From: a virus
IMG/VR virus record: IMGVR_UViG_3300028840_005337
Location: 62,001 to 126,000 of that record
Strand: one strand, 5' to 3'
Length of the DNA: 64,000 bases
Shown: piece after piece, positions 1 through 64,000 of the stretch
Numbering within the stretch: position 1 is the first letter of the stretch
Layout: each line of letters begins with the position of its first letter
The notes under the pieces: model-generated
Told to the model about the DNA's origin: nothing
Seen by the model: the letters and a program-made list of their open reading frames with translations, nothing else
Database searches by the model: none
Position numbers and translations under genes: made by a program

Positions 1-1504
1 GCATCGTAGGAGCAACGTGGTAGCAGGGCTGCTGGTTAGCGGAGCGGACGTACTGACAGGGCATCACTTTGCGAGTCGGAATGCCCGCTTGAATCAGGAA
101 CGTCTCCCGCAGAGAGCCGGCACCAGTGTAGTCGTGTGCGAGAATCTCGGGCTTGAAGATATCCCAGTAGTGTTTGACCTCTTTGGCTTCGCGCAGGTGG
201 TCGTGGGGTGTAAGGAGCCGCTTGCCCCACAGTACGTCGATCGAGCCATCGTGCTTCACACCAAGGAGAGCGATCGTCGTAAAGCTGATCTTCTTTTCAC
301 CGCCCCCTCCCCAGTCAACGCCCAGCACGCGAAATTTGTATTGCCCGCAGCGACCACGGGCACGTGCAACTGTGTTGGGCCCGAGGTCAGACACCCGGTC
401 AATTTCAGTCAGCGTAACGAGTTTGGCGGCCGTGTCGTAAGACTCGCCGAGAACCTCGTTCCAAAACACGTTCGCAGGCGTGTTGCCTTTGCCCGCCATC
501 TTGGCGAGGAGTTCAGCCCACTTGTCAGGCTTGGCATAGTGCAAAGGCATGATCACCTGTGGAACATGGTATCCCGCCTGTAGCCATACCCGGTCGGGAT
601 GCCGGTGTACCCAGCGCCCCAGTCGGGGACTAATCGGCTTGCCGCAATGATAACAAATCGTCGCCGGGCACTTCTCGCTGATGTCGGTGTGATACTCGCC
701 GATCATCTTCTCGAGATGGAACTCCATGGACGGTATGTTCCAGCGCGGCTTGCCGTTCTGGGTACAATGAAAACAGGGAATAAACCACTCGGCCTGGCTG
801 GACTCGGTCCACAGGGCCTCTAGAGTGTTGTCCAACGTCTTCGGCGTGCCGGTGAACTGCCGGATCGCCCAGTCGGATGCCGACATCGTTTCGCGGATGA
901 TCGGGATATGTTCATGGTTCATATCCTGGACCTCGTCGATGGCCACTTTGTCCGCGGAAATACCCCGGACACGGTCAGCGTTGAGGAATGCGAACGAAAA
1001 GAGCATTTTGGAGTCGTTACGGAAGGAGCGGTGCAGCACGCTGTTCACGGTGGTCGTGTCCGACCACAAGAACTTCACCGGACTTTGGTCGATGAAGGGC
1101 TGGACGAACATCGTGCTGAAGCGCCGAACCTGCTCGAACAGCGGCATCACGTAGAGTGTGCTGAAGTTCGGGATGGAGGTGGATGTGATTACCCCGTGGG
1201 CAGCGAGCGATGTGCTCTTGCTCACCTGCCGCCCCGTCTTGTAGACTATGGCGGACGGCATACGGAATCTGAAGATCTCTTCAAAGGGGAAGTGGTTCGC
1301 CAAGGTGTACGGCTTACCCTTGAGATTGAGGAGCAGCATGAGCCCGTTGGCAAGTGAGTCCAACCGGCCCGACTGCAACAGCTGCGTGAAGAGCCTGACT
1401 CTTTCGTTAGCTGACAACTCCTCGATATTCTGGGGACTGAATGCGGCCCTCATCCGCATCTGCAGTCGTGCCAGTGCTTCAGGTTCTTGAAAGGGTACAT
1501 CCAT
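1..1504 (-). CDS. terL: Terminase large subunit, partial (runs off left edge)
   Basis: This is the ATP-driven packaging motor and nuclease. Reading leftward from ATG at 1502-1504 the frame stays open for 501 codons to the edge. The N-terminal part has a degenerate Walker A (GRQVSKST), a Walker B with catalytic acid (AIDEVQDM) and a GTPKT coupling motif. A zinc-binding insert follows (CFHC, then CPATICYHCGK). The nuclease domain begins with VLGVDWGGG and carries a further acidic site (AHDYTGAG). The Cys insert recalls the GpA-type terminase family. GGAG lies 8 nt before the ATG. The C-terminus lies outside the window. Confidence 0.9.
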   Translation of the reverse strand, partial: MDVPFQEPEALARLQMRMRAAFSPQNIEELSANERVRLFTQLLQSGRLDSLANGLMLLLNLKGKPYTLANHFPFEEIFRFRMPSAIVYKTGRQVSKSTSLAAHGVITSTSIPNFSTLYVMPLFEQVRRFSTMFVQPFIDQSPVKFLWSDTTTVNSVLHRSFRNDSKMLFSFAFLNADRVRGISADKVAIDEVQDMNHEHIPIIRETMSASDWAIRQFTGTPKTLDNTLEALWTESSQAEWFIPCFHCTQNGKPRWNIPSMEFHLEKMIGEYHTDISEKCPATICYHCGKPISPRLGRWVHRHPDRVWLQAGYHVPQVIMPLHYAKPDKWAELLAKMAGKGNTPANVFWNEVLGESYDTAAKLVTLTEIDRVSDLGPNTVARARGRCGQYKFRVLGVDWGGGGEKKISFTTIALLGVKHDGSIDVLWGKRLLTPHDHLREAKEVKHYWDIFKPEILAHDYTGAGSLRETFLIQAGIPTRKVMPCQYVRSANQQPCYHVAPTM

Positions 1505-1664
1505 GGATAGAACTCCGTTTGAGGTAGAGAGGTATCGTCAGCGCGAGCTTGCAAAGTTCGATGCTGCTGGTCACTTCTGTGGCGAGGTCGCTCGACGAAC
1601 CCGCCCGTTCTGGGTCACTGTTTTGATCGCTTGGGTGATCATAATGGTGGTCTGCTATCTGTGA
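1503..1664 (+). CDS. Small single-span membrane protein (possible)
   Basis: A 53-codon frame with a charged N-terminal half and one hydrophobic C-terminal helix (FWVTVLIAWVIIMVVCYL). AAAGGG lies 7 nt upstream. Its ATG shares the palindrome CCATGG with the divergent terminase start, so any promoter would lie inside the terminase gene. That makes it less certain. Function unknown. Confidence 0.4.
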   Translation: MDRTPFEVERYRQRELAKFDAAGHFCGEVARRTRPFWVTVLIAWVIIMVVCYL

Positions 1665-1727
1665 CATGATAGCACAGACATGCTAAAACGCGAAGTCTGA
1701 TACACTCCAGCCTGGGAGGAGCTGCTA

Positions 1728-1946
1728 ATGGCAGTAACAATGAATGCGAGGTTGTTTCTTGAGCGTGCGGGTCTCCGGCCAACATTCAGGCGACCGGTCC
1801 CGACCACAGTCCCGGAGGATAATCCCATCTTCTCCCTCCCGTTGGATCCGCCACTACCACCGGCGGAATTGATACGGGACGGATGGCCTCCGCCGGACAG
1901 GTCTTCGACTCAGAATGACCCATGGCATCTTGGATCTACAGAGTAA
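1728..1946 (+). CDS. Hypothetical protein, proline-rich
   Basis: 72 residues with an excellent ribosome site (GGGAGGAG, 6 nt before ATG). The N-terminus is basic and the rest is rich in proline (PLDPPLPPAE). It is the first well-supported gene of the rightward run after the terminase. I recognise no domain. Confidence 0.6.
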   Translation: MAVTMNARLFLERAGLRPTFRRPVPTTVPEDNPIFSLPLDPPLPPAELIRDGWPPPDRSSTQNDPWHLGSTE

Positions 1947-2131
1947 CCATGTTTGCAAGTTGGTTTCGCGTGGCCATATGGTTGATCGTGCTGGCCTTGC
2001 TTGGAGCCGTCATCTTCGACGGGCCTTTCAAGCTTGTACCAGCCATCATTATTGGCTTCGTTCTTTACGGATTTTTCCATGTAGCAAGAGGCTTCGCAAG
2101 TGCGAAGGGCTGCGGAGAGTGGGAAGAATGA
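1922..2131 (+). CDS. Small membrane protein, two predicted helices
   Basis: 69 residues dominated by two hydrophobic segments (about residues 15-32 and 38-53) and an acidic tail GEWEE. It overlaps the previous gene by 25 nt and ends in an ATGA overlap with the next. A second in-frame ATG at 1949 would avoid the upstream overlap; neither start has a strong ribosome site. Inner-membrane location is inferred from hydrophobicity only. Confidence 0.6.
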   Translation: MASWIYRVTMFASWFRVAIWLIVLALLGAVIFDGPFKLVPAIIIGFVLYGFFHVARGFASAKGCGEWEE

Positions 2132-2523
2132 CTTTAATCGATCTTTTGGTGCTCGCTATGGCGGCACATACCCTCGTCAGCGTGTGGTTGCAAGACGGCG
2201 GGCTATTCGAAAGCTGGCGCGATTGGCTTCGTGCCTGGGCAACGCCCACGATGCGCCAGCACAGCTCGTACGAAATGCCCACCCGTTGGTCAATGGTTCG
2301 TATGAAGATCGCATACTTGGCAGAATGTCGTTTCTGCCTAACCTGCCAGGCCTGCTTTTGGCTTCTGGTACTCTTCTGGCTCCCCGGCTATTGGCTTCCA
2401 GCCATCTGGGGTGAAATCCTCTACGTGCCGGTGTACGCACTGGCTGCTGCATGCATTGCTAGTGCCGCGACGTATCTGATGGATGCGCTCGAGGCGAAAG
2501 CAGAATCTTATTCACGAGAATAA
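2128..2523 (+). CDS. Membrane protein with CxxCxxxW motif (DUF1360-like)
   Basis: 131 residues. The ATG is coupled to the upstream stop (ATGA) and preceded by GGGAAGA. It has an N-terminal hydrophobic helix, a central segment RMKIAYLAECRFCLTCQACFW with clustered cysteines, then two further hydrophobic helices. The layout resembles DUF1360-type proteins found in phages and bacteria, whose function is not known. The end of the gene lies inside a 16-bp palindrome (2508-2523). Confidence 0.65.
   Translation: MTLIDLLVLAMAAHTLVSVWLQDGGLFESWRDWLRAWATPTMRQHSSYEMPTRWSMVRMKIAYLAECRFCLTCQACFWLLVLFWLPGYWLPAIWGEILYVPVYALAAACIASAATYLMDALEAKAESYSRE
2508..2523. promoter_or_regulatory. Palindrome TTATTC-N4-GAATAA, copy 1
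   Basis: TTATTC ACGA GAATAA ends one base before the ATG of the gene at 2525. The preceding bases AATC are shared with other copies. This is one member of a family recurring at 19111, 26431, 34865 and 53647, and in degenerate form at 44464. It could be a DNA operator or an RNA hairpin around the ribosome site. Confidence 0.6.
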
Positions 2524-2524
2524 T

Positions 2525-2947
2525 ATGTCCGAACGCAAAGTACCGTTCAATGAGCAGCTTCAGGCTGCTGTTGACGCATGCGAGGAGACTCTAAGGGACA
2601 TTCCGGAGGTCGAAGGCGTGGCATTCACGTTTATCTACGCCGACGGCCTTACGGAGTCCGAGCCCTCGAACGTGCTTATCGGGCCTGACGACCCGATCTT
2701 TCTCGCTAAGGCTGGTAAGCAACTCACAAAGCTCCAGCGCACTGTGACCGCAGCGTTGCAGGAAAAGTTCACCGTGGCCGAGACCGTTCTATCGAACCTC
2801 AAGGCGCAAATTGACGAACACATCGCAAAAGCCAAAGACCAGGAAGGGAACCAAGCGGAAGAAACCCCAGATCAAGGGGATAGCGACGCTGGACGACCTC
2901 CTGAAACACCTGCACATCCAGACGTGGGACACCCTGATAGTGGGTGA
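2525..2947 (+). CDS. Hypothetical protein with acidic, proline-rich tail
   Basis: 140 residues. The first 110 or so look globular and partly helical (FNEQLQAAVDACEETLRD). The last 30 (DQGDSDAGRPPETPAHPD and so on) are low complexity and lie where the RNase H-like gene overlaps in another frame. Its start follows palindrome copy 1 directly. Function unknown. Confidence 0.65.
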   Translation: MSERKVPFNEQLQAAVDACEETLRDIPEVEGVAFTFIYADGLTESEPSNVLIGPDDPIFLAKAGKQLTKLQRTVTAALQEKFTVAETVLSNLKAQIDEHIAKAKDQEGNQAEETPDQGDSDAGRPPETPAHPDVGHPDSG

Positions 2948-3455
2948 CGGGTCTGGGACCGGGTGGAAACAAGGGGCCGGCTGGGCCTCCGTACTCATCG
3001 ACCAGTCCTCAGGCGCCCGCAAACTCTTCTATGGCGCCATGAACACTGGGACCGTCACTCTTGGCGAGATGTTCCCGTATCTGCATGCCCTATCGTGGTA
3101 CGCCGGCCGAGACGGGCCAGGGCGTAACCGCCGACAAGAGGTCCAGCAACTGGGCCGTGACATGCAGGTGCACATCGTTACCGATTCCCAAACCGTCGCA
3201 ACGTGCGGAAACAACCCCGCATCCCGGCGCTCGCATCGCGAGCTCTGGAAAGCGTTCGACGAGTACCGCAGCAACGGCTTTGCCTTGCAGTTCCACTTCG
3301 TTGCCCGGGACGTGATCAACTTGAACGTCCTGGTCGACGAGATTTCGCGTCAAGCACGCAAAGACATGGAGGAGACATACAGTACCGCCATGGAAACGCT
3401 GTGCAAACGATACCCAGGCCTCCCGGAGGATGCCACCATCTATGACTTCAACTGA
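2811..3455 (+). CDS. RNase H-like protein
   Basis: 214 residues from TTG. RNase HI cleaves the RNA strand of RNA:DNA hybrids such as primers. The fold signature is visible in order: an Asp in strand 1 (LIVGDGSGTGW followed by an antiparallel pair), a Glu in GEMFPYLHALSWYA, an Asp in VHIVTDSQ, and a last Asp in VLVDEISRQAR. The N-terminus is lysine-rich. The start is uncertain: TTG 2811 overlaps the previous gene by 137 nt, whereas GTG 2941 would cut the first strand. A reverse-transcriptase or transposase RNase H role is unlikely, as no partner domain is present. Confidence 0.7.
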   Translation: MTNTSQKPKTRKGTKRKKPQIKGIATLDDLLKHLHIQTWDTLIVGDGSGTGWKQGAGWASVLIDQSSGARKLFYGAMNTGTVTLGEMFPYLHALSWYAGRDGPGRNRRQEVQQLGRDMQVHIVTDSQTVATCGNNPASRRSHRELWKAFDEYRSNGFALQFHFVARDVINLNVLVDEISRQARKDMEETYSTAMETLCKRYPGLPEDATIYDFN

Positions 3456-3897
3456 TCCCACGCTGGCGACGTATCACAAAGACCTCTACGAGGACGATAC
3501 GCCGCTTGCCATCATCAAGTTCTTCGAAGCCCAGCTCAACCGGACGCCCGACAGCGACCGCGACTGGCACGAGAACGTCCGCTACCGTGTCCATTACGGT
3601 AACACCATCACAGGGCGTTGCTGGGGCGAGTACGACGAAGGCACTGTGGCACTCAACAACGAGGAGCCACAGGGCCTGATGATGCTCGCGACGCCGTCTA
3701 CGAAGGAGGGGCCGCTGGTCCTGACTGGGTCGATCGTACGGATCGATAAGCTTGCTGGCCGCTCGGTCGAGCAGGTGTACAGACATCCCACATATCACAC
3801 CCACGAGGAGGAAGCGCGCGTTGCAAAAGCGGAAGTGCAGCCTGAACGGCGGCCGCGACGCATCGTGCTCAGAGGAAATGCCGACGGAGACACGTAG
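3442..3897 (+). CDS. Hypothetical protein
   Basis: 151 residues. GGAGG sits 12 nt before ATG 3442; an ATG at 3430 lies too close to it. The start overlaps the end of the RNase H-like gene by 14 nt. The middle has a beta-rich look (YRVHYGNTITGRCWGEYDEG) and the C-terminus is basic. I recognise no family. Confidence 0.65.
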   Translation: MTSTDPTLATYHKDLYEDDTPLAIIKFFEAQLNRTPDSDRDWHENVRYRVHYGNTITGRCWGEYDEGTVALNNEEPQGLMMLATPSTKEGPLVLTGSIVRIDKLAGRSVEQVYRHPTYHTHEEEARVAKAEVQPERRPRRIVLRGNADGDT

Positions 3898-5698
3898 TTT
3901 CAAGATGGACCAGAGTTTGCTGGTCAGCGTGATCAAGAAGCAGGCAGGCAGCCTGTGGAAAGCCGTTGTGGAAGGCGGGCAGAACGTCATCGACGCTGCC
4001 GCCCGCAAGTGCGAGATCGATTGCACGCCACAGATGGTGCAGATTCGCGATAACGGAAAGGGGTTCCGGTCCAAGGCGGACATTGAGAACTTCTTCGAAG
4101 TCTTCGGCAAACCGCACGAAGAAAGAGAGCAGAAAGTCTTTGGACAGTACCGCATGGGCCGCGGCCAGCTGTTCGCCTTCGGGCGTAACGTCTGGCGGTC
4201 CGGCGAGTTCGAGATGATCGTCGATATTGAGGAGAACGGCCTGGATTATGAGCTACGATCTGGCCTCGAGTATCACAACGGCTGCATCGTGACAGTGGAG
4301 CTTTATCGGCCGCTGTCGCATGTCCAGCACAACGAGATCCTCGACGAGATCAAGAAGAACATCAAGTTCGTCCAGATCCCGTTCCATCTGAATGGCGACG
4401 AGAAGCAGTTCAACAAGAAGCCCGACAAGATCGCCTGGGACCTCTCGACGGCCGAGGCGGACTTCAAGTGGCGTGACAACGGGAACCTGGAGCTGTTCAA
4501 CCAGGGCATCCGTGTCTGCTCTTACCCGCGCTACCGGTACGGCACCGGCGGCGACATCGTGTCCAAAAAGCAGCTGGACGTGAACTTCGCCCGAAACGAC
4601 GTCATGGACAGCTGTGAGACGTGGCAGGCGATCAGAAAGACCGTGCGCGACCACGTCAACGCACGGACGTTGGCCCAGCAAGAAACGGCCGGCCGGCAAC
4701 GGAATACCCCGACGCGCACACGTGCCCGGGCAACCAATCGGCGGCGTCCGACGCTGACCGAGCAGGACCGCTGCCGCGTCGTGCGCGAGATGAAAGACGG
4801 GTCGTTGAACAAGCGCCAGATGAAGGCCGCCAAGGTCTTCACGATGTGGCGTAAGGAAACGCACTCGACGATCTCCGCCGTATACAAGATCGCCAAGGGG
4901 AACGTCACGTTCCTCCCAGACGAGACACCGGCGTACTCGAGCCTACCCAAATCGCTGGCGGATCACCGCCTGGCGGTCGTGCTCGATCCCGTCATGTTCA
5001 ACCGCTGGGGATGGAAACCGGAGTTCCCGGAAAAGCTAGTCGAGAACATCAACGCCACGTTCGACGAGCAGTTCGGCAAGTACGCAAACGACGTCCGGCT
5101 GAAGTACGTCGATGCGGACAAGATCGTGAAGACGATGCAAGGATCGAACACGGTCATCGACGCGAACAAGATGACACGCCTCGAACGCATCGCCACGGCG
5201 ACTATGAGCGCCAATATCAGCAACATCCACTGGGCAGCCTGCCGTGTCAATGTCCAGCAGAACCGCAACGCGCAGCGGCGCATTGTGGTCGGCATCGGTC
5301 CGTTCGATTCGTGGACCGACGGCCGTACGTTCATTGCGATCAACCGCCGGGTGATTGCTGCTGTCAAGGTCGGGCCTTCCAGCTGGTGGCGCTACGCTAC
5401 GCTGCTCCTGCACGAGTATCTGCACACAGATGCGACGCAGGACGCGCATATGCACAAGAAGGACTTCTACGAGGCGTACCACAATCTCGTGCAACAGCAC
5501 TTCATGGGCGTCTTCTGCTGGAACTGCATGATGCGGCTGCCCGCCAATGCGCGCAGCGTGCGTCGTCGCCTGACCAGCAAGGAGTTGGCGACTGTCGATG
5601 CGGCCGAAGAGCAGCAAATCTACGCACAGAACTGGGACGACCTGGGTGTCATGTCACACCCGGATTTGGCGCCCACTTCGCGAGAGGCAGAGGAATGA
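3878..5698 (+). CDS. GHKL (Hsp90/MutL-type) ATPase joined to HExxH metallopeptidase-like domain
   Basis: 606 residues. The first third has the Bergerat ATP-binding fold: N-box region VVEGGQNVIDAAARK (about 30-44), DNGKG (58-62) and GQYRMGRG (89-96). A basic linker (TRTRARATNRRRP) follows. Near residue 512 is HEYLH inside a helix (TLLLHEYLHTDATQDAHMH), as in zincin metallopeptidases. Just after comes CWNCMMRL, a possible extra metal site. Combining a GHKL ATPase with a zincin in one phage protein is unfamiliar to me. It could be an ATP-gated peptidase or a chaperone-like factor. ATG 3878 overlaps the previous stop; ATG 3905 is an alternative. Confidence 0.75.
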   Translation: MPTETRSFKMDQSLLVSVIKKQAGSLWKAVVEGGQNVIDAAARKCEIDCTPQMVQIRDNGKGFRSKADIENFFEVFGKPHEEREQKVFGQYRMGRGQLFAFGRNVWRSGEFEMIVDIEENGLDYELRSGLEYHNGCIVTVELYRPLSHVQHNEILDEIKKNIKFVQIPFHLNGDEKQFNKKPDKIAWDLSTAEADFKWRDNGNLELFNQGIRVCSYPRYRYGTGGDIVSKKQLDVNFARNDVMDSCETWQAIRKTVRDHVNARTLAQQETAGRQRNTPTRTRARATNRRRPTLTEQDRCRVVREMKDGSLNKRQMKAAKVFTMWRKETHSTISAVYKIAKGNVTFLPDETPAYSSLPKSLADHRLAVVLDPVMFNRWGWKPEFPEKLVENINATFDEQFGKYANDVRLKYVDADKIVKTMQGSNTVIDANKMTRLERIATATMSANISNIHWAACRVNVQQNRNAQRRIVVGIGPFDSWTDGRTFIAINRRVIAAVKVGPSSWWRYATLLLHEYLHTDATQDAHMHKKDFYEAYHNLVQQHFMGVFCWNCMMRLPANARSVRRRLTSKELATVDAAEEQQIYAQNWDDLGVMSHPDLAPTSREAEE

Positions 5699-5943
5699 AC
5701 GGGCTACCTTGGGACATCCAGGTAGCCCTTGACCTCCGCATCTCACACGGGGCCGAGAAGGTGGAGGAGTACTGGGACACGAACATGCACGCCAAGAAGC
5801 GGACAGCCGCTATCCGGTGGATCATGTTCAACCGCCCGGATCTCCTCAACTTCTCCGGCGCCCCTGTTAAACGGTTCATGGCGCTGATCGAGGCGCTTTT
5901 CGAAGAATATAAGGAGGAGCGTCATGTCAAAGAAGGAGCTTAG
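5695..5943 (+). CDS. Hypothetical protein
   Basis: 82 residues, translationally coupled to the GHKL gene by ATGA, with GAGGCAGAGGA upstream. Helical and mixed charge (MHAKKRTAAIRWIMFNRPDL). No recognised domain. Position suggests co-expression with the ATPase-peptidase. Confidence 0.65.
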   Translation: MNGLPWDIQVALDLRISHGAEKVEEYWDTNMHAKKRTAAIRWIMFNRPDLLNFSGAPVKRFMALIEALFEEYKEERHVKEGA

Positions 5944-6202
5944 GCAGTGCACACACAAGGACTGCCGACAGTGGACCACGGATTGGTACCCGATCACTGG
6001 AGGCGCTCGCCTTAAACACGTCCGCTGCGCCGAGTGCTTTGAGCGCGAGGTGCGTGCCGCTGTCCACGACGGGATCGTCCCGTTCGACAAGCTGCAGGAG
6101 CGGGAGAAGAAGGACACGTATAAGGAGCCACAAACTGTACCGGATCAAGATTCAGATGCCGGTCCTAGTCCACCAGGAGAAGATCCATGTGGTGGAGACT
6201 GA
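5924..6202 (+). CDS. Small zinc-ribbon-like protein
   Basis: 92 residues with a near-perfect ribosome site AAGGAGG. Cys9 and Cys14 (QCTHKDC) with Cys35 and Cys38 (CAEC) form a possible four-Cys zinc site; the acidic Pro-rich tail is probably disordered. Overlaps its neighbours by 20 and 47 nt. Function unknown. Confidence 0.65.
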   Translation: MSKKELRQCTHKDCRQWTTDWYPITGGARLKHVRCAECFEREVRAAVHDGIVPFDKLQEREKKDTYKEPQTVPDQDSDAGPSPPGEDPCGGD

Positions 6203-6479
6203 ACTCGAGGTCCCCGACCAGTTCCAACTGGTTGCTGGGCACTACATATATCACAAGGTGACCAGCGGGCTGATGCCCATCGGCACCGTGATCTACGACG
6301 GAAAGCGTGACGTCCTGGTAGCGTGCCTGGACGGAGCGGCTTATGACAAGACCGTTACTATCGACGAATGGCTGGTGGAGCGTCCGCACTGGGTCGAAGC
6401 GACCGGCGAGGACGACGCACCGACGCCGTTCCTCGAGATGCAACGGATCAAACTCGCGCCGCCGGATGACGGCGACTAA
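6156..6479 (+). CDS. Hypothetical protein
   Basis: 107 residues from ATG 6156, with a beta-rich pattern (VHQEKIHVVETELEVPDQFQLV). The only good ribosome site (AAGGAG, 6122-6127) lies about 30 nt before the ATG and is better placed for a CTG at 6135, so the true start may be earlier. Lies directly before the ligase. Confidence 0.6.
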   Translation: MPVLVHQEKIHVVETELEVPDQFQLVAGHYIYHKVTSGLMPIGTVIYDGKRDVLVACLDGAAYDKTVTIDEWLVERPHWVEATGEDDAPTPFLEMQRIKLAPPDDGD

Positions 6480-6498
6480 CCCCTTCAGGAGGATGTAC

Positions 6499-8622
6499 AT
6501 GAACAAGAAAGCGGCTGCCGCCAGAATCGCTGAACTGTCAGCGGACGTGGATCGGCACAACATGTTGTACTATTGCTATGGTGAACCAGCGATCCCGGAT
6601 AGGGTGTTCGACGAGCTCCTCAAGGAACTGGTTGCACTAGAGCAGGAATTCCCGGATCTGGCGCTGCCAGATAGCCCGACCCAACGTGTGGGCGGCGCTC
6701 CTGTTGAGGGCCTCGAGTCCATGGAGCACCCGTCGCTCATGTTTTCTATCGACAACTGCTTCGACCTCGATGAGGTCAAGAAGTTTCATCAGCGTGTGGT
6801 GAAGAAGCTCGGCCACGAGCCGCTCTGGACGCCCGAATGGAAGATTGACGGTTGCGCTGTCAATCTGATCTATGAGGACGGCGTACTCACCCATGCCATA
6901 ACCCGCGGCGACGGTGCAGTCGGCGACGACATCACGCACGCTGCCAAGGCAATGCGCGGCGTCCCTCTCAAGCTGGACCGTCTCTACGACGAGGAAGGCA
7001 ATGTGATGGGGAATCCCAAGCCGTTGCCGAAGCTCTTGGAGATCCGTGGCGAAGCGTTCATCACGCACGATGACTTCACGCAGGTCAACTGTGCGCGCAA
7101 CAACGCTGGTGAGGAGACGTTCGCCAACTCCCGCAACGCCACGTCCGGCGCTATCCGTAGCGTCGATCCGGCCGACTGTCACGAGCGGCGTGTACGTTTT
7201 ATGGCGCACGGCATCGGCAAGTGTGAGTACGAAGGCGACGTCGATATCGAGTCGTACTTCGAGACGCTGTTTGCCTTTCATCTTTGCGGGATGCCGATCA
7301 CAGATCACTATGGCCTGCCCGCCCCGATGGATAAGGCGCTGAAGACCGTCGCAGAGATGGTTGCCATGCTGCCAGAACTGAGCATTCCGGTCGACGGGAT
7401 CGTCCTGAAGCTGGACAAGTTCAGCGATCGTGAAGCCATGGGCCAAGAGTCCAAGAAGCACGTGAGCTGGGCGCTGGCCTACAAGTGGGAGAAGTACGAG
7501 GCCGTAACCGAGGTCGAGCGCTTCGACGTACAGGTAGGCAAGCAGGGCACGCTGACGCCGGTGGTTTACTGCAAACCGGTGGAGATCGCTGAGACGATGG
7601 TCGGCAAGGCGTCGCTGCACAACTGGCACGAAGTCTTGCGCCTGGGCATCGCCCACGGTGACTCGATCGTCATGGAAAAGGCCGGCAAGATCATTCCGCA
7701 CGTCGTACGTGTGGTCAAGGAGAAGCGCACCGGACCGGTCGCGCCGTTCCTGCCGCCCGCTACCTGCCCGTCCTGCGGCAGCGACGCCATCGAGGATGGT
7801 CCGTTCCTGCGCTGCTCAGGTGATTCGTGCCCCGCACAGATCGCCGCCCTGCTCCGATCGGCCGCTGACCGGTCCCGCCTAGATATAGATGGTTTGGGGG
7901 AGACCCTAGCCACCCAATTGGCGGAGGCAGAGCTGGTTGAGGACCTCTCGGACCTCTTCACGCTTGAGCATCGCAGAGACAGCGTTCTGAGGCTTGCACG
8001 CATGGGCGAGAAGAAAGCCGACAAGCTCTTCGAAGCCCTCGCAACGGCGCGTGAGCGGCCTTCCTGGCGATTATTGGCGTCTTTGAACATCAAGCACGTC
8101 GGAAGGACCATGTCGGAGGCCATCTGCAAGGCTGCTAGCGCTGCTGGCGCCGAGCTGAAGGAACCCGCCGACCCCTTCCAAGTGATGGTGTCCTTGTGGT
8201 CGATCGACGACTATACCCAGATTGAGGGGGTTGGCGAAGCCGCCGCTCGATCGATCTGGACGTGGATGCACAGCGAGAAAAACCTGAAGCTGCTGAAGCG
8301 CCTCCGGGACTACGGCGTCAACATGGGCGTCAACGACCCGGTGCCCGAAGTAGACGACGGATCTCCGAAGCCGCTCGCCGGTATGAAGATCTGTGCGACC
8401 GGGAAACTGGTCGGGTACTCTCGCGAAAGCATCAAGGAGACGATCGTGCAACACGGCGGTACAGTCGCCAGCGCGGTCTCGGCGAAGACCGACATGCTCG
8501 TCGCCGGCGAAAAAGCCGGCAGCAAACTGAAGAAGGCCCAGGACCTGGGCGTTCGTGTCGTCAACGAAGCGGAGTTCAATGACCTCATATCGGTCGAGCA
8601 GCAAGAATCCGCCAGTAAGTAA
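6499..8622 (+). CDS. ligA: NAD-dependent DNA ligase
   Basis: 707 residues, full length for bacterial LigA. It seals nicks using NAD+. In order: domain Ia with HNMLYYCYGEPAIPD, the adenylation motif WKIDG (Lys about 115), the OB fold, a four-Cys zinc finger (CPSCG about 423 to CSGDSC), helix-hairpin-helix repeats, and a C-terminal BRCT domain (about 625-707). AGGAGG lies 6 nt before ATG 6499, which I prefer over the ATG at 6493. NAD ligases occur in some large phages; T4 and T7 use ATP ligases. Confidence 0.97.
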   Translation: MNKKAAAARIAELSADVDRHNMLYYCYGEPAIPDRVFDELLKELVALEQEFPDLALPDSPTQRVGGAPVEGLESMEHPSLMFSIDNCFDLDEVKKFHQRVVKKLGHEPLWTPEWKIDGCAVNLIYEDGVLTHAITRGDGAVGDDITHAAKAMRGVPLKLDRLYDEEGNVMGNPKPLPKLLEIRGEAFITHDDFTQVNCARNNAGEETFANSRNATSGAIRSVDPADCHERRVRFMAHGIGKCEYEGDVDIESYFETLFAFHLCGMPITDHYGLPAPMDKALKTVAEMVAMLPELSIPVDGIVLKLDKFSDREAMGQESKKHVSWALAYKWEKYEAVTEVERFDVQVGKQGTLTPVVYCKPVEIAETMVGKASLHNWHEVLRLGIAHGDSIVMEKAGKIIPHVVRVVKEKRTGPVAPFLPPATCPSCGSDAIEDGPFLRCSGDSCPAQIAALLRSAADRSRLDIDGLGETLATQLAEAELVEDLSDLFTLEHRRDSVLRLARMGEKKADKLFEALATARERPSWRLLASLNIKHVGRTMSEAICKAASAAGAELKEPADPFQVMVSLWSIDDYTQIEGVGEAAARSIWTWMHSEKNLKLLKRLRDYGVNMGVNDPVPEVDDGSPKPLAGMKICATGKLVGYSRESIKETIVQHGGTVASAVSAKTDMLVAGEKAGSKLKKAQDLGVRVVNEAEFNDLISVEQQESASK

Positions 8623-8866
8623 CGTCGGGAAAAGTCGTAACATCGACCCTCGGCGACTATTTGGTAACGGCGTGCCGGCACACCGGATTGAATCGTACCG
8701 GGTGCCGGCACCTGCCGGTATTTCGATCCCCTTTGGCACCGTCCCGCGGGATGTGTACATACAGGGGCCGCGTTACAAAGTCGAGTTTTACGCCTTCGAG
8801 ACGCTTGGCGGGGTCATCGGCCACACCGGAGCGCTTGCGAGGGCTGATTTCAGTACAGGAGATACC

Positions 8867-9253
8867 TTGGGATTCAAGATCAATGTCACCGTCGAGGCGC
8901 TGCGGACCAAACTGCAGGCGAACCTGGCGCGGCACAAGGACCTTTACCAAGAAGCCAGAGATGGCTACTGCGAGAAGGCGAAGGCGCAGCTGTGTGAAGC
9001 TGTTGATCGCCTGAAGGATGGCAAGCTCATCCGACTACGGTTCGACCTCGAGCCGCCTACCGATCACTCCGAGGACTACGAGCGGGTTTTGCGTATGCTT
9101 GACGCCTGCACGGACGAATCGATGGAAATCACAGAAGAACAATTCGCCGCGTATTGGGACGACGACTGGTCGTGGATGTACAACTGGGTGTGCACGAACA
9201 GCAAGATGTCGTCCAAGACGCTGGCATACGGCCAATCAAAAGGATTACTGTAA
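8867..9253 (+). CDS. Conserved phage hypothetical protein
   Basis: 128 residues from TTG with AGGAG 5 nt upstream. The opening (INVTVEALRTKLQANLARHKD) and the end with WSWMYNW recall a widespread family of small phage proteins that start at this point; their role is unknown. The frame is open further upstream to 8555 and its codons look coding-like, so a longer form (for example GTG 8670) is possible. Confidence 0.65.
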   Translation: MGFKINVTVEALRTKLQANLARHKDLYQEARDGYCEKAKAQLCEAVDRLKDGKLIRLRFDLEPPTDHSEDYERVLRMLDACTDESMEITEEQFAAYWDDDWSWMYNWVCTNSKMSSKTLAYGQSKGLL

Positions 9254-9281
9254 TTTACGCTCGAAAAGCCAAGGGAGAGCG

Positions 9282-9356
9282 AACAGGCGGTGCGGCGGGT
9301 TCCTTTTGGGCCCTGTTTACAGGGTTTTATCCTGCTCGTCGTGCCGCCTGTTGTTT
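9282..9356. terminator. Terminator between convergent genes
   Basis: AACAGGCGG (9282-9290) pairs with CCGCCTGTT (9344-9352), with a second hairpin CCCTGT-tt-ACAGGG nested inside (9311-9324), followed by TTGTTTT. It separates the rightward block ending at 9253 from the leftward operon ending at 9360. Confidence 0.75.
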
Positions 9357-9359
9357 TAA

Positions 9360-9617
9360 CTACTCCTCCACGCCGGCGGCTTTGAGAAGCTCGCCGCGGA
9401 AGCAGCTGATCGAGCAGTTGAAGCTGAGATGCTCCTTCGCCCAATCGAACAGGTCCTTCATCGAGAGACCTTGGTATTTGCCGTCGGACCAGTTCTTGAC
9501 GAACTCTTCCCACAGCTCGCGTTCCTCGCCTTGGAGGACGCGCGGGGTGACCAGACGCGGTTTCGCAGCGAGAGCGGCGAGGGCGTCCTTGTTGTTTTTC
9601 TTGGTGGCTTTGGCCAT
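9360..9617 (-). CDS. Hypothetical protein
   Basis: 85 residues, last gene of the leftward operon. The N-terminus is basic and Ala/Lys rich (MAKATKKNNKDALAALAAK), followed by a helical region rich in Trp and Glu. No recognised domain. It starts 2 nt after the SPFH gene ends. Confidence 0.65.
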   Translation of the reverse strand: MAKATKKNNKDALAALAAKPRLVTPRVLQGEERELWEEFVKNWSDGKYQGLSMKDLFDWAKEHLSFNCSISCFRGELLKAAGVEE

Positions 9618-9619
9618 GA

Positions 9620-10198
9620 CTATTCTTCCTCTTGTTCTTCAGCAGGATACTCGTGCAACGGCATGACGGCAGTTGAACCGATCACCCGGTGCATGTTCGT
9701 CAGGTGGAAGTCGGACATGAATGCGCGCTCCACGTTGACGCCAAACGGTTCTAAATCCTCGCGGATCTTTTTGGTGAGCGAGTTGTTGATGCTCCGGAAC
9801 TTCCGGATCAACGTCTCGACGTCTTTACCGATAACGGATTCGACGACGCCCTCTTGTGCGCGATCACGGATCGTGACGTTGAAGTCGTACGTGTGGGCCA
9901 GCGCCTTGACGATGTCGTCGATTGTGAAAACCACTGTCACTGATATTGTCAGTCCGATAGCTTCTTTGGTATCATGCGGCAGTGTTTGAGCTTCAAGATT
10001 GATCGTGTCACGGATAACGGGATGGACCACCGGTCGTTGGATGGGTGGCCAGTAGAGATGAAAGCCAGGGCCAATGGCCTTCACTCTGCCGAGCGTGAAC
10101 ATGACTCCCATCTGGGTCCTGTCGACGTGGAGCCCACGAGGGAAGATCCGAGATGCCCAACGCAGGAGGTCGCTCAGCCATCCAAGACCGATGTCCAT
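9620..10198 (-). CDS. SPFH/band-7 (stomatin-like) protein
   Basis: 192 residues. SPFH proteins scaffold membrane microdomains and can modulate FtsH-type proteases. Here a short amphipathic N-terminus (MDIGLGWLSDLLRWASRIFP) precedes the band-7 core: TQMGVMFTLGRVKAIGPGFHLYWP, then LPHDTKEAIGLTISVTVVFTI, then repeated helix segments ending SDFHL. The start (CAT 10196-10198) sits beside the stop of the upstream kinase gene. It is shorter than cellular stomatins (about 250-300) and lacks the long coiled coil. Confidence 0.8.
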   Translation of the reverse strand: MDIGLGWLSDLLRWASRIFPRGLHVDRTQMGVMFTLGRVKAIGPGFHLYWPPIQRPVVHPVIRDTINLEAQTLPHDTKEAIGLTISVTVVFTIDDIVKALAHTYDFNVTIRDRAQEGVVESVIGKDVETLIRKFRSINNSLTKKIREDLEPFGVNVERAFMSDFHLTNMHRVIGSTAVMPLHEYPAEEQEEE

Positions 10199-10199
10199 A

Positions 10200-10691
10200 T
10201 TACCCGTTCCGTATGCCAAGAGACTTCGAGAGTCTTTCCAATTTCCCGTAGAACTCGTCGAGCGTCCCGTAGTTCGGGATGACGATGTCTGCAACGTCTA
10301 GATCCATCTCGAGCGACGGATCGTTGGGGACGGCACGGCTGACCCAGACGATCAGGTCAAGCATGTCCCGTTCTAGCAATGCTTGCAGTTCTCCCGCCCG
10401 TCGGATTCCGTTGAGAATATCGCTGTCCTTCAGCATATCCTCGTACAGCGTGATCCCAAAGGGCTGATTGTACTCCCAGATCGCGTTTGCCCACCGTACC
10501 CGGTGATTATGGCGATCTTCCCAGCATTCCCGGACGGTTTTGTACCCCAGGGTCTTGCCGAATCGCTCAAAAATCATGGGTGCGGCAGCTTCGCTAGTAC
10601 TGCCAGCATCTGTCAGAATCGTGTTCTCGGTGAGCCATTGCATGGCGGTGTCTTTGCCGCAGCGCCCTGGCCCACAAATGGCGATTTTCAT
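10200..10691 (-). CDS. P-loop nucleotide kinase-like protein
   Basis: 163 residues beginning with MKIAICGPGRCGKDTA, a Walker A motif followed by a helix, as in deoxynucleoside monophosphate kinases and adenylate-kinase-like enzymes. A later segment VWVSRAVPNDPS with DVADIVIPNYGT resembles the C-terminal half of phage dNMP kinases. Its place beside a 5'-nucleotidase supports a role in nucleotide pools; substrate unknown. Confidence 0.7.
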   Translation of the reverse strand: MKIAICGPGRCGKDTAMQWLTENTILTDAGSTSEAAAPMIFERFGKTLGYKTVRECWEDRHNHRVRWANAIWEYNQPFGITLYEDMLKDSDILNGIRRAGELQALLERDMLDLIVWVSRAVPNDPSLEMDLDVADIVIPNYGTLDEFYGKLERLSKSLGIRNG

Positions 10692-11005
10692 GAGTCGTTG
10701 TAAACCTTCTTCCCAGTGGCATCGATACGAAACGTCCGCGGATGGGCGCCGTAGAGCAGCATGGCGCGGCAGGCGATCGCTGCAACCTTACGCAGCGCCC
10801 GCAACGTCTTCTCTTCGTCGGCACCGTGCACCCAGGCCTCCTCGGCCTTGCGCATGTAGACCCGCAACGTAGTAAGCTGTCCCACGACACCGTGGTCCAG
10901 GCCGTCGCTGCGGTCGGTATCAGCGAATGAGTTTTGGTACTCAAGTTCGCTGTTGATAGCGTCGATCACGTCCTGCGAGAGCGCAGGATTCTCAATGGTC
11001 ATCAT
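10688..11005 (-). CDS. Conserved phage hypothetical protein
   Basis: 105 helical residues (QDVIDAINSELEYQNSF, then TLRALRKVAAIACRAMLLYGA). This pattern recurs in many phages in a small helical family of unknown biochemical role. Overlaps the kinase by 4 nt and starts at ATGATG on the stop of the nucleotidase gene. Confidence 0.7.
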   Translation of the reverse strand: MMTIENPALSQDVIDAINSELEYQNSFADTDRSDGLDHGVVGQLTTLRVYMRKAEEAWVHGADEEKTLRALRKVAAIACRAMLLYGAHPRTFRIDATGKKVYNDS

Positions 11006-11571
11006 TCTTCGAGCAGTCCTTCGTATTGTTCAATCACACAGTCCATCGGGTCGTCTCGACGTAGACGGAACCGATTCCAGCTTTTAGGGAAGACGATCTG
11101 CCGACCGCCACGCTCCCGGAACTTGGGTTCGTAGCCCTCGGAGTCATCGATGAGCAGGGCACCAGGGCGGGCCACGCTCTCCTTGCGTCCGGTGAAGATC
11201 ACGTCGCTGTCGTCGATCTCCTGGCCGTAGACGCGTCGTAGCCATGTGAGCTTGCCTCGCACGGCGTAGCCAGAGTCAGCACCGCCGAACTCTGGTTTGC
11301 AGATATTCCGGGTCAGGAACGTCACTGGCCCGATCTGGCGGCAGAAATGAAACAACTCTACCGCCCACGGTAGTACCTCGAGTTCGTCCCAGAAGTAGTG
11401 CTTCTGATCCACGATCGGTGTCCAGATCTCCGAGTCGGTCTTGCCGAGTACCGCCACGTCGTGCGTCTCAAGCGTGCCGATCAGGTCTGAACGCCCGTGA
11501 AGGCGCAGCACTGCCGGTAGGAAGTCCGCGAGGACATCGTCAACATCTAGGTAGACTTCGTCGAAACGCAT
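11002..11571 (-). CDS. HAD-family 5'(3')-deoxyribonucleotidase-like protein
   Basis: 189 residues. Motif I is YLDVDDVLADF, the nucleophile and acid/base Asp pair of HAD phosphatases. Motif II is VTFLTRN and the acidic motif LLIDDSEG is near the C-terminus. The family dephosphorylates deoxynucleoside monophosphates. Coupled by ATGA to the phosphoesterase gene upstream. Confidence 0.8.
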   Translation of the reverse strand: MRFDEVYLDVDDVLADFLPAVLRLHGRSDLIGTLETHDVAVLGKTDSEIWTPIVDQKHYFWDELEVLPWAVELFHFCRQIGPVTFLTRNICKPEFGGADSGYAVRGKLTWLRRVYGQEIDDSDVIFTGRKESVARPGALLIDDSEGYEPKFRERGGRQIVFPKSWNRFRLRRDDPMDCVIEQYEGLLEE

Positions 11572-12683
11572 CAGCTCTTCGTGGGCTTGTCATCACAGAA
11601 AATTGGCATGGACATCGTCATGCCGTGTTCGTAGTCTATAACTATGAACGTCTGCGTGGGCGGCTGGGCTTTGAATCCGCCGCGTTTGGCGTACGGACTG
11701 ATGCCGATCAGGCAGCCACACAGGACATAGTTCCAGTCACAGCCGTACTGGTGGAAGTGCCCCATCACGTCGAGCTCAGCGGGCGTCGCCGGCGGCTCGT
11801 TCCACTGCGCGATCTTCCGGCGCAGAGGCACGTGGACACCACCGATCCCGCCGCCGTACTTGATGGCGTGGCCGTGGTGGAATCGAACAGTGTGCCCTTG
11901 AACGGGCAAAATGTTGTGATACCCAGGCTCCAGTTTGCACTGGACCTTGTCGTCGTCGCGGAAGAAATTGGCGACGTTGTTGTAGATCAACCACTCCCAA
12001 GAACTGCGGGGCTCAGTGGCGATGCGGCGATCCTTGGTGGAGCGCCCGTGATTGCCCAAGCTGGTCGTGAACAACACGTGGTCAGCTTTGGATTCCCGCT
12101 TAAGGAGGTCGATACCCTGGATCAGGTGGTTTTGCACTTCGATCGAGGCTTCGGCCGGGCCCTTACGGTTGCCCTCCATGAGCTCTTCATGGATGTAACC
12201 AGTGATCATGTCACCGCCGGCCCATAAGACGACTTCGTTGATATTCGCAATCGAGCGAGCGAAGTCGAGAAGGTAGAGCGACTTTTGCCAGGTAGTAGCA
12301 ATGCGCCGATTAGCAACACGCTCGTTGAACTCGTTGACCCCGTTAACCATTTTCGGGTCGACGACCTCTTCAAGGTGCCAATCGTTGACACAGATGATGG
12401 CGGACGCTTTGCCGCGTCCCTTGCGTTTACGACTCCGCTCCAGCTTTCGGAGCGTCGCCTGGTCCTGCGAGGCCAGGAGCCTTTCGCAGTTGTCCTCGGA
12501 GACCTGCAAGTCCGCCTCGGCCTGCTTGTACTTCTTCTCCGCGTCCTTTTTGGCCGCGTTGGCAGAAGCGAGCTTCCGTTCGAGTTTGCGGATTTCGCGG
12601 ATCTTCTCGTCCTCGCTCATGTCAGCGAGGGTTTGCAGCTGCGCAAGCTTTTCGCGTGCTTCAGCCGTCTTCGAGCTAGCCAT
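11571..12683 (-). CDS. Metallophosphoesterase (calcineurin-like) with coiled-coil N-terminus
   Basis: 370 residues. The first 90 are strongly charged and helical (EIRKLERKLASANAAKKDAEKK), a likely coiled coil. The catalytic part has the di-metal motifs VNDWHLEE, WAGGDMITG, SLGNHGRS, FHHGHAIKYGGG and MGHFHQY. Such enzymes cleave phosphodiesters or phosphomonoesters; a similar protein occurs in many phages. ATG 12683 has GAGGAC upstream. It is the first gene of the leftward operon, about 45 nt after the predicted transcription start. Confidence 0.75.
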   Translation of the reverse strand: MASSKTAEAREKLAQLQTLADMSEDEKIREIRKLERKLASANAAKKDAEKKYKQAEADLQVSEDNCERLLASQDQATLRKLERSRKRKGRGKASAIICVNDWHLEEVVDPKMVNGVNEFNERVANRRIATTWQKSLYLLDFARSIANINEVVLWAGGDMITGYIHEELMEGNRKGPAEASIEVQNHLIQGIDLLKRESKADHVLFTTSLGNHGRSTKDRRIATEPRSSWEWLIYNNVANFFRDDDKVQCKLEPGYHNILPVQGHTVRFHHGHAIKYGGGIGGVHVPLRRKIAQWNEPPATPAELDVMGHFHQYGCDWNYVLCGCLIGISPYAKRGGFKAQPPTQTFIVIDYEHGMTMSMPIFCDDKPTKS

Positions 12684-12734
12684 TGATTGTCCTCGTGTTG
12701 AAGATGCATCTGTTACGACTTGCGATATCATGTG

Positions 12735-12764
12735 AGTCTACCAGATCTGTCGATCGTGTGTCAA
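12735..12764 (-). promoter_or_regulatory. Sigma70-like promoter for the leftward operon
   Basis: On the minus strand TTGACA (12764-12759) and TAGACT (12740-12735) are 18 bp apart. It lies about 50 bp upstream of the phosphoesterase start and nothing else nearby would serve the six-gene operon. Confidence 0.7.
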
Positions 12765-12794
12765 GTGTCTTACCTGAAAAAATCTGACAATTTT

Positions 12795-12809
12795 GCTTGC
12801 AATGCAAGC
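12795..12809. repeat. Perfect 15-bp palindrome GCTTGCA-A-TGCAAGC
   Basis: Lies between the divergent leftward promoter and the rightward gene at 12829. It may be an operator controlling one or both directions; no match to a known operator is recognised. Confidence 0.45.
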
Positions 12810-12828
12810 ACCCCCAAGGAGAGCTACC

Positions 12829-13164
12829 ATGCACCATATTCCAGTGGATCATTGTCCGGACGTGGAGTTGACGAAACTCCCGAACGAGAAGGTGGTCACA
12901 TTCGACGGGCATGAGTTGAAGCTGGGGTCAGTCATCTACTTTCGCTTCTGTCCGCGCGAGGCGGCGTCCGAATACGTCGTAGTCTCAGATCGCGCGATTC
13001 GTGGCAGAGGCACTACAAAAATAATGGTGGTAGGCAGCCGTGGCATCGCAGCGGCTATGGACGCCACCGAATTCGTTAGAGACAAAAAGATTTGGTGGGA
13101 CTGGTACCAGCAGAGGTACAAGCCCGCCGGGAGACGAACCAATGGCGAAACAGCCAGAGACTGA
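12829..13164 (+). CDS. Hypothetical protein
   Basis: 111 residues, AAGGAGAG upstream of ATG. Contains beta-strand-like stretches (KLGSVIYFRFCPRE, SEYVVVSDRAI, TTKIMVVG) and a Trp-rich C-terminus (KKIWWDWYQQRY). First gene after the divergent promoter region; overlaps the next by 23 nt. Function unknown. Confidence 0.65.
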   Translation: MHHIPVDHCPDVELTKLPNEKVVTFDGHELKLGSVIYFRFCPREAASEYVVVSDRAIRGRGTTKIMVVGSRGIAAAMDATEFVRDKKIWWDWYQQRYKPAGRRTNGETARD

Positions 13165-13777
13165 TCTCGTTCCCACTGACCTCGTCACTGTCACCATGGA
13201 TATGGACAAGGACGACGTCGCGGCCATTTTGATGTCCCGCGCTGAAGAGCGCATCAAGCTGGCCATTAAAGCTTGTCAGGACCGTGAAAAGGTTCTGACG
13301 AAGGAGCACGACGAGCTGCGCGAAGCCTTCAACGACCTCTGCGAAGAGTTCGCAAAGGAGAAGATGGAGGACACCGTCGAGACCCTCACCGAAGCGGCCA
13401 CTGCGCTGAAGTGCAAGAATATCAGCACGGAAGTGTACTCGGGCGGATTCACGCTCCACAACAACATGGTCGCGGCAAGCATGAGCCTCAACGCCCAAAA
13501 GCCGCGTGTGCGCTGGGAGGTGAGTACGTCCTTCAAGGCCACGGCTGCGCTGAAGAAGGCCTACCAGACCGGCGAGAAGAAGCGCAAGGAGATCGACGAC
13601 AACAAGAAGCAGTGGATCGAATGGCGGCGCAAGCTGGCCGATCTGCCGTCGATGGAACGCCGTGCCAAGGCGGCCGTCGCCGAGTCCCGGCTCAAGTCCA
13701 CGAAAGAGGGCCAAAAGCTGGTCGACATGCTCAACGGCGATCTCGACAACTCCGTGAAGCTGCTCGGCATCTGTTGA
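13142..13777 (+). CDS. Hypothetical coiled-coil protein
   Basis: 211 residues. GGGAGACG precedes ATG. Two long charged helical stretches (about 30-85 and 150-205) flank a short beta segment (STEVYSGGFTLHNNM, RVRWEVSTSF). No recognised domain. Confidence 0.65.
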   Translation: MAKQPETDLVPTDLVTVTMDMDKDDVAAILMSRAEERIKLAIKACQDREKVLTKEHDELREAFNDLCEEFAKEKMEDTVETLTEAATALKCKNISTEVYSGGFTLHNNMVAASMSLNAQKPRVRWEVSTSFKATAALKKAYQTGEKKRKEIDDNKKQWIEWRRKLADLPSMERRAKAAVAESRLKSTKEGQKLVDMLNGDLDNSVKLLGIC

Positions 13778-13784
13778 TATTGCA

Positions 13785-14930
13785 ATGCCTGCCAGTGGTG
13801 ATCTAAAACTGCTTGGATTCTGGCGACAGCCGGACGCCACGCGGTGGAAACCATTTTCTGAAGATCAAGAGAGCGTAACGCTCAACGCGCCGATCGATGA
13901 CGTGGTGTTTGGCGAGACTCGGGAAGATTGTCTTGCCCAGATTCACGCCAAATACCCGGCATCGGATCCCAATATGTCGCTCGTGGAGTATCGCTGGCAA
14001 ACGCATCCGCGTCACCAGTCAATCAGCGGCGACCCGTCTACGAATTGGGATAAGGACGACTCCATCGACGTGAGCGAGACGGAGCGCTACTGCGGAGCCG
14101 ATCCGTGGGAAGCTCTTGCGCTTGCTAAGAAACTCGGCACGATTGAAACTCGCAATCTGACTACGGAAGGCTACTGCTACGACGGGCCGAAGTGGGAGGA
14201 GGAGGGTTGTATTGTGACGAGTGTCGGTTGGTACACCGGCATTAAGAAGATCAAGTATGATCCCAAAGGCCTGCTACGTGCGAAGAAAGCCGCAGCGACA
14301 CGCCAAAAGACGGGGGCCGTCCTCGTTAGCGACGTGGCTTCGGCGATCTGGCAGCTTGCGATGCAACTCAACGATGTTGTACGCATCCGCGGCGTCGGCA
14401 GCGATTGGAATAGCCGCTACTCCTGCTGCATCTGCGCATTAGAGACGATCAAGTGGTTCAACGCCGTCTTCGGCAAGAACGCACATCGTCGCAACAAGCA
14501 CTTCCGCGAACTCAAAAAGAAGTGGAAGGAGCGTGCAGAGGCGTCGCGCAAAGCGTGGTATCGTGACGCGCAGGTCGAATACAATGACAACGATCCGCGG
14601 GCCGTCTTCGCCAACTTCATGGCCGAAGAGATCAAGGTCCGTAACTCGCCCGTACTGACCGAAAAGGAGTGGCGAAAACGCGGCGAACGTTGGAAGCCCC
14701 CGCCGGGCACGTTCAAGGCGTTCGGCCACAAAGCCTATGCCAAACAAAGGGCGCGCGACGAAAAAGCGCAAGCCAAAAAAGAAGCCGAAGCCAAAAAAGC
14801 CGCCGCCAAAAAGAAAGCCAAAGTCGGTGGCAAAAAAGGCAAAGGCAACGCCAAAGCCAAAAGGCCGACCAAAAAGAAAGCCCCCGCAAAGAAGCGGCCG
14901 TCCCGACGTAAGTCCAAAGCTGCGCGCTGA
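13785..14930 (+). CDS. Hypothetical protein with histone H1-like Lys/Ala tail
   Basis: 381 residues. The first 310 or so look globular; a Cys pair (YSCCICALETI) lies near 210. The last 65 are almost entirely Lys, Ala, Arg and Pro (KKAAAKKKAKVGGKKGKG), resembling histone H1 C-termini and bacterial Hc1-type DNA-compacting proteins. The tail would bind nucleic acid non-specifically. The tail DNA is also open in the +1 frame, leading into the next gene. Ribosome site is weak. Confidence 0.7.
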   Translation: MPASGDLKLLGFWRQPDATRWKPFSEDQESVTLNAPIDDVVFGETREDCLAQIHAKYPASDPNMSLVEYRWQTHPRHQSISGDPSTNWDKDDSIDVSETERYCGADPWEALALAKKLGTIETRNLTTEGYCYDGPKWEEEGCIVTSVGWYTGIKKIKYDPKGLLRAKKAAATRQKTGAVLVSDVASAIWQLAMQLNDVVRIRGVGSDWNSRYSCCICALETIKWFNAVFGKNAHRRNKHFRELKKKWKERAEASRKAWYRDAQVEYNDNDPRAVFANFMAEEIKVRNSPVLTEKEWRKRGERWKPPPGTFKAFGHKAYAKQRARDEKAQAKKEAEAKKAAAKKKAKVGGKKGKGNAKAKRPTKKKAPAKKRPSRRKSKAAR

Positions 14931-15183
14931 GATCATTCGACTCGGCACGCTGTTCATGAAGGAGGCCAAAAACTTCAAGGCGGCATTCAAACGTCCCTTA
15001 CACGACTTCTGGATCAACAATGTACGCGGCTTCGACATCCAGCGCTTCTGCGACGAGATGCTCGAGGCGTGCCACGGGAGTTTGGTCAAAGCCGTGCGTG
15101 CTGAATACGGGGACGAAAAGGCGGCATTAATCAAACGACTGGTGCCTAGTGGTTCCAGCGTCATGTGGCCACAAGCCACATAA
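14737..15183 (+). CDS. Lys-rich protein overlapping the histone-like tail in the +1 frame
   Basis: 148 residues if begun at ATG 14737, which has no ribosome site. The first 60 are Lys/Pro-rich because the same DNA encodes a Lys-rich tail in the other frame. After 14930 the sequence becomes clearly protein-like (KNFKAAFKRPLHDFWINN, then RFCDEMLEACHGSLVKAV). It may be a separate gene with an internal start (for example ATG 14956) or the C-terminus of the previous protein reached by a +1 frameshift. Overlaps the convergent metalloprotease gene by 23 nt. Confidence 0.5.
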   Translation: MPNKGRATKKRKPKKKPKPKKPPPKRKPKSVAKKAKATPKPKGRPKRKPPQRSGRPDVSPKLRAEIIRLGTLFMKEAKNFKAAFKRPLHDFWINNVRGFDIQRFCDEMLEACHGSLVKAVRAEYGDEKAALIKRLVPSGSSVMWPQAT

Positions 15184-16033
15184 CTTCTGAAGACCAGGCT
15201 GCTCCCAGGTGTGTGCGACACCACCGTCGCAGTGCGTCACCGTCACGGCCCTCTGAGAACTTCCGATAGTACGCTATCGGGTCCATAAAGAGCTGACTGA
15301 CGGGTTTTGCCTCGGCAAATAGTGTCATCATCCTGGACCAATTGAACGCGAAGGCATGGCGCAGCTGGGTGTCGTTGTAGGACACGCGGCCCGCCTGAAT
15401 CTCTTGTTGTACATGACAGACAATCGCCAGTGCGTTGATTGCTGACTCTGCTGTGAAAAGCAGGTCGCCAGCACCGTCGCCGATGGAACCACCATTCTTC
15501 GCCATCCACACGTTATGCGTCGCGCCGTTCAGGTAAGCGACCCACTCGTCTAGGATGTAGAGGGGGATCTGATTCCATTGGCGAGTTCTGCCGATCATGT
15601 ACTGCGCGTACATTCGCGATCTGAGTCCGGTTGGGACATACCGGGCAGCATCCCTGATAGTGCAGGGCCGCGGCTCTTCGATGAGCGCGGTCCTGCCGTT
15701 CAAACAATAGAGTGCGTTTTCCACACCCGTGCCGGCACCATGCTCGTTCCTCATGAGCGAGTTCACACCATGGGTCGCTTCATGCGCCCACGTGCCCAGA
15801 TCTGAGTCACGGTAAGTCGCGGAGCTTGTCAGGCCCGTTGCGGGCAGCCGCGAATCAATGTCCGCCAATACCTGCCCCAACCGTGTGTCGTCTACCGCTC
15901 TGACAACCGGCGCGTAGGTCCACAGCGGTTCACGGGCAGCCTCATTGGAGCGATCGTCGCCGGCAGCGTACATTGGTCCCGCCAGTACGCTGCCGGCTGA
16001 CGCCGCTATGAATGCCCGTCGTGATAGTTTCAT
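15161..16033 (-). CDS. Tat-exported zinc metalloprotease-like protein
   Basis: 290 residues. The N-terminus MKLSRRAFIAASAGSVLAGP is a twin-arginine signal peptide (SRRAF) with likely cleavage after MYAA (about 24). The mature part has HEATH (His84, Glu85, His88) in TWAHEATHGVNS and a downstream Glu (YILDEWVAYLNG, Glu163) suited as the third zinc ligand of a gluzincin. It is a single gene on the opposite strand to its neighbours, with no clear ribosome site, which suggests an acquired gene. A folded, secreted protease is unusual cargo for a virulent phage. Substrate unknown. Confidence 0.75.
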   Translation of the reverse strand: MKLSRRAFIAASAGSVLAGPMYAAGDDRSNEAAREPLWTYAPVVRAVDDTRLGQVLADIDSRLPATGLTSSATYRDSDLGTWAHEATHGVNSLMRNEHGAGTGVENALYCLNGRTALIEEPRPCTIRDAARYVPTGLRSRMYAQYMIGRTRQWNQIPLYILDEWVAYLNGATHNVWMAKNGGSIGDGAGDLLFTAESAINALAIVCHVQQEIQAGRVSYNDTQLRHAFAFNWSRMMTLFAEAKPVSQLFMDPIAYYRKFSEGRDGDALRRWCRTHLGAAWSSEVMWLVAT

Positions 16034-16077
16034 GGCGTCAAATATACCGTTCTTTCGGGATCCGGGGAGGACCAATT

Positions 16078-16854
16078 TTGTTAATGGAAACAAAATGTGC
16101 GCATGCGCAGCAGGACTGGGCGACAGCCTTACTGCAGCGACACGGCAAACTGATGGAAGTCGAGGAGATGGAGGCCCTCATTAAGAGGGGTAAGGCAGGG
16201 GACGACGACGCGCGGAACCGCGGGATTGCTGGTTGCTACAGGCTGGCCTTTCAACAGGCCTGGCGCGCAGCGTACAACGATCCCCACTTCTCCGTCGACG
16301 ATCTCTTCCAGGAGGCCGTGATCGGCCTCATGAAGGCAGTCGAGCGCTGGCGACCAGAAACGGGCAACCGATTCGTAACCGCTGCTTGGTTCTCGATCCA
16401 TGCCGCAATCTCATGGTACAAAAAGTGCCATAGGCGCCTCGTATACTACCCGCCCCGCTGGGACGAAAAGGGTGTCAAGCGGCCGGACTGGACTAAAGAC
16501 TGTCCGGAGCTGTTTGCAGACTACGTGTCGTTGCATAAACGCGTGGGCACGGGCAATAGGCGAAATCCCGGGATATTCGTGTACGAGATGATTGAAGACG
16601 AGACGCTGCGCGACTTCGTTGCCGACGTCGAGAGCGAGGACCAAGCCGATATGGTCTACGAGGCGTTCGAGAAGTTGACGGAGCGTGAAGTCGACATACT
16701 GCGGCGTCGCTATCTCGGCGACAAGCTTTGGGAGATCGGTAAAGTTTACGGAATCACCCGCGAACGTGTTCGGCAGTTGATCATCAAAGCCGAAAATATC
16801 ATCCACAATCACGTCTTGAAAGAGCAAATCGATGGAGACGCTGGTACTGCTTAA
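16078..16854 (+). CDS. Sigma-70 family RNA polymerase sigma factor
   Basis: 258 residues. Region 2 is visible as VDDLFQEAVIGLMKAVERWRP followed by RFVTAAWFSIHAAI (-10 recognition). Region 4 is LTEREVDILRRRYLG and the helix-turn-helix GKVYGITRERVRQLIIKAE (-35 binding). There is no long region 1, so it is an alternative-type sigma that would redirect host polymerase to phage promoters. GGAGG is 7 nt before TTG 16078; ATG 16084 is the alternative. Confidence 0.85.
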   Translation: MLMETKCAHAQQDWATALLQRHGKLMEVEEMEALIKRGKAGDDDARNRGIAGCYRLAFQQAWRAAYNDPHFSVDDLFQEAVIGLMKAVERWRPETGNRFVTAAWFSIHAAISWYKKCHRRLVYYPPRWDEKGVKRPDWTKDCPELFADYVSLHKRVGTGNRRNPGIFVYEMIEDETLRDFVADVESEDQADMVYEAFEKLTEREVDILRRRYLGDKLWEIGKVYGITRERVRQLIIKAENIIHNHVLKEQIDGDAGTA

Positions 16855-17257
16855 ACCCGATACGCTCAAACGGGGCCTGGTGGGGCGCGTCCTCACCAGG
16901 CTCGAGGATCGGGGCATCCGCTTCCTGCGGGTGAAAGAGTTGATCATGCTCCCCCGCCACTGCGAGGAGTTGTACGCAAAATTCAAGGGCGAGCCCTACC
17001 TGCCTCGCATCCAAGAATTTATGACCAGCGGCCCGATCGAGGCCCGTGTGGCGCACGCGCCGCACGCGCCCGACGACACGATCACGATCGTACGGTCTGC
17101 TGTTGGCAGCTTCACGGCACCCGCTGCAGGCACCATCCGTGGTGACTTCGGCGCTGTCCGCGAAAAGAACCTGATACACGCCAGCGACTCGCCAAGTGCG
17201 GCCAAAGTCGAAATCGAGATATTCTTCCCGGGGTTCCCTGGAGATGTCGGCGACTAG
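16832..17257 (+). CDS. ndk: Nucleoside diphosphate kinase
   Basis: 141 residues, the usual length. It transfers phosphate from ATP to (d)NDPs through a phospho-histidine. Visible motifs: LVLLKPDTLKRGLVG at the N-terminus, EFMTSGPIEARV, GTIRGDF, and NLIHASDSPSAAKVEIEIFF with catalytic His116. Overlaps the sigma factor by 23 nt. Supports dNTP supply together with the leftward nucleotide genes. Confidence 0.95.
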   Translation: METLVLLKPDTLKRGLVGRVLTRLEDRGIRFLRVKELIMLPRHCEELYAKFKGEPYLPRIQEFMTSGPIEARVAHAPHAPDDTITIVRSAVGSFTAPAAGTIRGDFGAVREKNLIHASDSPSAAKVEIEIFFPGFPGDVGD

Positions 17258-17624
17258 GGCCTGGCGAATGCTGCGCGACCGCGACGGACTCCCTGCAACG
17301 CTGTTCCACGGCGTACGGGGAAGCCGGCTTCTGCACCTCGACCTTTGGTACAGGGCGGAAGAGAAGATTGCGTGGGACGGTGACAAACGGAAAGCGACGC
17401 ACTACACGTCGGGATTCCACGTCATGCCCACCTACGAGGACATACTGCGCTTCTCGAACCGGTTCCGAAACATCGATGACCTTGTGATCTGCGAGGTTGA
17501 TGTAAAAGGGAAGCTTCGGAAGAAGAAGCACAGTCCTTCTAACATACTGCTCGCTCCCTGGATGCGTATCCTGGATGATCAGTGGGCAAACCGATTACTA
17601 CTACCTGAAGTGAGGGCAAACTGA
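17244..17624 (+). CDS. Hypothetical protein
   Basis: 126 residues, overlapping NDK by 14 nt. Segment PATLFHGVRGSRLLHLDLW followed by THYTSGFHVMPTYEDILRF resembles a small family seen in other phages, of unknown role. Basic near the C-terminus (VKGKLRKKKHSP). Confidence 0.65.
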   Translation: MSATRAWRMLRDRDGLPATLFHGVRGSRLLHLDLWYRAEEKIAWDGDKRKATHYTSGFHVMPTYEDILRFSNRFRNIDDLVICEVDVKGKLRKKKHSPSNILLAPWMRILDDQWANRLLLPEVRAN

Positions 17625-18020
17625 ATGGCAATTTTTGGGTACATCCTCATCGGCTTCGTCGTCGGCATTTCTATGGGCTGGATGGGCGGCTTCGCCTTCG
17701 GCCAGATTAGCGAGAATGAGAAGCTCCAACGGCTTGCCGTGAAGCTGAAGCTCGCACGATGGGAGACCAACCACACTACCGGGAAGCCGTACTTCGTGTG
17801 GTACACCATCCACGGCATCATGACGATGCAGCAGGCAGCGCAGTCGAAGAGCACCTTCGCATACCCGCAGTTTTCGTGGGGGCTGCCTGCGGCTGTGTTT
17901 GGCGACGTGCCTGATCATGACGAATCGACGTATACCGGTGATTTGATCGACGGCGACGAACCCTTCGACCCGATGGAAGACGAGGAGGAGTTAGAGGATG
18001 AAACCGCAGACACGACGTGA
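17625..18020 (+). CDS. Membrane-anchored hypothetical protein
   Basis: 131 residues. Residues 3-25 form one glycine-rich hydrophobic helix (FGYILIGFVVGISMGWMGG), then a soluble domain (KPYFVWYTIHGIMTMQQA) and a very acidic tail (MEDEEELEDETADTT). Starts directly after the previous stop. Confidence 0.65.
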   Translation: MAIFGYILIGFVVGISMGWMGGFAFGQISENEKLQRLAVKLKLARWETNHTTGKPYFVWYTIHGIMTMQQAAQSKSTFAYPQFSWGLPAAVFGDVPDHDESTYTGDLIDGDEPFDPMEDEEELEDETADTT

Positions 18021-18507
18021 CTTGCTCACCGTGCTGATCTTCGCACTCATGCTTGCCGGCGTGATACTGGTCCTTGGAGCAGTCATGTGCACGCAATCGG
18101 ACGGCGCTGAGCCGACCAGCAAAGCGAGCGCTATCATGCTTGAGCCTGAAGTGTGGTTCTCGGACGTACTGCTGCCCGAGGAATACAAAATTTCGCCTGG
18201 CCACTATGACGGCCAGGAGAAGCGATACCTGACGTGGGCCGAGGCGATGCGAAAGCGCGCGGCCGATCGACAGGCCTTTCTGAACTTCATACCCAGCGAG
18301 CAGCATCGCTATCGCCTGAACCTGTTCAAGATGGTCGAGGCGTACGAGCAGCTGCCCGATGGGGCGGACAAGGAACGCATGTTCCGCATCTGCCTACTTG
18401 AGTTCATGTTCGTAACCAACCGACTCGATCTCGATCGAGTGGAGCTTTACCCCAAAGATATGCCTGGAACCGCACGCCGGGCACTGCGCGACTTCCAACC
18501 GAAGTGA
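17998..18507 (+). CDS. Membrane-anchored or exported hypothetical protein
   Basis: 169 residues. A basic N-terminus (KPQTRRD) and a hydrophobic stretch LLTVLIFALMLAGVILVLG precede a Cys, but this is not a clean lipobox. The rest is soluble and helical. Ribosome site GAGGAGTTAGAGG overlaps the end of the previous gene. Function unknown. Confidence 0.65.
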   Translation: MKPQTRRDLLTVLIFALMLAGVILVLGAVMCTQSDGAEPTSKASAIMLEPEVWFSDVLLPEEYKISPGHYDGQEKRYLTWAEAMRKRAADRQAFLNFIPSEQHRYRLNLFKMVEAYEQLPDGADKERMFRICLLEFMFVTNRLDLDRVELYPKDMPGTARRALRDFQPK

Positions 18508-18537
18508 CAGCACTTCGCGGGGTCGAAGTTGCGTCAG

Positions 18538-18590
18538 CCAGCCACCGAGTGTGGCCTGTGCCAAAAGCCCACTCGGTAGGCTGGTCTTAT
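18538..18590 (+). terminator. 13-bp hairpin after the membrane-protein genes
   Basis: CCAGCC plus ACCGAGT (18538-18550) pairs with ACTCGGT plus GGCTGG (18571-18584) with one bulged base, followed by TCTTAT. It may be a terminator or a processing or attenuation structure ahead of the gene at 18604. Confidence 0.5.
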
Positions 18591-18603
18591 ACAAGGAGCC
18601 GCC

Positions 18604-18942
18604 ATGGACCGCATGATGACGATCAGCGAGGAGGAACGGGCGATCATCGAAGCGTGTATCGCCGACTGCATCGATGCAGTGACAAAACAACGTATGCTCT
18701 GCATGCGTGAAGACCGCTTGGCTCGTAAAGAACAGCTGCAGCTGAATGAGGAGTATCGTAAGCTGTCTCCTGCGGACCGTCGACAGACGGGAAGCGAACT
18801 GTTGCAGTTGGAGGTCCGAATGGAGGAACTCATAACTCGGTTCGACCCAGATGACTGGGAACCGACACCTGACATTGAGGAACTCTGTTTGGATGGACCA
18901 CGTGACACCTCGTCGACCGAAACGAAATTTTCTTCCGGATGA
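18604..18942 (+). CDS. Hypothetical helical protein
   Basis: 112 residues with AAGGAG upstream. Mostly charged helix (SEEERAIIEACIADCIDAVTK; REDRLARKEQLQLNEEYR) with an acidic end. No recognised domain. Lies between the hairpin at 18538 and the six-hairpin island. Confidence 0.65.
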   Translation: MDRMMTISEEERAIIEACIADCIDAVTKQRMLCMREDRLARKEQLQLNEEYRKLSPADRRQTGSELLQLEVRMEELITRFDPDDWEPTPDIEELCLDGPRDTSSTETKFSSG

Positions 18943-19195
18943 AGGAGTTAGTTCCTTCCGAAGGAAGGTACTGACTCCATTGCATTGCCTTCCGTAAGGA
19001 AGGTAATGTAATAAACGACTAAAGTTGGTCCAGAGGGCCAAAGGCACTTTAGTCGTTTATTATAAGGCGGGGTATGGATGTGCTCCCTCTGCTGAGGGAC
19101 CCGTCCAATTTTATTCACGTGAATAAGAAGCGTTCCCAGGGGGCGGTATGTGGCCGCCCCCATAAGTGTTGTTCTTTCCCAGAAGGAGGCCTCAT
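18943..19195 (+). ncRNA. Non-coding island with six consecutive stem-loops
   Basis: No plausible gene. Hairpins in order: 18944-18978 (15 pairs, one mismatch, GAA loop); 18979-19012 (15 pairs including two G-U, GTAA tetraloop); 19010-19061 (15 perfect pairs enclosing a 7-bp inner stem 19025-19041); 19084-19099 (TCCCTC/GAGGGA); 19111-19126 (palindrome TTATTC ACGT GAATAA); 19139-19161 (8 bp). The second and third overlap by a few bases and could alternate. Four A-N-GGA motifs occur. It could be an sRNA, a long structured leader for the gene at 19196, or a protein sponge. Confidence 0.6.
19111..19126. promoter_or_regulatory. Palindrome TTATTC-N4-GAATAA, copy 2
   Basis: TTATTC ACGT GAATAA, here a fully self-complementary 16-mer, preceded by CCAATT. 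Unlike other copies it lies 70 bp before the next start codon, inside the hairpin island. Confidence 0.6.
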
Positions 19196-19729
19196 ATGGC
19201 CAAAGGAAAGCGAAAGAAGAAGCGTGCTCCGATGATCAGCAAGACCGAGGAGCTTGGCCCGAACGACCGGACCCTCTTGATCCGGCGGTATCGGAAGAAG
19301 TTCCCCAAGACTGACCGTGTCATCAAGATGAGCAATGGCCGGAAGCGCCGAATCAAAGGCATGCCGGCCACCGTTCTGTTGAACGAGAAGATCCTGCGAG
19401 ATTACCCCCACAGCGGGGTCACCGCGCAGAACATCTACAACTTCGACTCGGACGTCAAGAACGGGAAGAAATCGAAGCCGGTGGGCAAGTCCAAGAAGAC
19501 GCCGGCACGGGCAGAGGCACAGACGCCCGAGACCACGACCCCGCAGAAGAGCGTGGACCTCAATGGCATGTCGCTGGAAAAGTCGCAGACCCTCTTCGAA
19601 CAGATGAAGACTGCGAAACCCACCGCCATGCCGCGACTCTTCGGTCAGTTCATGGCCGAGATGACGACGCAGATGGACAAAGCGACGGAATGGGCATCGA
19701 AAACCACGGTGTCCGATCTGATCAGCTAA
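19196..19729 (+). CDS. Basic hypothetical protein
   Basis: 177 residues, excellent site AAGGAGG before ATG. The N-terminus (MAKGKRKKKRAP) and the region around residues 80-105 are Lys-rich. The C-terminal third is helical (LFEQMKTAKPTAMPRLFGQF). The position after a complex leader suggests tight regulation. A nucleic-acid or virion role is possible but unproven. Confidence 0.65.
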   Translation: MAKGKRKKKRAPMISKTEELGPNDRTLLIRRYRKKFPKTDRVIKMSNGRKRRIKGMPATVLLNEKILRDYPHSGVTAQNIYNFDSDVKNGKKSKPVGKSKKTPARAEAQTPETTTPQKSVDLNGMSLEKSQTLFEQMKTAKPTAMPRLFGQFMAEMTTQMDKATEWASKTTVSDLIS

Positions 19730-20055
19730 CCCGGGCGTTTGCCACTCTCTGTCCTACACTTGCCACAGAGAGCGTGCCGGTTACCCCCTCCTAACCCGAG
19801 GGAAGGTGATCAGGCTCCGCGGTTCGTCCTTCATTGGGCGGCCGCGGCCTCGACCTGGGGTTCGGTCGGTTTGTGACGAACGCTAGTTGAATTCCCCCCA
19901 ATTTAACCAGTGGTACCGCCAAACCCCAGGTCACAAAGCATCAAAATGCGCGCCTTCTTGATGCCCTCAGAGGCGCGTGGGAAGATGCGTTCATGTACAG
20001 CGCCGCCCCACATCGTCGTGGGGCGGCGTCATTTCTCACACATAGGAGAGGACAA
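19730..20055 (+). ncRNA. Non-coding island with long-range and alternative pairings
   Basis: No convincing gene. Elements: CTCTCTGT/ACAGAGAG at about 19745-19776; CCGCGG repeated as a stem around 19818-19852; GACCTGGGGTT near 19853 and TTTGTGAC near 19871, which both complement the single later segment AACCCCAGGTCACAAA near 19922-19938, so two folds compete; and a perfect 11-bp hairpin at 20001-20028. Could be a regulated leader for the gene at 20056 or a stand-alone RNA. Confidence 0.45.
20001..20034 (+). terminator. Perfect 11-bp GC hairpin
   Basis: CGCCGCCCCAC-ATCGTC-GTGGGGCGGCG followed by TCATTTCT. The T tract is short, so it may be a terminator for an RNA in the preceding island or a stable leader hairpin just upstream of the GTG start at 20056. 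Confidence 0.5.
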
Positions 20056-20334
20056 GTGAACAAGGAAAAACTCGAGATGCTCAACGCTATGGGCGCCCTG
20101 CTGGACGACCCGGAGACCGTTGACGAGATCGACGAAGTGCTCGCCCGCGGCGTACAGCTGGTCGAACACGTGCTTGGCGCTATCGCCGACGCCCCGCGTG
20201 CGAAAGTGACGGCCGACCACATCGCGAAGCTGTGTCGGATGCAGTATCAATCGTTTTTGGACGCTGGCTTCAGCGACGGGCAGGCGTTTACGCTGCTGGT
20301 CGGCATCCGCGCCGGTCTCACGAAAATCAGTTGA
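20056..20334 (+). CDS. Small helical hypothetical protein
   Basis: 92 residues from GTG with AGGAGAGG upstream. Helical pattern (LEMLNAMGALLDDPETVDEI), then FLDAGFSDGQAFTLLVGIRAGL, a segment common in short phage proteins of unknown role. Confidence 0.65.
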   Translation: MNKEKLEMLNAMGALLDDPETVDEIDEVLARGVQLVEHVLGAIADAPRAKVTADHIAKLCRMQYQSFLDAGFSDGQAFTLLVGIRAGLTKIS

Positions 20335-20753
20335 TACATGTGCGTGTGGGGCTGTGGGCTTAGAAGCAGCCATCAGCTAAGGAGTGGCGAGTGGAAGTGC
20401 TCTGGACCGGGTTAGCCGCCCGGCCACCACAAGATAACCGTGCAGCATGACCGTTGGCAACGGATCGGCGGCTTCGACTGGGCATGGTGTCACCACCGGG
20501 AAGCGACAGCGGATGCGACGCTACGACCGGCCACGTACTACCGAAAGGCTTCGGTCGCCGTAGCGAATCAGAGTTCGTGAAGTCAGAGGGATGCAGTTTG
20601 CTACGGTAGTACCAGCGGAGTCCGTAGTTAAGGTTGAGAGACGACAATCGAAGTGTCGGGAAAACAATGCTCTTCCAATGCTGTATTCGTAGCCCGTGGA
20701 GCCTTTGGCGTGACAGCACACCCCACGCACATTTTTACAAAAGGAGAGGAGTT
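20335..20753 (+). ncRNA. Structured non-coding RNA carrying a 23S rRNA GTPase-centre-like segment
   Basis: About 420 bp without a convincing gene on either strand. Bases 20357-20375 read GGCTTAGAAGCAGCCATCA, which as I recall is identical to E. coli 23S rRNA 1062-1080 (helix 43, the L11-binding site). The flanking stem is kept but changed: GCTG (20351-20354) pairs with CAGC (20374-20377). The next stem GAGT/GCTC (20382-20385 with 20399-20402) mirrors helix 44 with a larger loop. Downstream hairpins include CCGGG/CCCGG (20407-20422), CCGTT/AACGG, GCTACG/CGTAGC, CTACGG/CCGTAG and CGACA/TGTCG. Ends are not defined. Confidence 0.65.
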
Positions 20754-20987
20754 ATGATCGCGCGAGCGAAACCCGGCTTCGACCCGGAGATCATTCGGTG
20801 TTCCGTGTTCGCTCTTCAGGTCTGCGTGCCTGCCACGTGGACTGACGAGGAGATCGAAGAGTTCGCTGAACAAGAGCACCCGGCCGGTGCTTTCGATGGG
20901 TGGCACATCCAGCGCGACGGGCCGTATCCGGAGCGCGTTTCATGCAATGACCGCGAGGGGTTCATCCACGTGGTCGTGGAGGTATAG
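20754..20987 (+). CDS. Hypothetical protein
   Basis: 77 residues; AAAAGGAGAGGAG before ATG. Pattern IIRCSVFALQVCVPATWTDE and a beta-like C-terminus (FIHVVVEV). Directly abuts the next gene. Function unknown. Confidence 0.65.
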   Translation: MIARAKPGFDPEIIRCSVFALQVCVPATWTDEEIEEFAEQEHPAGAFDGWHIQRDGPYPERVSCNDREGFIHVVVEV

Positions 20988-21218
20988 ATGGGTAAAAAAA
21001 CAATCTGTGACCTGTGTGGAGCCGACATCGAAAAAGGTGAGTGCTTTACGATAAACCTGCTGCCGCCCCGTAGTTTTAACGGGCGTGGCAAACACATCCG
21101 CACATGGGACGTCTGTCGCGAGTGCTTGGACTTTCCAATCAGCGGATCAAAAATGCGCAACGTGCTTCGGCGTCTCATCCCGGACTTCGTGCGCAGACTC
21201 TGGAAGAAGAGGATGTAG
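20988..21218 (+). CDS. Small zinc-finger-like protein
   Basis: 76 residues with CDLC near the N-terminus and CREC at about 43-46, a plausible four-Cys zinc site, then a basic C-terminal helix (LRRLIPDFVRRLWKKRM). Begins immediately after the previous stop. Possible nucleic-acid-binding regulator. Confidence 0.65.
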   Translation: MGKKTICDLCGADIEKGECFTINLLPPRSFNGRGKHIRTWDVCRECLDFPISGSKMRNVLRRLIPDFVRRLWKKRM

Positions 21219-21623
21219 ATGGGAATGGACGTTTCTGGAAAGAACCCCGACGCCCCCGTCGGTGAGTACTTCCGTGCGAACGTGTGGAGCTGGCGACCAA
21301 TCCACCAGCTGATGTGCAAGCTTTGCGGCGACCTGCTCTCTGAGGGGTTGCTGGAGCAGATGAGCTATAACGACGGCGCAGGCCCTGACGACCAGGAAAC
21401 CTGCACGCAAATGGCCATCAGGTTCTCCCAGTGGTTGGAGAAGAACCACAATGGGCACGCTGTCGATCTGGGGTGCTATTGTGCAGAGGGTACCGGACGC
21501 TTCGTAGGCGATGAAGAGCTCGCCCGCGGCGATCCGGTTGAAACCGCACACCGTACAAGTGATGCCCATCTGAAAAGTTGGGTACAATTTCTCCTCCATT
21601 GCGGAGGATTCGCAGTCGACTAG
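21219..21623 (+). CDS. Conserved phage hypothetical protein
   Basis: 134 residues. The opening MGMDVSGKNPDAPVGEYFRANVW matches a family often seen in phages and prophages (consensus close to MGMDV-GK-P-GEYFRNNVWWWRP). No function is known. Contiguous with the previous gene. Confidence 0.75.
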   Translation: MGMDVSGKNPDAPVGEYFRANVWSWRPIHQLMCKLCGDLLSEGLLEQMSYNDGAGPDDQETCTQMAIRFSQWLEKNHNGHAVDLGCYCAEGTGRFVGDEELARGDPVETAHRTSDAHLKSWVQFLLHCGGFAVD

Positions 21624-21636
21624 AAAGGAGGCGGCA

Positions 21637-22191
21637 ATGTCAGGTTTCGTGACCGACGGTCAGCAGATCCGTGACGTCCTGCTCTTGCTCAAGAGCAGCA
21701 TCGCACGCGCGACCGACACGTACCAGGTGAGTCTTAAGCAGTACGACGACGAGGATCTCGGCGATCCACTCGACCATCGGGGGACGCGCCGCGGACTGCA
21801 GTACGATTACGTCTTGATCATGGAGATGCAGCAAGCGTACAACCGGATGGTGTCGATCACCGTCGGGGACAAAAGCATGCTACTGTCTACGGCGGTCAAG
21901 ATGATCGGTATACTCGGAGAGGACAAGAACCTGCTGAGGAAGGCACTGAAGGCCGACGGGTCGGACAATTGGTACGGTCGCAACGAGCGGACGTCCGAGA
22001 CGATCGTGAAGAAGGTCATGGTGCCACGACCGGTCGCTGAGAGTTTGATTGAGACGGCTGAGAAGGAGGTGACGCAGATGCGTCGCGCCATCGGTCGTGG
22101 CAATCAAGAGCAACGAGAACTTACAGCTGAGAACACTGGCCTCCCCCAGGAGGACTTTGATCGCGCTGTTAAAGTGTTGACTGAAATGTAG
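21637..22191 (+). CDS. Hypothetical protein
   Basis: 184 residues, AAAGGAGG upstream. Helical throughout; LIETAEKEVTQMRRAIGRG suggests a short coiled coil. No recognised domain. Confidence 0.65.
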   Translation: MSGFVTDGQQIRDVLLLLKSSIARATDTYQVSLKQYDDEDLGDPLDHRGTRRGLQYDYVLIMEMQQAYNRMVSITVGDKSMLLSTAVKMIGILGEDKNLLRKALKADGSDNWYGRNERTSETIVKKVMVPRPVAESLIETAEKEVTQMRRAIGRGNQEQRELTAENTGLPQEDFDRAVKVLTEM

Positions 22192-22437
22192 GCGGCTTCG
22201 GCCGCTTGCGGGTAGTGGGAAAGTACCTAATTACCGCGAGAGCGGTGATACGCATGTCCAAATGCGCGGAAACGCCTGTGTAAGCCCTGGTAAAACCTCG
22301 GCGGCTATATGACCTCGTCCCTCGCAAATCGTGCGTGATTAAGGGGTCCATGGCATCGAGATTATATGAGGGGGCAGCTCAAGTAAGCCTACCAGCATCT
22401 CACTTTCCTACTACCTTTTTTCACAAGGTGGTGACTC
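22192..22437 (+). ncRNA. Non-coding island with stable hairpins and a possible Shine-Dalgarno-masking stem
   Basis: Hairpins: GCGGC-TTCG-GCCGC (22192-22205); ACCGC-GAGA-GCGGT (22233-22246, GNRA loop); CGCAT/ATGCG (22251-22266). Just before the next gene ACCTT (22413-22417) can pair with AAGGT (22425-22429), hiding the ribosome site AAGGTGG. Likely a structured leader that regulates the gene at 22438, though an independent RNA is possible. Confidence 0.5.
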
Positions 22438-23265
22438 ATGGTCAAAGACCTGATTCTCGGTACGCCGTCACGGTCCCCTGCGGCCATGGCGGCGTACCAT
22501 GCCACCGTTATCCCAAATGGTGGTGTAGTCGAAGACTGGCGAACCTATCTCGTGCCGCGGATCGCCAATATCCGTCGCGCATGGGTCGCCCGTGTCATAG
22601 CGCTCTTTAATGCTGGCTGGTCTGTTTTGCAAAGCCCCAAGCTCGCCTATGCGCAAAACTGTCTGCCGTGCATCTGCACATCAGACCCGATAACACAGAC
22701 GTGCAAACTGATACCGTGCCCTTTCTGCCACGCCAGGAAGGTTGCCGATATCTACATGCGCGCCCAAAAGCTGATCATCAAGCTCGGTAACGTCCGCGTA
22801 ATCAGTTGGCGACGAAAACACGGTCGGGCTGCCGTCGACATGATCTACCTGAACGAACACGGCCGTGTAACGGGGTTGGGTGAAGTCTTTGCAGAGCATA
22901 ACGGCCGCCGACGCGAGATCCGCAGAACGCAGCTGCAGGCTGCATACGGTGGTGCACAGATGGTCACGATCGCTCCGCATACATTCGACCACCCTTCGCC
23001 GGAGGGTGCCTGTGGCCGCTGGCTCGTACAGCAGAGCGTTCTTGCTGTTGTGCCGCGCTATTGGCGTCCACCCAGAGGTATTCGCAAGCGTGCAGTCGTA
23101 CGCACAAATCCCGATCCCCACGACTTGGCATACCAGGTTGGGCGGGCGTTTCGGTATCCGCAACACTGGCTTACCAGCGATCCGTGCATCATGCGTGACC
23201 TGCTGGAGGCTATGAAAGGCAGACGATTCAAAGAAATTTTTGGAGACTTACGTGGGTCAGTATGA
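22438..23265 (+). CDS. Hypothetical protein with Cys-rich cluster
   Basis: 275 residues. A cysteine-rich stretch at about 75-100 (CLPCICTSDPITQTCKLIPC, then CPFCHARK) could bind zinc or a cluster. It is followed by VADIYMRAQKLIIKLGNVRVISW and a basic region. The C-terminal half is basic with many Arg. No family recognised; a DNA-binding role is only a guess from charge. Confidence 0.6.
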   Translation: MVKDLILGTPSRSPAAMAAYHATVIPNGGVVEDWRTYLVPRIANIRRAWVARVIALFNAGWSVLQSPKLAYAQNCLPCICTSDPITQTCKLIPCPFCHARKVADIYMRAQKLIIKLGNVRVISWRRKHGRAAVDMIYLNEHGRVTGLGEVFAEHNGRRREIRRTQLQAAYGGAQMVTIAPHTFDHPSPEGACGRWLVQQSVLAVVPRYWRPPRGIRKRAVVRTNPDPHDLAYQVGRAFRYPQHWLTSDPCIMRDLLEAMKGRRFKEIFGDLRGSV

Positions 23266-23977
23266 TCCTATCGAGCGATTAGCATCGCTCGAGTCCAGAC
23301 ATTCCCTGTCGGCTCAAGAGCAGTTCGACATTATCTCCAACGCCGTCGACTTCGCGAAGAACTCGCCGTTGGCGTTCGTACAGTTCATCGACATCATGGA
23401 CGAGGAGCTGCAGTCGCCGCAGATGGCGGTTGCAGAGGTCAAAGACATGCTGCAGAACCCTGTGGCTGACCTCGAGGCTTTCTTCGACCGCGACCTGTCG
23501 TTGGCGTCGCTGAACAACCTCACCGAACTTGAGAGCTCCGGTGACGTGCCAGAGATGCCGTCGACCGATCTCATCAAATCAGCGGTGCTAGCAATGACGC
23601 CGTTCGACTACGAGCAGATGCGCTCCCATCTCACCATGACCGACTTCGACTCGGCCTACCACGAAGGCGCTATTGTCACCGGGTGTTACACCCGTTTTGA
23701 TGACGGTTCTATCGCTGCTGTCGCTCTCGTCCACGCCACCCCCGCTAACGGCGGGCCGTACCTTGATGCGTGGCTGTGCCTGCCCCCGGACAAGTTTCCG
23801 GATACGCTGAATCCGTCGTTGCCTGCCACAAGGGATATGGACCAGATCTTCGAGTTCCAGTATCCTGATGGCACGTATCGCGTAATCAAACTCGTATCCG
23901 CAGCTGGCCAACAGGAATGTCCAGGTACAACGACGACAGACACTGTGAGAAGCCACGAAGGTGCCTCCGGTGCATGA
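23252..23977 (+). CDS. Hypothetical acidic protein
   Basis: 241 residues from GTG 23252, with GGAG 6 nt upstream; TTG 23240 is less well placed. Helical acidic N-terminal half (LSAQEQFDIISNAVDFAKN) and a beta-rich C-terminal half (GAIVTGCYTRFDDGSIAAVAL). Overlaps the previous gene by 14 nt. Function unknown. Confidence 0.65.
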   Translation: MGQYDPIERLASLESRHSLSAQEQFDIISNAVDFAKNSPLAFVQFIDIMDEELQSPQMAVAEVKDMLQNPVADLEAFFDRDLSLASLNNLTELESSGDVPEMPSTDLIKSAVLAMTPFDYEQMRSHLTMTDFDSAYHEGAIVTGCYTRFDDGSIAAVALVHATPANGGPYLDAWLCLPPDKFPDTLNPSLPATRDMDQIFEFQYPDGTYRVIKLVSAAGQQECPGTTTTDTVRSHEGASGA

Positions 23978-24135
23978 ACATGTTCCTTTCCAAACATGCG
24001 GGCAACCGCATATGCCCGGACTGCACCGCGCATCCGCCGAATGTGAGCGGACTGCGTCGGGTGCACTTCGACCTTGACACCTATATGAGTCAGAAAGAGA
24101 AGGATGACAAATTCGACGGAAGAGCTGGCCTCTGA
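23917..24135 (+). CDS. Small zinc-ribbon protein
   Basis: 72 residues with CLRC and CPDC separated by about 17 residues (RRCLRCMNMFLSKHAGNRIC), a pattern common in short phage zinc ribbons. Overlaps both neighbours (61 and 32 nt). A transcription-related role is possible. Confidence 0.65.
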   Translation: MSRYNDDRHCEKPRRCLRCMNMFLSKHAGNRICPDCTAHPPNVSGLRRVHFDLDTYMSQKEKDDKFDGRAGL

Positions 24136-25615
24136 CGATTACGTCGTCGTCATTGGTCCCGTCATTGTCGATCGCTACTTCGTGGGCAAACCCAGACGAC
24201 TTGACCGTACGGCGCCGGTGCCTCTAATCGGCGTCACGGGACAGTTCTGGGCGCCCGGTGGCGGCGGCAATGCCGCAAACTGCTTGGCCCATCTGGCCCT
24301 CCCAACGACGTTCGTCGGCATGGTCGGAGACGACGACGCCGGCGAAGAGTATCTCAAGGCACCGATGCCTCCCAACCTGCAGCTGAAGGTTGGCAAATAC
24401 GCTAACTACAGCACCCCCGTAAAAACCCGCGTCTATGCCAACAATCGCCTTGTAGCACGGTTTGACGCGGACGATCCTTACACAGGGTCGTTCGAGTCTA
24501 CGACTGCGTCCTTATTTTTTAGCGCTGTGGCAGAGAAGCCGCCTTTGGCGATACTTATCAGCGACTACAACAAGGGGGTGTGCACGCCCGACATCATCGG
24601 GTCCGTGCTGCTCTACGGCGAGGATCACAACGTCCCCGTGATCGTGGACCCTGATCCGGCGCACACAGAGAGCTATCAGGGCGCTACGCTACTCACGCCG
24701 AACGCCGACGAGGCAATGCGGATGGCAGCGGCCTGCGGGTATGCAGATCGCGCAACCGATCCGGTCGAAGCAGCTGACTTCCTGGCCAACAAGTTCGATT
24801 GTGACGTCCTCGTCACGCTCGGCAGCCACGGAATGGTGCTGGTTCCGCCCCACGGGCAGGAACGGTTCCCGCTGCAAGCGCTGCCCGCCGCTGCGATCGA
24901 TACGTGCGGTTGCGGAGATGCTGTGGCGTCGGCGATGACCTACGGGATTGCCACCGGAATGAACGCACGCACGGCTACGCGCTTTGCAAACGTGTCCGGT
25001 TCGCTATGCTGCGAGATCATTGGTGCTATGCCCATCCCGCTGCACCGCCTCAACCAACGCGTGACGCTGTCGCTCGGGCTCGATCGAAAGGTCGTGACCC
25101 TCGACGAGCTGCGTCTCCTGCGGCAATCCGTCGCCGTCGCCGGCGAAATCTTCGGGGTTGCCAACGGCGTGTTCGACGGCGTCCACGACGGGCACACCTC
25201 GCTGCTACGGCAGGCCAGGGAGCATTGTGACTTCCTGGCGGTGCTCGTGAACACTGACGAATCGGCGGAGCGCATCAAGCGCCGACCGCAACACAGTCAG
25301 ATAGCCCGTTCGCTCAGCCTGGCGGCGCATCCGTTGGTGGATGCGGTGCTGCTGTTCGACGGCGATAACGCAGTACCAGAGTATCAGGCGTTGCAGCCCG
25401 ATATCATGGTAAAAGGGCCGGACTACAAGGATAGGGAAGACCTGCTACCGGAAGCTGCGGTGCTGCCTGAATGGGGCGGCGAGCTGCGGTTGGCCGAGCT
25501 AGAGGTCGACGTCAGTAGTACCCAACTGCGGGAAGAAGATGAGGCCCTCAAAGAGAGCACTGCGCCAGGAGAGACTGAAGACAGCGCTGGAGGAGCTGGA
25601 GACGCTGCGGACTGA
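24104..25615 (+). CDS. hldE: Bifunctional heptose-7-phosphate kinase / heptose-1-phosphate adenylyltransferase
   Basis: 503 residues, both domains. It makes ADP-heptose, an LPS-core precursor, in the cytoplasm. The PfkB-type kinase has APGGGGNAANCLAHLALP (about 47), VIVDPDPAH and the anion-hole and catalytic motif DTCGCGDAVAS. The nucleotidyltransferase has NGVFDGVHDGHTSLLRQAR (HxGH), LVNTDESAERIKRRP and QPDIMVKGPDYK near the end, as in HldE. The host enzyme's usual TT in DTTGAGD is changed but the catalytic Asp is kept. The acidic tail overlaps the next gene. Confidence 0.85.
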   Translation: MTNSTEELASDDYVVVIGPVIVDRYFVGKPRRLDRTAPVPLIGVTGQFWAPGGGGNAANCLAHLALPTTFVGMVGDDDAGEEYLKAPMPPNLQLKVGKYANYSTPVKTRVYANNRLVARFDADDPYTGSFESTTASLFFSAVAEKPPLAILISDYNKGVCTPDIIGSVLLYGEDHNVPVIVDPDPAHTESYQGATLLTPNADEAMRMAAACGYADRATDPVEAADFLANKFDCDVLVTLGSHGMVLVPPHGQERFPLQALPAAAIDTCGCGDAVASAMTYGIATGMNARTATRFANVSGSLCCEIIGAMPIPLHRLNQRVTLSLGLDRKVVTLDELRLLRQSVAVAGEIFGVANGVFDGVHDGHTSLLRQAREHCDFLAVLVNTDESAERIKRRPQHSQIARSLSLAAHPLVDAVLLFDGDNAVPEYQALQPDIMVKGPDYKDREDLLPEAAVLPEWGGELRLAELEVDVSSTQLREEDEALKESTAPGETEDSAGGAGDAAD

Positions 25616-25844
25616 ACTCGCCTTCGACGAGATCACCGTAACGCTCAGCGACTTCCAACGACACTGGCAGTTCAAATATGGCGACAAGCATTTGGCGGAC
25701 TGGTGGCCAGCTTCTGCGAAGGGACAGCTCACAGGGTCACAAGACTCCGTCGACTGTGTGAGCACGTCTCAAGCGCAGAAGCTGGCCATCGCCGCTAAGA
25801 AGAAGCTGTTTACCGAGATTCGGCAGGCGCTTCAGCAGAGGTGA
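25539..25844 (+). CDS. Hypothetical protein
   Basis: 101 residues, GGAAGAAG before ATG. Charged coiled-coil-like N-terminus (LRQERLKTALEELETLR). Overlaps hldE by 77 nt and the convergent csrA by 35 nt. Function unknown. Confidence 0.6.
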   Translation: MRPSKRALRQERLKTALEELETLRTELAFDEITVTLSDFQRHWQFKYGDKHLADWWPASAKGQLTGSQDSVDCVSTSQAQKLAIAAKKKLFTEIRQALQQR

Positions 25845-25983
25845 GCTCCTCTCGCAGGATTTGTACATCCGGCGGGGCGTCGACACCGAGGCGGATCCGA
25901 TCACGACCAGTGCGGATGACCGTGACGGTGATGTCGTCGCCAATCTTGATCTGCTCACCTTCTTTGCGGGACAGGACCAACAT
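25810..25983 (-). CDS. csrA: Carbon storage regulator CsrA
   Basis: 57 residues on the minus strand, with a perfect AAGGAGGT 5 nt before ATG (25983-25981). The sequence MLVLSRKEGEQIKIGDDITV, then RIRLGVDAPPDV and LREEL, is canonical CsrA, including the RNA-binding N-terminal strand (Leu4, Arg6) and the C-terminal Arg of LREE. CsrA dimers bind A-N-GGA motifs, often in hairpin loops over ribosome sites, to control translation and mRNA decay. It stands alone on the opposite strand between rightward genes. It could reprogram host metabolism or regulate phage messages. Confidence 0.93.
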   Translation of the reverse strand: MLVLSRKEGEQIKIGDDITVTVIRTGRDRIRLGVDAPPDVQILREELTSAEAPAESR

Positions 25984-26052
25984 GGTAGACCTCCTTGTGC
26001 TTGCAGTAACAATACGCCCAGTTTATCACCTTCGGACCCCCGGAGCAACCAA

Positions 26053-26427
26053 ATGGGACAATTTCACTTCATGCAGATGTACAACGACGCCGCGGCGCGC
26101 GACTGCGCTGCCATGCCGCAGGCGTTGCTGATGATCGGAGCCGTTACGGCGGCTGAAAAGGACGCACGCGGGATGGGATATTGGGATGACCTGACCATCG
26201 ACGTGCTGTTCGAGAAGGCTCGCAGGCTTGTTGACCTGAGGGACTGTTTTTCGGAACGACTAAAGCTTATGCTATTGGATGGTGAAATCCTCGTCTTAGT
26301 CCGGGACCCTGTAGATGGACGCGTCCATCGGCTCCGAGACACCGACGTGATCGATTTCGATGACCCGATAGTAGGCCCGGAGCAGTTCTTTACATTGGCT
26401 GAAAAGCTGATCGAGCACTCGGCCTGA
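26053..26427 (+). CDS. Hypothetical protein
   Basis: 124 residues, CGGAG 8 nt before ATG. Helical N-terminal half, then a beta-like stretch (LLDGEILVLVRDPVDGRVHRL). Divergent from csrA with about 70 bp between starts. Function unknown. Confidence 0.65.
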   Translation: MGQFHFMQMYNDAAARDCAAMPQALLMIGAVTAAEKDARGMGYWDDLTIDVLFEKARRLVDLRDCFSERLKLMLLDGEILVLVRDPVDGRVHRLRDTDVIDFDDPIVGPEQFFTLAEKLIEHSA

Positions 26428-26430
26428 ATC

Positions 26431-26446
26431 TTATTCAGGAGAATAA
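26431..26446. promoter_or_regulatory. Palindrome TTATTC-N4-GAATAA, copy 3
   Basis: TTATTC AGGA GAATAA ends one base before the ATG of sbcD-like gene 26448 and is preceded by GAATC as at copy 1. Here the loop AGGA plus G forms the Shine-Dalgarno sequence, so an RNA hairpin would present it in a tetraloop. Confidence 0.65.
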
Positions 26447-26447
26447 A

Positions 26448-27665
26448 ATGGCAGCGAGACCGCTAGCACTGGTATCGGCTGACTGGCATCTTCGTAAGTA
26501 CGACCGCGTGTGGTACCGACGTGACACGCTGCGCGGCGACGCCGCGTGGGGCGTCCGACAGGTATGCGACATTGCGGCCGAGCAAATGCCTGATTGTCTG
26601 ATCCTGCTGGGCGACCTGTTCGACCAGCGGCTGCAGCAGTCAGATTCTCTGATGCTCATGCGACGAGCTATGGCTGATTTCCAGGAGAACAATATCCAAG
26701 TGCAGTTCATTCAAGGACAGCACGAGCGGTCTTCACCGACGCTGATGAAGTCGATCCACAGCTGGTCACAGCATATCGACGAGCGGATGGTGGAGTTGGA
26801 CAACGGCAACCTGCTCATGTACGGCCTGGATTATCGCAATCCGGTCGAGGTTGAGGAGGCGCTGCGTGCCGTGCCTACAAACGCTGACATTTTGGCGACT
26901 CATCAGGTTTGGAAGGATTACCTTGGCGAGGAGCGCGGCGATGCCTGGTTCCACTGGGCGCCGACGCAGTTCATTGCCACGGGAGATTTCCACAAAGCGA
27001 AATTCGAGACGCGTGGGACGCAGAAGATCCTGTCACCGGGACCGCTCTGCATGCAGAACATCGGCGAGGATCACGAGAAGTTCGTGTTCATGCTGAACTC
27101 TGATCTCACCGTCACGCCATACAAATTGCGATCGCGCGGCTACTATGAGGCACGCCTGTACGAGGAAGCGCAACTCGAGCAATTCCTCGACGAGTGGGAC
27201 GCCTCCCCGGCGAAGATCCCGCAGGTTGGCGTGCCGCCCGCCGTCGCAACAAACATCATCCGCGTTTGGTACCGTTCGGATATTCCCGACGCCAAGCCGC
27301 GGTTGGAAGGTAGGATCGGCTCATCGGCCCACCTATTTACAACGATGATCCCTGTCGAAGACCAGGCACAGACGGTCGACGCCGAGCGGCGTGTCCAGGC
27401 TGTACTTGGTGCGGGCATGGTCGGATGCATCAACGAGTTTTACGGAGATGACCCTCGCGCATGCGCAGATGCCGTGCGGCTCTACCGTAGCAAAGACATC
27501 CAAACCGAGCTACTTTCAATCTTCAAGGAGCAAGTTAGTGTCCCTAACGGTCACCGAGAAGGAACATTTCAAGACGAGACTCCAGGAGATCCACGATCGA
27601 GCGACTGCACAACTGACGGCCGACGCGCCAGCGTGGGAGCCACGGCTCCGCAACAAGGCAGCTAA
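26448..27665 (+). CDS. sbcD: SbcD/Mre11-like nuclease (T4 gp47 type)
   Basis: 405 residues. Di-metal phosphoesterase motifs in order: SADWHLR (Asp12, His14), LGDLFDQ (Asp56, Asp59), QGQHE (His92; the usual Asn is Gln), ATHQVWK, and GDFHKAK. With the SbcC-like ATPase it would process DNA ends and hairpins during recombination-dependent replication. The last 40 residues lie over the start of the next gene and look like read-through composition. Confidence 0.88.
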   Translation: MAARPLALVSADWHLRKYDRVWYRRDTLRGDAAWGVRQVCDIAAEQMPDCLILLGDLFDQRLQQSDSLMLMRRAMADFQENNIQVQFIQGQHERSSPTLMKSIHSWSQHIDERMVELDNGNLLMYGLDYRNPVEVEEALRAVPTNADILATHQVWKDYLGEERGDAWFHWAPTQFIATGDFHKAKFETRGTQKILSPGPLCMQNIGEDHEKFVFMLNSDLTVTPYKLRSRGYYEARLYEEAQLEQFLDEWDASPAKIPQVGVPPAVATNIIRVWYRSDIPDAKPRLEGRIGSSAHLFTTMIPVEDQAQTVDAERRVQAVLGAGMVGCINEFYGDDPRACADAVRLYRSKDIQTELLSIFKEQVSVPNGHREGTFQDETPGDPRSSDCTTDGRRASVGATAPQQGS

Positions 27666-28152
27666 GGTCGTCGAACAGCAGTTCGGCGTCGCGGAACTTC
27701 TGAATAAACAAATGGAAATTCGGCGTCAGCGGCGCGAGCTAGGCAGACAACTAGAGCAGCTCGACACCGAGATCTATGAGAAAATCCACGGCCTGCTGTC
27801 AGATGACGCACCCTGGGTCGAGGACGATAGGCGTTACTACAGCCGTAACCGCCATGAACGCCAGGAATTCGCACGCTACCCGGAGAACTGCCGACAGCCA
27901 ATGCGCTGCCAGCTTCAATACGAGTTCGAAAAACTCCGGGCAGAGCATCCCATTGGACGCGCTCTTGCTGAACTCAAGGACCGCGTTGACCATTACCGAG
28001 ATCGCATCATTGCGTGCGCATCGCACGCAAAGATGGAGACATTATGGGAGGAGGTTGTCGAAGAGCTGGGCAACTTCGAGCCCAGTGATCCCGACGCCCG
28101 GACTCCTAGAAAGGTGGAGACCGCCCGTGTCACACACGATAAGAAGAAGTGA
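27538..28152 (+). CDS. Hypothetical charged helical protein
   Basis: 204 residues from GTG, AAGGAG 9 nt upstream. Mostly charged helices (VVEQQFGVAELLNKQMEIRR; RELGRQLEQLDTEIYEK). It overlaps sbcD by 128 nt, which is unusually long. Set between sbcD and sbcC, so it may act with them; no domain recognised. Confidence 0.65.
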   Translation: MSLTVTEKEHFKTRLQEIHDRATAQLTADAPAWEPRLRNKAAKVVEQQFGVAELLNKQMEIRRQRRELGRQLEQLDTEIYEKIHGLLSDDAPWVEDDRRYYSRNRHERQEFARYPENCRQPMRCQLQYEFEKLRAEHPIGRALAELKDRVDHYRDRIIACASHAKMETLWEEVVEELGNFEPSDPDARTPRKVETARVTHDKKK

Positions 28153-28513
28153 GCTGCCGCCGATAGTGCTTCCGAACATTATCGAGCAGGCTGTGAAGGA
28201 AACCGAGGCTGCGATGCGGGAAGCTATGGAACGCATCAAGAACATGCCGACGACACTGCTTGCCGTGGATACCGAGTCGGGGGCTATAAAAGCCGTCGAC
28301 GAGTTCTCTACGGAAGCAGTGGCAGCCCGCTGTAGCCATGAATGTCCGTGCGTTATCGGTGAAACCCATTACCGCGCACCAAATTGCCCCAATAGGAGCC
28401 CCCATGGAACATTACCCAAGCCATCTGACCCCGGCGTTGCCGATTTTCTTGGACCGAATCCGGTCGGCTGCACAATCACTCCCGGTGCACATAAGCCATC
28501 CGCCCGCGACTGA
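28127..28513 (+). CDS. Hypothetical protein
   Basis: 128 residues from GTG with AAGGTGGAG 7 nt upstream. Helical N-terminal half (NIIEQAVKETEAAMREAMERI) and a Cys/Pro-rich end. The end overlaps the next gene by 110 nt. Function unknown. Confidence 0.55.
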   Translation: MSHTIRRSELPPIVLPNIIEQAVKETEAAMREAMERIKNMPTTLLAVDTESGAIKAVDEFSTEAVAARCSHECPCVIGETHYRAPNCPNRSPHGTLPKPSDPGVADFLGPNPVGCTITPGAHKPSARD

Positions 28514-28607
28514 ATCCGCTGATCGGTCGTACGGAATGACCTGTGTGCAGGCGCTCCGGATGTATGCGCCGGACCTGATCGAAGAAGGGAGGGTGATCAT
28601 AGAATGA
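28404..28607 (+). CDS. Hypothetical small protein
   Basis: 67 residues, AGGAG 5 nt before ATG, coupled by ATGA to the next gene. It lies mostly over the previous reading frame; the ribosome site and coupling favour it. Function unknown. Confidence 0.5.
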   Translation: MEHYPSHLTPALPIFLDRIRSAAQSLPVHISHPPATESADRSYGMTCVQALRMYAPDLIEEGRVIIE

Positions 28608-28942
28608 GTGCGGACCTCACGTTGAAGTACGCAACCACTTTCACGAGTCTTGCTAACGCTATGCGACTTGTGAAGGCGTCGCTGCTGGCCCTCAAGGATG
28701 CCAGCGATAATCTCAACGACTGGTGGGACGACCAAGACCTCGAAGGTGTGGAGGACGAGGACGAGTTCCTCGCCAAGAAAGCCGCCGAGACTTTTGGCAT
28801 CCCGGAGAGCTTCGCGCTCGCCCTTGTCGACTTTTCGTTGCTTCCAGAGATCAAAGGTATGAAGGCTGCGCCGCCTGACGCCATGACGCTCGCCGAAGCG
28901 CTATCACTACTGCACCCCCTAACAAGTGAGAGCTGGCCATGA
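28604..28942 (+). CDS. Hypothetical protein
   Basis: 112 residues, GAAGGGAGG before ATG. Helical and acidic (NLNDWWDDQDLEGVEDEDEF). Coupled by overlap to the SbcC-like gene. Function unknown. Confidence 0.65.
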   Translation: MSADLTLKYATTFTSLANAMRLVKASLLALKDASDNLNDWWDDQDLEGVEDEDEFLAKKAAETFGIPESFALALVDFSLLPEIKGMKAAPPDAMTLAEALSLLHPLTSESWP

Positions 28943-31083
28943 TAATCCAGAAGGTCAACCTTCGACATTTCTGCCAGCACATCCAGGAAGAATTCACGCT
29001 GTCGCCTGGGCTCAACATGATCGTTGGGCCCAACGGCAGCGGGAAGACCAACCTCCTGCGTGCTACGCAGTTTCTCGTCACGGGGGACTCGGGCGGCAAT
29101 CGCCCCAAGGCGGACGACGTCTACCAAGGCGTGTTCGGCTCAAACGAGGAGTCCTTTGTGAGCGGCCAGCTGTTGCACGAGGGAACAGTCATTACCCTCA
29201 AGCGTGCGCTCCAGCCGGCGACAGCCAATCTCATGGAGATCGGCGACGAGACCTGGACGTCTGTCAATGCCATTAACAGCGAGCTGTTCCGACGGCTGGG
29301 CACGACGAAGAAGCAGATCCACGACTACATCTTCGTCCGCCAACGCGGCATCGACGAGATGTTCGACCAAAAGCCCGCCGAGCGGGCCGCATCGCTGGCA
29401 TCCCTCTTCGGCCTCGACAAGGCTGAGAAGATCTGGAAGCAGACCGGCGACTTCCTCAAAACGATCGAGGTGCCGACCACGACGTTGAGTCTGGATGAGC
29501 TGAACGCGCAGCACGCTGACATACAGGTGCAGATCACCGAGCTCAACAACCAGTTCGCGGCGCTCCATCTACCACTCGACGGCGACGCCAAGCTTGCGGA
29601 ACATCAAACCGTGATCGACGGCTGTAAGCAGCGTGAGATGCTGATGAACAAGCAGGCGGTCCTGGAGAAGACGCGTGAAGAGACGCTCGCTTCTGCCAAG
29701 GCTGCGATGTCGTACCGGCAACAGTTGCAGACAGAGGCTACGCTGCTGGAGAACGCTATGGCCGCCGTCAGCGTCGAAGCCAATGACGCGCACGGCGAGC
29801 TGGCACGTTGGGACGCGTACGATAAGTCGCTGACAGCGCGCGAGCAGTTCGTCGCCGACGAGCTGGCTTTTCGTACCAAGTGGCCGAGTCATCCGAAGCA
29901 GCCGCGCGAGGTCGCACCGCTCGGTGAGGACCTTGTCGAGGCGTTGAAGGGCTATCGTGCAGTGCGTAACAGTCTCACCAACAGCATCAAAGGCCTGGAG
30001 GATGAGGACGACAACTGTCCGACGTGTGGCCAGCCACTGCCCGAGGCCGACCAGGCCACGGCACGCTTGCAGGAGCTGCACGATCAGCTGCGTGAGTGCG
30101 AGATGGAACGACAGCCGCTCGAGGAACAGCAACGTGCGTACGATCAGTACTGCGCCGAGCTGTTACACTGGCAACGGCAGTGCGAGGAGATGGATAAAGA
30201 GCAGGAAGCCTTGGAGCAACGCAAAGAGGCCCTGCAGCTGGTTGAGCAACCACGCAGCGCGCGTGACGCTCTCCAGGCCGTCATCGACGAGCACACCGAG
30301 TTCTGTGCGGCGCATAAGGAGATCCAGGAGAAGCTTAAGGTGGCGCTTGCTACTGAGGCCAGCCTCGACGCGAAGCTGGACCAGCAAAACCAGACGCACT
30401 TTGAGCAGACCGCGGAGATCGACTCGCTGCATAAGTACACGGCGGAGGCCGCTACCATTGCTCGCCAGGAGTTGCAGCAGCTGAAAGGCCGGCTGGCGCA
30501 GGCCACCGAGCTCGACAAGCAGATCGCTGTGCTGCGCGCCACGCTCGACGGCGTGGAGTCGAAGATCGACGACGTGCGGCGTGTGGAGCAAAAGAGCATC
30601 CGCACTCGGCAGGCTGTCGACCACCTGCAGCGTATCCGAGACATGTACCACCGCAACGAGGCCCCGCGCTTGGTGTCCTACACCTATATCGAGAACATGC
30701 TCGACGAGGTGAACCGAACACTGGAGCTATTCGAGGCGCCTTTCCGGGTGGAGATGGACGAGGATCTGGGCTTCATCTGCCGGTTTACCGATGGTATTCG
30801 GGTGCAGCCCGACAGTCGGCTCTCGGTCGGCGAGCGGATCGTTCTTGCTATGGCGTTCCGCATTACAGTAAACTCTACGTTCGCAGGTCAGGTGGGTGTC
30901 CTCATTCTGGACGAGCCCACTGCCGGCCTTGACGAACACAACCTCGGCTGTCTACCGCACGCCCTGGAACGTCTGCAGGTACTATCTGCAGAGCGTGGAC
31001 TCCAGGTTTTGTTCGTCACGCACGAACCGCGGATTCAGCACCTGTTTGACAACGTCATTACGTTACGAGCCCATGAAAACTGA
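28939..31083 (+). CDS. sbcC: SbcC/Rad50-like ATPase (T4 gp46 type)
   Basis: 714 residues. N-terminal Walker A VGPNGSGKT (about 30-38) follows LRHFCQHIQEEFTLSPGLN. Two long coiled coils flank a zinc hook CPTCGQPLP near residue 360. The C-terminal lobe has the ABC signature LSVGERIVLAMAFRI and Walker B VLILDEPTAGLD. Partner of the SbcD-like nuclease four genes upstream. Shorter than cellular SbcC (about 1000), like T4 gp46. Confidence 0.93.
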   Translation: MIIQKVNLRHFCQHIQEEFTLSPGLNMIVGPNGSGKTNLLRATQFLVTGDSGGNRPKADDVYQGVFGSNEESFVSGQLLHEGTVITLKRALQPATANLMEIGDETWTSVNAINSELFRRLGTTKKQIHDYIFVRQRGIDEMFDQKPAERAASLASLFGLDKAEKIWKQTGDFLKTIEVPTTTLSLDELNAQHADIQVQITELNNQFAALHLPLDGDAKLAEHQTVIDGCKQREMLMNKQAVLEKTREETLASAKAAMSYRQQLQTEATLLENAMAAVSVEANDAHGELARWDAYDKSLTAREQFVADELAFRTKWPSHPKQPREVAPLGEDLVEALKGYRAVRNSLTNSIKGLEDEDDNCPTCGQPLPEADQATARLQELHDQLRECEMERQPLEEQQRAYDQYCAELLHWQRQCEEMDKEQEALEQRKEALQLVEQPRSARDALQAVIDEHTEFCAAHKEIQEKLKVALATEASLDAKLDQQNQTHFEQTAEIDSLHKYTAEAATIARQELQQLKGRLAQATELDKQIAVLRATLDGVESKIDDVRRVEQKSIRTRQAVDHLQRIRDMYHRNEAPRLVSYTYIENMLDEVNRTLELFEAPFRVEMDEDLGFICRFTDGIRVQPDSRLSVGERIVLAMAFRITVNSTFAGQVGVLILDEPTAGLDEHNLGCLPHALERLQVLSAERGLQVLFVTHEPRIQHLFDNVITLRAHEN

Positions 31084-32113
31084 TTCGCAGATCCTTAAGC
31101 TGCATGTTGCTCACAAGCAAGTGTGGTATTTGGATGGCATGGATATAGCACGGACCGATGGCCACGCGATCGAGGACTTCCTCGATACAAGCCGGCTACA
31201 GTGCGCCGAGCGGGTCCGCCTGCTCGGTCTCCATGCCAATGCGAGGCTCATTACGGCGTTGTACGACCGCAAGCTCAAAGGTCAGCCCTTGGAGATTGAA
31301 GTCGCATCGCCGTTGGCGTGCGCGTCTGTTGCGGAGCGTCATAACCCAGAGGCTGTGCTGTATCGCATGCGCCTCTTCGAACGCGCTCCGAGTGTCGGCG
31401 GCTTTCATACCGTCACTGAGAACGACTACCGTGCATATGCCCTCGCGGTCGAAACCATGCAGAGCGTCTTTAACAACATGCCAACAACCCAGCAGGCGTT
31501 ACGACTTCTGCGTGCCCATCCAGCGTGGCGCGCAGTGTCGTTCATCCACAGCGTCAACCCCATGGCTGTCGCTGGCCTGCTCAGCTACATGCTCGATCCG
31601 CGGTGGTTCGTTGACCCGTGCTACCCGGACCGTTTGAGTAAGCTGTACATGAGTCTCGGGCTGCATCCAAAGACGCAGGCTGGGGTGACGTTGGGCGGTG
31701 CGCAGCACCGTAACCACAAACGCTGTGCGCTGGTACTGCGTTGCTGGAAAGACAGAACACGTGAGGGCGAGGTGCGCAGCAAGTTCGAAGTCACCGCGCC
31801 TGTCGCCGTGACAGGCAGCTCCGAACTCGGGCTCGCACCGTATGACTTCTCGTGGCGTCAGTGGGGATTGCACATGGGTATCGGCATGGACACCGACATC
31901 GAACCCAATCCTGTCAAGGCGGATCTGCGTGCGTCACAACGCTTCGTGGCCTTCCTGAGGCATACGTGGCTGGATGCGCTTTATCGCGATTCGAGTGCCT
32001 TGCCAGGCGTCAATACCGAACTGTTCCGACCCGGCGATTTCTTCAAGCAACACAAGGAGATCATCGCTTACCAACAGCACGTGGAAGCGACCGAAGGAGA
32101 CAGTTACTGCTGA
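31073..32113 (+). CDS. Hypothetical protein
   Basis: 346 residues. Overlaps the end of sbcC by 11 nt; weak ribosome site. A likely helical core contains FIHSVNPMAVAGLLSYMLDP, followed by PDRLSKLYMSLGLHP. I do not recognise the family. It ends the block before a strong promoter at 32183. Confidence 0.65.
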   Translation: MKTDSQILKLHVAHKQVWYLDGMDIARTDGHAIEDFLDTSRLQCAERVRLLGLHANARLITALYDRKLKGQPLEIEVASPLACASVAERHNPEAVLYRMRLFERAPSVGGFHTVTENDYRAYALAVETMQSVFNNMPTTQQALRLLRAHPAWRAVSFIHSVNPMAVAGLLSYMLDPRWFVDPCYPDRLSKLYMSLGLHPKTQAGVTLGGAQHRNHKRCALVLRCWKDRTREGEVRSKFEVTAPVAVTGSSELGLAPYDFSWRQWGLHMGIGMDTDIEPNPVKADLRASQRFVAFLRHTWLDALYRDSSALPGVNTELFRPGDFFKQHKEIIAYQQHVEATEGDSYC

Positions 32114-32182
32114 CCGTATCTAGTGGTGTTGAAGTTTCTGACCACAAAATATGGGATTGTCAAAACTGCCGGTGTTTATCCG

Positions 32183-32211
32183 TTGACAGGCTCAACAACG
32201 GCAGGTAGTAT
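32183..32211 (+). promoter_or_regulatory. Strong sigma70-like promoter
   Basis: TTGACA (32183-32188), 17-bp spacer, TAGTAT (32206-32211). It lies about 30 bp upstream of the GTG at 32243. The consensus quality suggests recognition by host vegetative sigma, probably early expression. Confidence 0.75.
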
Positions 32212-32242
32212 GCATACTGCCAACGGGCAAAAGGAAGTTCCC

Positions 32243-32695
32243 GTGATCGAAGTAAGGATACAGCTGCGGTTCAATCAGCACTCACTCGGAGACCGCCGAA
32301 CTAAGCAGCTCAACCAGATGCTGCGCGACCCTGACGGCCGTGTAATGTTCATGCCGACCTGGTGGAAGGCATTGATGCGTTATGCGGCTCAAGTTGTCAA
32401 TAGACACCACGATGCTGTCAAAGACATCGACTGGGCGCCCGTCATCGAGGGAACTCCAAGGGAGTACAAACGATTCTACGCCCCGCAGAAGTTCACACTT
32501 CACGAGGCGTTCTTTCCAGGGGACGAGATCATCGTACACGCAGTGCTGCCGACGGAACTTCCTATCGACGACTTCAAGGAGTTGCTTGAGGTGGCCGGCA
32601 AGTACAGAGGCATCAGTCCCTATCGCAAGGATCAGAAGTACGGCACCTTTGATGTCATTGCTGTGACGCGGAGGATCAGGACAAAACCCAAGTAA
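32243..32695 (+). CDS. Hypothetical protein
   Basis: 150 residues from GTG with AAGGA 7 nt upstream. Beta-rich (VIEVRIQLRFNQHSLG; DEIIVHAVLPTELP) and ends with a basic stretch. It stands alone between a strong promoter and a strong terminator, so it forms its own transcription unit, a layout typical of early host-takeover genes. Family unknown. Confidence 0.65.
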   Translation: MIEVRIQLRFNQHSLGDRRTKQLNQMLRDPDGRVMFMPTWWKALMRYAAQVVNRHHDAVKDIDWAPVIEGTPREYKRFYAPQKFTLHEAFFPGDEIIVHAVLPTELPIDDFKELLEVAGKYRGISPYRKDQKYGTFDVIAVTRRIRTKPK

Positions 32696-32698
32696 AAG

Positions 32699-32736
32699 AA
32701 AAGGCCCGCTGGTGGCACAGCGAGCCTTTTGTGTTT
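32699..32736 (+). terminator. Rho-independent terminator
   Basis: AAAAGGC plus CGCTG pairs with CAGCG plus GCCTTTT with one mismatch, followed by GTGTTT. It closes the single-gene unit 32183-32695. Confidence 0.85.
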
Positions 32737-32837
32737 CACGACCTGCAGGGGCATGCGGTCATGGCGGTATGTTACTGCCAATGATAGCGGACCCTGCGCA
32801 TGTGGTCAACCCCGTTGGGGGGACCAAAGGACGCAGA

Positions 32838-34379
32838 ATGTCAAAAGTGGCAATGATCCGCAAAAGCGGACCGTTCATTGCGGTCTCGCAGGACGGCGTA
32901 GCTTCGCTCACGCCGAACGAATACCGGATCCTTGAAAACCAGCTCTGGTACACCAAGCTCACGTTTCACTACGGTGCAGCTGCCTATGACCCCCATACGG
33001 GGGATCGGCAGAGCATGTCCGGCGAGCGCCGAAAGCTCTATCAGTACGACAATAACGGACATTTCATCTGCCAGCGCGGCTTCTACCCCCGGGTTAGGGG
33101 GTTACTTGAGGAAGCCGGGTATACCATCACCTTCGTCGACACGGATCCGCCTGTGGATCCTGTCATCTACACGCCCGACTGGGATCGGATCTTCGAACGC
33201 TTCCAACTCCGTGCGAAGCAGGACGAGTGTCTCGCCCAGATCGACATGCACGACGGTGGCTATATCGATGCGCCTCCAGCGTTCGGTAAGACGCACGTAA
33301 TGGCCATGGTGAGTTCCATGTACCCGAGGGCCAAGATTGACATCGTGGCCAAGAGAAAGGACGTGGTGGGCCGTATACGCGATCTCCTGACGCGTTGGGT
33401 CCCTAGCGTCGGTATGGTCGGCGGAGGCAAGAAGCAGAAGGGGCGAGTCACGGTCTACACCGCTGACAGCTTGCACCACTCTGACTTCGACGCGCATATC
33501 ATGCTGGCCGACGAAGGGCACGAGTTGATGACAGATCGTCTAGCCAAGCTGCTGGGCAACTATCACTACTCTCGCAACTTCGCATTCTCTGCTACCCCGG
33601 ACACGCGCCTCGACAATGCCCACTTCCGCATGGAGGGCATCTTTGGGCCGTGCGTCTTCAAGATGTCTCAGCAAGAGGCAGAGCAGGCGGGACTCGTGTC
33701 GCCTGTCTTCGTACAGTGGATCGATGTTCGGCTGTCGCACAACCCGATCGCCAACATCAAGACTCTCGTGGCGCAGAAGCGCAACGGGATCTGGAGGAAT
33801 CAATACCGCAACCAGGTCATCGCTGAAACCGCTCGGGCGTTCCGAGAGGGCGACGATCAGGTGCTCATCCTCGTCGACACAGTGGACCATGCATTGCATC
33901 TGCGAAAGCTGTTGCCGGAGGCGGCGCTGTGTTACTCTGAAGGTGCTCTCACCGACGGATCGAAGCGGGCCATGTTCATACGGAACGGTTTGCTCGACGA
34001 GGACGAACAGATGACTACGGCGCTGCGCAACAGTCTGCGGCACCAGTTCGAGAACCGTGAAATCAAGCTGGTCATCGCTACAGGTGTCTGGTCCGTCGGC
34101 GTGTCTTTCGATTCGCTGAACGTCTTGATCCGCGCCGATGCCGGCGCCAGCGAAACTACCAACATCCAACTGCCCGGCCGCGTGTGTCGAATCGACCCAT
34201 CGAGCGGCAAGCAGTGTGGCATTCTCATCGACTTCAATGACGTATGGGATACGAAGTTCAAAGGCCGAGCCGCAGACCGTCGACGCGATTATCACAAACG
34301 CGGATGGACGCAGCTGCTGGCTGACGGCAAATTGTGGACCCCAGGCATGAGAGTGAACCGTGTCGGAACACAGAAATAG
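32838..34379 (+). CDS. uvsW: SF2 DNA helicase, UvsW-like
   Basis: 513 residues. AAAGGA 7 nt before ATG. N-terminal accessory region, then Walker A APPAFGKTH (about 145), DEAH-type motif LADEGHEL (about 226), SATPD (motif III), and motif VI NIQLPGRVCRID. The arrangement matches T4 UvsW and related phage RecG-like helicases, which remodel stalled forks and recombination intermediates. Confidence 0.85.
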   Translation: MSKVAMIRKSGPFIAVSQDGVASLTPNEYRILENQLWYTKLTFHYGAAAYDPHTGDRQSMSGERRKLYQYDNNGHFICQRGFYPRVRGLLEEAGYTITFVDTDPPVDPVIYTPDWDRIFERFQLRAKQDECLAQIDMHDGGYIDAPPAFGKTHVMAMVSSMYPRAKIDIVAKRKDVVGRIRDLLTRWVPSVGMVGGGKKQKGRVTVYTADSLHHSDFDAHIMLADEGHELMTDRLAKLLGNYHYSRNFAFSATPDTRLDNAHFRMEGIFGPCVFKMSQQEAEQAGLVSPVFVQWIDVRLSHNPIANIKTLVAQKRNGIWRNQYRNQVIAETARAFREGDDQVLILVDTVDHALHLRKLLPEAALCYSEGALTDGSKRAMFIRNGLLDEDEQMTTALRNSLRHQFENREIKLVIATGVWSVGVSFDSLNVLIRADAGASETTNIQLPGRVCRIDPSSGKQCGILIDFNDVWDTKFKGRAADRRRDYHKRGWTQLLADGKLWTPGMRVNRVGTQK

Positions 34380-35073
34380 CTCGTTGCGTATGCAGCGGCC
34401 GCCGCCGGAAGAATACGAGGCGCTGCCGGAACGCAACATGTTCTCCACCAACCCCGCTGGTCACATGGCCAGGCGGCTCTACCAAGCGTACAAACGCGAG
34501 ACATACTGGCGTGCTATGCGCGTGGAGAATGTCAAGCTACCGAACTTCAACACGCGCGAGCTGGGTGACTGCTGGCCGCGGCTGGCACGCCTCATCATGC
34601 AGTCGGGCTGGTCGAATGCCGAGCGGTTCATCCACGTGCAGTTCAAGTACGGGCCGAGCAGCGAGAAGCTGCAGACGCTCGAGCACGGACCGCTGGTGAA
34701 CATGCTCACGTCCGAAAAGGCGATGAAGCAGTACACGCAGTACATCGTCCGTGCCGACAGCATGCTGGTACAGCAGTTGGAGTCTGCCAAACTCGAGTTC
34801 AAGTGTGCTAGCGCTGAATGCGCGGGACAGTACCCGCACCTGCCCACCAGGGAGCGCTGGGAACTTATTCTCATGAATAAAATGTTGGATCTCCCGCCGC
34901 TGTTCCGGTACTGCGTGGCCTCTTCCGAGGGGCTCGCCTGTGCCAAGGACTTGTGGGAAGAAGGCTTTCAGCAGTTCATGTCCGATCCGATCGGGTATAC
35001 GCGTACGTGGGAAGCGACCATTCCTGCCGAAATGAAAGCCGAAGCCGAAGAACTACTGCAGCTCAAACTCTAG
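34360..35073 (+). CDS. Hypothetical protein
   Basis: 237 residues from GTG, overlapping uvsW by 20 nt. Helical; contains a Cys pair (EFKCASAECAGQYPH). An internal copy of the TTATTC palindrome is followed by an in-frame ATG (34882), so a shorter product is conceivable. Placed just before the replicative helicase; a loader role is possible by position only. Confidence 0.65.
   Translation: MSEHRNSSLRMQRPPPEEYEALPERNMFSTNPAGHMARRLYQAYKRETYWRAMRVENVKLPNFNTRELGDCWPRLARLIMQSGWSNAERFIHVQFKYGPSSEKLQTLEHGPLVNMLTSEKAMKQYTQYIVRADSMLVQQLESAKLEFKCASAECAGQYPHLPTRERWELILMNKMLDLPPLFRYCVASSEGLACAKDLWEEGFQQFMSDPIGYTRTWEATIPAEMKAEAEELLQLKL
34865..34880. promoter_or_regulatory. Palindrome TTATTC-N4-GAATAA, copy 4 (intragenic)
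   Basis: TTATTC TCAT GAATAA, then A and an in-frame ATG at 34882. The spacing to ATG equals that of copies 1 and 3, although this copy is inside a coding region. Confidence 0.55.
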
Positions 35074-35084
35074 AAAGGGGCATC

Positions 35085-36740
35085 ATGGAGAACCCTATGG
35101 TCAAAGTGGAAGCGCCGGTAGCTCCTGTCAACGAGCCCGGGCAACTCCAGGAAACCAAGAAGGACGATATCGATCCCAATCCGATCGACGACTTCTCGAT
35201 CGAGTTCCTGTTGCTGCACGCTTCTCGTGACCGCGAAGTCTACTATGCTGTGCGTCAGCACCTGGAGCCTGAGCATCTCGGCTTCCCGCAAGAGCTGCCG
35301 TATCGGGTGTACCTGAAGGCGTTGTACGAGTATTTCGACAAGTACAACCGCCTACCCAATCGGCAGAGCATCTGGATCCGAGTGATCGACGAGCTTAACG
35401 CCATGCCAAACCTGCACGCCGATGTGTTCAAGGTGGCAGAGGGCGTGATGGACTGGATCTTCGACGAGAACGTCAACCCAATCTCGTCGTTCGAGCCCGA
35501 CGCCGCGCTGGACATCCTGCGGAAGGTCCTGGTTGACCGCGGCCCCGGCCGCAGGTTGAAGGACGCCGTCGCCAGAGCGGGCTACAGCCACATCAACGAT
35601 CTCCCAAAGCTGGTGCTCGCAGCACAGAAGCAGATCGAGGTGATCGAAACTATCGGACGTGTCAACGAAGAGGAGACAATACCGATGGAATGGGACCAAG
35701 TAGCGCGGCCACGCTGGCCGACTGGCGTGTCGTTTATCGATCGCGCGATGGAAGGCGGTTCCGAGCCGGGTGACGTCAACGTCATCATCGGAGCCACGGG
35801 CGGCGGCAAGACTACACTGTCCATGCAGATGGCGGTGTCGATCGCACGCATCCAGAACCAGATCGAGATGACCGGAGACGGTGAGCCCGGCCTGGTGGTC
35901 TTCATCAGCTACGAGGATAACCGTCGAATGCTACAGATCCGTGCTGCATCCTGTGCGGCGCAGGTCCCGAAGAACCAGCTGCGCTTCATGCAAGAGCCGC
36001 TGAGCACTACGGGCAATCTGAAGAGCTACGAGCAGACCATGTATCGTGCAGCGCCCGCCACTGGTGAGCTGCTGGGCGAACGTGAGCGCCTGCAAGCTGC
36101 CCGTGGGTGGCTCAACAGGTACATGAAGTTCGTCGACTTCCACGACGGTAAGGAAGGCGGCGGAGGCGGCGTTATGGAGGCACGGCAACGGTTACTCGCC
36201 ATCCAGGGCAAGTCCGACATACCCATCCGCACCGTGGTGCTGGACTGGGCGGGCCTGATGGTGCGGAAGCACCTGCTGGAGACGAACCGTCAGGTCGACG
36301 GCAGCAACATGGCTGTGATGCTGGGCGGCTTGGTCGCTGAGCTGAAAGAGCAAGTCGCTGCCGAGTTCAACTGCACTGTATGGCTGCCGCACCAGCTTCG
36401 CGGACAGGCGACAGGCAGGTCTCCATCGGTTGCCCCAAACCACAATGAGGCCGAGTGGTGTGCCTCCTTCGCCAATATGGCGTGGTATGCGTTCTGCATA
36501 GGGACCAAGGACAAGCAGCATAATGTCTGCCAGCTGGTCGCTACGAAGACGCGCCACGGTGAAGGTATGCCTCCGGCGATCGTACGCGTAGACGGCGGGT
36601 TTTGCAAGCTGACCGACGTGTCGGACCAGTTTGAGCCGGACCATGTCCGACGACAGATCGTGCCGCGTGACGATGTTGCGAACTACCACGACAACATCCA
36701 AAACGAATCTGACGACTACTGGGACGAGGTCACATCATGA
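35085..36740 (+). CDS. dnaB: DnaB-like replicative helicase
   Basis: 551 residues, AAAGGGG before ATG. The N-terminal 190 residues are helical, as in primase-binding domains. The RecA-type motor has PTGVSFIDRAMEGGSEPGDV, Walker A GATGGGKTT (about 240), a VFISYED strand, Walker B RTVVLDWAGLM, and an arginine-rich C-terminal part with LPHQLRGQATGR. It would unwind the fork 5' to 3' with the primase encoded immediately downstream (4-nt overlap). Confidence 0.88.
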   Translation: MENPMVKVEAPVAPVNEPGQLQETKKDDIDPNPIDDFSIEFLLLHASRDREVYYAVRQHLEPEHLGFPQELPYRVYLKALYEYFDKYNRLPNRQSIWIRVIDELNAMPNLHADVFKVAEGVMDWIFDENVNPISSFEPDAALDILRKVLVDRGPGRRLKDAVARAGYSHINDLPKLVLAAQKQIEVIETIGRVNEEETIPMEWDQVARPRWPTGVSFIDRAMEGGSEPGDVNVIIGATGGGKTTLSMQMAVSIARIQNQIEMTGDGEPGLVVFISYEDNRRMLQIRAASCAAQVPKNQLRFMQEPLSTTGNLKSYEQTMYRAAPATGELLGERERLQAARGWLNRYMKFVDFHDGKEGGGGGVMEARQRLLAIQGKSDIPIRTVVLDWAGLMVRKHLLETNRQVDGSNMAVMLGGLVAELKEQVAAEFNCTVWLPHQLRGQATGRSPSVAPNHNEAEWCASFANMAWYAFCIGTKDKQHNVCQLVATKTRHGEGMPPAIVRVDGGFCKLTDVSDQFEPDHVRRQIVPRDDVANYHDNIQNESDDYWDEVTS

Positions 36741-37858
36741 AATCGGTTACCGGCGTGACCCTGGGCAACGATGCCGCAGGCGCACACGTCATCAACCCGT
36801 TCCTTTACGAGAAGCTCCAGAAACGCTTCGGCGATGTTATCATCGCCAAGCAAGGCGAGCCGATCTACGGGAACTACACGTATGACGGCAGCGGCTTCAA
36901 GTACGACACCCTCGGCGGAGAGTATTATCGCGTCTGCTGCCCGTTCTGCGAGCAGAAGCGCGCGGTGGATACCAAACACCGACTGTGGATCAGCCATCGC
37001 TGGGGCGTCGGCCTCGACGAGGATGACCCGCAGACCAAACTGAAGCCGAACGATCGGTTTTGGTGGGCGTGGGTGTGCTACAACGAGCATTGCGAAGAGA
37101 ACCCGGCGAACACCAAACAGTTGCAGACCTGGGTCTACGGCGGTATCGGCCGGGAGCTACACGCGCCCGCCGTCAAGCTGCAGTTCCACACTGTGCCGAT
37201 GGCGTCGCTCGGACTCGTCGACTGGCCTGGCCGCTGCTTGCGGGTGGACCAGCTGCGACCGGAGCACCACGCATGGCAGTACCTGGCGACCCGCGGCTTT
37301 GACCCCGCGGCAGTTGGCCCACGCTACGGCGTGACGTACTGCGAGAGTGGTTCGGCGCGCTTCCCGATGGCGTTCGGACGGTTGGTGATCCCGATCGTGA
37401 TGAACGGCGATATGGTTGGCTGGCAAGCCCGCCCGCCATATGAAGCAGACTGGAAGACCACCGCCAAGTACTACAACTGTCCCGGCATCAACCGGCGACT
37501 CATGTTGTACGGCTTCGACATAGCCAGGGCGTATCCGTACTGCGTCATAACCGAGGGCGTCACCGACGTGTGGGCTGTCGGCCAGGGGGCGATCTCGCTC
37601 CTCGGCAAGCACATATCCCCGCAGCAGGCAGAGCTGATCGCGCAGAACTGGAAAGCAGCCGTGATCGCTCTCGACCCTGACGCAATGGACCGAGTCGAGC
37701 GTATCCAGCAGCAGCTGGGCAGTATGCCGACGGTGGTCGTGAAACTCCCAGACGGTTGCGATCCAGCTGACATGGATCAGGATCGCTTCTGGGATCTTGT
37801 ATGGCAAAGTTCCGTAAACCAGAATGTTGATCTGTTAGGACTACAGAATGATTCCTGA
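36737..37858 (+). CDS. DnaG-type DNA primase
   Basis: 373 residues. N-terminal zinc-binding site (CCPFCEQKRA, later CYNEHC). TOPRIM core: VITEGVTDVWAVGQG with catalytic Glu and VIALDPDAMD with the DxD metal site. Synthesises RNA primers with the adjacent helicase. Overlaps the helicase and polymerase genes by 4 and 11 nt, so the trio is translationally coupled. Confidence 0.9.
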   Translation: MKSVTGVTLGNDAAGAHVINPFLYEKLQKRFGDVIIAKQGEPIYGNYTYDGSGFKYDTLGGEYYRVCCPFCEQKRAVDTKHRLWISHRWGVGLDEDDPQTKLKPNDRFWWAWVCYNEHCEENPANTKQLQTWVYGGIGRELHAPAVKLQFHTVPMASLGLVDWPGRCLRVDQLRPEHHAWQYLATRGFDPAAVGPRYGVTYCESGSARFPMAFGRLVIPIVMNGDMVGWQARPPYEADWKTTAKYYNCPGINRRLMLYGFDIARAYPYCVITEGVTDVWAVGQGAISLLGKHISPQQAELIAQNWKAAVIALDPDAMDRVERIQQQLGSMPTVVVKLPDGCDPADMDQDRFWDLVWQSSVNQNVDLLGLQNDS

Positions 37859-40800
37859 ACTAGGTCTCGACGACCTTCAAGCGATTTTCCGCAACGACGA
37901 GGACAACGAGTACAGTCGGCGCTTTCCGATGTACCCCCTCGTGTCTCCCGGCATGCCGCCGCCTGGCCCGGACTTCATCGCCCACGCGAAAGCGCTCGGC
38001 GATGCTAACCCCTACGTCGTAGAGGGTACGGGCAAGAACAAGCGCGGCATCGAAGCCGGATTCAAGCTGCAGTGCCTGTATCTGAAGGCGCTGTACTCGA
38101 ACGAACTCCACATGCCCATCAAGGTGAAAGGGCGTACCGAGACGGTGCGCATCCTGCCCGGGCATCTCTGGGGCGATCATGCCGAAGGTCCCAAGTACCT
38201 CGAGAACGAGGAGCTGCGGGGACGACCGCGTGTGATGGTTGTTGGAAAGCACCCTGGCCTCGAAGAGATAGGCGAGGGACGCAACTTCGTCGGCCCGTCT
38301 GGCCGGCAACTGAAGGACACGTTGACCGCGCTCGGTCTGAGTGATGCCGAGCTCAATGATTGGTACGTGTGTAACCTGGTGCGTTGGATGAACGTCAATC
38401 CGCAGAGCGGCGCGTTGCCGCAGGCGTGGATCAAGGACTGTCTTCCGCTGCTGCACCAGGAGATCCGGCTGTACCGGCCTGACTATATCCTGTGCCTCGG
38501 GGCCGAAGCGACCAAAGCGGTCATCCCGGGCAACACAGTGAATACCATGGTGGGCCGTTACGTCGAGCGCACTGAGATGCTGCAAGAGTATGGCGAGCCT
38601 GATGACCTGCATACCTCCAAGGTGATGGCCATCACGCATCCGGCGGCTGTGCTGCGTACCACGGAGTTGTACCCGGCGTTCGAAGCCACCCTGCGGAACT
38701 TCATCCAGTTGATCCGTGGCGAGGAGTTTACGAGCGCAGAGAACGACAACATCACGATCCAATACATGTACAAGGAAAGGGAGTTGAAGGAGTACGTTGA
38801 CTACGTCCTTTCTCGCCCTGGGTTGAAAAAGATAGCAGTTGACGGTGAGTGGCACGGCCAGCATCCCGGCGAGCCGGGGTCGTACCTCCGTACGATACAG
38901 GTAAGCCACACCGGCAAGTATGCCGCCGTCATCGTCCTGCGAGGGCAGGGCGGTGGTACTGCGTTTCGACCAGGCATTTCGCGCGCGATCGATCACCTTA
39001 ACCGGCTGCTCGATCGTGACGACGTCCAGATTGGCGGCAGCTTCTTCGCTGCTGACCTTCCGTGGCTTGAACACAACGGCCTGAACATCGCCCACCGCTT
39101 CAAGGTACCGCCCACGGTCGACGAGATCCGCGGCGGTAACTACGCAGGCGGCTTCGACATCGGCTTGGCCCACCACGCCTACAACGAGACCGGTGACTTC
39201 AAGCTGGAAGTCATGGCCTCTCGGTTGTGCGGTGCGCCTCGCTGGGACGTTGCGCTGGGCGAGTGGAAGAAGGCGTACCTCAAGGAGCGGAAGATGAAGG
39301 ACGAGGAGCTCGAAGGGTACGGAGAGTGCCCCGACGAGGTCCTACTGCCCTACGGCGGCAAAGATGCTGCCTACACACGTCAGCTGATGGACAGGCATTG
39401 CAACCTGCTGAACGGCGATCGCTACGGCAACGACTGCTGGATCCCGTTCCATCTGTCCATGATGGCATTCCCGGCCTTCAACGAGATGGGCACGATCGGC
39501 GTCAAGATCGACCCCGAACGCATTGATGAGCTCACCGACCAATTCATCGAAGTGAGCGCCCAGAAGCTGAAGAAGCTTCAGGAGGACATCAACTGGCCGG
39601 CGTTCAACCCTCGAAGTTCACAGCAGTGTGTGGAATTCCTGTTCGGCGAGCGCTACTCTACGCGCCGTGACAAGGACACAGGAGAGCGGCTCAGCGTGCG
39701 TCCAGCGGGCGCCATGACGCTCAACCTGGAGCCCATCAAGTCCACTGGCAAAGGTAAGCCGTGGGGCTGGGTGATGTCCAGAGGCGAACAGGAGAAGTAC
39801 ACGCCGAGTACAGATAAAGAGACATGTGGCATTTTGGGTTTACAACACCCAATGGCGTTACAGCTACGCGACGTGAGGCTGATCGACCAAGTGTTGAAGT
39901 CCGTATTCCGTCCGCCTAAGTACAAGGCAAAATCGACGGAGATCGAACTCGACAGCAATGGCCGACGGATCTACGGCGGTGGCATCGCTAAGTACATATG
40001 CCATGACCAGCGTGTGAGAAGTTCGTTCCAACAAGTGAAGGAAACTGGACGTGCGTCAAGTGCGAGGCCGCCATTACAGAATATCAGTAAGCGTCGCGAA
40101 GACGATTACTCGAGAATCCTGGGTGACCAATACCGCTGGCCAATCCGGTCATTTATCGTCAGCAACACCGACCCCGGCTATGCCGAACCTACCGTCCTTG
40201 TAGAGTCAGACTATAAGGGCGCGGAACTTATGGGGATGGCGGTGATGGCTCGCGATGCGCAAATGTTGGATCACTGCTTACGCGCAAACCTGCCCGATGG
40301 CGATCCGCAGCAATATGATATCCACTCAAATATCGCTGTGACTTCCTTTCAACTTGACTGCGAGGCTAGCAAAGCTGGACTCGCATCGATCAAGCAGAAG
40401 GGCAAGCGCGTTGCTGCGAAAAACATCATCTTCGGCGTAGGCTATGGACGCACCGCGGAGGCGTGCGCCAGGCAGTGCCAGGAAGAAAATGCTCCTATCA
40501 CCGTTGCGGAAGCGCAAAGCATTATCGACACGATCTTCGAGCTCTATCCGGGTATTCCAGCGTTGCAAGAGGCACTCCGTGCCCGCGTCGCTAACCCGGG
40601 ATGGCTTAGAAATTGTTTCGGTAGGTATCGTCGATTCATCAGCACGTCTGATCGAGCGGCGATGGGCGAATTGGAGCGCCAGGCACTGAATTTTCCGTTT
40701 CAGAGTATGGTAGCCGATGCCGTTTCGACGGCGCTATATTGGCTACACAACCATCCTCGTAAAGAGGAACTTGGGTACAAGATTGTCCTCCAGATCCACG

Positions 40801-41033
40801 ATGCGATCGTGCTGGAGGTCCCATGTCGCAGCTTGGACGTGGTACACAACGAGATCCTGCCAGAGTGCATGGTCGACAAAGTGTCCTTCCAGGCATGTGA
40901 CTTAGACGGAGCTCCGTATGCGGACAGTCCGATCTACCGATTTGGGTTGGATCAGGACGTGTTCACGCGATGGGGCTTGAAGTTGACAGAAGAGGAGTGT
41001 GAGCGGTTGGGAATTAGTCCCGATTATATCTAG
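37848..41033 (+). CDS. Uracil-DNA-glycosylase / family A DNA polymerase fusion
   Basis: 1061 residues. An N-terminal family-4-like UDG domain (about 125-290) shows GKHPGLEEIGEGRNFVGPSG, YVCNLVRWMN, PDYILCLGAEATKAV and ITHPAAVLR. A 3'-5' exonuclease follows with VDGEW (about 332), FAADLPWL and YGGKDAAYTR. The polymerase has motif A VESDYKGAEL (about 788), motif B KRVAAKNIIFGVGYG and motif C QIHDAIVLEV, where the usual HDE is HDA (about 984-986). A UDG-like domain on a phage PolA recalls SPO1. It would replicate the genome and possibly excise uracil. Confidence 0.93.
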   Translation: MIPELGLDDLQAIFRNDEDNEYSRRFPMYPLVSPGMPPPGPDFIAHAKALGDANPYVVEGTGKNKRGIEAGFKLQCLYLKALYSNELHMPIKVKGRTETVRILPGHLWGDHAEGPKYLENEELRGRPRVMVVGKHPGLEEIGEGRNFVGPSGRQLKDTLTALGLSDAELNDWYVCNLVRWMNVNPQSGALPQAWIKDCLPLLHQEIRLYRPDYILCLGAEATKAVIPGNTVNTMVGRYVERTEMLQEYGEPDDLHTSKVMAITHPAAVLRTTELYPAFEATLRNFIQLIRGEEFTSAENDNITIQYMYKERELKEYVDYVLSRPGLKKIAVDGEWHGQHPGEPGSYLRTIQVSHTGKYAAVIVLRGQGGGTAFRPGISRAIDHLNRLLDRDDVQIGGSFFAADLPWLEHNGLNIAHRFKVPPTVDEIRGGNYAGGFDIGLAHHAYNETGDFKLEVMASRLCGAPRWDVALGEWKKAYLKERKMKDEELEGYGECPDEVLLPYGGKDAAYTRQLMDRHCNLLNGDRYGNDCWIPFHLSMMAFPAFNEMGTIGVKIDPERIDELTDQFIEVSAQKLKKLQEDINWPAFNPRSSQQCVEFLFGERYSTRRDKDTGERLSVRPAGAMTLNLEPIKSTGKGKPWGWVMSRGEQEKYTPSTDKETCGILGLQHPMALQLRDVRLIDQVLKSVFRPPKYKAKSTEIELDSNGRRIYGGGIAKYICHDQRVRSSFQQVKETGRASSARPPLQNISKRREDDYSRILGDQYRWPIRSFIVSNTDPGYAEPTVLVESDYKGAELMGMAVMARDAQMLDHCLRANLPDGDPQQYDIHSNIAVTSFQLDCEASKAGLASIKQKGKRVAAKNIIFGVGYGRTAEACARQCQEENAPITVAEAQSIIDTIFELYPGIPALQEALRARVANPGWLRNCFGRYRRFISTSDRAAMGELERQALNFPFQSMVADAVSTALYWLHNHPRKEELGYKIVLQIHDAIVLEVPCRSLDVVHNEILPECMVDKVSFQACDLDGAPYADSPIYRFGLDQDVFTRWGLKLTEEECERLGISPDYI

Positions 41034-41041
41034 CGGGGTGC

Positions 41042-41070
41042 TTGAAATGGCACCGCCCGTGTGGGATAAT
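41042..41070 (+). promoter_or_regulatory. Sigma70-like promoter
   Basis: TTGAAA (41042-41047), 17-bp spacer, GATAAT (41065-41070). Transcription would begin about 80 bp before the gene at 41158. Confidence 0.7.
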
Positions 41071-41085
41071 CAGGGTATCAACCGT

Positions 41086-41122
41086 TAAACCGATTGACTT
41101 GCAACTTCTAAACCGACTGACT
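41086..41122 (+). repeat. Two direct repeats TAAACCGAyTGACT, 23 bp apart
   Basis: TAAACCGATTGACT at 41086-41099 and TAAACCGACTGACT at 41109-41122, one mismatch. They lie in the leader between the promoter and the start at 41158, on the same face of the helix roughly two turns apart. Possible protein-binding iterons or RNA binding sites for feedback control. Confidence 0.55.
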
Positions 41123-41157
41123 GTTTACTTGTAACCCGTTTTTGTAGGAGGTGACGA

Positions 41158-42525
41158 ATGTCACGCCAAGGTGCGGCCGCTGGCCGCTATCGTATGCGCA
41201 ACGAGGGTCAAGCCTCGCAACGTGGAATTCAGGGTATGCATATCCTGAACGACAACGCCGGTTGTCAAATCTACCGGCCAACCTGGAACGGCACCCGGAC
41301 TATCTTCCGGCCGTTCCCGGGTAAGGATCCCGAGAACCTCGCAGCCTGGGACCCGTTCCGGCTGAGTGATGAAGATCGGGACTTCGGTGACTGGATCCGT
41401 CGATACGACATGGCATTCAGCATCGGTAACCCCGGGATTACCTTCGTTATGAAGGATCCGCGGGACGGCACGCTGGACGACCAGCAGAACCCCGTCTGGA
41501 TGCTGTATCGCAGCATTCAGCAAGCCGTGAAAGCCGGCACCGGGCATCCCAGCTGGAATCCGCTTGTCTTCGGCGGCGCGGGTCGCGCCGCACCTCTGAG
41601 TTCTCCGAAGGATGGCTACATCATGCAAGGCATCCTGATGGAACACAAATCGCAGCCGCAGAACCCGCCGCGCGGGTGCTTGCCCGACCATCAACCGGTC
41701 GTGCTGCTGATGAGCCAGTCCGCAGGCCAAGCCCTGATGGACAAGCTCGGCGAACGCGATGACCAAGGTAACTGGCGCTGGCCCGACCTTACCAGTCTTG
41801 ACGCTGGCATGTTCGTCCAGTTCCACCAAGCCGGCACCCAAGCGCAACCCCAAGGCGGCGCACCCAGACAAATGGGCGCGACAACCGTCGGCGGAGGTGG
41901 CGTTGCCGAAAACCGCTACGAGGTGGAGTTCCTCGAACTCTACAGCGGTATCTCGCCCACGTTCGAAGGGATCCACGGCCTGGCCGAATCCCACGTTCGT
42001 CCCTGGGACGAGATCGTACGAATCCCCACCATTGAGGACCAGGTCCGCATGTTGTGCGGCGCTGGCATTCCAGCGACGGCCATCGTCTACGCCCTCGGTG
42101 ATGTGTACCAGGAGTTCATCCCGCAACACATCTTCGATCAGGCGCGTGCCCAAAACACGCAGACGACGGTTCCGTTCCAGAGCGTTGCCTCTGAGGGTGG
42201 TGGGACACCAAATCCAATGCAATCACAGGAAGCCCCGTCGCCGATGGGTGCTTCCCCCGCAGCTACGCAGCAGGATCCTGCCATGCCGGCGGCTACCACG
42301 CCGCCGCCTACGGCCGCTCCTGAGGCAGCTGGGAATCCCATGGCTTCCGTGACGCAACCCGAGCAAACGCCTCCTCCAGAGGCTGCTCCTGCGCCACAGC
42401 AGACAATGACGAATGCAGAAGCAGCGCCGCAGGCGCAGCCGACGCACACTACGCCGGAGCGATCGGCGGCTACGCAGGATGCCCTCGCAAGGGCTCGTGC
42501 GCGTGCTGCTGACGCCGGCGGATAG
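41158..42525 (+). CDS. Candidate single-stranded DNA-binding protein
   Basis: 455 residues, AGGAGGTG before ATG. The first 320 look globular with aromatic-rich strands (CQIYRPTWNGTRTIFRPFPG). The last 120 are Pro, Ala, Gln and Thr rich and probably disordered, a layout typical of SSBs. Its own promoter and terminator and its place between DNA polymerase and recombinase match the position of gp32-like proteins. No SSB motif is diagnostic, so the call rests mainly on context. Confidence 0.5.
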   Translation: MSRQGAAAGRYRMRNEGQASQRGIQGMHILNDNAGCQIYRPTWNGTRTIFRPFPGKDPENLAAWDPFRLSDEDRDFGDWIRRYDMAFSIGNPGITFVMKDPRDGTLDDQQNPVWMLYRSIQQAVKAGTGHPSWNPLVFGGAGRAAPLSSPKDGYIMQGILMEHKSQPQNPPRGCLPDHQPVVLLMSQSAGQALMDKLGERDDQGNWRWPDLTSLDAGMFVQFHQAGTQAQPQGGAPRQMGATTVGGGGVAENRYEVEFLELYSGISPTFEGIHGLAESHVRPWDEIVRIPTIEDQVRMLCGAGIPATAIVYALGDVYQEFIPQHIFDQARAQNTQTTVPFQSVASEGGGTPNPMQSQEAPSPMGASPAATQQDPAMPAATTPPPTAAPEAAGNPMASVTQPEQTPPPEAAPAPQQTMTNAEAAPQAQPTHTTPERSAATQDALARARARAADAGG

Positions 42526-42547
42526 ACGTTACTATTTCTGCACCTCA

Positions 42548-42583
42548 GCTCCGCCCGGTCCGTGGCCGGGCGGAGCGTTTCTT
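42548..42583 (+). terminator. Rho-independent terminator
   Basis: GCTCCGCCCGG (42548-42558) pairs perfectly with CCGGGCGGAGC (42566-42576), followed by GTTTCTT. With the promoter at 41042 it isolates the SSB-candidate gene. Confidence 0.85.
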
Positions 42584-42597
42584 AGGACCAATATCCA

Positions 42598-43953
42598 ATG
42601 GCTAAGAAAAAGAAGCCCAATCCAGCTGAAGAGTTGCCTGTTGAGGACTTCTGCCCGAACGACGAACTGTTCGATTCAGTGGTAGAAACAGTCCAAACGA
42701 AGCTGCAGAAGGAGGGCATGCTTGTCGGTCACAATCCGGTGATGCAAGTGCTGCCCGTGCCTGCGTTCAGTATGAGGTATCTCATTCAGAACGAAGGCCT
42801 GCCGTTGAGTTGTATGTATCAAGCAGTAGGACCGGAGGCGTCCTACAAATCCACGTTCGCGATGGAAGTAGTTCGCTGGCACCGCCTGTGCGGTGGGCGT
42901 GGATTGTTGTGTGAGGCTGAGACGAAGCCGACATCTGAGTTACGCAACAGTGTCCTGAACTGGGACCTGAAAGCAGTCGATATCGAGGACTGCGAAACCT
43001 TTGAAGACTGGCAGCGCAAGCTGACTCGCTATACCGTCGGCTTGCAAAAGCGGATGGAGAAGGCGGGTACGCGGGACATCCCGTGGTGCGCTGTCGTCGA
43101 CTCGCTGACCGGCAAGGCCAGTGAGCATACGCTGAAGAACATCCAGAAGGTTGGTCATGCCAATCTGCACTTCCCCGTGGAAGCGCGACAGATGGCCGAC
43201 TACATGCGTGCCTATCCGCAGATGCTTCTCGGGTGGCCGTTCACCTTCGTGGGTGTCAACCACATGAAGATCAACCGCAATCCTGACGGCACCGTCGACT
43301 ACAACATCCCAGGTGGTTGGGCGCTGAAGTTCCAGTGCTCTGCTATCTTCGAGTTGGAGAAGATGGGCGGGATCAAGGAGTTCAACAACTACAAGGCGGC
43401 TACCATCCGCTTCTCCATGTTGAAGAACTCTTATGGAGCTGATGACTCCAAGATCAAGGTGCGGTTCAAGACGTGGCTGCAGGAGGACGCGCCTGATACG
43501 TTCAGGCTCCACTCTCGTTTTGAGTGGTGGGAAGCCTCCATCCTCTTCATCGCCACTGGCAACGGGCTGTCGGCCGCTAAGGCCCAAAGGCTTGTGCCCA
43601 AGATGAAGGAAGCCTGCGACATCCACGAGAAGTCGGGCGGCAGCCGCGGGAAGCTATACTGGTCGAACGCGTTGGGCGTCCCCTCTTCGGAGGCGATGCC
43701 GCCGCACGATCTCGGCATGATCCTCGAGACGAAGCCTGATGTGCTGAAGGACCTGTACAATGTTACCGGCATTCAGCGCCGTCAGTTCTTCCGACCCGGC
43801 GTCGATTTCCTGGCGCAGCAAGAGGCTCAGGCGCATGTGATCGCGCAAGCCGATGCTTCGGATCTCAACCAGCAGCGTTTGCGAGAGATCCAGCAGAACA
43901 TCATCGACCACGATGCCTACCCCAGCCAGGTGGAATGGCCATCCAATGAGTAA
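42598..43953 (+). CDS. RecA/UvsX-like recombinase
   Basis: 451 residues. Walker A is YQAVGPEASYKSTFAMEV, where the usual second Gly (GPESSGKT) is Tyr. Walker B is WCAVVDSLTG. The L1/L2-like region includes GVNHMKINRNPDG and IPGGWALKFQCSAIFEL. It would catalyse strand exchange for recombination-dependent replication with UvsW and SbcCD. The C-terminal 100 residues are extended compared with T4 UvsX. Confidence 0.82.
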   Translation: MAKKKKPNPAEELPVEDFCPNDELFDSVVETVQTKLQKEGMLVGHNPVMQVLPVPAFSMRYLIQNEGLPLSCMYQAVGPEASYKSTFAMEVVRWHRLCGGRGLLCEAETKPTSELRNSVLNWDLKAVDIEDCETFEDWQRKLTRYTVGLQKRMEKAGTRDIPWCAVVDSLTGKASEHTLKNIQKVGHANLHFPVEARQMADYMRAYPQMLLGWPFTFVGVNHMKINRNPDGTVDYNIPGGWALKFQCSAIFELEKMGGIKEFNNYKAATIRFSMLKNSYGADDSKIKVRFKTWLQEDAPDTFRLHSRFEWWEASILFIATGNGLSAAKAQRLVPKMKEACDIHEKSGGSRGKLYWSNALGVPSSEAMPPHDLGMILETKPDVLKDLYNVTGIQRRQFFRPGVDFLAQQEAQAHVIAQADASDLNQQRLREIQQNIIDHDAYPSQVEWPSNE

Positions 43954-44461
43954 TCCCATCAATCCAATGGACTTTTGGGACAAAACAGATCACGAGGCGG
44001 AGGGCAACAAGCTCGCGCAGTATGAGCACGGCGCCGTGGACAGAATTGTCAAACGAGCAAAGGTCGGCACTGCCGAGCGCGCGCTCCTCGTCTCAGATGG
44101 CGATCTAATGACGTTTGAGGCGTTGCATGAGCATGCACATTTTCCGCTGCTCTTGCACGCCATCAAAATCCGCTCACCGGCGGACATCGAAAAAACCTTG
44201 GAGCAGCGTCCACTACGCACGCCGATGTTCATGCAGTTCTTGGACATCACTGACGGCACGCCGAAGGGCGAGTGCACATACCAGGGCGTCGTGTTCAACT
44301 GGCTGAACCACGGCCGCTGGTACGTCCTGCACGACTTCTCCATGCATACCGATCTAGGCACGTCGTTGCGCTACTGGCGCATCAACGGAAGATGTTACTA
44401 TCTGGAAACCCTGGACAATCTGGTGGAACGCTTCGGCCCAGCCGAGGAGTGGTGCGCCTGA
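43946..44461 (+). CDS. Hypothetical protein
   Basis: 171 residues; the start overlaps the recombinase stop by 8 nt and has a weak ribosome site. Ends with a Trp/Tyr-rich region (VFNWLNHGRWYVLHDF). Function unknown. Confidence 0.65.
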   Translation: MSNPINPMDFWDKTDHEAEGNKLAQYEHGAVDRIVKRAKVGTAERALLVSDGDLMTFEALHEHAHFPLLLHAIKIRSPADIEKTLEQRPLRTPMFMQFLDITDGTPKGECTYQGVVFNWLNHGRWYVLHDFSMHTDLGTSLRYWRINGRCYYLETLDNLVERFGPAEEWCA

Positions 44462-44463
44462 TT

Positions 44464-44479
44464 TTGTTTCCATGAATAA
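44464..44479. promoter_or_regulatory. Degenerate palindrome copy (TTGTTT-N4-GAATAA)
   Basis: The right arm GAATAA is exact; the left arm differs at two positions. The ATG of the gene at 44472 lies inside the element, so this copy is offset from the others. Possibly a decayed site. Confidence 0.3.
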
Positions 44480-45572
44480 ATTCCTAGTCAAACCAAAAGC
44501 CGAGGTGTACGCGCCGGACCAGTTCGACGGGTTCCTCGAAGCGCTGAACACAGCCGATCAGTACACCGTCCAGGTGCCGATCAACCATCCGGAAGACCTG
44601 CTCCTGGACGATGCCGGCTGTCTCGTAGAGAGTGGCTTTCGCCTCTCTCCGCTTGCTTTCAAGCAAATCTGCATGTTTGTGGCCAAGGGACTTTGGCCGC
44701 TGATCATGGATATCGGTGGTGTCACGCGTGGTTCGAGATCCTTCGATGGAGTGATCTCGCCAGCGTTGGCAGCACGCATCTTCAATGACTGCGTGCAGCT
44801 CCGATTCCGTGTAAAAGATGGGATCTGCGGACGACTGTTGATCCAGAACCACAATACGAAGGTCATCGACGGTGTCGTCGGTGTCCGCTATCAGTACCTC
44901 GCCAATCACCTGCTGCTCGACGGCGCCTCTGACCTCCTGGCCACACACTCTGTGCCGATGGAGTTCTGGGGCGGAACGTTGACCGGCCGCCGCATGAGCG
45001 TTACCTTCCTGGCCCCCGAGGCCCTGGCTACCACGCCAGCCGGACAGGATCTCTACGGTGGCTGCTACGTGACGAACAGCGAAGCAGGTGAGTGCGGCGT
45101 ACGCAGCTCATTGCTGCTCCAGTACGACGATACACCCCTCCGATGCATATCCAAGCTACACAGCATAACCCATGTGGGAAAGAGCTTCATGAAACGGCTC
45201 CAGCGCATGGTGATGAAGGTATTGCACGACTGGGACGGTATCGTCGATGTGGTTAACGACATCGAGCATCTGGCGACCACGCTGGATGTCCTCGACGACA
45301 CGGGTAAGATCAAGCGCACATGGCAGCGACGAGTGGCAACCAGGTTGTCCAACTATGTCGACAAGGGCCTTGCTGACGCTATGATACGCCAAGCCATTTA
45401 CACAGACGTGCGTGACGATCCGTTGAAAGAACGGATGCGGCGCGTGGCAGAGCGTACGGTCGAAGACTTCTTCGTGGTAATCATGGAGCATGCCGACGGC
45501 CAATATCCCGAAGTTCGCGAAAGTCTTGAGCGAGCGGCGTACGACGTCCTCGCCAAGCGCATCCCACTGTAG
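44472..45572 (+). CDS. DUF932-like protein
   Basis: 366 residues. The order LSPLAFKQICMFVAKG and then GRLLIQNHNTKVIDGVVGVRYQYLAN resembles DUF932 proteins of phages and plasmids (family consensus around 'LSDRYRxLDN'). Function of that family is not established; it is often near recombination genes, as here. No clear Shine-Dalgarno; the start lies in a degenerate palindrome. Confidence 0.55.
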   Translation: MNKFLVKPKAEVYAPDQFDGFLEALNTADQYTVQVPINHPEDLLLDDAGCLVESGFRLSPLAFKQICMFVAKGLWPLIMDIGGVTRGSRSFDGVISPALAARIFNDCVQLRFRVKDGICGRLLIQNHNTKVIDGVVGVRYQYLANHLLLDGASDLLATHSVPMEFWGGTLTGRRMSVTFLAPEALATTPAGQDLYGGCYVTNSEAGECGVRSSLLLQYDDTPLRCISKLHSITHVGKSFMKRLQRMVMKVLHDWDGIVDVVNDIEHLATTLDVLDDTGKIKRTWQRRVATRLSNYVDKGLADAMIRQAIYTDVRDDPLKERMRRVAERTVEDFFVVIMEHADGQYPEVRESLERAAYDVLAKRIPL

Positions 45573-45587
45573 GAGCTATTTTCAGTA

Positions 45588-46715
45588 ATGGCAAAAACCA
45601 CTCTACCCGCCAAGGTCGAAGAGTACACCGCTCTTCAAGCACAATCCACCTTCACGAAGGCCGAAGAGAAGGCCTTCAAGGAGTTAAACGAATATATCAC
45701 CAAGCGCGCCAAGGACGACATCTGGTGGTATTGGGAGCTCGGTCAAAAGGTCAAGAAGATCTATGAAGACGCCAAAGACCGTGAGGACATCTACGGCAAG
45801 CGCGTGTTGCTGCGCATGGCCAAGGCTCTCGGCTACAAGACAGACCAACAGCTCCGCAACACCATGACTGTTGTGGAGACTTTCAAGACGAAGAAGGAGT
45901 TCAACAAGCTCGTCCGGCTGAAGGGCGAAGCGCAGAACACGTTGAACTGGTCGCACCTCGTGTACCTCGCCCAGATTGGCGACGACAAGCTGCGGAACCA
46001 GCTGGCCGCCTCCACGCTCGAACAGAGCTGGAACGCCAAGGACCTCTGGGACCGTGTCAAGGAGCTGGCCAACCGCAAGAAACGCGGTTCCGGCGCCAAG
46101 GTGAAGACCAAGATCCCGGCATCGCCGGTCGGCATGTTCAGCCATGTACGTTCGCAGGCCAACAAGTTCGTCCAGAACTTCGAGGAGGCGTGGACGGGCG
46201 ACGTCTACGACATCTGCGGCGAGGTGGCCAGCATCCCGGCCGACAAGCTGAACGACAAGCTCGTCCAGGCCGTCGCCGACACGCGTGCGAAGCTCGTGTC
46301 CATGCAGGAGTGCGCCGCCTCCCTCGAAGAGCAGCTCATGCAAGTTGAGGAGGACATCGAGGCCCGTCGTAAGGCCCAGGCGGAGGCTGAGGAAGAAGCC
46401 GCGGCTGCCGAAGCTGCCGAAGAGGACTACGAAGACGATATCGACGAGGGGGAGGACGACGATGACGACTTCGATCCGAACGACGACGTCTACGCTGAAG
46501 ACGAAGCGGAAGACGCGGAGGAGGAAGAGGACGACGAGGTTGAGGAAGATTCCGCCCAAGACGAAGAGGACTGGGAAGAGGAAGAGACTGTCAACCTTGG
46601 CAAACAACGAAACGCTCAACGGCGAGCCAAGTCTGCCGCAGAGCGGGAAAAGAAAAAGAAACGTGAAGCTCGCGCTGCAGCTCGCCGCAAGGGGCGAGTG
46701 GGAGTAAGCAAGTGA
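45588..46715 (+). CDS. DUF1016/YhcG-N-like helical protein with long acidic tail
   Basis: 375 residues. Residues 40-155 (DIWWYWELGQKVKKIYEDA, LNWSHLVYLAQIGDD, SWNAKDLWDRVKEL) recall the N-terminal domain of YhcG/DUF1016. No nuclease domain follows. Instead there are about 90 strongly acidic residues, then a basic C-terminus (KKKKREARAAARRKG). A DNA-mimic or protein-interaction tail is possible. Coupled to the glycosyltransferase by overlap. Confidence 0.55.
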   Translation: MAKTTLPAKVEEYTALQAQSTFTKAEEKAFKELNEYITKRAKDDIWWYWELGQKVKKIYEDAKDREDIYGKRVLLRMAKALGYKTDQQLRNTMTVVETFKTKKEFNKLVRLKGEAQNTLNWSHLVYLAQIGDDKLRNQLAASTLEQSWNAKDLWDRVKELANRKKRGSGAKVKTKIPASPVGMFSHVRSQANKFVQNFEEAWTGDVYDICGEVASIPADKLNDKLVQAVADTRAKLVSMQECAASLEEQLMQVEEDIEARRKAQAEAEEEAAAAEAAEEDYEDDIDEGEDDDDDFDPNDDVYAEDEAEDAEEEEDDEVEEDSAQDEEDWEEEETVNLGKQRNAQRRAKSAAEREKKKKREARAAARRKGRVGVSK

Positions 46716-47575
46716 AAACGCCCATAACACCGCAGTTTACGGTGTGCGTTTTACTCTACGGGAACTATCCGGAGTTGCTCAATAGGTGTCTCGACTCGTT
46801 GAGCAACCCGGAGTGGTACCCGTGGTTTAATCTCCGTATCGGCTGGCAGGGCCTTGGCGCGCAGTCGGAGACGGACTTACTGAGCCACGTCGCTAAATGG
46901 CAGACGGCTAAGCTGCGTGGCACGTGCCGCGATCCGTTGGAGATGTGTCTGAAAGGGCATTCCCCCTTCTTCAAGTATCCGACGATGCGCCGGATGTTCT
47001 ACGAGATGCCGATCAAGACGCCCTACATCATGTGGTTCGATGACGACTCGTTCATCAACACCTGTGCCAACGGTTTCTTCCGGGGCATTCAGGACTTCAT
47101 GGAGTATGGTGCGCGTAAGCGAAAGCCCGACGGCACGCTTACGCCGGCAGACACTGCCGACATGATCGGCGCCAAGTACGTGATGGCCCTGCGGGGCAAT
47201 CAACGACAGTACATCGAAGACCAACCGTGGTACGCGGGCAAACCAATAGCCCGGCGCCCCGGGTTCATTACCGGTGGCTGGTGGACAATCCGTACCCCGA
47301 TTATCCAACAATGGAACTGGCCGTCAGAGGACTTACAGCACAACGGCGGAGATTTGCTACTCGGGGAGTTGTGTCATCAGCAGGGATATCGTATAAAGCA
47401 CTTTACGAAGGGACTGGGCATCAACTGCGATGCAAGCGGCAGATGCTCGACAGCGCCACGGCGCGGACACTCCCAGGACCCTTGCGGTACCAACTACGTG
47501 CGGCCAGCTAATCACCGTTCGCCGAACGACGAGTGGCAGCTCTCACGAAGCCGTTACCGCCGGAGGCGAGAATGA
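46712..47575 (+). CDS. GT-A (family 2-like) glycosyltransferase
   Basis: 287 residues from GTG, GGGAG upstream. Begins FTVCVLLYGNYPELLNRCLDSL, typical of the nucleotide-sugar-binding strand. The metal-binding acidic motif is YIMWFDDDSF, and the acceptor region includes TGGWWTIRTP. Lies among replication genes, not structural ones, so DNA, protein or cell-surface glycosylation all remain possible. The C-terminus is basic and irregular. Confidence 0.7.
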   Translation: MKTPITPQFTVCVLLYGNYPELLNRCLDSLSNPEWYPWFNLRIGWQGLGAQSETDLLSHVAKWQTAKLRGTCRDPLEMCLKGHSPFFKYPTMRRMFYEMPIKTPYIMWFDDDSFINTCANGFFRGIQDFMEYGARKRKPDGTLTPADTADMIGAKYVMALRGNQRQYIEDQPWYAGKPIARRPGFITGGWWTIRTPIIQQWNWPSEDLQHNGGDLLLGELCHQQGYRIKHFTKGLGINCDASGRCSTAPRRGHSQDPCGTNYVRPANHRSPNDEWQLSRSRYRRRRE

Positions 47576-47970
47576 GTAGAAAGCATACTGCAGAGATCTT
47601 TCCTATCCAGGAATTCCTGGATGCCGGCGTTAAGCCTCAACGGCCACTGCGGCTGCGAGAGGGCGACGCCTGGATAGTTCGCAAAGAACCATTAAACCTC
47701 GACCAGCCAGGCGCAGAAGATCCGCTGGATTGGGCGATCGTCGAATCGGGACAGCTGGTCAACATCCCGCTGATCCCGTACCGCAGTCGCCTCGATCTTA
47801 TGCACATGTTGCTCGGGGCAATGGATGTGATCCAGAGGTACGTTGAGCGGCAGCCGCATGCTGAGCGTACCCATATCATCTTAGGTGATCCAATCGAGCG
47901 GCTCGACGCCGAAGGCGTGTACCGCTACTGGATCGGTTTTGCAGTGCAGACTCAAGAGGCCCAAGGCTAA
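47572..47970 (+). CDS. Hypothetical protein
   Basis: 132 residues, CGGAGG before ATG, overlapping the glycosyltransferase stop. Mixed alpha/beta (RSRLDLMHMLLGAMDVIQRY). Function unknown. Confidence 0.65.
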   Translation: MSRKHTAEIFPIQEFLDAGVKPQRPLRLREGDAWIVRKEPLNLDQPGAEDPLDWAIVESGQLVNIPLIPYRSRLDLMHMLLGAMDVIQRYVERQPHAERTHIILGDPIERLDAEGVYRYWIGFAVQTQEAQG

Positions 47971-48473
47971 TGAGCGAGAACCCAATGGCGCCGCAGCCGC
48001 CACAACAATTCATGCAGCTGCCGGCGCAGGTGGAGCAGCCTCCCCAACAGGAGGCGCCCCAGCCGCAAACCCCCGCTGAGCCGCCACAGCAGCGACAGCG
48101 GAGCTTGCAAGAGTATGCGTCTGGATACGCACAGCTCGCACGCGAGCTGACGCGTCAGAACGATGCGTACGGACACTTTCGGAACGTGGTGACCAGGATC
48201 GACGAGCTGATCAAGAACCCAGGGCAAGCGCCCAACGGGTTACCGTTCGTCACGTTTACGTTTCCCGTAACGGACGGCACGGTGCCGGGCGAGCTCAAGC
48301 TCGATCTCAACACCATGCCGACTTCCGTACTTGCGGCCATCAGGCCACTCTTCGACCAACTGCAGCAAACCTGCGGCGCTGACTTCATCGCTGCCATGAA
48401 AGGTTTCTACCAGCTGGATGCGGAGACACGGCCCGTTGTGGAAGCAATGGAGGCAGCGACCAGTGGCGGATGA
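47970..48473 (+). CDS. Hypothetical protein with Pro/Gln-rich N-terminus
   Basis: 167 residues. The first 45 are Pro/Gln-rich and probably disordered; the rest looks folded (VVTRIDELIKNPGQAPNG, TVPGELKLDLNTMP). Starts on the last base of the previous stop. Function unknown. Confidence 0.65.
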   Translation: MSENPMAPQPPQQFMQLPAQVEQPPQQEAPQPQTPAEPPQQRQRSLQEYASGYAQLARELTRQNDAYGHFRNVVTRIDELIKNPGQAPNGLPFVTFTFPVTDGTVPGELKLDLNTMPTSVLAAIRPLFDQLQQTCGADFIAAMKGFYQLDAETRPVVEAMEAATSGG

Positions 48474-49014
48474 TGGCGACATCAACGCCTCCGAATTGAT
48501 TGATCCAATGTACCGGCTACCATTCGACGGTTATCGCATGCACGTCGAATGGGCACCGGCCGGTGCGCGCCTGGGGACGAACTTCGCCCATGTCAGGCGG
48601 CTGGATCGTGGCCAATCAATCGCTGAGTATCCTGCGATGCTCGTGTTTGGAAATACGCCCGAGGAGCGCACGTCGCTAACACGCGATTCGCTGCTTCTCG
48701 CGGCCATGCTGGACTACATCAACTCCGGAGGCGATCCGGAGGTAGTCTGTGAGATTGCGGACCAAGTCCGACAGCTGGAGCCGGTGAAAACGCCTGGCTT
48801 CGAGCTGATCCTTGCCTACGAACAGGTCGATCGAGTCCTCTACTACGAATCCAAAGACGGTAAGTACGTGGAGGTCGTGGTTGACCACTGGGCGGACGAA
48901 GCGGAGGTATCAGGGCTGCCCGACGTGTCGGATTGTACCGACATGGTTGCACGGCACCCAGAACCCGTACACTTAGGGGAGGAGGAAGATGACTCAGTCG
49001 ACCCGCACCTCTGA
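48463..49014 (+). CDS. Hypothetical protein
   Basis: 183 residues from GTG 48463 with GGAGG 10 nt upstream. Acidic C-terminus (LGEEEDDSVDP). Overlaps both neighbours slightly. No recognised domain. Confidence 0.65.
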   Translation: MADDGDINASELIDPMYRLPFDGYRMHVEWAPAGARLGTNFAHVRRLDRGQSIAEYPAMLVFGNTPEERTSLTRDSLLLAAMLDYINSGGDPEVVCEIADQVRQLEPVKTPGFELILAYEQVDRVLYYESKDGKYVEVVVDHWADEAEVSGLPDVSDCTDMVARHPEPVHLGEEEDDSVDPHL

Positions 49015-49822
49015 TGTCAAGATTGCCATTCCGCGGTACAACCTGGGGCGCATCATCCAACTGCGCGACAAGCTGTGCACGGACTCGATGACCGAGTGGT
49101 TTGGTTTTACTGCCATCGGAGAGCACTTCGACCAATTCGTCGACCAACTCACCGAAGCGATACCTCGAGCCAAACGCCAAGCGGTGTACGACAGCTGTAC
49201 CTGTCTCGCTGGGGAGTACCTCACCGAGGCAAGGCTGCGTACGCTGTTTTGGCGACTGGCCGGGAACACCGACAGCCTGCGGCGCGGTGTTGCTGTGCCC
49301 CCGTGGCACGTACAGTCAGAGCGAGAGTGGATGCCGGTGCAGGTCACCGGCTGGGAATTCTCGCAGAACAAGTGGGGCAAGCCCGGCGGTCTGTTTGCCA
49401 TGCGCATCCTGGCCGGATCGGCGTGCCCCATGCGAATCATAACCTTCTGGACAAGGGGATTTAGCAATCTCATTGCAAGAGGTGCGGGATATACTTCTTA
49501 CCGACATGATTATCCGTTTGGGCATCCCTCCGAGCTTGTTGGTCTCCGACTCTGGGCGCTCATCGACCCAGCTTACTGCCAACAGGGACGCCCGGGTTTT
49601 CGAGAGGTGTCTTGTACGCAGACTCTACGGAACTGGAATCGGGGGATCATCCGCAAACGATTCCGACACGGCTGGGAATGTCCACGAGGCTACGAGAGAC
49701 ACTGTTACAAGTGCCACGTTGGGTACGACCAGTGCCCGGCGGCGACGCACAGAACCACAAAGGAGTGCGAAGATGCCCCTGAGTCACAAACAAATACAGA
49801 AGCTGGAGAAGCGCACACATGA
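48989..49822 (+). CDS. Hypothetical protein with Cys-rich C-terminus
   Basis: 277 residues, GGGAGGAGG before ATG. The first 155 look globular. The last 70 contain a Cys/His cluster (WECPRGYERHCYKCHVGYDQC) that could bind zinc. Overlaps the next gene by 50 nt. Function unknown. Confidence 0.6.
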   Translation: MTQSTRTSDVKIAIPRYNLGRIIQLRDKLCTDSMTEWFGFTAIGEHFDQFVDQLTEAIPRAKRQAVYDSCTCLAGEYLTEARLRTLFWRLAGNTDSLRRGVAVPPWHVQSEREWMPVQVTGWEFSQNKWGKPGGLFAMRILAGSACPMRIITFWTRGFSNLIARGAGYTSYRHDYPFGHPSELVGLRLWALIDPAYCQQGRPGFREVSCTQTLRNWNRGIIRKRFRHGWECPRGYERHCYKCHVGYDQCPAATHRTTKECEDAPESQTNTEAGEAHT

Positions 49823-50234
49823 GCTCGGTGAGGAGCTCGGTGATATAGAGCAACGGCGGAAGTCGCGGCTGAGAATGCACGACTTTATGAACGCAATCAA
49901 CGAGGACGAGCGTGTTGAGCTCACCTGCACAGAGGGTGACATCTGGCTAAACGTCCGCATCAGCGAAGGTAATAACCGCTCCGTAGAGAAAGACACCATG
50001 TATCAGAGTGATTTCATGGCGCGGTTGCATACTGCCTTTCCTCTCATGCTTAAAGCACTCGTTGCTGAGTGCTGCAGTGACGCCGACGCCGACTACGAAC
50101 GTCGGCTTCTTGCGGTTGTCCCGTTAGAAGAAGAACCCGAAGAAGAGGACAGACGGCGTCCACGCGGATTGCGTCTGCCTGGAGTTACCGATGGAGACGA
50201 AAAGACTGAAGCAGTTGGAGAGCAAGCGGAATAA
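49773..50234 (+). CDS. Hypothetical coiled-coil protein, paralogue A
   Basis: 153 residues, AAGGAG 8 nt before ATG. N-terminal coiled coil (IQKLEKRTHELGEELGDIEQ), a mixed middle and an acidic-to-basic end EEDRRRPRGLRLP. The layout and the RPRG-RL motif match the next protein, suggesting a tandem duplication. Confidence 0.6.
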   Translation: MPLSHKQIQKLEKRTHELGEELGDIEQRRKSRLRMHDFMNAINEDERVELTCTEGDIWLNVRISEGNNRSVEKDTMYQSDFMARLHTAFPLMLKALVAECCSDADADYERRLLAVVPLEEEPEEEDRRRPRGLRLPGVTDGDEKTEAVGEQAE

Positions 50235-50937
50235 CGCAGAACGGGTGCTGCAGCTGCTCACAAACCGCGAAGACATCAACCGGTTTCTCGATATGATCCT
50301 CGGAGCGCTGCGTGACGGGGAACCGCTACACATCCAGCTCGACTCCCGTGACTACTTGGAGCTCGGGCGCAGCAGCCAAACGGTATACAGTGGCCCGCCC
50401 TCGGCGCTTTCTGAGTGGCTGGCAGTGCGGCACGAGCTTCGTGTCGGCATCTTGGACGTGGTACAGACAACGCTGCAGAAGTGGCGTGATAAGTACCAGC
50501 AAGACTACGAGGACTATCTATGCGATCTGGCTAACGAAGACCGTGAGCACAGTGCAGGCATAGGTGACCGCACGCCCCGTGGTGTGCGTCTACGTAATAC
50601 CGAGGAAGAAGGCGAGGAGGAGGAAGCAGAGATGGATGCGGCTACGGGTTGGGTGGACGGGCCAGTGCCTGTAAGCCCATCGCCGTCGGAAACACGCGAA
50701 ACCTTTGACGACTTCTCCACCGAGGAACTGCGCGACACGCTCAATCGTATCCACGGCAGCGGTATGTTAAATACGCTGGATGAGGAGCAGATGCGGGCAG
50801 TAGTGGCCGCGCAGGCCGAACTCACTCGCCGCACGCAGGAGGCATCAGATGCCACCAACAGCGACAGCGCCCAAGTCTCGCCGCCAGAAGAAACGCGGCC
50901 GAGCATCGAAGATTCGGAATTCTGGGACCGTTACTAA
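50191..50937 (+). CDS. Hypothetical coiled-coil protein, paralogue B
   Basis: 248 residues. Coiled-coil N-terminus (RLKQLESKRNNAERVLQLL), a middle with HIQLDSRDYLELG, then RTPRGVRLR as in paralogue A, then a long acidic tail. Overlaps A by 44 nt and the glycosylase-like gene by 89 nt. Function unknown. Confidence 0.6.
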   Translation: METKRLKQLESKRNNAERVLQLLTNREDINRFLDMILGALRDGEPLHIQLDSRDYLELGRSSQTVYSGPPSALSEWLAVRHELRVGILDVVQTTLQKWRDKYQQDYEDYLCDLANEDREHSAGIGDRTPRGVRLRNTEEEGEEEEAEMDAATGWVDGPVPVSPSPSETRETFDDFSTEELRDTLNRIHGSGMLNTLDEEQMRAVVAAQAELTRRTQEASDATNSDSAQVSPPEETRPSIEDSEFWDRY

Positions 50938-51634
50938 GGAAGGCCGAGACGCCGTAGAGCAGATGCTATGTGATATCGATATCCAGCAAGCTGCCGAGTA
51001 TCTCGACTACTGGGAAAGCATAAGACCCACCACCGACGACGCACGTTGGCGTAGGTGGGTTTTCGCTTTCCTGTCTATCCAGCGCAACTGGCGCGCCAAC
51101 TATGAAGCGTACGAATGCGTTATGGAGCTCCCTTGGACATCCCAGTCTGAGTTGGAGGATGTGCTGCGGGGCTGCAAAGCCGGACTGCACAACCGCCACG
51201 CTGACTATATCTGGAGGTTCACCGAGCTGTGTACGTCTGCGCCGCGCGTTCTGCGCGGCCCAAAAGAAGTGGGCTTCAAGACCTGGTCCGGGTGGCGTAA
51301 CCGCCTGATCGATATGGAGGACATCAAGGGCATCGGCATCGCCAAGATCGCGTTTGCCCAAGAGATGTGCTATCCGGCCGAGTGCGGCGTCACCTGCTTC
51401 GACAGGCATGGCGCACGGCTCTACGGCGTGGACCCTGACAACGTCACCCCTCTGCAGTATGGGGAGATGGAGAATCACTGGCAGTACGTCTGCCATCAAA
51501 TCGGCATTTCGCCGGCCATGGCCCGCCACATTGTGTGGGATCGCCTCCAGGGTGCGGATAGCACGCGCTACTGGTCGCATGTGTTCGAAGAAGAGGATAC
51601 CCGGCTACTTGTATCGCTGGACGATTTCCGCTAA
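50849..51634 (+). CDS. HhH-GPD DNA glycosylase-like protein
   Basis: 261 residues, AGGAGG 7 nt before ATG. Basic N-terminus (KSRRQKKRGRASK). The segment DMEDIKGIGIAKIAFAQEMC is a helix-hairpin-helix, followed by VTCFDRHGARLYG, placed like the catalytic Asp helix of base-excision glycosylases. It could remove damaged or modified bases; a lyase Lys is not obvious. Confidence 0.6.
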   Translation: MPPTATAPKSRRQKKRGRASKIRNSGTVTKEGRDAVEQMLCDIDIQQAAEYLDYWESIRPTTDDARWRRWVFAFLSIQRNWRANYEAYECVMELPWTSQSELEDVLRGCKAGLHNRHADYIWRFTELCTSAPRVLRGPKEVGFKTWSGWRNRLIDMEDIKGIGIAKIAFAQEMCYPAECGVTCFDRHGARLYGVDPDNVTPLQYGEMENHWQYVCHQIGISPAMARHIVWDRLQGADSTRYWSHVFEEEDTRLLVSLDDFR

Positions 51635-51643
51635 GATCACACC

Positions 51644-60251: not shown

Positions 60252-60437
60252 ATGGTGGATATCTACGTCAATAAGCAACAGATGGCACAGATCATTGCCC
60301 TATGGGGAGATTCCGATGAGCATGGAAAAACAGGGAGTGGTTCGCCGGGGCACGACCCCGGAGATCGAGGAGAAGCAAGAGAAGACCGCGGCCGATGCTG
60401 CAGCCGAGACTCTCAAACAGGCAGCCCGCCGGCTTGA
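60252..60437 (+). CDS. Possible small protein overlapping the next frame
   Basis: 61 residues, AAGGGG before ATG. The first 25 look genuine (MVDIYVNKQQMAQIIALWGD); the rest is Gly/Arg/Ser-rich and overlaps the better-supported frame at 60316. It may be a leader peptide or a truncated remnant. Confidence 0.35.
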   Translation: MVDIYVNKQQMAQIIALWGDSDEHGKTGSGSPGHDPGDRGEAREDRGRCCSRDSQTGSPPA

Positions 60438-60492
60438 GCAGGACGACCCCAACGGGCGTCTCGCTGACGGTGTGGCCAAGCGCTCCAAATAA
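60316..60492 (+). CDS. Small hypothetical protein
   Basis: 58 residues, GGGGAGA 6 nt before ATG. Charged helix (TTPEIEEKQEKTAADAAAET). Lies 14 nt before the portal gene. Confidence 0.6.
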   Translation: MSMEKQGVVRRGTTPEIEEKQEKTAADAAAETLKQAARRLEQDDPNGRLADGVAKRSK

Positions 60493-60506
60493 TCCAAGGA
60501 CGGATC

Positions 60507-62504
60507 ATGAGCTTCCTCATCCCATCGTTTGCTGGCGGGACCAATCGGGGTTCGCAGAACATCGAGCCCTTCCCCGACCCCTTCTGCGACTACGCGTCGA
60601 CGCGTATGCCCGAGTCCCTGGAGAATGCTCTCCGGTGGTGCGAGTACATCATGCTGGCCAACGGCATCTACCGATCGGCGGTGGACCGAGTGGTCTCGTA
60701 CTTCATTACCGAGGTGGAGATCGATGGGACCGATCGGGACGGCAAGGAGAAGTACCTTGACTTCCTGAACAACACGCTGGGCATCAACTCGATCCTTCGG
60801 CAGACGGCGCTCGACTACGTCACCTACGGGAACTTCTTCAACTCGCTGGTTGTGCCATTCAGACGGCACCTGCGCTGCCCAGGCTGCGGCTTCGAGGCGC
60901 CTCTCGACCGGATCCACGGCAACGACAAGTTCAACTTCTCGTGGAGCGGCTTCGAGTTCAACGCCAACTGCCCCTTCTGCAGCTACCACGGCAAGTGGGC
61001 GCACAAGGACAGGCGATCGACCGAGGAAGACGACATCATCATCAAGCGCTGGAGCCCGCACGAGATGGAACTCGTCTGGGACCCGTACACCGACCAAGTC
61101 GGGCACGTGTGGCGCATCCCGAATCACTACAAGAAGTACATCAACCAAGGAACCTTGTTCCATCTGGAGCGTGCGCCGTGGGAGGTCCTGCAGGCGATCA
61201 AGAACAACACGCATATCCAGTTCAACAAGGACATCATCTACCACGGCAAGGAAGATACCCTGGCTGGCGTGCTGAACAAGGGCTGGGGCGTCAGCCGTAT
61301 CCTGACGAACTTCCGTCAGGCGTGGTACGTCCAAGTGCTTCACCGCTACAACGAGGCGATCGGCCTCGACTACATCATCCCATTCAGGGTGATTACGCCC
61401 GAGCCGCGTCCGGGCGGGGCCGGCGGTGGTGGTGAGTCAACGGACCCGCTGTTCACCGCTGACCTCGGCGGCTTCGTAGGCCAAGTCAACTCGATGCTGC
61501 GCCAACGGCGGCGTGACCCGACCATGTGGTTCACCATGCCGTTCCCGCTGAAATACCAGACTCTCGGGGGGGAAGCTAGCCAGTTGGCCCCGTATCAGCT
61601 CATGGACCAGGCCGTGGATGGCCTCCTGACGTCCGTAGGCGTCCCTGTGGAGCTCTACAAGGGTACGATGAGTCTCCAGGCTGCCCCGGCCGCGCTGCGG
61701 CTCCTGGAGAGCACCTGGAGCCACCTGACGACGATGCTGAACAACTACCTCCAGTGGCTGGTCAACAAAATCAGCGTGGCGCTGTCCTGGGACGAGGTTA
61801 CGGCCACCCTGGCCAAGCCGTCGCACGCGGACGATCTGAACCGTCAGCTGGCCAAGCTCCAGCTCATGATGGGACAGTCGATCAGCCAGACGACTGGCCT
61901 CAAGAGCGTCGGCCTCAAGTTCGAGGACGAGCAGCGCCGCATGCTCGACGAGCAGAAGTTCATCGCCGAGGAATCGCAGAAGACACAAGAGGAGCTGGAA
62001 GCCTCGGGCATGGGCGATGCAATGGCGCAAGGCATGATGGGCCCCGGAGGCCAACCGACCGATCCTGCTGCGGCAGGCATGGGTGGCCCTGGTGGTTCCG
62101 CACCTCCGCAAGGCGGTGCACCTCCGGCCGGCGGCGCACCGGGTGGCGCTATGCCTCCTCCAGGCGCAGAAGCCGGAATGGCGCCGATGGACCCGATTCA
62201 GGCCATCATGGCACAAATACCTCTGGGCAATGAGCAAAGCCTCACGCCGCCAGAGCTGGAGCAGATCGCCAACACGGTTGCCGAGCAGATCTACGGACTG
62301 CCCGGCGGGCAACGTGTATCCGCGCTGCGACAACTCAAGCAGGCGTCGCCCACCATTCACAGCCTGGTCAAGAGCCTTCTCGAACAGAAAGACTCGCAGG
62401 CTGAGTCCCAAGGCCGCATGATGGGCCAAGAGCAAGCTATGCAGATGCAACAGCAGAGCATGGCTCCACCCCCGCCGATGGGGCCGGGTGGTGGGATGAT
62501 GTAG
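60507..62504 (+). CDS. Portal protein with inserted zinc ribbon
   Basis: 665 residues. The portal ring joins capsid and tail and gates DNA. The core shows an N-terminal helix-rich part, stem-like SILRQTALDYVTYGNFFNSLVV and a long C-terminal helical region. A four-Cys ribbon (RCPGCGFEAPL, later NCPFCSYHGKW) is inserted at about 120-160. The final 170 residues are Gly/Pro/Met/Gln-rich. Fold-level call based on pattern and on the terminase at the opposite edge. Confidence 0.78.
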   Translation: MSFLIPSFAGGTNRGSQNIEPFPDPFCDYASTRMPESLENALRWCEYIMLANGIYRSAVDRVVSYFITEVEIDGTDRDGKEKYLDFLNNTLGINSILRQTALDYVTYGNFFNSLVVPFRRHLRCPGCGFEAPLDRIHGNDKFNFSWSGFEFNANCPFCSYHGKWAHKDRRSTEEDDIIIKRWSPHEMELVWDPYTDQVGHVWRIPNHYKKYINQGTLFHLERAPWEVLQAIKNNTHIQFNKDIIYHGKEDTLAGVLNKGWGVSRILTNFRQAWYVQVLHRYNEAIGLDYIIPFRVITPEPRPGGAGGGGESTDPLFTADLGGFVGQVNSMLRQRRRDPTMWFTMPFPLKYQTLGGEASQLAPYQLMDQAVDGLLTSVGVPVELYKGTMSLQAAPAALRLLESTWSHLTTMLNNYLQWLVNKISVALSWDEVTATLAKPSHADDLNRQLAKLQLMMGQSISQTTGLKSVGLKFEDEQRRMLDEQKFIAEESQKTQEELEASGMGDAMAQGMMGPGGQPTDPAAAGMGGPGGSAPPQGGAPPAGGAPGGAMPPPGAEAGMAPMDPIQAIMAQIPLGNEQSLTPPELEQIANTVAEQIYGLPGGQRVSALRQLKQASPTIHSLVKSLLEQKDSQAESQGRMMGQEQAMQMQQQSMAPPPPMGPGGGMM

Positions 62505-62949
62505 CTTCGAGGTAATCGGCAGCGGCTCGGCACAGTGCCGGGTCGTCTTGAAAATATCCCAGACCAGGATTGCAGCGTGTGCACAGCAGGCCACGCACTT
62601 TACCTGTTACATGGTCATGGTCGACATGGAGCGTCCTATCGCTGGCTTTACGGCAGATGGCGCAGCGACCATCTTGCTCCCGCAGCAACTTATCGAACGC
62701 TTCCTGATCAAGACCGTACTTTTTGAGTCCCTGTTTACGGTTGTGCTTTTGATAGCGTGCCTTGTTGGCATCGCGCCAGCGTTTGCTTGAGTCTCTATTT
62801 CGCTGCGGATTCTTACGGCGATACTCTCGTTGGTAATCCGCCCTGCATTGTTTACAGTGGGAGTCTCGGCCATGGCGTTTTTGGGAGGCGCGTGAGAACG
62901 CCTCGACTGGCTTGGTCTCACCGCATTTGGTACACTGTTTCTCAGCCAT
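62437..62949 (-). CDS. Endonuclease VII-like HNH nuclease
   Basis: 170 residues on the minus strand. N-terminal zinc-binding CTKCGETKPVEAFSR with CKQC, a basic linker, then the EndoVII/HNH core: DGRCAICRKA, LHVDHDHVTGKVRGLLC and CNPGLGYFQDD. GAGGGG precedes the ATG. T4 EndoVII resolves branched DNA before packaging, but a RuvC-like resolvase is already present. The opposite orientation and 68-nt overlap with the portal end favour a homing-type insertion. Confidence 0.85.
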   Translation of the reverse strand: MAEKQCTKCGETKPVEAFSRASQKRHGRDSHCKQCRADYQREYRRKNPQRNRDSSKRWRDANKARYQKHNRKQGLKKYGLDQEAFDKLLREQDGRCAICRKASDRTLHVDHDHVTGKVRGLLCTRCNPGLGYFQDDPALCRAAADYLEATSSHHPAPSAGVEPCSAVASA

Positions 62950-62996
62950 GATACCCCTCTATGGGTAGACTGGTTAGAACTGAGGGCAAGCCCATC

Positions 62997-63026
62997 TTGA
63001 CCCTCGGTTCGCCATTTTACGATAAT
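62997..63026 (+). promoter_or_regulatory. Sigma70-like promoter
   Basis: TTGACC (62997-63002), 18-bp spacer, GATAAT (63021-63026), about 35 bp before the glycosyltransferase ATG. It restarts rightward transcription after the leftward nuclease gene. Confidence 0.65.
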
Positions 63027-63060
63027 TCCTGCTGGTTTGGCAACAGCGAGGAGCAGCAAT

Positions 63061-64000
63061 ATGGCTGAGCGGCTAGGGCTTTACGGCCGTTACTACCAGC
63101 ACGAAACGACCCAGGCAACCATCATGCTGGCTGAGACAGCCACGAACCAAGGCATCCCTGTGTCGATGCTGGCACGCGACGTGTGTCGCCGCGAGGTCTC
63201 GGGGAGCTGGGACAACCGAGTTCTGTCGAACAAAACGCATCCTTACCGTCACTGGGTACGCACGCTAAATAACGTAATTTGGACCAGCGTACCATCTCTC
63301 GGCGAGGTCCAGCTGGCCAAGCAGCTTGGCGTCCGGACCAGCATCCTGATCAACTGGGAGACGCTCGTCCCCGAGGACGAGGCGGTCATCAACCACATCG
63401 ACAAGGTCATCCTGCCCTACCGCTGCGTGGGTAAGGCCATCCACAAATACTGGACGCTGCCTTCGAAGCCCATCATGATGCCCTGGGATGTGCCCGTGGC
63501 GCTCACCAAGCAGCCCGAGCATTTCCGTCGGCACGTCACAGCATACTTCCCGCTGTACGACTCGCAGCCCGAGCGCTCCGACTGCGCTGTGTTTGACATG
63601 ATGGAGAAGGCGCTCAGTGAGGTGCCTGACAGCTGCGTCCTGATCGCCTGTGGCCGCAAGTGGTCCTTGGCGTCCAGGAAGGCCGTGAAGCGCCTACGGA
63701 GCCTCTACGGGCCTCGTACGGTGGCTGTCATCCGACCCAATATGCTACAGCGTCTCCTGCTGTTTGCCAGGGCGGACGTGACCGTCTGGGCGCCGCGGTT
63801 CGAAAGCTTCGGCATCGTGGGGCTGAACAGCATCTGCATGGGCACTCCGGTGCTCTCCTGGGACGTCCGACCGCAGAACGAATTCCTCAAGCCCTGGAAA
63901 AACGCCATGCTGGTTCCGTGCAAGACGGACAAGAACTGGATCGGCGTCCCGGAGGTTGTCGGGGGGTATGGGGACTTCGGTGAATGCTTGATAGCGCTCT
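63061..64000 (+). CDS. GT-B glycosyltransferase, partial (runs off right edge)
   Basis: Open from ATG 63061 to the edge (313 codons). The C-terminal half shows the donor-binding signature of GT4-type enzymes: LLFARADVTVWAPRFESFG, then GLNSICMGTPVLSWDV (catalytic Glu and following Gly-rich turn). The first half has a Rossmann-like pattern (TSILINWETLVPEDE). GAGGAGCAG lies 4-5 nt upstream. Together with HldE and the GT-A enzyme it suggests a glycosylation function; the acceptor is unknown. Confidence 0.75.
   Translation, partial: MAERLGLYGRYYQHETTQATIMLAETATNQGIPVSMLARDVCRREVSGSWDNRVLSNKTHPYRHWVRTLNNVIWTSVPSLGEVQLAKQLGVRTSILINWETLVPEDEAVINHIDKVILPYRCVGKAIHKYWTLPSKPIMMPWDVPVALTKQPEHFRRHVTAYFPLYDSQPERSDCAVFDMMEKALSEVPDSCVLIACGRKWSLASRKAVKRLRSLYGPRTVAVIRPNMLQRLLLFARADVTVWAPRFESFGIVGLNSICMGTPVLSWDVRPQNEFLKPWKNAMLVPCKTDKNWIGVPEVVGGYGDFGECLIAL

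Follow-up and report, generated by a model that had tools for sequence, protein, structure and literature searches.

What is a copy of a bacterial ribosomal element doing between the genes of a phage? The window analysed here is a 64,000-nucleotide stretch of a 133.6-kb IMG/VR virus record (IMGVR_UViG_3300028840_005337, positions 62,001 to 126,000), which carries genes for phage DNA polymerase, NAD-dependent ligase and DnaB-like helicase together with UvsX-like recombinase and SbcC-like genes. A gap without genes, flanked by open reading frames at 20056-20334 and 20754-20987, had been noted in a first-pass annotation, made without database searches, for a 19-mer identical to part of helix 43 (h43) of the 23S rRNA GTPase-associated centre (GAC). 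The annotation proposed a phage non-coding RNA mimicking the GAC. The 19-mer (GGCTTAGAAGCAGCCATCA) lies exactly where it was reported, at 20357-20375, and the reported C-G pair (20352/20376) in place of rRNA A1057-U1081 was also confirmed. Our analysis places the RNA gene at window positions 20338-20732 on the + strand, within the intergenic gap, and indicates that the phage RNA is very likely a GAC mimic.

The resemblance to 23S rRNA had been said to end after h43 and a following stem, taken to be helix 44 (h44) with a new loop. Neither statement held. The 3' half of h44 resumes 322 nt downstream, at 20708-20719, where GCGTGACAGCACAC (20708-20721) corresponds to rRNA 1091-1104 and closes both h44 and h42; because the true partner is found there, the local stem is not the conserved h44. 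The window RNA is a complete GAC (h42-h43-h44) interrupted by a 318-nt insert between rRNA positions 1090 and 1091 (Table 1), and the whole is closed by the outer stem ATGTGCGTG(T)GGG / CCCCACGCACAT. On the 5' arm, window position equals E. coli 23S position plus 19295, which puts the equivalent of A1067 at 20362. Relatives end in a 3' motif close to TTTGGCGTARNAGCACAC (20704-20721 in the window), which represents the 23S h44 3' half (GCGUAAUAGC...CAC, 1091-1104); the 3' strand of the outer stem comes after it. At position 1095 the window has a G (20712), compared with an A in 106 of 110 members.

Table 1. Features of the GAC-mimic RNA in the window (rRNA positions in E. coli 23S numbering)
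Feature	Window positions	Strand	Remarks
Outer stem (h42-like), 5' strand	20338-20350	+	Pairs with 20721-20732; bulged T at 20347
Position 1056 (G)	20351	+	Opposite A1103 (20720): non-canonical G.A pair of the GAC
h43 hairpin, rRNA 1057-1081	20352-20376	+	Contains the 19-mer 20357-20375
A-rich tertiary loop, rRNA 1082-1086 (CTAAG)	20377-20381	+	C20377-G20381 in place of rRNA U1082-A1086
h44 5' strand, rRNA 1087-1090 (GAGT)	20382-20385	+	A20383 = A1088, contact with U1060 (20355)
Insert between rRNA 1090 and 1091, 318 nt	20386-20703	+	
Sarcin-ricin-loop-like hairpin, in the insert	20601-20627	+	CTACGG-T-AGTAC-CAGC-GGA-GT-CCGTAG
TTTG linker, conserved	20704-20707	+	Precedes G1091
h44 3' half, rRNA 1091-1103 (GCGTGACAGCACA)	20708-20720	+	A1101 pairs with U1090
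Outer stem (h42-like), 3' strand	20721-20732	+	Followed by a T-run to 20736

By its stop-codon content the RNA is non-coding: among the 131 members of the family described below, 15% of the RNAs are free of stop codons in some frame, in comparison to 55% of random stretches from the same loci. Confinement of the 19-mer to a protein-coding gene, which would have refuted the original proposal, is excluded by the intergenic position and the full GAC anatomy. A search for a + strand promoter of the window RNA gave no convincing candidate, no Pfam families were found among its neighbouring genes and no tRNA was found in the window. Folding of the window RNA as a single sequence was not decisive (z = -1.62), and the support for the fold is comparative. 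A further G+C-rich hairpin with a terminator-like end (20013-20028) lies at 19950-20035, in the gap 5' of the open reading frame at 20056.

Both the GAC 3' half and the spread of the RNA among phages had escaped the first-pass annotation, which had suggested searching other phage genomes and aligning to 23S rRNA with covariance models. The search revealed both GAC arms, paired, at no fewer than 197 loci, and the stems are conserved in the 131 members that remain after dereplication. These counts are lower bounds; the viral scans with the 3' motif or with a shortened 5' motif each returned at least 120 stretches. The exact 19-mer occurs in 52 IMG/VR stretches, far more than chance would give, and only one of them (L042) is a true 23S gene. 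Since conservation within 1062-1076 is biased for members found through the 19-mer, we also ran a search that ignored the sequence of the h43 loop and relied solely on the 3' motif, base-pairing and the A-rich loop. A GAC 5' arm was present at 101 of 136 viral sites in comparison to 1 of 471 random anchors; this set still holds some loci first found via the 19-mer. The 3' motif was also sought in 257 Gb of bacterial genomes, which served as an internal negative control, and was found at 35 places, about 18 of which had a GAC 5' arm by eye, while the remaining matches, without the arm, are due to chance. The RNA was read directly in the named phages XaC1, XacN1, CBB, Serratia BF, pf16, Astolliot, UNO-G1W1 and Aeromonas 4_4572, falling mostly in unannotated stretches; the host genera are Pseudomonas, Aeromonas, Serratia, Pectobacterium and Xanthomonas. 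In pf16 the RNA occupies the space separating tRNA-Asn from tRNA-Pro. Its presence in Erwinia, Cronobacter, XbC2 and Vibrio phages is supported by BLAST matches alone.

To measure covariation, 48 diverse cores were spliced and aligned without gaps. Standard pairs fill 93.1% of the pair cells versus 71.6% after shuffling (0 of 500 shuffles), the covariation score is 0.524 versus 0.125 for shuffled and at most 0.172 for slid versions, and double changes occur in 14 of the 20 pairs. For the outer stem, with compensatory changes in all eight column pairs, the duplex energy across the 131 members is -11.1 kcal/mol, compared with -3.6 kcal/mol with shuffled partners. RNAalifold, to which no structure was supplied, reproduced h42 and h43, and also h44 except that its first pair lay in a shifted register. 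Among 110 members, all pair types occur in h42, pair 1058-1080 is UA in 43, GC in 36, AU in 21 and CG in 5, and pair 1057-1081 is AU in 95 and CG in 12. The tertiary contact 1082-1086, which in the published GAC crystal structure is a Watson-Crick pair important for folding (PMC6689051), is paired in 93% of these members (UA 56, CG 33, AU 13); U1060 and A1088 are unchanged in 110 of 110; and position 1103 is always A, with G or A opposite it at 1056 in nearly all. A1067, present in the window, is kept in 95 of the 110 (86%) and in 80% of the set found without h43 sequence. A covariance model built from the phage cores alone scored 74.7 and 71 bits on true GACs of 23S rRNA. Based on the secondary and tertiary covariation and on this match, we infer, from sequence alone, that selection very likely maintains a three-dimensional GAC, more than a 19-mer. 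The original proposal, that the phage carries a non-coding RNA mimicking the GAC, is strongly supported by the h42-h43-h44 anatomy, the covariation including tertiary contacts, the covariance-model match and the wide distribution.

With the 23S GAC (1051-1108) the phage RNA shares the three-way junction, the loop residues and the contacts U1060/A1088, 1082-1086 and G1056.A1103. It differs in being free-standing and closed by its own stem, in the 25-365 nt between 1090 and 1091, which have no rRNA counterpart, in the replacement of U1101 by an A, in a freely variable 1058-1080 pair and, in some members, in extra h43 hairpins. Rfam 15, at gathering score, gave no family for the RNA in the window or at 14 other loci, and only tRNA and tmRNA were recognized around it. 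Ribosomal-protein leaders such as the L10 leader (RF00557) imitate the rRNA site of a ribosomal protein and are cis elements 5' of ribosomal-protein genes; the phage RNA, in contrast, has neither a conserved downstream gene nor an Rfam match. GOLLD, ROOL and similar RNAs are large, structured, phage-encoded and often near tRNAs, and none of them is known to mimic an rRNA domain. The T4 stable RNAs C and D are likewise stable RNAs of unknown function in a phage tRNA cluster; they were considered as relatives (L251, T4 70908-71171) and rejected, as both GAC arms are absent. No prior description of such an RNA was found in the open-licence literature searched.

The insert ranges from 25 to 365 nt in the 131 dereplicated members, with a median of 131, and this variation identifies the GAC as the conserved part; the smallest member (L226) is scarcely more than a GAC and a hairpin. 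A helix at the base of the insert was only weakly supported in a shuffled-partner test. An insert subgroup of 27-30 of the 131 members shares CACCCC...GGTAAGG, and in about 27-30 members (e.g., L003, L019, L046 and L056) a second conserved block, CACCCCNNAANNGGTAAGGNNGAA, stands immediately 5' of the h44 3' half. Eight loci (L062, L090, L111, L112, L128, L133, L148 and L151) have extra hairpins of about 20-30 nt on the 3' side of h43, a second site at which the mimic tolerates expansion.

The window belongs to a subgroup with large inserts (309-346 nt), together with L020, L101 and L136, in which TAGTACNNNNGGA is invariant and the flanking stem shows compensatory changes. All four members compared carry on this covarying stem a UAGUAC-tetraloop-GGA hairpin (TAGTAC-NNNN-GGA), and the sarcin-ricin loop (SRL) of 23S rRNA has TAGTAC...GGA as its core. 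The tetraloops are CAGC (in the window), GAAA, GGGA and AGAA, in comparison to GAGA with A2660/G2661 in rRNA. Because the TAGTAC can alternatively pair with a GTACTA upstream, SRL mimicry in this subgroup remains a possibility that the data suggest and do no more. If it is real, the subgroup copies both rRNA elements that translational GTPases contact.

Genomic context was compared across the 131 loci, 89 of which have tRNA genes. Forty percent of the members have a tRNA no more than 50 nt away, compared with 20% of random positions, and the 198 tRNAs found within 500 nt all share the strand of the RNA. Some copies are 0-10 nt from a tRNA, many stand between tRNA genes without a directly adjacent open frame, and for just under half the stretch examined shows no tRNA within 300 nt. 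Several loci also contain a tmRNA. Apart from homing endonucleases, no recurrent neighbouring protein family was found, and no neighbour cluster is common to more than six loci. The absence of a recurring protein partner suggests that the partner is probably a host component and speaks for an RNA that acts in trans on host machinery. The RNA/tRNA arrays at L212, L180, L078, L114, L176 and L196 are surrounded by clustered genes for HNH and GIY-YIG homing endonucleases. On a Flintibacter muris contig (L240:2522-4711) the GAC RNA adjoins the gene of a phage RNA-repair enzyme that combines a T4 RnlA-like RNA ligase with a kinase and a metallophosphoesterase domain. Some jumbo phages (L054, L004, L053) have a peptidyl-tRNA hydrolase-like gene close to the RNA; the enzyme is annotated in XaC1, and in CBB there is a PTH2 match under the Pfam cut-off. 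PTH2 was considered as a systematic partner and rejected, the association being weak or sporadic.

What such an RNA might do was inferred from the known properties of the GAC, a 58-nt domain able to fold on its own and to bind L11 (PMC4409310). Both the GAC and the SRL make contact with translation factors and, along with RelA, with the A-site tRNA; SRL RNA in isolation binds EF-G and IF2, and the same paper cites binding of EF-G to oligonucleotides of the GAC type (PMC5829649). RelA function is in part L11-dependent (PMC7873864). The reading we prefer, with a probability of roughly 0.6, is that the locus is a trans-acting phage RNA gene whose GAC-mimic ends would make it an L11-binding decoy of the factor-binding site. 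The parts of this reading are not equally secure. The anatomy, the secondary and tertiary covariation, the spread among phages and the orientation shared with tRNA genes are observed. Transcription of the RNA and its folding in the manner of the GAC are strong inferences, made without transcript data, and action in trans is a likely inference. Binding of L11 is inferred because the GAC fold is the L11 binding site; in the absence of binding data we hold it to be fairly likely. The decoy function, still an inference as it was in the first-pass annotation, could as readily prove wrong as right. In the proposed mechanism, an RNA of about 400 nt would form a complete GAC from its ends and carry a variable structured domain within h44, and the L11-bound RNA would offer an off-ribosome copy of the factor-binding site. 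It may divert something that normally uses the GAC, be it L11, one of the translational GTPases or a ribosome-attacking defence effector of the host; diversion of L11 would weaken L11-dependent RelA/(p)ppGpp signalling. The h44 insert, plus the SRL-like hairpin in the subgroup of the window, may tune or extend the mimic. Sequence alone does not discriminate between L11, RelA, a GTPase and a defence effector as the partner that would be titrated. A1067, the chief contact for factors and thiopeptides, being A in only 86%, the G at 1095 in the window, and invariant residues that belong mainly to the tertiary core favour L11-type recognition over recognition of the tip, and the drift at A1067 with the G1095 of the window argues against thiopeptides as the target. 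Other points weigh against a decoy: L11 is about as abundant as ribosomes, so that titration would need a very abundant RNA, and the h44 insert might possibly block some partners.

Several other explanations were weighed against this reading. A captured or misassembled fragment of host rRNA without function is all but excluded. Genuine 23S pieces do exist in phage-labelled records, L042 (an IMG/VR contig) and L252 (Paenibacillus phage Pd_22F, MZ092003.1 82477-85513), probably as host contamination, and were excluded from the family. These pieces are plain 23S, however, unlike the family with its h44 insert, its U1101 to A change, its free outer stem and its heavy compensatory change; no continuous 23S sequence beyond the GAC was found in the flanks or the insert of the RNA. 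It is the covariation that refutes this reading, and the first-pass view that the match is not a misassembled rRNA piece was upheld. An element for the structure, processing or stability of tRNA-array transcripts, with the GAC fold serving only as a robust scaffold, would fit the adjacency to tRNAs, sometimes 0-10 nt, and the orientation that is always shared. It appears unlikely, given that nearly half of the members are remote from tRNAs, that the window has none, and that the rRNA-specific loop residues A1095 and U1094, not needed for a scaffold, are kept.

A cis-regulatory leader that senses L11 or a factor and controls a downstream phage gene, the regulator alternative raised in the first-pass annotation, has in its favour a co-oriented window gene that begins at 20754, 21 nt past the outer stem, and the established principle of ribosomal-protein leaders that imitate rRNA. 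We nevertheless consider it improbable, since downstream genes are not conserved, the largest neighbour clusters are homing endonucleases, and many copies stand between tRNA genes with no adjacent open frame. A counter-defence sponge, one specific version of the decoy idea, is harder to dismiss. Here the RNA would soak up an anti-phage toxin or nuclease of the host whose recognition site is the GAC and, for one subgroup, also the SRL. An analogy is offered by phage tRNAs, which stand in for tRNAs cleaved by the anticodon nucleases of the host. Co-location with phage tRNA arrays and the RNA-repair ligase/kinase genes near the RNA in at least one locus (L240) speak for the sponge; defence effectors are scarce enough to be titrated by an RNA, and a sponge would account for diversifying inserts and h43 extensions around a fixed core. 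Against it, no defence system is known to us that attacks the GAC, and there is no consistent association with counter-defence genes among the neighbours; we hold the sponge to be less likely than not.

Returning to the preferred trans-acting decoy, a bolder reading, on which we would not bet either way, is that very diverse phage lineages have kept an RNA that acts in trans as an imitation of the GAC, joined in one subgroup by the SRL, and diverts L11, RelA, a translational GTPase or a ribosome-targeting defence effector from the host ribosome. What is very likely is that a widespread, undescribed and unannotated family of phage RNAs copies a functional site that ranks among the most conserved in biology. 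The family accounts for gaps in phage tRNA arrays and jumbo-phage genomes that had no explanation, and its members are natural GAC variants in which hundreds of nucleotides are tolerated within h44. It may provide a handle on how phages deal with the stringent response, translation factors and ribosome-targeting defences. If the decoy reading is true, viruses would target translation control through a decoy of an rRNA domain, and rRNA-domain mimicry would be a viral strategy.
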